Virus record (IMG/VR): IMGVR_UViG_3300046321_000114
Span: 1-20,022 of that record
DNA: 20,022 bases
Source: a virus
Direction: 5' to 3' (one strand)
Every line of letters starts with the position of its first letter. Position 1 is the stretch's first letter. The position numbers and the translations under genes are program-made. Shown piece after piece: positions 1-20,022 of the stretch. Below the pieces are notes generated by a model that was not told the DNA's origin, did not search any database, and was given only the letters and a program-made list of their open reading frames with translations.

Positions 1-12
1 TAATTTTCCCAT
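1..12 (-). CDS. start of the next leftward gene (partial, first 4 codons)
   Basis: An ATG on the minus strand at 12-10 opens a frame that runs off the window edge after four codons (M-G-K-L). It is preceded by an A-rich leader with a run of seven A's, as for other genes here, and by a TAnnTTTG element about 30 bases upstream. In related phages the gene after the portal is usually another head gene, but nothing of the product is visible. Confidence 0.4.
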
Positions 13-42
13 TTTTTTGTATCGATTTAATTTATTAATATG

Positions 43-50
43 CAAATATA
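43..50 (-). promoter_or_regulatory. Bacteroidota -7 promoter element
   Basis: The minus strand reads TATATTTG, matching TAnnTTTG, between the portal stop and the next leftward ATG. No good -33 box is visible, so this is a half-supported promoter for the gene that leaves the window. Confidence 0.4.
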
Positions 51-75
51 GATAATTTTTAACTATACTCTTTTT

Positions 76-2520
76 TTAACTCGGTTCTAACTCCGACAGC
101 TCAACTGAACCTGAAAGGTTATCTTCTGAAGACTCGAAAGACTTGGCTGGAAGGTTAAACATTTGTTGTTGTTTTATGTCAGATACCTGAGAATTATTTC
201 TGTCTTGTTTCTTAATAGCCTCTTTATTAGCAAATTGTAAGGTTTTCATTTTATTGTTTTCTGAAACACCTTGCAACTGCATGTTGAACTCAAACTCTTT
301 CTCCATTAACAGGGATTTTACTTCAGCTTCTTTTTCAAGCTCTCTCATCTTAGCTTGTGACTTAGCTTCAATAACTGCCATTTCTTTTTCAATTTGGGCT
401 TTCATCTCTGCTATTCTAGCTTGTGACGCTCTTTCGGCAACCATAGCTTGACCTTCTGCTCTTTGGGCTTCCATCGCTTTTTCTGCTTCGGCTTTGGTTT
501 TTTCTCTTCTTACCCTACGACTTTTAATCAACTCGTTAGCAAGTTTTGTGTCTCCTATATTTCTAATATCAATGGCATCATCCAACGTTATTAAATCTTT
601 ACTCAAAGCCATTGTTATGTTTGCTTCCAGTTGTTGTCTTTCCTCATTGTCAGGTTTAAGTTCAATGTTGATACCTAAATCGTGTAAATGGTATTTTTTC
701 AATGCTTCAAGTATTGTAACATTTATTCTACCAATTGCATTTATGTAAACATCTTTTAAATCTGAATACATGAAAATATCTTTCAGCCTTAAAGACAAAC
801 CTTTACCTAATCTTTTGCTAATATTTAAAGCCCCGTTAAGTATGTGTCTTGTAGCAGTGTTTGAATTTGCAGCTAGTTGTTGTTGAACTCCTACTGCCAT
901 ATCTGGATGTGGTGCACTTGCGTCAGCTCCTTGTGGAATACCTATAGCATCTCTTACCAAATTCAAATAGTGGTTGTAAGCTGAAATTAATCTGTCCAAA
1001 CCGTCTATAACTCCATTTTTCAACTCTTTGATTGGTTCTTTACCATAGTTGAAATCCCCACCTGCATCTACTGAACTACCAATAACGTTACCCGTTTCAT
1101 CGTAAATCTTAATAAGCTCTAATGGTGTTAGGATATTACCCCCACCCATGTCAACCTCATTAAGACCTGAAACGTCAATGTATATACCATTCGGTCTAGC
1201 TTTAGCAATGATTTGTTGCAACTTAATGTGTATTTGCTGCATCTCATCAACGTAAGGTATAATCCTTTCAACCAAACTTTTTGTTCTATTTTGGTAAATC
1301 TCTGGTGCGTAAACTAAATAGTTTGGAGCTGTAATGTTCAAATAACCCTCTGGTCTAATCATGTTCTCACATAATTTGTAGTTGAATACTACGTCAGTAC
1401 CAAGAACCAAAACCCCTTCGTACCAAACATCTATTACTTTTTTACTTACTTCATAACCTTCGTTATCAGTGTCAACTTTTTGAAAATCACTAGATTTTTC
1501 TGTAAGCTTGTATCCACCACTCTTTGTATATTTCTTTTTGTAAGCAAGTGTGTTTATAGATTTGAAAGTGAAGAATAGTACGTCAACCATCATACCTTCC
1601 ATATCAGTGTGACCTAAGTCTGACTCGTTAGAAGAACCGTGGTAATTAGCCCAGTCCTTAGTAGCTGAAGCCAAATTTTTTAACTGTTCATCTGTAAATT
1701 TTGTTCCAGAGATTCTTTTAAGCTCAGCCATAGAAATCCTCTTAACCTCACCGAAGTAGTTAACATCTTTGTGGTCTTTGTGTGTAGTTCTTGAAGATAC
1801 TAGGTTTGCTGGGTCTACGTATTCTACCATTATACCTTTTGAAGGGTCTGTGGTATGTTTTATAGCAGATATCCCGATAGTAGTTATATCCTCAACCAAT
1901 TTACTTTGAGTTTCGTCAAAATCATTTAAAGCAAGTGTAAACCTTAAGGCTTCTTCCGTAGCTATTTCAATAGCTGGTTTGTACTTAAGTTTCATAAATA
2001 AGTCTATTTCCTCTTGCGTTTCTGGGTAACTTTCTGCATCGTCAGGTATTAACTTAACACCTAATTGTTTTTCAGCCTCTTGCATAGCAGGTTTAGCATA
2101 TACGAAATCTTCTAAGGCTTTTTTATGAGTATCCTTTAAATCCGTAGAAAATTTATCTACAGCTTCAGCCTTGATATCAAACAATCTTTCCGTCATTTGG
2201 TTCACTATCAGATTTACAAATTTAGGGATAATTTGCAAAGGTCTCCAGTCATAGTTAGTGTAAGAACTATCTTCACCACCATTCATTAAATCTTTGTAAA
2301 TTTTTGTGTCCTGTTCCCCTCTTCCATATAATCTTAGATTGTGATACTTTTCTCTTTTATCATAGTACCCACAAGAACCTGTCTCTGGTCTATAGAACCA
2401 TTCTTTTTCTATAGCCTTAGCAGCTTGTAACCCGTATGAATCTTCTTTTTTCTCCTCATCGGTAGCCAATGGGTTAGGAAACCCACTGAATGAAAACACT
2501 TTTCTTTTATCTAATCCCAT
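76..2520 (-). CDS. portal protein
   Basis: Predicted portal protein, the dodecameric ring at the capsid vertex through which DNA is packaged and ejected. It is 814 residues, long for a portal. The N-terminal part has the conserved-looking segment DWRPLQIIPKFVNLIVNQM (residues 91-109), followed by the mixed alpha/beta body typical of portals in crAss-like and other Bacteroidota phages. Residues of about 667-750 are a highly charged Ala/Glu/Lys/Arg stretch that should form a long coiled coil, followed by a polar, Ser-rich tail. It lies directly downstream of the terminase gene (six-base gap) in the same orientation, the standard terL-portal order, and that context supports the call. There is no separate promoter, so it is probably co-transcribed with terL. 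Recognition is from family resemblance, not a search. Confidence 0.85.
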   Translation of the reverse strand: MGLDKRKVFSFSGFPNPLATDEEKKEDSYGLQAAKAIEKEWFYRPETGSCGYYDKREKYHNLRLYGRGEQDTKIYKDLMNGGEDSSYTNYDWRPLQIIPKFVNLIVNQMTERLFDIKAEAVDKFSTDLKDTHKKALEDFVYAKPAMQEAEKQLGVKLIPDDAESYPETQEEIDLFMKLKYKPAIEIATEEALRFTLALNDFDETQSKLVEDITTIGISAIKHTTDPSKGIMVEYVDPANLVSSRTTHKDHKDVNYFGEVKRISMAELKRISGTKFTDEQLKNLASATKDWANYHGSSNESDLGHTDMEGMMVDVLFFTFKSINTLAYKKKYTKSGGYKLTEKSSDFQKVDTDNEGYEVSKKVIDVWYEGVLVLGTDVVFNYKLCENMIRPEGYLNITAPNYLVYAPEIYQNRTKSLVERIIPYVDEMQQIHIKLQQIIAKARPNGIYIDVSGLNEVDMGGGNILTPLELIKIYDETGNVIGSSVDAGGDFNYGKEPIKELKNGVIDGLDRLISAYNHYLNLVRDAIGIPQGADASAPHPDMAVGVQQQLAANSNTATRHILNGALNISKRLGKGLSLRLKDIFMYSDLKDVYINAIGRINVTILEALKKYHLHDLGINIELKPDNEERQQLEANITMALSKDLITLDDAIDIRNIGDTKLANELIKSRRVRREKTKAEAEKAMEAQRAEGQAMVAERASQARIAEMKAQIEKEMAVIEAKSQAKMRELEKEAEVKSLLMEKEFEFNMQLQGVSENNKMKTLQFANKEAIKKQDRNNSQVSDIKQQQMFNLPAKSFESSEDNLSGSVELSELEPS

Positions 2521-2526
2521 ATTTTT

Positions 2527-5214
2527 CTAATTTCTTTTTCCTATTGAACCTTTATTACTAAACTTAGGTAGAAAGGCTGATACATCAATTGCCTTTTTAG
2601 GTTTTACCTTTCCTTTGTATTTCTCTTTCTGACAAGCCATAATAGCTAACCCACTTGAGATAGTTGCATCAAACTTTGTTCTATCATCTGGGTCAAACTT
2701 CAACCAATCTGTTAAGGTCTCATTAAATGGAATATCTCCCATCTCACCTATTGGTCTTAGTTTCTTGATTTCATCTTGGTAGATTCCTACAAAGTTTTGA
2801 ATCCAAGTACCTATAGCACCCATGTGAGAATCTAACATATCCTTACCCGACATCATCTGACCACCGTACTCTTTCTCATTATCATTAAGCTTAACCCTAT
2901 CCATTCTATCCATAGCAAATCCTCTGTAACCCCTGTTTCTAAGGTGTCTAAGCAAATCTAGCCTGTTTGATTCTATCAAGATTGGAGCTCCGTAAAACCT
3001 AATAACTTTGATAACATCTTCAAAAAATGTAGTCTCATCTGGTGGTCTGGCAATATACTCTACAACGAACTTGTTTGATGGAGCACCCCCTTCTGGCAAA
3101 GTTAGTGTTTTTCCGTGTATACTTCCTTTTGAACCTGCACCGTGAGTAGACTTGTAAGAGAACGGGTCACAACCAAATCTCACACATTCTGTATTAAGTG
3201 GGTAGAACTTACCGTTAACCTCTTTAACCCTATTCTGTAAGGCTTCAGTATTGTCAACTATTGACGGCATCCAAGACACTTTAAACCTTCCGTGTGGGTT
3301 AGGTTGGAACTCAACATCACCATCTATAGTACCTACCCAGTCAAAATTACCAACAACGTACTTTTCTTCGTCCATTGTTTTTTTGTTGTATTCTATTTGC
3401 TCATAAAGTTTAGTTTTGTTGAATACACCTTCTCCAGATTCATCTCTAAAGGCATGTTCTATAATTCTAGGGAAAGCTCTGTATTGCTCATTCAAAGCTC
3501 TATCACTTTCCTTTCTTTTTGATTCTTCTTGACTTATAAGGAAATCAACTGCACCTGTAAGTATTAACTTACCTTTTATATTCTTGACATTGTTCTTAGG
3601 TCTCTCTTTGTGACAGATACCGTAAATATCCGTAAAAGATGACATATTATCCTGAGCAGGTAAGAAATAACCGTAAAGACCAGATGATGTCATTTGTGTA
3701 ACTTCATTCCTTTTTGTAACATCTGAAGAGTGGTACATCTTCTCAAACTGTTCTCCACCTTTAGACATTGCACCTACAGTAGAACCGATAAAAGCTTTTC
3801 CTACAACTTCACCCCCTTCTAACATGGTTGGGGAAACTTGACCAAAGTGTTGAATATAATCACTAGGTTTTTTCCATTTACCAGCCTCGTCACCAAGGTA
3901 CATAAACATTGCCTGTCCATCATAAGAGTCATCCTTAGTTGGTTGGTAATCTACCAAGTTGTTAAGGTACTCATCAGCGTTGTTTGTTTTACTCTTCTTA
4001 GCCTCTTTTGTGTTAGTCAATGGACTAGCAAATTCAAACTCCTTAGGTGAATCTAGTTTACCTTTGATAAGTGGTAAAAAGAAGAATGGTAAGTTTAAAA
4101 GCATGTAACGATACTTCAAAAAAGCTTTTTTAGCATCGGCATCAGATTTTGATGTAATACCAAAGTTATTGTTTCTTGTCCCTGTAGAGGCGTTAAGCAT
4201 TATTGAAAGTACAACGTAGGTAAAACCTGTACGTCTAGACTTAACAAATAGTTGACCTAAACATCTCTCATCCACAATACAAGCTTGTAAGTGGTAAAAC
4301 ATATTGGCTTGTGCGTGTCTGTAATTCATGTATCCACCCGTGTCCAACATCTTACACCATTGCATAGCAAAGTAATGGTTACCTGTTATGTACGTAGGTT
4401 TCCCATTGTTCATAAACCAAACACCTTCTCTTCTTCTTCTGAACTCTTCTTTTATATAAGAATCCCATAAATCTGCGTTATCCTGTGTAATACCTGTAGG
4501 TACTTCTAACCTTCTCCAGTATTGCTCAGACTGTGGTAAATCATGGAATAAAATATCCTCTTTGTTTTCTGGTACTTTTGGTAAGTGTATATTTAAGTTT
4601 TCCAACGTAATCATCTCACCTTCAGTAGAATATGGACAAATTCTAACTGAGTCTGCCTCTCTATTGAACCACTCTGGGTGGTATTGACTCATAGGGAAAA
4701 ACTCCCCTTTACCAAACCTCTCAGGATAACCTACCCTAAACTCCTTCTCAGCCAACGATAAATCATCGGATTCAAGCTTTTCTCTCAATTCCCTTAAATC
4801 CTTCTCTAAATCAAAAACTGATTCAAGAATTAATGGTTTAGCTTTAATGGCTGCATCGTGTTTGTGGGCTTCCAGTTTGGTATAATCAATATCCATGATG
4901 TAGGCACTTCTAAGAATATCCAAAGCTGAATCCCCAGCATATACAATACGTTCGATGTAATCCCTAGCGATTTCCTTTCTGGGGGCATCTGGGGAGCTCA
5001 TCCACATATTCAAAATCTTCTTAGCTGAAGCAAAAGAAGAAGACTTGCTATCCATTATTTTCTTCATTTTCTCTGGTTCAAGGGATAACACAAAATCTTC
5101 TAACTCTTGTGAATCATCCGCAGGTCTACCATCTAAAGAGAAGAAATTGTAGTTTAAACCTTCAATCATACTATCAAGACCTATACTGATATCATCTCTA
5201 CTTAAAATACTCAT
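2527..5214 (-). CDS. terL: terminase large subunit
   Basis: Motor and nuclease of DNA packaging, which docks on the portal, translocates DNA using ATP and cuts concatemers. It is 895 residues. About 260 N-terminal residues precede the ATPase and are of unclear role. The segment GKPTYITGNHYFAMQWCK lies before the ATPase, as in many phage terminases. The Walker A region KSRRTGFT starts at K325 and is deviant: the usual GK[ST] lysine is replaced by F, with Lys at the beginning of the loop, as in lambda gpA. Walker B is MYLGDEAG with D442-E443. The C-terminal nuclease has its first acidic residue at D683 (FGCDPFSY). The start is the ATG two bases after the end of the displaced endonuclease tail. 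The portal gene follows. Confidence 0.92.
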   Translation of the reverse strand: MSILSRDDISIGLDSMIEGLNYNFFSLDGRPADDSQELEDFVLSLEPEKMKKIMDSKSSSFASAKKILNMWMSSPDAPRKEIARDYIERIVYAGDSALDILRSAYIMDIDYTKLEAHKHDAAIKAKPLILESVFDLEKDLRELREKLESDDLSLAEKEFRVGYPERFGKGEFFPMSQYHPEWFNREADSVRICPYSTEGEMITLENLNIHLPKVPENKEDILFHDLPQSEQYWRRLEVPTGITQDNADLWDSYIKEEFRRRREGVWFMNNGKPTYITGNHYFAMQWCKMLDTGGYMNYRHAQANMFYHLQACIVDERCLGQLFVKSRRTGFTYVVLSIMLNASTGTRNNNFGITSKSDADAKKAFLKYRYMLLNLPFFFLPLIKGKLDSPKEFEFASPLTNTKEAKKSKTNNADEYLNNLVDYQPTKDDSYDGQAMFMYLGDEAGKWKKPSDYIQHFGQVSPTMLEGGEVVGKAFIGSTVGAMSKGGEQFEKMYHSSDVTKRNEVTQMTSSGLYGYFLPAQDNMSSFTDIYGICHKERPKNNVKNIKGKLILTGAVDFLISQEESKRKESDRALNEQYRAFPRIIEHAFRDESGEGVFNKTKLYEQIEYNKKTMDEEKYVVGNFDWVGTIDGDVEFQPNPHGRFKVSWMPSIVDNTEALQNRVKEVNGKFYPLNTECVRFGCDPFSYKSTHGAGSKGSIHGKTLTLPEGGAPSNKFVVEYIARPPDETTFFEDVIKVIRFYGAPILIESNRLDLLRHLRNRGYRGFAMDRMDRVKLNDNEKEYGGQMMSGKDMLDSHMGAIGTWIQNFVGIYQDEIKKLRPIGEMGDIPFNETLTDWLKFDPDDRTKFDATISSGLAIMACQKEKYKGKVKPKKAIDVSAFLPKFSNKGSIGKRN

Positions 5215-5216
5215 AA

Positions 5217-5303
5217 TTAATTTTTTATTTTATATTCCCAAAAATAACCACCTGCTGTTTTTCTTTTTCCTTGGCAAACTAGACCTATATTACTTAATGT
5301 AAT
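5217..5303 (-). pseudogene. frame-shifted C-terminal end of the GIY-YIG endonuclease (NUMOD1 half)
   Basis: In the -1 frame relative to the endonuclease, the minus strand encodes 28 further residues, beginning I-T-L-S-N-I-G-L and containing GKRKTAGGYFW, then stopping two bases before the terL ATG. This is the usual second half of a NUMOD1 DNA-binding domain, whose first half ends the frame at 5294. Joined after codon 159, the two would give a 187-residue protein with a complete NUMOD1. The junction is a short A-run (CTAAAATTA), so a one-base deletion, a sequencing error or a -1 frameshift could each explain it. Confidence 0.7.
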
Positions 5304-5779
5304 TTTAGTTTTTTATTTGCCTCTGTTAAAGATTTAAAACTTCCTATTATGTTTCCATTAAGGTCTTTTTGATTTACGGGTTTACTATTAGACTCTCTTA
5401 CTTTTTCTATATTTTCTTTACTAGGGCTGGAGTAGTCCCTGTATTTTTTACCTTTATGTATACTGCTTAGTAACTTTCTGGTACTTTGCTTTACAATTAA
5501 ACCATGAGTACCTTCTCCACCATCGGTCATATTAACTAGTAATCCATTACCTAAATCTAACCTACCATAAGATTTTATTAGAAACACCTCAAGTTCTTTA
5601 GCATCCTCATAACTTATATCTCTTGCTAATATTTCCACTGTATAATCAGACTTATTAGTTATACTTTTCCAATGCCTGTTTCTGTTGTTAAGTGAATAAG
5701 GTCTGTGACCATATTTTCCTATGCCTACATAAAATACTTTGTTATTGTCTACCCTTCTATGTCTATACACCACTGCCAT
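5294..5779 (-). CDS. GIY-YIG homing endonuclease (C-terminus displaced by a frameshift)
   Basis: Free-standing homing endonuclease of the GIY-YIG type, which cuts DNA at a specific site to spread its own gene. The N-terminus has the paired motifs in degenerate form, VYRHRR near residue 4 and FYVGIG near residue 16, then an Arg-rich segment and the acidic helix AKELEVFLI. The Gly-rich TDGGEGT follows. Residues of about 100-130 resemble NUMOD3 repeats, and the end (KPVNQKDLNGNIIGSFKSL) is the first half of NUMOD1. The frame stops early, and the rest of NUMOD1 continues in the -1 frame. It sits one base after the upstream gene and immediately before terL, consistent with insertion next to a conserved packaging gene. 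The nuclease part is intact; DNA recognition may be impaired. Confidence 0.85.
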   Translation of the reverse strand: MAVVYRHRRVDNNKVFYVGIGKYGHRPYSLNNRNRHWKSITNKSDYTVEILARDISYEDAKELEVFLIKSYGRLDLGNGLLVNMTDGGEGTHGLIVKQSTRKLLSSIHKGKKYRDYSSPSKENIEKVRESNSKPVNQKDLNGNIIGSFKSLTEANKKLKLH

Positions 5780-5780
5780 A

Positions 5781-6356
5781 TCATACTACTGCAATTATAT
5801 CCCTAGTCGACATTTTGTAATACAAAACCCCATCTATATTAAATTCATATTCACTATTTTCTGTAAACTTTACTTTATCACCGTTTTTAACACCTTGTGC
5901 TGAAAGGTTTTTATTTACGTATCGAATTATACCAACACCCTTCTCTTTCCCTTTGTATGAGCCCTCAGACAGGCTTAAGCTGAAACCTTCTTCTTGTTCC
6001 TTATCTATAGGTTCTACAAAACAATACGGGTCTAAGGCTTCCCAATCATCTTCACGTTTATACATGAAAACTTCTGTAAGTGGTACGAAATATTGATTCC
6101 CTTCTATGTGAAAGTTGCTTTCTGTTACGTTACCGTTTACGCTATTTCTTAATCTAAAAATGTTGTGATGTACAACAACTTTGTCTCCAGCCTTTAATAC
6201 AGTAAAAGAAGGGGCAGCCACTACTGTAGCCACCCTGTTTATATAAGCTACCTCTTCTATTGTAGAGTTAACAATTATAGAATCTCCATTTACTATCTTG
6301 ACTTCGTTTTCGTACGCCTTATCTAGACTTACGATTAGATAGTTGACTGCTTCCAT
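5781..6356 (-). CDS. GroES-like co-chaperonin candidate
   Basis: 191 residues. The last 60 residues read like the end of a 10-kDa chaperonin: VKNGDKVKF, then FNIDGVLYYKM, then RDIIAVV, matching the GroES pattern of VGDKV...IDGE.Y...DILAV. The first half (residues of about 25-75) has a second, looser copy with VLKAGDKVVVH. Such proteins cap the host GroEL or a phage chaperonin during folding of capsid proteins, as T4 gp31 does. The ATG overlaps the upstream stop as TAATG, so it is translationally coupled. Its place just upstream of the terminase and portal genes fits a capsid-folding role. It is about twice the usual GroES length because of the N-terminal domain and a linker. No GroEL gene is seen. 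Function is inferred from pattern only. Confidence 0.6.
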   Translation of the reverse strand: MEAVNYLIVSLDKAYENEVKIVNGDSIIVNSTIEEVAYINRVATVVAAPSFTVLKAGDKVVVHHNIFRLRNSVNGNVTESNFHIEGNQYFVPLTEVFMYKREDDWEALDPYCFVEPIDKEQEEGFSLSLSEGSYKGKEKGVGIIRYVNKNLSAQGVKNGDKVKFTENSEYEFNIDGVLYYKMSTRDIIAVV

Positions 6357-6607
6357 TATTCAAAGTCTATGTTACTTTCTACAACTACTGGAACATCATA
6401 AATAGTCTTCCACAGCAAAGTGCCACTTGTATTTGTTATGAATATGTCATAAGCCGTTTTATCTTCCTTAGCATATTTTGGGTTAATAGCTATGCTTGAT
6501 ATAATGTAACCTACTGATTGTAAATTAACTGGTCTTCCTACTTGGTAGTGGATAGAACCGTCAGGGAAGTCTTTTCCCACTGATATTTTTCTGAATACTG
6601 TTTCCAT
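6356..6607 (-). CDS. small conserved-type phage protein of unknown function
   Basis: 83 residues, soluble and without a signal peptide. The layout is a short basic start (FRKISVGKDFPDGSIHYQVG), a beta-rich middle (GYIISSIAINPKYAKEDKTA) and an end reading LLWKTIYDVPVVVESNIDFE. I recall proteins of this shape as common small ORFs in Bacteroidota phage structural regions, with no known function. It is the first gene after a TAnnTTTG element and a terminator, and its stop overlaps the start of the GroES-like gene, so it probably leads the packaging operon. Confidence 0.75.
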   Translation of the reverse strand: METVFRKISVGKDFPDGSIHYQVGRPVNLQSVGYIISSIAINPKYAKEDKTAYDIFITNTSGTLLWKTIYDVPVVVESNIDFE

Positions 6608-6629
6608 TTTGTTTTATATTTAATTTATA

Positions 6630-6637
6630 CAAAAATA
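6630..6637 (-). promoter_or_regulatory. candidate promoter element for the packaging operon
   Basis: The minus strand reads TATTTTTG (TAnnTTTG) 23 bases before the ATG at 6607. It overlaps the T-run of the terminator that ends the upstream transcript. No convincing -33 box is visible. Confidence 0.4.
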
Positions 6638-6660
6638 GGGATAATTTGCTCATCCCTATT
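6634..6660 (-). terminator. intrinsic terminator ending the lysis/fibre operon
   Basis: A perfect 9-bp inverted repeat, AATAGGGAT / ATCCCTATT, has a 9-base loop. On the minus strand it is followed by a T-run, as expected for a factor-independent terminator downstream of the gene at 6673-6972. Confidence 0.7.
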
Positions 6661-6672
6661 ATTTGTTATTTA

Positions 6673-6972
6673 TTACTTATAAAAGCTTATAAAAGCTTTA
6701 TATTGTAATTTTTGTTTTTCATCCAACTCTTCAAACTTTGCTGGTTTAATCCTAAAATAGACAAAACCAAAGAATAGTGATACTAGACTTAAAAAATACA
6801 TTACCAATAACAGTAAATCTGGTTTTGGATAGTTGGGGTTTATGGATACTAAATATCCTGTAATAGTCATTAAAGGGAATATTATCCTACTTGCTCTGGG
6901 AGCACTCCACCTTCTATTAAACATTATGAATGAATAATCTAAAACAAAATGCTTTACTAAAAATTTTCTCAT
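6673..6972 (-). CDS. small membrane protein, two predicted transmembrane segments
   Basis: 99 residues. A basic N-terminus (FNRRWSAPRASR) is followed by a hydrophobic segment at about residues 27-44, a short Pro/Asn turn, a second hydrophobic segment at about 51-73 and a charged C-terminal tail. The topology suggests a hairpin in the inner membrane. It is the last gene of the operon that begins with the holin, so a role in lysis or superinfection exclusion is possible but unproven. The end of the gene carries a tandem 10-bp repeat (CTTATAAAAG twice on the plus strand), which encodes the repeated K/A/F-rich tail. Confidence 0.65.
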   Translation of the reverse strand: MRKFLVKHFVLDYSFIMFNRRWSAPRASRIIFPLMTITGYLVSINPNYPKPDLLLLVMYFLSLVSLFFGFVYFRIKPAKFEELDEKQKLQYKAFISFYK

Positions 6973-6991
6973 TTTATCTTTTTTTTAATTA

Positions 6992-7651
6992 TTAACGTGA
7001 TACCCAATTTGTACCATTGTGCCACACTGGACAAACAACCGAACCTCCCCCAGTTAAAGCTCCTAAATATGTAGGTGCTATAGCGTCTGATACTGTAGCC
7101 ATATCATTTAGTACTCCTGTTGGTAATGTAGATACTGTATATACTGTATCTACATTACCAATAGGTATGACTATGTTTCCATCAATTCCTGCCTTGACAC
7201 CATTTATAGAAATTGGTATTGTGTATGTACCTGATATTGCAGCTGGTAATTCTAACTTATAATCTGTTTCACTTATTAAATTATTTTTGGATAATCTAGA
7301 TATACCACCATTACCAGACTTACTAAAATAAATTTCATCTTTATTAAGTAATATTTTATTATCTAAATCTGTACCAGCATAACCACTTGCTAAGACTGAC
7401 CCATACCCTAAAAAACATCTTAACTCGCTTCCATCACTATAACTTATAGGTAGATTTGTCTCATAACCAGCTTCTAACACTTGTTGTAATGTAGGTATAC
7501 TAGGAGTTCCTTCACCTGCTTGGCTAAGAAGCTTCTGAAGTCTAAACAGTACCGTTTTTCCTCCATCTTCACTATCATTACCTACAACAGTATCCTCTGT
7601 AACTGGTTCAGCCTTTATTGGGTACAGTGCTTTATTTTTTATTCTTCCCAT
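6992..7651 (-). CDS. fibre- or baseplate-type structural protein
   Basis: 219 residues. The N-terminus (KNKALYPIKAEPVTEDTVVG...EDGGKTVLF) resembles the virion-attachment start of many Bacteroidota phage fibre proteins. A Gly/Ser/Asn-rich beta-structured middle follows. The C-terminal 50 residues (VYTVSTLPTG, then ATVSDAIAPTYLG, GGGS, PVWHNGTNWV) match a cap found at the ends of many phage fibres and virion proteins. Its role is probably host attachment or virion decoration. It follows the spanin-like gene with a one-base gap. A 42-bp near-perfect palindrome inside the gene separates the variable body from the conserved cap. Confidence 0.75.
   Translation of the reverse strand: MGRIKNKALYPIKAEPVTEDTVVGNDSEDGGKTVLFRLQKLLSQAGEGTPSIPTLQQVLEAGYETNLPISYSDGSELRCFLGYGSVLASGYAGTDLDNKILLNKDEIYFSKSGNGGISRLSKNNLISETDYKLELPAAISGTYTIPISINGVKAGIDGNIVIPIGNVDTVYTVSTLPTGVLNDMATVSDAIAPTYLGALTGGGSVVCPVWHNGTNWVSR
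7120..7161. repeat. 42-bp near-perfect palindrome inside the fibre gene
   Basis: The sequence begins TTGGTAATGTAGATAC and ends with its exact reverse complement. The 10 central bases also pair, apart from one T/T mismatch on each side of the axis. Because of the symmetry, both strands encode nearly the same peptide here (GNVDTVYTVSTLP). It lies at the boundary between the fibre body and the C-terminal cap. Confidence 0.9.
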
Positions 7652-7652
7652 C

Positions 7653-8246
7653 TTATTTATTTTTGTTGTAAATTGTTAGTATATCCTTTTTGATACCTAC
7701 TGTAAACTCTTTTCTTAGGTTATAGCCTAACTCTACATTGTATCCATTTTTATTCTTTAAACCTACTTCAGCACCTAGTGTAGGGTTTAATCCCGATTGT
7801 GCTGTTAAACCAGCTGACAAAACCATAAAAGGTTTTAGTTTGGTTACCGTGTTATTAGTTATCACTGTTTCCTTGTATTTTACTTCTCTTTCCTTAACGT
7901 TTATTTTAACTCTTTGGTTAAGTAGTGTGCCGTTTATTGAGTCTTCTATTGTAACCTCAGCAACGTTTGTTGAATCAGTGTAAACCTTTTTGTAATTCTT
8001 AATAGTATCCTTACCTACTACATTGATATACAATGGTTTAGGGTCTCTATACTGTATTACTTGTTCTATCTTTGGGATTATTTTTATCTTTTCCACAAAG
8101 ACTGTATCCGTTGTAGTTTTGCTTACTACTAGGTCATCCTTTTTACAACCCCTTAAAAAAATGAATAGAAGGAATACTACGACTAGCGTAGTTATTACCT
8201 TCTTTGCCAAAGTGACAGTCTTAGATTGTGATGTATTTGTTTCCAT
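7653..8246 (-). CDS. membrane-anchored protein, spanin candidate
   Basis: 197 residues. A short cytoplasmic N-terminus is followed by one transmembrane segment (residues of about 14-31), then R-G-C-K-K, a Thr/Val/Lys-rich periplasmic stretch (about 40-130) and a beta-rich C-terminus with alternating hydrophobic residues (FMVLSAGLTAQSG..., YNVELGYNLRKEFTVGI). The gene overlaps the endolysin 3' end by 26 bases, and the holin, endolysin and this gene run in series, the arrangement of spanins. It would join or fuse the two membranes in the last step of lysis. The barrel-like C-terminus could be an outer-membrane-facing domain, making it a one-piece spanin. This assignment rests on context and topology only. 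Confidence 0.55.
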   Translation of the reverse strand: METNTSQSKTVTLAKKVITTLVVVFLLFIFLRGCKKDDLVVSKTTTDTVFVEKIKIIPKIEQVIQYRDPKPLYINVVGKDTIKNYKKVYTDSTNVAEVTIEDSINGTLLNQRVKINVKEREVKYKETVITNNTVTKLKPFMVLSAGLTAQSGLNPTLGAEVGLKNKNGYNVELGYNLRKEFTVGIKKDILTIYNKNK

Positions 8247-8727
8247 TTTCTTCTATGTATTTACCTTCATCAATTAACTTCTTCATAGTCTTCCAATTCA
8301 TTCCAAAATCTTTCTGGAAGTGTGGGTAGTCCCATTTCTTACCATTGGTTAAGAACCCGTTAGTATAACCAGCTTCTACAAAAATCTGTGTTATTTCTAG
8401 CCAATCTGCTATACCATCCTTGTCTCCATCCTTTTTCATATCATAGGATAACTTCTCAAAAACACCATCATTATTTAAATCATAAAGAATTGCTATATCA
8501 AAAGCTAAGCCATACTGGTGTATTGATTGCCAAGCTTTAGCATTAGTAACTTTTGGTCTTTTTAAAAATAATGCGTCCTGTTCCTCAGGAGTACGTAAAG
8601 TTGAAGTTAACCTCAATCTCACACCTTTACCTAGCATTTTGTTGTTTACCTTTTCATAAAGTTTACGAACTTCTTCCCTAATCTTAGGGTGTAAAAGTTT
8701 TATTCTTTCTAGTGTTATATTATCCAT
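8221..8727 (-). CDS. endolysin, M15-type peptidoglycan peptidase
   Basis: 168 residues. It carries the zinc motif of the VanY/L-alanyl-D-glutamate peptidase family (M15): SIHQYGLAFD with H70 and D77, and WDYPHF with H136. R45 in STLRT is the usual upstream Arg. Between them are two Asp-rich loops (DLNNDG near 84-89, DGDKDGIADWLE near 100-111) that look like calcium-binding loops and occur in related phage enzymes. It cuts the peptide part of peptidoglycan at lysis. There is no signal peptide, so it depends on the holin. I chose the ATG at 8727 rather than 8763 because it starts the conserved helix and gives an 8-base overlap with the holin stop. Confidence 0.9.
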   Translation of the reverse strand: MDNITLERIKLLHPKIREEVRKLYEKVNNKMLGKGVRLRLTSTLRTPEEQDALFLKRPKVTNAKAWQSIHQYGLAFDIAILYDLNNDGVFEKLSYDMKKDGDKDGIADWLEITQIFVEAGYTNGFLTNGKKWDYPHFQKDFGMNWKTMKKLIDEGKYIEENGNKYITI

Positions 8728-9211
8728 TTGTAATTTTATTTTTAAGACTCCAGAAGGAATCAATTAATTTACCTGCTTTTCCTATAATGTCAAAACCTGC
8801 CCTTTTCATATTTTCTACTAAAGTACTGTACATCTCAATAGCAAAGCAAAATCCTATTACTAATTCTGTTACGCCAAAACTTTTACTTGTTAAACTATTG
8901 AATTGAAACTTTCTATCAAAGAAGACATACTCAATTGCTGCCGAACCTAGTATAAGTAAAATGTAGCCAATACCTTTTATAACGGAATCCCTAGCTCTGC
9001 TACTCTCAAAGGAGTGTCCGCTTGCTGGCATTGGTTTGTCACCCCTCTTAATCTCTTGGTAAGTGGCAAGCCACCCCGTTAGAAAATCAGCGATGAACGC
9101 TCCTAGTAATAAAATCAAAGCCCAGTGTAGGTTGTTGAAAACTGGGAATGTAAAAGCTGATAGCAGGAATAACCTACCTGAAAAACTGCTTAGTAATACT
9201 TCATATTTCAT
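8720..9211 (-). CDS. holin (phage_holin_4 / toxin-secretion holin type)
   Basis: 163 residues when started at 9211. Hydrophobic segments lie at about 27-47 (WALILLLGAFIADFLTGWL), 80-97 (IKGIGYILLILGSAAIEYV) and 112-130. Between the first two is a charged loop with SSRARDS, as in the holin family of which TcdE is a member. It forms the inner-membrane lesions that release the endolysin. It is the first gene of the lysis operon. A longer frame opens at 9319, but its start would lie upstream of the promoter element at 9271-9278. The ATG at 9211 has the A-rich context seen elsewhere. Confidence 0.85.
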   Translation of the reverse strand: MKYEVLLSSFSGRLFLLSAFTFPVFNNLHWALILLLGAFIADFLTGWLATYQEIKRGDKPMPASGHSFESSRARDSVIKGIGYILLILGSAAIEYVFFDRKFQFNSLTSKSFGVTELVIGFCFAIEMYSTLVENMKRAGFDIIGKAGKLIDSFWSLKNKITNG

Positions 9212-9262
9212 ATTTTTATGGTTTATTTGATATCCAGTTTTTAGCTGGAACGTAATTATTTG

Positions 9263-9278
9263 TATATTTGCAAAGATA
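9263..9278. promoter_or_regulatory. two face-to-face promoter elements of divergent genes
   Basis: Plus-strand TATATTTG (9263-9270) abuts minus-strand TATCTTTG (9271-9278). The first should drive the basic-protein gene at 9303, the second the holin operon. Each transcript would begin inside the other's -7 element, so simultaneous polymerase binding is unlikely. No clear -33 boxes are visible. Confidence 0.6.
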
Positions 9279-9302
9279 ATCAAATAATTAAAGACTACAT
9301 TT

Positions 9303-9560
9303 ATGGCAGCAATAAGCAAGAGTGCTAAATACTACGCAAACAACCCAGCAGCACGGAAGAAGAAGGCTGCTACAGACAAAAAAATAAACGCTAGACCTGA
9401 GCAAATTAAGAAAAGGGTTGAATCAAATGCCAAAGTTCGAGAACGTAAAGCAGCTGGTAAATCTACAAAAGGTCTCGACTATGACCACTCAGTTAATAGG
9501 TTTGTAAAAACATCCACAAACAGAGGACGAGCTGGTGAAGGTGGAAGAAAAAAGAAGTAA
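9303..9560 (+). CDS. small highly basic protein, possibly DNA-binding
   Basis: 85 residues, very rich in Lys, Arg and Ala and without hydrophobic stretches. The first half is helical and charged (RKKKAATDKKINARPEQIKK). The second half has GLDYDHSVNRFVKTSTNRGR, then a Gly/Lys-rich end. Small proteins with a G-x-D-x-x-H ... S-x-N-R pattern recur in phage genomes, to my recollection without a settled function. It is the only plus-strand gene in the left block and faces the winged-helix gene convergently. It has its own promoter element at 9263. Nucleic-acid binding is inferred from composition. Confidence 0.75.
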   Translation: MAAISKSAKYYANNPAARKKKAATDKKINARPEQIKKRVESNAKVRERKAAGKSTKGLDYDHSVNRFVKTSTNRGRAGEGGRKKK

Positions 9561-9564
9561 AATA

Positions 9565-9592
9565 AAAGCCCTTACTCTTCAGCAGGGGCTTT
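9565..9592. terminator. bidirectional terminator between convergent genes
   Basis: AAAGCCC pairs with GGGCTTT across a 14-base loop. Going leftward the stem is followed by a T-rich stretch, and it also closes the rightward basic-protein gene. It overlaps the last codons of the leftward gene at 9572. Confidence 0.6.
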
Positions 9593-10186
9593 GTCATTAT
9601 TCATCTTCTTGATAATATCCATGTAGTAGTTATTGATTCTAGGTGCATCTTTCCTCGCCAACTCATTTGATACTGGATTCATTGGTATCTCATCGACCCC
9701 ACAAGCATACCTGTGCATTTTGTTACACATGATTTTTGCTTTTTGGGTTAATGTGTATAAGGTGTGAGTCTTAGCAGTTTTTAATCTCCAGACCTTTACC
9801 CAACCTTCATCTTCAAACTTTGTAAGAGTTTTTACTGAATACAAACCTAAAAGTTTGTGGTAATCATCAAACTGCTTTCTGGAAAAAGCTCCTATACCAT
9901 AAAGGTACAACAAGAACTCAATCTCTGGTTTGCTTAACTCTGGGTAATTTTCTACTGCCCACTTAAACACAACTCTAATATACTTCAAAAAGTCATACTC
10001 TACCCTAGACCTAAATCTTGGATAAGGTTCTTTTGTGTTAGTTTTTATAGTATTACCATAACCGTCCTTGTACGAATGGTGTTTTTCTATTCTAGCCTTA
10101 GCTCCAGCTTTACCAGCCTTGCCCTGCTTTTCTTCTAACTCTCTTACTTTCTCTCTGTGCCACGGTAGGCTTCCTATTTTTGCCAT
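9572..10186 (-). CDS. winged-helix-type DNA-binding protein
   Basis: 204 residues when started at 10186. The basic Gly/Lys-rich N-terminus contains GKAGKAGAKARIEKHH. Residues of about 60-150 are helical and end in a helix-turn-wing pattern (LLGLYSVKTLTKFEDEGWVKVWR, then HTLYTLTQKAKIMCNKMHR), like MarR/PadR-type regulators. It may regulate phage genes or act in packaging; the sequence does not decide. The longer frame from 10204 is rejected because its first codons overlap the promoter element at 10202-10209. It forms a transcript of its own that ends at the hairpin at 9565. Confidence 0.7.
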   Translation of the reverse strand: MAKIGSLPWHREKVRELEEKQGKAGKAGAKARIEKHHSYKDGYGNTIKTNTKEPYPRFRSRVEYDFLKYIRVVFKWAVENYPELSKPEIEFLLYLYGIGAFSRKQFDDYHKLLGLYSVKTLTKFEDEGWVKVWRLKTAKTHTLYTLTQKAKIMCNKMHRYACGVDEIPMNPVSNELARKDAPRINNYYMDIIKKMNNDKAPAEE

Positions 10187-10201
10187 TGAATTTAATTTTA
10201 G

Positions 10202-10209
10202 CAAAGATA
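10202..10209 (-). promoter_or_regulatory. promoter element for the winged-helix gene
   Basis: The minus strand reads TATCTTTG 16 bases before the ATG at 10186. The leader is therefore very short, and the ATG at 10204 is excluded as a start. Confidence 0.55.
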
Positions 10210-10228
10210 CAAAAATAAAATAACTTTG

Positions 10229-10302
10229 AAATACTGGTGGGATTCGAACCCACGACCTTCAGTTTTGCAGACCTCTTCCTTAGACCACTCGGACACAGTA
10301 TA
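10229..10302 (-). tRNA. tRNA-Cys (anticodon GCA)
   Basis: The anticodon loop is CTGCAAA with anticodon GCA. The T-arm is GTGGG-TTCGAAT-CCCAC. The acceptor TATACTG pairs with CAGTATT except at the first pair (T/T). The discriminator is U, as expected for Cys. The anticodon stem is weak, with one or two mismatches. CCA is not encoded. One base separates it from tRNA-Phe. Confidence 0.8.
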
Positions 10303-10303
10303 G

Positions 10304-10376
10304 TGGGACAGGTTGGTTTCGAACCAACTCCTTTGACTTTTCAAACCAATGCTTCTACCAAGTTAGCTTCTGACCC
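10304..10376 (-). tRNA. tRNA-Phe (anticodon GAA)
   Basis: Acceptor GGGTCAG pairs with CTGTCCC with one T/T mismatch. The T-arm is GTTGG-TTCGAAA-CCAAC, the anticodon loop is TTGAAAA with GAA, and the discriminator is A. CCA is not encoded. Confidence 0.85.
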
Positions 10377-10381
10377 TTTTA

Positions 10382-10457
10382 CACAAATGGAAGGATTTGA
10401 ACCTTCAAGCTAGGTTTTGGAGACCTAACTGCACAGCCAACGCTCATAAGTATTTGC
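10382..10457 (-). tRNA. tRNA-Trp (anticodon CCA)
   Basis: The anticodon stem TAGGT/ACCTA is perfect around the loop CTCCAAA. The T-arm is GAAGG-TTCAAAT-CCTTC. Acceptor GCAAATA pairs with CATTTGT except next to the T-arm, with a G-U first pair. The discriminator is G. The D-arm is poorly paired. Its first base appears to be shared with the discriminator of tRNA-Asn. Confidence 0.75.
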
Positions 10458-10529
10458 GGACTAGGTGGGATTCGAACCCACGACCCGATGGTTAACAACC
10501 AACCGCTCTAACCCCTGAGCTACATATCC
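10457..10529 (-). tRNA. tRNA-Asn (anticodon GTT)
   Basis: The D-stem GCTC/GAGC is perfect. The anticodon loop is TTGTTAA with GTT. The T-arm is GTGGG-TTCGAAT-CCCAC. Acceptor GGATATG against CTAGTCC has two mismatches. The discriminator would be G at 10457. Confidence 0.85.
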
Positions 10530-10579
10530 ATTATTTATTTTACAACTTTATAACCACTATTAATTAAAACCTTAATACA

Positions 10580-10587
10580 CAAACTTA
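10580..10587 (-). promoter_or_regulatory. candidate promoter element for the Asn-Trp-Phe-Cys tRNA cluster
   Basis: The minus strand reads TAAGTTTG (TAnnTTTG) about 50 bases before tRNA-Asn, in the 135-base gap that separates it from tRNA-Tyr. No -33 box is evident. Confidence 0.3.
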
Positions 10588-10664
10588 TAAAACAGTCTAG
10601 TGATAAATCCCCTACACCCCATTTCCTAATCAATTACCAAAGCCTTGTACGTTGTGTAATTTTG

Positions 10665-10748
10665 TGGGATGAGGAGGACTCGAACCTCCATTCCATGCGG
10701 ATTATTAGATTTACAGTCTAACGCCTCTTCCAACCGAGCAACCACCCC
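10665..10748 (-). tRNA. tRNA-Tyr (anticodon GTA)
   Basis: This 84-base gene has a long variable arm. The anticodon loop is CTGTAAA with GTA. The T-arm is GGAGG-TTCGAGT-CCTCC. Acceptor GGGGTGG pairs with TCATCCC using two G-U pairs. The discriminator is A. A strong terminator lies 11 bases upstream, so it needs its own promoter, which I could not see. Confidence 0.88.
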
Positions 10749-10759
10749 AATATAAAATA

Positions 10760-10789
10760 AAAAAGCCCTATCGTATGACAGGGCTTTTT
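10760..10789. terminator. strong intrinsic terminator upstream of the tRNA block
   Basis: A perfect 10-bp stem, AAAAAGCCCT / AGGGCTTTTT, has a 10-base loop and T-runs on both strands. It should stop leftward transcription from the gene at 10913-11263 before the tRNAs. The stretch from 10790 to 10912 holds only a small 6-bp hairpin (TTCGAG/CTCGAA) and no gene. Confidence 0.85.
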
Positions 10790-10912
10790 CTATTGCGTAC
10801 TTTTAAAAACTATACTCCAGTTTTACCACATAGATTACCCCGTTCGAGAGAACTCGAATACCAGAAGCAATTATTTGTAAAACTTGTTTTCATTTTTATT
10901 ATCTTTGTTTGT

Positions 10913-11263
10913 TTAATTTACCCCTTGCTCGCTTATGGCATCTGTCTCCGATACGTTTGGTTTTGTTTCTATGTAAAGAAACGTATATGTTCCTGTTTCC
11001 ATTACAGTTGTAACTGTGAATGAATGGATTTGGAAAGGAATTGCACCTGTAGCTAAAACAGCTTTAGCTATTACATCAGGGACTCCAACTGCACCTAACT
11101 TCGCATACTCACCTTCTAATCTTGTTACAACTTCTATAGCTGCTTTAAAAGCATCTAGTGGGGCTGCTATTTGTCCTAACTCTGAACCATCTATTGCTCC
11201 AGATGCATTATCAAATGCGATTTTTACGTTTCTATACTCCGAAATTGCGTTTTGTCTTGCCAT
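10913..11263 (-). CDS. hypothetical protein
   Basis: 116 residues, not recognised. The N-terminal 70 residues are Ala/Glu/Ile-rich and mainly helical (AAPLDAFKAAIEVVTRLEGEYAKLG). The last 40 look beta-structured (FQIHSFTVTTVMETGTYTFLYIETK). There is no signal peptide or membrane segment. Codons are somewhat richer in G and C than those of its neighbours. It is a single-gene unit with a TAnnTTTG element at 11302-11309 upstream and the terminator at 10760-10789 downstream. A small virion or head-associated protein is possible, but nothing proves it. Confidence 0.7.
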   Translation of the reverse strand: MARQNAISEYRNVKIAFDNASGAIDGSELGQIAAPLDAFKAAIEVVTRLEGEYAKLGAVGVPDVIAKAVLATGAIPFQIHSFTVTTVMETGTYTFLYIETKPNVSETDAISEQGVN

Positions 11264-11301
11264 GTTTTATATTTTTATGAGTTTGTTACATTATTGAGAG
11301 G

Positions 11302-11309
11302 CAAAGATA
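11302..11309 (-). promoter_or_regulatory. promoter element for the gene at 10913-11263
   Basis: The minus strand reads TATCTTTG 39 bases before the ATG. The region where a -33 box should lie is T-rich without a clear TTG. Confidence 0.5.
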
Positions 11310-11326
11310 AGCAATTTATTTTAATG

Positions 11327-11560
11327 TTAAAAAACTGGGTTATGACATGCCTTAATAAATGACCTAAGTCTCTTATTTTCAACCACTAAGGGGTGTTTTT
11401 CTGAATAAGATTTTACGTCAGATTTAAGTGGTTCTTTTGTTCTTTCTAGGAAATCCTTATACCTTTGAACCTCATCATCAATCATATCTGGATTATCCAG
11501 TATTACTCGGTGCAAACATTCTATGAAAGCTGCTATATTAAAAACTATTCTACGTTTCAT
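11327..11560 (-). CDS. hypothetical protein
   Basis: 77 residues, charged, probably all helical and without membrane segments. It has RRIVFNIAAFIECLHRVIL at the start, acidic and Lys-rich helices in the middle, and FIKACHNPVF at the end. I do not recognise a family. It is preceded by a TAnnTTTG element at 11583-11590 and lies between the gene at 10913-11263 and the serine recombinase in the same orientation. Confidence 0.65.
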   Translation of the reverse strand: MKRRIVFNIAAFIECLHRVILDNPDMIDDEVQRYKDFLERTKEPLKSDVKSYSEKHPLVVENKRLRSFIKACHNPVF

Positions 11561-11582
11561 ATTTTAATTTATTGATTATACA

Positions 11583-11590
11583 CAAAGGTA
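11583..11590 (-). promoter_or_regulatory. promoter element for the gene at 11327-11560
   Basis: The minus strand reads TACCTTTG 22 bases before the ATG and just after the recombinase stop codon region. No -33 box is seen. Confidence 0.5.
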
Positions 11591-11596
11591 ATGATT

Positions 11597-12295
11597 TTAT
11601 TTATATCTATTATATAACCTTTTCGTCTGAACTTCAGAGAATTGATTTCCTCTACTGGTCTTAAATCCAGATTCATTTAATTTCTGAGTAATTTGCTTGA
11701 AATTGTTTGACTCAGCAAGTGCCACGATAAATGCCCCAGCACGTACGTTATCTTCGTTTTCCAAAGCCTTTTTCACTCTTACTTGTATTGATATATCTCT
11801 AGAGTGTTGTGAAAGGTTCTCGGGCTTACCTAATGACTTCACGATATTACCAGACTTGGAGATGTGGGTTTCACCCTTCTCAATTTTGGTTTTTATCTCA
11901 GCCAAGGCATCCTTTGTTCTCTGACGAATTTTCTTTCTCTCATCTTTAGCAAGTGAGAATTTGATGTCCTTTACAAACTCTGGGTCATGTGGTGATGAAC
12001 ACTCTATGAAGTCAATCTTTGAATCTTCAAGAATCTGTCTGAACTTAAAACCACCACGGGAGATACGGGACATTTCTTTTACAACCAAAGTTGCTTTATT
12101 CACTTTACAAGCTTCAATTGCTGCAATCATACCTTTACGGGACTCTGAAGCCCCTGATTCAATATCGTGAAATTCTCCCACTAATTTCCCATTTTGTGAA
12201 ACAAAGTTCAGAACCGATGTTGCTTGTGCCTTTAATCCAAGACCCGAATTTCCTTGCTCCTCTGTCGATACTCTGTAATATGCTACGTAATTCAT
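11597..12295 (-). CDS. small serine recombinase (resolvase/invertase type)
   Basis: 232 residues from the ATG at 12295, which has the typical leader ending AAACAAAACAAA. The N-terminus YYRVSTEEQ holds the catalytic serine S10 with R8. KEMSRISR near residues 73-80 matches the conserved K-x-D-R-L-x-R block, although Asp is replaced by Ser. A long helix follows (residues of about 115-140). The C-terminal segment, with NFKQITQKLNESGFKTSRG, is a helix-turn-helix as in the resolvase 'recombinase' domain. It cuts and rejoins DNA at paired short sites, giving resolution, inversion or integration. It lacks the long C-terminal region of large serine integrases. A longer frame from 12382 is rejected because it overlaps a better small gene and joins no conserved sequence. 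Confidence 0.9.
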   Translation of the reverse strand: MNYVAYYRVSTEEQGNSGLGLKAQATSVLNFVSQNGKLVGEFHDIESGASESRKGMIAAIEACKVNKATLVVKEMSRISRGGFKFRQILEDSKIDFIECSSPHDPEFVKDIKFSLAKDERKKIRQRTKDALAEIKTKIEKGETHISKSGNIVKSLGKPENLSQHSRDISIQVRVKKALENEDNVRAGAFIVALAESNNFKQITQKLNESGFKTSRGNQFSEVQTKRLYNRYK

Positions 12296-12311
12296 TTTGT
12301 TTTGTTTTAAA

Positions 12312-12395
12312 TTATTCTTCAAATCTTTCTGGATAGTAATACCTCTCAAAACCATCATCTTGGTCGGGCATATCTTCATCATACCAATCTGCCAT
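12312..12395 (-). CDS. 27-residue acidic peptide upstream of the recombinase
   Basis: A short frame starts MADWYDEDMPDQDDGF and ends in a Tyr/Glu/Arg-rich tail. It stops 16 bases before the recombinase ATG. It lies in a different frame from the recombinase and begins about 30 bases after the best promoter of the left block. Its length is unusual, but its position and start context argue for translation. It could be a leader peptide or a small regulator of the recombinase. Confidence 0.5.
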   Translation of the reverse strand: MADWYDEDMPDQDDGFERYYYPERFEE

Positions 12396-12425
12396 ATTAT
12401 TTATTATTTAAATTATTTGATGAGG

Positions 12426-12456
12426 CAAAGATATAATAACGTTTGTTAATCTGCAA
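12426..12456 (-). promoter_or_regulatory. promoter of the recombinase operon
   Basis: The minus strand has TATCTTTG (12433-12426) and, 19 bases upstream, TTGC (12456-12453). This is a good two-box Bacteroidota promoter directed leftward into the acidic peptide and recombinase genes. Confidence 0.7.
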
Positions 12457-12489
12457 GCCTTTTTTAATTTATTTATACTATAAGATTTC

Positions 12490-12564
12490 TCTATGGTAAA
12501 TTAAATCTCCATAGTAATTACCTATAATAGATAACCTTATACTATAGCTAAAATCTATGGTAAA
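12490..12564 (+). repeat. CTATGG repeats in the divergent region (possible operators)
   Basis: TCTATGGTAAA occurs at 12490-12500 and again at 12554-12564. An inverted copy, CCATAG, lies at 12509-12514. They sit between the leftward recombinase promoter and the rightward element at 12613, a natural place for a regulator that controls both. Confidence 0.45.
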
Positions 12565-12612
12565 CACTGGCTTTATAGAGAAAAAGTATACAGACCATAA
12601 GAAACTTTTACT

Positions 12613-12620
12613 TATCTTTG
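12613..12620 (+). promoter_or_regulatory. rightward promoter element for an untranslated transcript
   Basis: TATCTTTG lies on the plus strand, pointing into a region with no good gene that ends at the terminator at 13090. No -33 TTG is visible. Confidence 0.45.
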
Positions 12621-12785
12621 TGGCTCATTATAAAACAAGGGAGTGCATACCCATGATAGATTAATGGACTATCGACTATATTTATCTTCGAGGGAAGAAT
12701 GTTCAAGTAGTTATGCATGCGAGGGGAAGTTTTTAACTTCTTTTGGTGAGTTACCATCGGGTAGCAACAAACAACTGTTGAAGGG

Positions 12786-12930
12786 ATACCATTTTAAAGG
12801 GTCAGTATTTTTTTTAAAAAGGGTTTATTCTTAACAGGCTTCGCTAAAGGGATTGATTTCTATTTTTTTATAAATAGTTCTCTTTTCCTTTCAGCGAAGC
12901 TGTATCTAAGAAAACCTTTTAAATGGTAGT
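12786..12930. repeat. large imperfect inverted repeat
   Basis: Three paired blocks nest. TACCATTTTAAAGG pairs with CCTTTTAAATGGTA at the base, GGTTTATTCTTA with TAAGAAAACC in the middle, and GCTTCGCT with AGCGAAGC at the top. The apical region has CTATTT/AAATAG. The AAAGG-type 5' segment occurs twice (near 12797 and 12819), so the 3' CCTTTT can pair in two exclusive ways. It could be an RNA switch, or a recombination site for the nearby serine recombinase. Confidence 0.7.
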
Positions 12931-13089
12931 ATTATATAATAATATATATTATAATAAATATTCTAATAGATAAAACTTATAGTAATACAAGTTAAGAAAT
13001 AGACAAAAAGTATACATGACAAAGAGAACATGTATAAGAAATAGAGAAATTTATACATAAAGAAAAGTCCAGACTAAAATAAATTCAAG

Positions 13090-13112
13090 ACCCTGTTAAT
13101 TCAGGGTTTTTT
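13090..13112 (+). terminator. intrinsic terminator
   Basis: ACCCTG/CAGGGT stem with a 6-base loop followed by six T's on the plus strand. There is no T-run in the other direction. Confidence 0.8.
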
Positions 13113-13174
13113 CGTTTCTAAACACTTCTGTTTAGCAAGATGTGAATATAAATAGGGTTTTAAGGTCAGTTTTT

Positions 13175-13213
13175 AGGGTTTTAGGCTCGAAAATGGCTTT
13201 AAAACCCTTTTTT
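13175..13213 (+). terminator. second intrinsic terminator
   Basis: AGGGTTTTAGGC pairs with GCTTTAAAACCCT, followed by a T-run. It is a rightward terminator 60 bases after the first. Together they insulate the downstream region. Confidence 0.7.
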
Positions 13214-13289
13214 GTGACTTCACTTCGTGAGATATTTGCTTGACAGTAGTTTTTTGAAGATTTTATTGATGTGGGGTGAAGAATAGAAG

Positions 13290-13302
13290 TGACAAGTTGT
13301 CA
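13290..13302. promoter_or_regulatory. dyad operator copy 1
   Basis: TGACAAGTTGTCA is a perfect 6-bp inverted repeat around one central base. It is the first of three similar boxes. Confidence 0.55.
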
Positions 13303-13443
13303 TGTTATGTCAGGTGTTGTAAATGTTGGGGAGGAAAGGGGCGATTTACGGAGTTGGTTGACAAAATCGTTTGATAAAAAATTTTATAAAAAAATTTTTT
13401 GAAGGGGCTCTTTTGAAAAATATTTACAAAAATCGGGAGATTA

Positions 13444-13473
13444 GGGACTATATAGGGTATCGGGGGTCTGGGG
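13444..13473 (+). other. G-run cluster, possible G-quadruplex
   Basis: Four G-runs (3, 3, 5 and 4 G's) have spacers of 8, 4 and 3 bases on the plus strand. The first loop is longer than the classical limit. It is notable in such AT-rich DNA. Confidence 0.4.
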
Positions 13474-13590
13474 TGAAAAGGAAAACGGGATTTTTCCTAC
13501 GGGGTGGGGTCTCTGATTCTGGTTTTGCTGGTTTTCGTTTCAAATTTTCTTTTCGTAGTTGTCTGGTTCTCAGCCCGTTACGTGTACTCT

Positions 13591-13632
13591 CGTGTGTGTG
13601 CGTGTGCGTGTGTACGTGTGTGCGTGTGTATA
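13591..13632. repeat. 42-bp alternating purine-pyrimidine tract
   Basis: Every base alternates pyrimidine/purine, mostly GT steps with interspersed CG and TA. This is a sequence class that can adopt left-handed Z-DNA under negative supercoiling. It is absent elsewhere in the window. Confidence 0.85.
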
Positions 13633-13799
13633 ATAATAGCCTTGTGTAATAGCCTTGTAATGTGGTGTTATATCTGGGTTGATAACGTTTGTTGAATAGA
13701 TGTTTAACAAAGGTTATTGAATTTGTAACCCTGATTAACTACTTTTTATTTTTGTCTGGAGTAAGGCACTCCGATAGATTAAAGACTGTAGGCAAAGAA

Positions 13800-13807
13800 C
13801 AAAGATA
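13800..13807 (-). promoter_or_regulatory. possible leftward promoter element
   Basis: The minus strand reads TATCTTTG just left of operator copy 2, which would lie in its spacer. No leftward gene follows. A hairpin GGAGT/ACTCC lies about 40 bases downstream. Weak support. Confidence 0.3.
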
Positions 13808-13813
13808 TTTATG

Positions 13814-13826
13814 TGACATGTTGTCA
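13814..13826. promoter_or_regulatory. dyad operator copy 2
   Basis: TGACATGTTGTCA has 5-bp arms around TGT. It is the second of three boxes. It lies in the spacer of the leftward TAnnTTTG element at 13800. Confidence 0.55.
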
Positions 13827-13892
13827 TGTTTAACTCTTTTAGAAAAAACTTTCAAAAAAGTTTCCCAGTAAAATCAGGGCTTGACGTAAAAC

Positions 13893-13905
13893 TGACAAAT
13901 TGTCT
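13893..13905. promoter_or_regulatory. dyad operator copy 3, next to the rightward early promoter
   Basis: TGACAAATTGTCT has perfect GACAA/TTGTC arms and abuts the -33 box of the promoter for the right gene block. It is well placed for a repressor. Confidence 0.6.
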
Positions 13906-13906
13906 C

Positions 13907-13938
13907 TTGTTTATAACATTTTAATTACCGTATCTTTG
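13907..13938 (+). promoter_or_regulatory. main rightward promoter of the right gene block
   Basis: TTGT (13907-13910), 20 bases, then TATCTTTG (13931-13938). It is a two-box Bacteroidota promoter followed by a leader of about 50 bases and the first rightward gene at 13996. The dyad at 13893 touches its upstream edge. Confidence 0.75.
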
Positions 13939-13995
13939 CACCGTTCACTACAACGAACAACACATTATTAGCTATTAATATATAACACACACGTT

Positions 13996-14238
13996 ATGAA
14001 TAACTTAACACAAAGTGAGAAACTCGAAATAGCAATTGAAAGGCTATCTGACTACAAAACAAATGATAAATTTGGCTATCACTACATGATAAAACAAATA
14101 AACCATTCAAAGTATTTTTACAGTTATGAACAGTCGCACACCAGAAAAGAATGGTTAGCCCTTCTAATTGAAGAGATTAAAACCCCAGAAGGTTGGAGCA
14201 AGTTAGTAAGGTTAAGCACTTACAAAGATTTACAATAA
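13996..14238 (+). CDS. hypothetical protein, first gene of the rightward block
   Basis: 80 residues, charged, without signal or membrane segment. It has a helical start (LTQSEKLEIAIERLSDY), an aromatic-rich middle (FGYHYMIKQINHSKYFYSYE) and a C-terminal helix with EWLALLIEEIKTPEGW. I do not recognise a family. As the first gene after the operator-controlled promoter at 13907, it is expected early in infection, where small phage proteins often bind host machinery. That role is inferred from position only. Confidence 0.75.
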   Translation: MNNLTQSEKLEIAIERLSDYKTNDKFGYHYMIKQINHSKYFYSYEQSHTRKEWLALLIEEIKTPEGWSKLVRLSTYKDLQ

Positions 14239-14265
14239 TAAAAACTCAAACAAAACCAAACAATT

Positions 14266-14352
14266 ATGAAGGTATCAACAATTATTTTCACATTAGTTAT
14301 TATTTCAATAATAGTATTTTTACACTTTTCAACCCCAATTAACCACCGATAA
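14266..14352 (+). CDS. 28-residue single-span membrane peptide
   Basis: An ATG with the leader AAACAAAACCAAACAATT opens a 28-codon frame: MKVST, then an uninterrupted Ile/Val/Leu/Phe segment of about 15 residues, then a short polar tail ending N-H-R. It fits snugly between two genes (27 bases after one, 11 before the next). It is predicted to be an inner-membrane peptide of unknown function. It is short, but its composition and spacing support it. Confidence 0.55.
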   Translation: MKVSTIIFTLVIISIIVFLHFSTPINHR

Positions 14353-14363
14353 AAACAGACAAA

Positions 14364-14573
14364 ATGAAAGACGCAAAACAATTATTAGTAGAATTTTTGG
14401 ACTTAATAGAAACAACCACGACTGGTAACCAAGTCCAATTCTCAGTAGATTACCAAAAGGATGAAATCATTATAACAAAAGCACCAAGTGGATTTTTAAG
14501 GTTTTTGTATCAAAACAATAAGTTTTGCGCACATTTGAGACCTGAAGGGCTGAAGGTACAACTGTTTAAATAA
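14364..14573 (+). CDS. hypothetical protein
   Basis: 69 residues. It has an acidic helix at the start (DAKQLLVEFLDLIETTTTG), then beta-like segments (VQFSVDYQKDEIIITKAPSG) and a basic-aromatic end (FLRFLYQNNKFCAHLRPEG). Not recognised. Its stop codon lies seven bases before the first hammerhead-like element, so that element is in its 3' untranslated region and cleavage would cut the message 30 bases after the stop. Confidence 0.65.
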   Translation: MKDAKQLLVEFLDLIETTTTGNQVQFSVDYQKDEIIITKAPSGFLRFLYQNNKFCAHLRPEGLKVQLFK

Positions 14574-14579
14574 TATAAT

Positions 14580-14643
14580 CGAAACGGACTATAAACGTCC
14601 GTCAATAGGTAGCTTTTAAACCTATTCTGAAGAGTTAAGCAAA
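14580..14643 (+). ncRNA. hammerhead ribozyme candidate, copy 1
   Basis: All core positions are present with no gaps. C-GAAA at 14580-14584 is followed by stem III CGGAC/GTCCG (14585-14589 with 14597-14601), then U14602-C14603 (the cleavage site, after C17). Stem I is AATAGGT/ACCTATT (14604-14610 with 14620-14626), then CUGAAGA (14627-14633) and G14634, pairing with C14580 as base pair 10.1-11.1. Stems I and III are closed by loops, so this is the permutation open at stem II. Stem II itself is weak in this copy, with only the first pair clear. Self-cleavage is predicted from the motif and is untested. Confidence 0.75.
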
Positions 14644-14674
14644 CGTTCTTTTATAAACTGTAAATTATACAAAT

Positions 14675-15100
14675 ATGGAAATTCAAAAATTCGTAGCATC
14701 TTTGCTACAAAATGGTGGAGCAAGTTTTAATCTGGTAACAAAAGATTTAAATCCTAAAACTGGTTATTTGGTTTCAACCCTCTCAAACGAATTAAAAATG
14801 CCTTTGGAAGCCCTTAATATTGGTTTAGTTCTGGATTATATACACAACAAAAAACTTTTATTGAATGAGTCCGATTTTTATTTAGGTGGTTGGATTAATG
14901 ATGATTTAGTTTATTTAGATGTATCACAAAGATACCAAGACAAACGAAATGCCTTGAAAAAAGGAATCCAGAACAAACAAATAGCCATTTTTGATTGTTA
15001 CAAACAAGAGGTTATTTATTTGCCAGAGGTTCAAAAAACGGGTACTGAGACTCAAAAACAGTCTTTTATTACTCAATGGATTGATAAAAATGTATTATAA
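14675..15100 (+). CDS. hypothetical phage protein encoded between the two ribozyme copies
   Basis: 141 residues, soluble. The pattern begins with FVASLLQNGGASFNL, then NPKTGYLVS near residue 30. DFYLGGWINDDLVYLDVS lies near 67-85, DKRNALKKGIQNKQIAIFD near 89-107, and a polar C-terminus follows. I recall proteins with this G-Y-x-V-S / GGW / vylDvS / Q-A-I-F-D layout in diverse phages and mobile elements, without a known function. The gene is bounded by a hammerhead-like element 71 bases before its ATG (from the predicted cleavage site) and another four bases after its start of 3' UTR. Double cleavage would therefore release its message as a 522-nt RNA. Confidence 0.85.
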   Translation: MEIQKFVASLLQNGGASFNLVTKDLNPKTGYLVSTLSNELKMPLEALNIGLVLDYIHNKKLLLNESDFYLGGWINDDLVYLDVSQRYQDKRNALKKGIQNKQIAIFDCYKQEVIYLPEVQKTGTETQKQSFITQWIDKNVL

Positions 15101-15165
15101 ACGAAACGGACTATAAACGTCCGTCAATAGGTAGCTTTTAAACCTATTCTGAAGAGTTAAGCAAA
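15095..15165 (+). ncRNA. hammerhead ribozyme candidate, copy 2
   Basis: The core is identical to copy 1 over 64 bases (15102-15165). GAAA is at 15103-15106, stem III CGGAC/GTCCG follows, cleavage is predicted after C15125, then come stem I AATAGGT/ACCTATT and CUGAAGA at 15149-15155. Here stem II is better: GTT (15156-15158) pairs with AAC (15100-15102), so part of the stem overlaps the stop codon of the upstream gene. After cleavage, the 3' end of the released RNA would carry GAAAC and stem III. Joining to its own 5' end would rebuild a complete hammerhead. Confidence 0.78.
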
Positions 15166-15217
15166 AACGTTCTTAGGTACTGTAAAATAAGGGATTTTAA
15201 AAATAATTCAAAATAAA

Positions 15218-15250
15218 TTTGGAATTAACAAATAAGTTTCCTTACCTTTG
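15218..15250 (+). promoter_or_regulatory. strong two-box promoter of the large untranslated region
   Basis: TTTG (15218-15221), 21 bases, then TACCTTTG (15243-15250). Both Bacteroidota boxes are present. The next gene starts only at 16214, so the main product appears to be RNA. Confidence 0.7.
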
Positions 15251-15256
15251 CTGAGC

Positions 15257-16165
15257 AAATAAGTTCTATTGACATAATGAAAAAGTGAATACGAATAGTA
15301 ATCTAATAGCCAGTCTAATTGATTACATTCAAAGCCCCAGTATTGTAAAGGTTTTTATAAAGACAACAAATAATGGTCATATCGTCCTCTTATAATGTTT
15401 CAACCCAACAAAATAGCAAGCTTTAAAAATACGTGAGATTTAAAATAAATCTAACATTTATCACTTTTTACTTGTGTAATTCAAAACTAATTTGTTACTT
15501 TGTATTGTCGATTAGGGTTAAGCCTCTTAACAACGACAAAAAATAAATGTTAAAAAGCTTGTGAGATTCAAAAGTATTTCAGTACTTTACAGAGTCAAGT
15601 AGTCAAAACGATACGGATGTTGAAGGACTACTATAAAAAAGATTAATACCGTTTGTAGATTTTTAACGGTTGTTGTATTGGGGTGGAGTTTTAAACAGTT
15701 GAGAAGTCAACACTAAAACATCGAAGCCAAACTTAACAACCAGACCTAACGACCTGACTGAGAAGGTATAATTTCAGTGATTCATTAGAGAGTCAATTCA
15801 AATAGAGAGTTTTTAACTAAGTTTGAAATCTAACCATAGTGGAGGAAATAAAATGGTGATAACAAGCCAGTCCTACGAAGCGTGAGTATTGGTGCATTAC
15901 ATTGCACATCCTGAAGAGAAAACCGCCAAAGTAGTAAAATCCAAAACGTTTGATAAGCACAATAAAGTTCTTCGGTGGTAGGTGCAACCATTCCTTGTAT
16001 GAGTGAAGTATAAAGACTACTCGTTAAGCAAGGTAACAGTAACTTGTAAGTTTGGTTCACTGTTATAAATAAATTCAACATATCAAATGTTGTCTCAGAT
16101 AAAAACTATAATAAAAAGCTTCCGACAATTTAGTTGTAGCATCAAAGCAATCGGAAGCACAAGCA
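15257..16165 (+). ncRNA. candidate large structured RNA (about 0.9 kb)
   Basis: No credible ORF lies on either strand, but many perfect local helices do. TTGTCG/CGACAA encloses GTTAAG/CTTAAC (15505-15539). Others are AGATTT/AAATCT (15436-15452), AAAGTA/TACTTT (15571-15588), AGTAGTC/GACTACT (15598-15632), ACCGTT/AACGGT (15648-15670), GTGCA/TGCAC (15892-15907), AACAGT/ACTGTT (near 16036-16065), CAACAT/ATGTTG (16076-16092) and GCTTCCGA/TCGGAAGC (16118-16158). GTGAGATT recurs at 15433 and 15561. A two-box promoter precedes it. Phages are known to carry giant structured RNAs (GOLLD, ROOL), and this could be of that kind or new. The 3' end is uncertain; it may continue into the gene at 16214 as a leader. 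Confidence 0.6.
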
Positions 16166-16213
16166 CTAATCAATCCAGTGCATCAAGTGATTGAAACCTT
16201 AAATTTATCTAAA

Positions 16214-16435
16214 ATGGCAAATTTTAAAACTCCAAATGGTGATTTTCACCTAATCGACAATGCAGGAAACCACTTCGTAAATAGAAAGTGTGTTAATCCA
16301 AAAACAACTGATTCACCAGAATACGGTCATATCGGAGCAACACACCCAGAAGAGAGTTTAAGAACTACACTACCAGAAGTTACTGGTAAAGTTCCTTACT
16401 TAATTGATGACGAAGGACGTTTTATCAGATTATAA
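16214..16435 (+). CDS. hypothetical protein
   Basis: 73 residues from the ATG at 16214 (MANFKTPNGDFHLID). The frame extends 12 codons upstream, but the first ATG lies in a hairpin region and the second has the better A-rich context. It is rich in Pro/Thr/Asn/Gly with short beta segments (GKVPYLIDDEGRFIRL at the end), and no membrane part. Not recognised. It is followed nine bases later by a strong terminator. A hairpin GCACT/AGTGC at 16163-16181 lies before it, so its expression may depend on the upstream structured RNA. Confidence 0.7.
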   Translation: MANFKTPNGDFHLIDNAGNHFVNRKCVNPKTTDSPEYGHIGATHPEESLRTTLPEVTGKVPYLIDDEGRFIRL

Positions 16436-16443
16436 AATTATAT

Positions 16444-16470
16444 AAGCCACCTTACAAGGGTGGCTTTTTT
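16444..16470 (+). terminator. intrinsic terminator
   Basis: AAGCCACC/GGTGGCTT stem of 8 bp with a 7-base loop and a T-run. It ends the transcript of the structured RNA and the gene at 16214. Confidence 0.85.
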
Positions 16471-16493
16471 GTATCACATTAATTAAAACCAAA

Positions 16494-16589
16494 ATGAAAA
16501 ACTTAAAAGTAGTATTCGCAGTAGTTTTAACCTCTTTATGGTTATTAGGTACAATTGTGTTATTGTTTAACTTGGATAAAATCAACTAA
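16494..16589 (+). CDS. 31-residue single-span membrane peptide
   Basis: An ATG with an A-rich leader (AATTAAAACCAAA) opens MKNLK, followed by a hydrophobic helix of about 20 residues (VVFAVVLTSLWLLGTIVLLF) and a polar end N-L-D-K-I-N. The stop is one base before the ATG of the next gene, an operon-like junction. It is similar in build to the peptide at 14266. Function is unknown. Confidence 0.6.
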   Translation: MKNLKVVFAVVLTSLWLLGTIVLLFNLDKIN

Positions 16590-16590
16590 G

Positions 16591-16902
16591 ATGAAAAATC
16601 ACTTTGAATATAAAGGGGTGTTCTTCTCAGAAGGAACTCCAACTGAATTATGTGATTTACTCTTAAAATTAAAAGAGGACAAAACCAGAGTTGTATTCGA
16701 TTTTGGAGATGTTAAGACTAATCAAAGCTGGGGCGACCGCTATGATATAGCAGGTAGAATAGGTAAAAGTAATGGAGTAAAACCAGTGTTAATATTACTA
16801 AACAAAGTCACATCCAGTGGTGGTGGCTCTATTCTCACAAATTTTATATTATCAGTAAAAGAATCCAAAGGTAAAAAATTATTGTACCAAAACAAAGTAT
16901 AA
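16591..16902 (+). CDS. conserved-type phage/plasmid protein of unknown function
   Basis: 103 residues from the ATG at 16591; the frame opens earlier, but the conserved part and spacing favour this start. It has FDFGDVKTNQSWGDRYDIAG near residues 36-55, then IGKSNGVKPVLILLNKVTSSGGGSIL and an end of ILSVKESKGKKLLYQ. I recall this F-D-x-G-D-x-x-T-G/N-x-S-W ... GGG-x-I-L pattern from many small phage and plasmid proteins, all uncharacterised. It directly follows the membrane peptide, with a one-base gap. Confidence 0.8.
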   Translation: MKNHFEYKGVFFSEGTPTELCDLLLKLKEDKTRVVFDFGDVKTNQSWGDRYDIAGRIGKSNGVKPVLILLNKVTSSGGGSILTNFILSVKESKGKKLLYQNKV

Positions 16903-16906
16903 ACTT

Positions 16907-16920
16907 TAATCACTCTCACC
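16907..16920 (+). promoter_or_regulatory. shared leader motif, copy 1
   Basis: TAATCACTCTCACC directly precedes the ATG at 16921. It is one of four near-identical leaders in the right block. Confidence 0.5.
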
Positions 16921-17283
16921 ATGAGACAAAGATACATCTACAGAGTTGAACACCCAGACGGAAAAGGAATATTTCGTTGTTGTGTTTGGAAAAAAGTAGA
17001 AGAGAATACCAGAATTATAGAATGTCACGGGGGTTTTAATACCCCAGTGTGTGATGGTTTGAATCTACGTAAAAATAATAAAGTTTGGTTTTGTGCTTAC
17101 AAAGCAAAGAAAGACCTACTTTTTTGGGTGAACTTAGAAGACCTAAAATATGTAGTCAACACTCTTAACATGAAGATTTTTAAAATAACCGTAAAAGAGT
17201 ATCAAATTGGTAAAGACCAAGCAATTTACCTAAAGGAATCCATCTTGAAAAAAGAGGATATTACAAACAAGATAATAAAATAG
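16921..17283 (+). CDS. hypothetical protein
   Basis: 120 residues. The first half is beta-rich with Cys and aromatic residues (YIYRVEHPDGKGIFRCCVWKK, then ECHGGFNTPVCDGL near residues 38-51). The middle has VWFCAYKAKKDLLFWV, and a Lys/Ile-rich helical end follows. Four Cys lie at residues 20, 21, 38 and 47 or so, but they do not form a clear zinc motif. It resembles small phage proteins that I cannot assign a function. It starts after the shared TAATCACTCTCACC leader, and the next gene begins four bases after its stop. Confidence 0.78.
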   Translation: MRQRYIYRVEHPDGKGIFRCCVWKKVEENTRIIECHGGFNTPVCDGLNLRKNNKVWFCAYKAKKDLLFWVNLEDLKYVVNTLNMKIFKITVKEYQIGKDQAIYLKESILKKEDITNKIIK

Positions 17284-17287
17284 AGCT

Positions 17288-17893
17288 ATGAAAGTTCAAG
17301 TGTATAAAAAAGAAACGTTATCCAGAACAAAAGTTGTGAATAACATATTGAGTATCTGGGACATGACTACAGAAGAGGAACGCACTGATTGGTATCAGGA
17401 TGCAAGCGATTGGGCAGTTAATCTATCTGATTTATCAGGTTATTCCCTAAACAAAGTTTGTGGAGTGGTTGCTGCATTATCACCAGTAAAACGTTGGTCT
17501 GATAATTTAATTCAGGCTCACAAAATGATTATTACTGGAGACTGCGGACACATTAAAATATTCAAAGATAAAGCTCGGGCTATTTTAGCCTTGCCAAACC
17601 GTTGTAATGATGAGGATATTTTGAATATATTGAATGGTAATAAAATAAAATCATTCTTCATCAACATTTTGTATCCTCAAAGAGATACTGAGGTTACAAT
17701 AGACCGTCACGCATTGTCAATTGCCTTGGGTCACTGGATTACCGAGAACGAGTATCAAGGTATCACCACAATACAATACAACTTCTTTGTAGAATGCTTT
17801 AAATTAGCAGGTAAAAAAGCTAAAGTAAGTGGACTCATTATGCAGTCCGCAACTTGGGTACGGTTCAGAAAAATTAAATCTAACTACCGATAA
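17288..17893 (+). CDS. phage protein of DUF7178-like type, helix-hairpin-helix-like
   Basis: 201 residues. The pattern includes LSGYSLNKVCGVVAALSPVKRWSDNL near residues 49-74, then MIITGDCGH, KARAILAL near 97-104, NGNKIKSFFINIL, VTIDRHALSIALG near 137-149 and a final SATWVRFRK. This order (AALSP...W..N, K...I, G.K...F..NI, T-I-D-x-H-A, Q/S-A-x-x-W...R) matches an uncharacterised phage family I know as DUF7178. The G-x-K...N-I and V-T-I-D-x-H layout recalls HhH-GPD DNA glycosylases, so DNA binding is possible. A catalytic role is not shown. It is the longest recognised gene of the right block. Confidence 0.75.
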   Translation: MKVQVYKKETLSRTKVVNNILSIWDMTTEEERTDWYQDASDWAVNLSDLSGYSLNKVCGVVAALSPVKRWSDNLIQAHKMIITGDCGHIKIFKDKARAILALPNRCNDEDILNILNGNKIKSFFINILYPQRDTEVTIDRHALSIALGHWITENEYQGITTIQYNFFVECFKLAGKKAKVSGLIMQSATWVRFRKIKSNYR

Positions 17894-17894
17894 G

Positions 17895-18128
17895 ATGAGA
17901 TTCACTATCACCATTACTGAGCAAGCACCAATAGGTACTTTAATATTATGCAATATGAAGTTAATTGATGACAACGTTGAACTTTGTATGCCAAACTCTT
18001 ATTTTGTATGTAATGTTAAGAAGAAAATAACACAATATCCTTCTTGGTTATTGAAAAAAATACAAATTATAAGCACCAGCTGGAGCAAATGGGTTATAAA
18101 TTCTAGTATAAATAAATCAATATCATGA
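17895..18128 (+). CDS. hypothetical protein
   Basis: 77 residues from the ATG at 17895, one base after the preceding stop; the longer frame would overlap the conserved end of the upstream gene. The N-terminus is beta-like (MRFTITITEQAPIGTLILCN), with two Cys in the middle and a Lys/Ser/Trp-rich end. Not recognised. Its stop overlaps the next ATG as ATGA, indicating coupled translation. Confidence 0.6.
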   Translation: MRFTITITEQAPIGTLILCNMKLIDDNVELCMPNSYFVCNVKKKITQYPSWLLKKIQIISTSWSKWVINSSINKSIS

Positions 18129-18508
18129 ATACAACAGAAAACAATAAGATTATAGCAGAATTTATGGGTGGTCAATACACTTATGGAAGTACAGGCGTAC
18201 AAATGGCAGAAGGTTTAATTTATATTCCACAAATTGGAGGGCTAGAAATTAAAAATATAAAATACCATTCAGATTGGAACTGGTTAATGGAAGTAGTAGA
18301 AAAGATAGAAAGTTTAGAGTATTTAAACAAAAAAAGCACTTGTGAAGGTTTTGATAGTTTTGGAATTGAAATAAATAAAAATCGTTGCGACATTACACAT
18401 TATGGCGATTTTACACATCATTTATTCCAAGGAAATGGAAAAACAAGGATTGAAAGCACATATAATGCTTGTGTAGAATTTATAAAATGGTACAACAAAC
18501 AAAAATAA
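18125..18508 (+). CDS. conserved-type Bacteroidota phage protein of unknown function
   Basis: 127 residues. It starts NNKIIAEFMGGQY and carries YHSDWNWLMEVVEKIESLEY near residues 47-66. A Cys-containing beta region follows (FGIEINKNRCDITHYGDF), and it ends ESTYNACVEFIKWYNKQK. The I-A-E-F-M-G, D-W-N-W-L-M and A-x-V-E-F-I-x-W-Y-N blocks recur in Bacteroidota phages and prophages, to my recollection without function. The ATG overlaps the upstream stop by four bases. Confidence 0.82.
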   Translation: MNTTENNKIIAEFMGGQYTYGSTGVQMAEGLIYIPQIGGLEIKNIKYHSDWNWLMEVVEKIESLEYLNKKSTCEGFDSFGIEINKNRCDITHYGDFTHHLFQGNGKTRIESTYNACVEFIKWYNKQK

Positions 18509-18520
18509 TCACTATCACCA
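18506..18520 (+). promoter_or_regulatory. shared leader motif, copy 2
   Basis: TAATCACTATCACCA directly precedes the ATG at 18521. Confidence 0.5.
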
Positions 18521-18703
18521 ATGGAAACATTCATTAAAAAACCAAGTCTAAAATCAGCTATCAATAACATAGTAAGAAGAACTCAAAGAGTAGCAGTCAA
18601 CACTGTTACTAAAAACGTCACAGTTCAGCGTGAAATATACGCAAACAAGGAGATAATAACAGTATTCGCAAACATAGACTTAAGGTTTATGGGTCGTATT
18701 TAA
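18521..18703 (+). CDS. hypothetical small basic protein
   Basis: 60 residues, basic, with an Arg/Lys-rich first half (KKPSLKSAINNIVRRTQRV) and a Val/Thr-rich second half. No membrane segment or known motif. It follows the shared TAATCACTATCACC leader, and the next gene starts 11 bases after its stop. Confidence 0.6.
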   Translation: METFIKKPSLKSAINNIVRRTQRVAVNTVTKNVTVQREIYANKEIITVFANIDLRFMGRI

Positions 18704-18714
18704 TCTTAGAAATT

Positions 18715-19185
18715 ATGAAGAATAATAAAGGAATTTTAGACTGTGTAAAAAAGACTTTTACATTCATGTTCAGAAATGAAGTGTTCACCATAGACCTGAC
18801 TGAAGGTGACTTGGATGACAACATCAACGCAATTAAGCTCAAAAATGGTGACATATTTGACTTCAACTTAAGTTGGCAGAAAGATTGTAAGCCAGTAGTT
18901 TCTTTGTATGCAGTAGATGGTTTCTTGGTAACAGATTGGGAGGACTCCACTTCGATAAAAATCACCCACATCATCGGTACTGAGGCTGACTATTTTGGTT
19001 ATGAGTTTGACAACAAATTACCACTAAAATTCCAAATTGTCAACAGTGATGAGGTGGTAATATACAAAACCAAGTCTTTAAACAAGGCTTCGGACGAACT
19101 ACACAAAAGGAAACCCCTTTTTAGTAGACCACTAACCCTAAGAGCTATTGATACCAGAGGAGCTGTAAAAGAAATAACCAATTAA
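18715..19185 (+). CDS. hypothetical protein
   Basis: 156 residues, soluble and acidic in the middle. It has FTFMFRNEVFTIDLTEGDLDD near residues 15-35, VSLYAVDGFLVTDWEDSTS near 62-80 and FGYEFDNKLPLKFQIV near 94-109. A basic end follows with KRKPLFSRPLTLRAIDTRG. Mostly beta-structured by appearance. I do not recognise a family. It lies between two genes that carry the shared leader, but does not carry it itself. Confidence 0.75.
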   Translation: MKNNKGILDCVKKTFTFMFRNEVFTIDLTEGDLDDNINAIKLKNGDIFDFNLSWQKDCKPVVSLYAVDGFLVTDWEDSTSIKITHIIGTEADYFGYEFDNKLPLKFQIVNSDEVVIYKTKSLNKASDELHKRKPLFSRPLTLRAIDTRGAVKEITN

Positions 19186-19196
19186 TCACTATCACC
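19183..19196 (+). promoter_or_regulatory. shared leader motif, copy 3
   Basis: TAATCACTATCACC directly precedes the ATG at 19197; its first bases overlap the stop codon of the upstream gene. Confidence 0.5.
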
Positions 19197-19595
19197 ATGA
19201 CAAAATTAGAAATACTGGAGGAAACTGTTAAGTTTTACTCAGAAGACGTAACAAGAAGGTCAGTAGTACCTACCAGAAAGAGAACATCTTGTGTTTACAA
19301 CAGCCCACAGGGTAAGCATTGTGCTGTAGGTAGATGTTTTTTACCAGAACTTAAAGCTGAAGGTGAAAAGTTTGCTGGTAATTCAGATACTACACCAGAA
19401 GACTTACTAAGGATATATAGTATTGAAACTATGGATGCCTTATTAGAAGAAAAGTACAGAGGTCATTCAACATATTTTTGGCAAGAACTACAAACATTAC
19501 ACGATACAGAAAATTTTTGGTGTGACAAAGGTTTAACCCGAAAAGGAGAAGAAAAAGTAGAACGTATAAAAAGTACTTTTGGTTTGTACGTATGA
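19197..19595 (+). CDS. conserved-type phage protein of unknown function
   Basis: 132 residues. ILEETVKFYSEDVTRRSVV near residues 6-24 is followed by C-x-Y-N...GKHCAVGRCF near 32-48. A helical region with LLRIYSIETMDALLEEKYR (near 70-88) and TYFWQELQTLHD follows. The FYS-x-D-x-x-R-R-S and H-C-A-V-G-R blocks occur in many small phage and bacterial proteins of unknown role. The three Cys plus His could bind a metal, but this is not established. The stop overlaps a following ATG (ATGA). Confidence 0.82.
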   Translation: MTKLEILEETVKFYSEDVTRRSVVPTRKRTSCVYNSPQGKHCAVGRCFLPELKAEGEKFAGNSDTTPEDLLRIYSIETMDALLEEKYRGHSTYFWQELQTLHDTENFWCDKGLTRKGEEKVERIKSTFGLYV

Positions 19596-19704
19596 AAAAA
19601 TCCAAACCAAAAAGACAATTGAACCTATTTTAGATAATAGTTCAGCTGGAAAGTTTAAGAGATTACCTAAAAAAAAAAACCATAGAGGGTGGCTACTTTA
19701 TTAA
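19592..19704 (+). pseudogene. possible small gene broken by a one-base shift in an A-run
   Basis: The ATG at 19592 overlaps the upstream stop but its frame ends after 13 codons. In the -1 frame, from the run of six A's onward, an open stretch encodes IQTKKTIEPILDN, then SSAGKFKRLPKKK, and ends GWLLY. One extra A would fuse the two into a plausible 37-residue basic protein. Either a frameshift mutation, a sequencing error or a -1 slip is possible. Confidence 0.35.
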
Positions 19705-19730
19705 ATCATCCTCCAAGTTTCATAATTAAA

Positions 19731-19743
19731 ACTCACTATCATC
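19731..19743 (+). promoter_or_regulatory. shared leader motif, copy 4 (diverged)
   Basis: ACTCACTATCATC directly precedes the ATG at 19744; it differs from the other copies at two or three positions. Confidence 0.4.
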
Positions 19744-19929
19744 ATGCCAGTACTAGTCAGAAAATATGTAAAAAACGGTGACAAATCTAACATCACCAAG
19801 GACACCTTATCAGAAGGTTTAGAGCTATTGAACAAGACAGAATCAGACATTAGTTTGAGAGTTTCTTGGTGTAATATGGAAGATATCTTCTTCGAAGGTA
19901 CAAACGATTATATCAGAGTAATTAATTAG
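19744..19929 (+). CDS. hypothetical protein
   Basis: 61 residues, soluble. A basic start (MPVLVRKYVKNGDKSN) is followed by an acidic helix (SEGLELLNKTESD), a beta strand with Trp and Cys (ISLRVSWCNMEDIFF) and DYIRVIN. Not recognised. It starts after a diverged copy of the shared leader and ends with TAG, showing that TAG is a normal stop here. The next gene begins four bases later. Confidence 0.6.
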   Translation: MPVLVRKYVKNGDKSNITKDTLSEGLELLNKTESDISLRVSWCNMEDIFFEGTNDYIRVIN

Positions 19930-19933
19930 AGTT

Positions 19934-20022
19934 ATGGTGAACCATTTAATCCTTTCAAACTGCCTTTTAGAGGCTTTGAAGTTCAAAGTACTGAACCCAG
20001 CAGGTCACGTAAAGTGTGACAC
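19934..20022 (+). CDS. hypothetical protein (partial, runs off the window)
   Basis: An ATG four bases after the preceding stop opens a frame without stops to the window end, giving 29 codons: MVNHLILSNCLLEALKFKVL and a Pro/Gly/His continuation. Too little is present to identify it. The close spacing suggests it continues the rightward operon. Confidence 0.55.
   Translation, partial: MVNHLILSNCLLEALKFKVLNPAGHVKCD

Follow-up and report, generated by a model that had tools for sequence, protein, structure and literature searches.

Results

The locus and its genes

The window, meaning the whole stretch of DNA analysed here, is the 20,022-nt virus record IMGVR_UViG_3300046321_000114 (positions 1 to 20,022). 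Its terminase is ~48% identical to the terminases of Flavobacterium elemo-group phages and also matches those of Cellulophaga phages; the host range of the window phage is probably flavobacteria. A blastn search of the window against annotated phages returned short low-complexity matches only. Between two promoter-like sites (13907-13938 and 15219-15250), putative matches to the Bacteroidetes promoter consensus (TTG...TAnnTTTG), lie ORFs of 80, 69, and 141 aa on the rightward strand, and a 64-base block stands once behind the 69-aa ORF and once behind the 141-aa ORF. The features are:

13907..13938, + strand, putative Bacteroidetes-type promoter-like site (TTG...TAnnTTTG) upstream of the unit
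13996..14238, + strand, ORF of 80 aa without a family match
14364..14573, + strand, ORF of 69 aa without a family match, stop codon TAA at 14571-14573
14571..14667, + strand, left copy of a 97-nt direct repeat, holding ribozyme copy 1
14580..14640, + strand, predicted type II hammerhead copy 1, complete core, Rfam Hammerhead_II 28.2 bits
14675..15100, + strand, flanked ORF of 141 aa, phrog_17808 (E = 3e-8, function unknown), stop codon TAA at 15098-15100
15093..15189, + strand, right copy of the 97-nt direct repeat, holding ribozyme copy 2
15102..15162, + strand, predicted type II hammerhead copy 2, complete core, Rfam Hammerhead_II 31.7 bits
15219..15250, + strand, putative Bacteroidetes-type promoter-like site directly past copy 2, where the next unit begins

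The original prediction placed two identical 64-base hammerhead blocks at 14580-14643 and 15102-15165, around a phage gene. The blocks lie at exactly these positions with no difference between the 64-mers, and the match of the intervening 141-aa ORF to PHROG family phrog_17808 bears out its description as a phage gene; the 141-aa protein had no relatives in viral_contigs. The distance from the stop codons, given in that prediction as four to seven bases, has to be corrected: C11.1 follows the stop after 6 bases in copy 1 and after 1 base in copy 2. The two copies of the 97-nt repeat are spaced 522 nt apart and are 88% identical overall and 100% identical over 64 nt. When the adjoining 2-nt gap is counted against the ribozyme, matches stand at 64 to 2 in the block and at 36 to 24 in the flanks (Fisher test: P = 2e-7). 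The identity of the 64-mers would reflect either selection on the ribozymes or a short conversion tract.

Elsewhere in the window, four tRNA genes and a fifth weak one lie on the minus strand (10229-10748) between the structural genes and the recombinase, and the related phage G010 has a similar tRNA cluster. A 25-nt inverted repeat without spacer (7116-7165, 92% complementary) is found within the ORF 6992-7651, and an ORF adjoining the terminase gene has a homing endonuclease PHROG match (5294-5779, minus strand).

Structure of the two copies

Both copies have the core order C11.1, GAA-A15.1, stem III (CGGAC/GUCCG), U16.1, C17, stem I (AAUAGGU/ACCUAUU), CUGAAGA, and G10.1, with no extra base at any junction. 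The parts, all on the + strand, are:

Copy 1, 5' side: C11.1 14580, GAAA 14581-14584, stem III 14585-14589/14597-14601, U16.1 14602
Copy 1, 3' side: C17 14603, stem I 14604-14610/14620-14626, CUGAAGA 14627-14633, G10.1 14634
14612..14640, predicted pseudoknot of copy 1, loop I GCUU 14612-14615 with tail AAGC 14637-14640
Copy 2, 5' side: C11.1 15102, GAAA 15103-15106, stem III 15107-15111/15119-15123, U16.1 15124
Copy 2, 3' side: C17 15125, stem I 15126-15132/15142-15148, CUGAAGA 15149-15155, G10.1 15156, stem II GUU/AAC
15134..15162, predicted pseudoknot of copy 2, loop I GCUU 15134-15137 with tail AAGC 15159-15162

Each copy contains C3 U4 G5 A6 N7 G8 A9, G12 A13 A14 A15, U16, and H17, together with the core-adjacent pairs N1.1-N2.1, N10.1-N11.1, and A15.1-U16.1. 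Stems I and III are closed by loops and are also present in the minimum-free-energy folds, and stem II is open. The claim of a complete core without extra bases and with stem II open was thus verified at every position, and in both closed stems, of each copy. Cleavage is predicted after C17, at 14603 in copy 1 and 15125 in copy 2. No U run, as expected of an intrinsic terminator, was seen by eye behind either hairpin.

Stem II had been named as the weak point, and it has indeed only 1 contiguous pair in copy 1 and 3 in copy 2. The original prediction did not include a pseudoknot, but our analysis revealed one: GCUU in loop I (AGCUUUUAA) can form 4 bp with AAGC in the tail of both copies, and a loop I/3'-tail pseudoknot of at least 4 pairs is a feature of the majority, not of all, of type II hammerheads. 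This pairing would account for the weakness of stem II. In PMC3088659, a one-pair stem II combined with a 6-bp pseudoknot gave cleavage at >1.2 per minute, and with 4 bp it was ~20 times slower; cleavage by copy 1, which combines a one-pair stem II with a 4-bp pseudoknot, is therefore plausible but may be slow.

Chance expectation and Rfam scores

The core was considered very unlikely to arise by chance, which our simulation confirms. Of the cores that arose in 60 Mb of order-2 Markov sequence built from the window, five had stems of 4 bp or more, and in none were both stems 5 bp or longer. In the fetched loci, the majority of which had been selected with the true core, that core matched 364 times and decoy cores 0-2 times. 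A chance repeat is ruled out by the Markov sequence and the decoy cores.

The suggested run of the Rfam hammerhead model on both blocks gave a divided answer. Hammerhead_II (RF02276) is the top match in the correct register for both copies when 141-base stretches are searched (28.2 bits, E = 3e-4; 31.7 bits, E = 4e-5), but neither score reaches the gathering cut-off of 37 bits, which is a detection threshold and not a structural criterion. A scan of the whole window returned no hammerhead match at E <= 1, its filters losing both copies. Among control hammerheads from other phage contigs (L003-L006), two scored above the Rfam cut-off and several true-looking ones below it.

Covariation with an orthologue

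A single hammerhead occupies the same map position in the related phage IMGVR_UViG_3300020045_002727 (TerL 57% identical). A stop codon precedes it by a few bases, the homologous serine recombinase is ~1.9 kb away (the distance in the window is 2.2 kb), and promoter-like sites come after it. Four such Bacteroidetes-type sites lie directly past the orthologous hammerhead at L036:6861-7342, and near-repeat blocks (AAACTTTAAACTACATTTGC) contain two of the four. Compared with the window, seven of the 14 stem and closing pairs have changed on both sides and 100% remain paired; sliding the partner by 1-3 columns reduced pairing to 22-38%, and none of 500 shuffles was as high. Of the three sequences compared, two have the same ribozyme, so this amounts to one evolutionary comparison, a clean one. 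Loop I of the orthologue differs at one of nine bases and an extra tail base pairs with that change, the pseudoknot changing in step from GCUU/AAGC (4 bp) in the window to GCGUU/AACGC (5 bp) in the orthologue. Compensatory change thus appears to have kept the structure.

As judged from sequence and pairing, the assignment of both blocks as type II hammerhead ribozymes is supported by every criterion of Perreault et al. 2011 (PMC3088659). The hammerhead identity claimed in the original prediction is likewise upheld by those criteria, by the top Rfam match, and by an orthologue whose pairs have all survived seven two-sided changes.

The ribozyme is unevenly distributed among related phages. Relatives with 66% TerL identity have no hammerhead in the readable part of the early region, and none was found in the corresponding region of the related phages G006 and G007, so the ribozyme would be dispensable. 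The pattern CTGANGAGNNAA...GCAAACGTTC recovered only the G010 orthologue from viral contigs, the rest being chance matches without hammerhead form; a laxer pattern gave the same outcome. Model R2 found no further copies across the clade, and its 13.8-bit match in L041 was rejected as not a hammerhead. Hammerhead_II gave no matches over the records of the TerL relatives, in a scan that also missed the window's own two copies.

Position of type II hammerheads in phage contigs

Each of two pattern scans of phage contigs returned at least 120 stretches, so type II hammerheads are abundant there. The patterns say nothing on stop or start codons. A structural scan of the fetched loci yielded 381 candidates among the matches listed, 354 of them distinct, in a sample that is not unbiased, the loci having been chosen by patterns for certain stem III sequences, mostly G+C-rich ones. 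With frames of at least 60 codons considered, 251 of the 354 among the matches listed start 0-10 nt behind a stop codon, in contrast to 25 in antisense and 9 at random positions; the peak lies at 1 nt (61/354) and 2 nt (69/354). When one hammerhead per contig is taken, 71% among the matches listed start 0-10 nt after a stop. A Shine-Dalgarno-like site with a start codon follows within 60 nt downstream in 81% of the matches listed, compared with 25% at random positions. No locus carries hammerheads on both strands (0/218 among the matches listed).

Neighbouring hammerheads among the matches listed have a median spacing of 520 nt (522 in the window pair), and of the 152 pairs no more than 1,500 nt apart, 127 enclose a single ORF that starts past the first ribozyme and ends 0-10 nt before the second. 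Their median identity is 73%; ribozymes are 71% identical within one contig vs 65% between contigs (both among the matches listed).

At the extreme, in IMGVR_UViG_3300017605_000570 (L291, contig 9941-17199, minus strand), ~21 hammerheads occur in a row in ~6.2 kb, one per small gene, a count that sets aside one overlapping duplicate. Most lie 0-6 nt past a stop and ~20 nt before the next start, and a scan of seven of the encoded proteins returned two weak PHROG matches, both of unknown function. Other arrays were also noted. IMGVR_UViG_3300046782_000291 (contig 40226-45399, minus strand; L005, L022-L034) has 12 type II hammerheads in 5.2 kb, each directly before a start codon, with a nearly constant stem I and a variable stem III; Rfam at E <= 5 listed only three hammerheads of L005 from this record. 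IMGVR_UViG_2974779249_000001, IMGVR_UViG_3300000217_000001, and three more records (G017-G021) have arrays of type II hammerheads, ~8 to 11 each, all on a single strand.

Discussion

Proposed processing into single-gene mRNAs

The best explanation, to which we assign a probability of about 0.7, is that the ribozymes cut the operon transcript into single-gene mRNAs with hairpin ends. Its basis is the core, the stems, the covariation, the position at stop codons, and the layout across many phages, and from these we infer cleavage, a role in mRNA punctuation, and protective ends. Processing of phage tandems into single-gene mRNAs was proposed in 2011 (PMC3088659), and the succession of stop, ribozyme, ribosome-binding site, and start fits it.

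Both predicted hammerheads are on the strand of the rightward genes, and each would fold while the polycistronic RNA is being made: stems I and III would be closed, stem II would be very short, and the pseudoknot would keep stems I and II side by side. Cuts after C17 at 14603 and 15125 would free a 522-nt message of the 141-aa gene from the upstream genes and from anything downstream. With stem II open, the cut would fall between two closed hairpins: the upstream product would end in hairpin III just past the stop codon with a 2',3'-cyclic phosphate, and the downstream product would begin with hairpin I and a 5'-OH. From what is generally known of RNA decay, exonucleases and the decay pathways that sense a 5'-monophosphate would act poorly on both ends. 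Copy 2 is followed by a promoter-like site and no nearby gene, so its cut would only trim the 3' end.

Alternative readings

The abundance of starts 1-2 nt past a stop (61 and 69 of 354 among the matches listed), within the footprint of a terminating ribosome, invites the reading that the ribozymes act in cis to reduce or gate expression; cleavage might, for instance, be blocked while GAAA and stem III are covered by a ribosome that is terminating at the adjacent stop. Genome compactness or minimal 3' ends could also give the tight spacing, and we consider this regulatory reading unlikely. A slightly different emphasis would make the repeats mainly recombination handles, between which cassettes of gene plus hammerhead are gained and lost, cleavage being a side effect. 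The window pair is 100% identical, same-contig ribozymes are somewhat more alike (71% vs 65% among the matches listed), and the related phage with one hammerhead at the site (IMGVR_UViG_3300020045_002727) has no detectable homologue of the 141-aa gene, all of which would suit such exchange. However, most neighbours are too unlike for homologous exchange, compensatory changes and core conservation need selection on RNA, and cassette exchange needs no placement 1-2 bases behind a stop codon, so that we regard recombination as quite improbable as the main role.

Least probable, and very much so, is that the identical ribozymes excise a 522-nt RNA that is circularised by the back-reaction or an RtcB-type ligase, to give a viroid-like RNA or a circular mRNA that encodes the 141-aa protein. 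Closure would join ends from two identical ribozymes and so restore a complete hammerhead, its stem II being the 3-bp one of copy 2; tandem hammerheads of viroids and retrozymes behave in this way (PMC4918200, PMC7761336). Against it, the 522-nt unit carries a coding gene, phage neighbours mostly differ in sequence (median identity 73% among the matches listed), and circular or spliced products of phage tandems were sought and not found (PMC3088659).

Relation to known systems

The window pair resembles the type II hammerheads of bacteria and prophages (RF02276; PMC3088659) in its core, its open stem II down to one pair, its loop I/3'-tail pseudoknot, and its several copies flanking single phage genes; it differs in being AU-rich, below the Rfam gathering score, and identical over 64 nt, and in its phage, the relatives of which have Flavobacterium and Cellulophaga as hosts. 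As early as 2011, single prophage genes were reported to lie between tandem hammerheads, and native tandem arrays self-cleave in vitro (PMC3088659). The Agrobacterium tumefaciens triple hammerhead around ardA also surrounds single phage genes, and it cleaves both in vitro and when transcribed in E. coli (PMC3088659); the genes differ, those of the window being small genes of unknown function with ribozymes 1-6 nt past their stops.

Retrozymes and viroid-like RNAs (PMC4918200, PMC7761336) likewise contain hammerheads in tandem, separated by a few hundred bases, whose cuts would release an RNA of unit length, but these hammerheads are type III or I around a non-coding unit propagated by reverse transcription or rolling circle, whereas the window has type II ribozymes in a DNA phage and a unit filled by the 141-aa ORF with its PHROG match. 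Theta ribozymes of gut phages (PMC10879173) are self-cleaving too and are thought to process phage transcripts, but have an HDV-like fold and are linked to tRNA genes.

Implications

The role of hammerheads in prokaryotes and phages has been called an open question (PMC6155905). The term "stop codon" is absent from PMC3088659 and PMC6155905 in the open-access literature, and we claim no novelty for the placement. More tentatively than for processing at this locus, and on balance doubtfully, type II hammerheads abutting stop codons might be a widespread phage mRNA punctuation, in arrays of up to ~20 genes, in which the terminating ribosome gates the cut and so couples 3'-end formation to translation. 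The window pair, a clear AU-rich case from a phage lineage whose cultured relatives are Flavobacterium and Cellulophaga phages, shows that hammerheads of this kind escape Rfam's cut-off. The survey turns the statement that hammerheads flank phage genes into a precise rule: stop, ribozyme, ribosome-binding site, and start, gene after gene.
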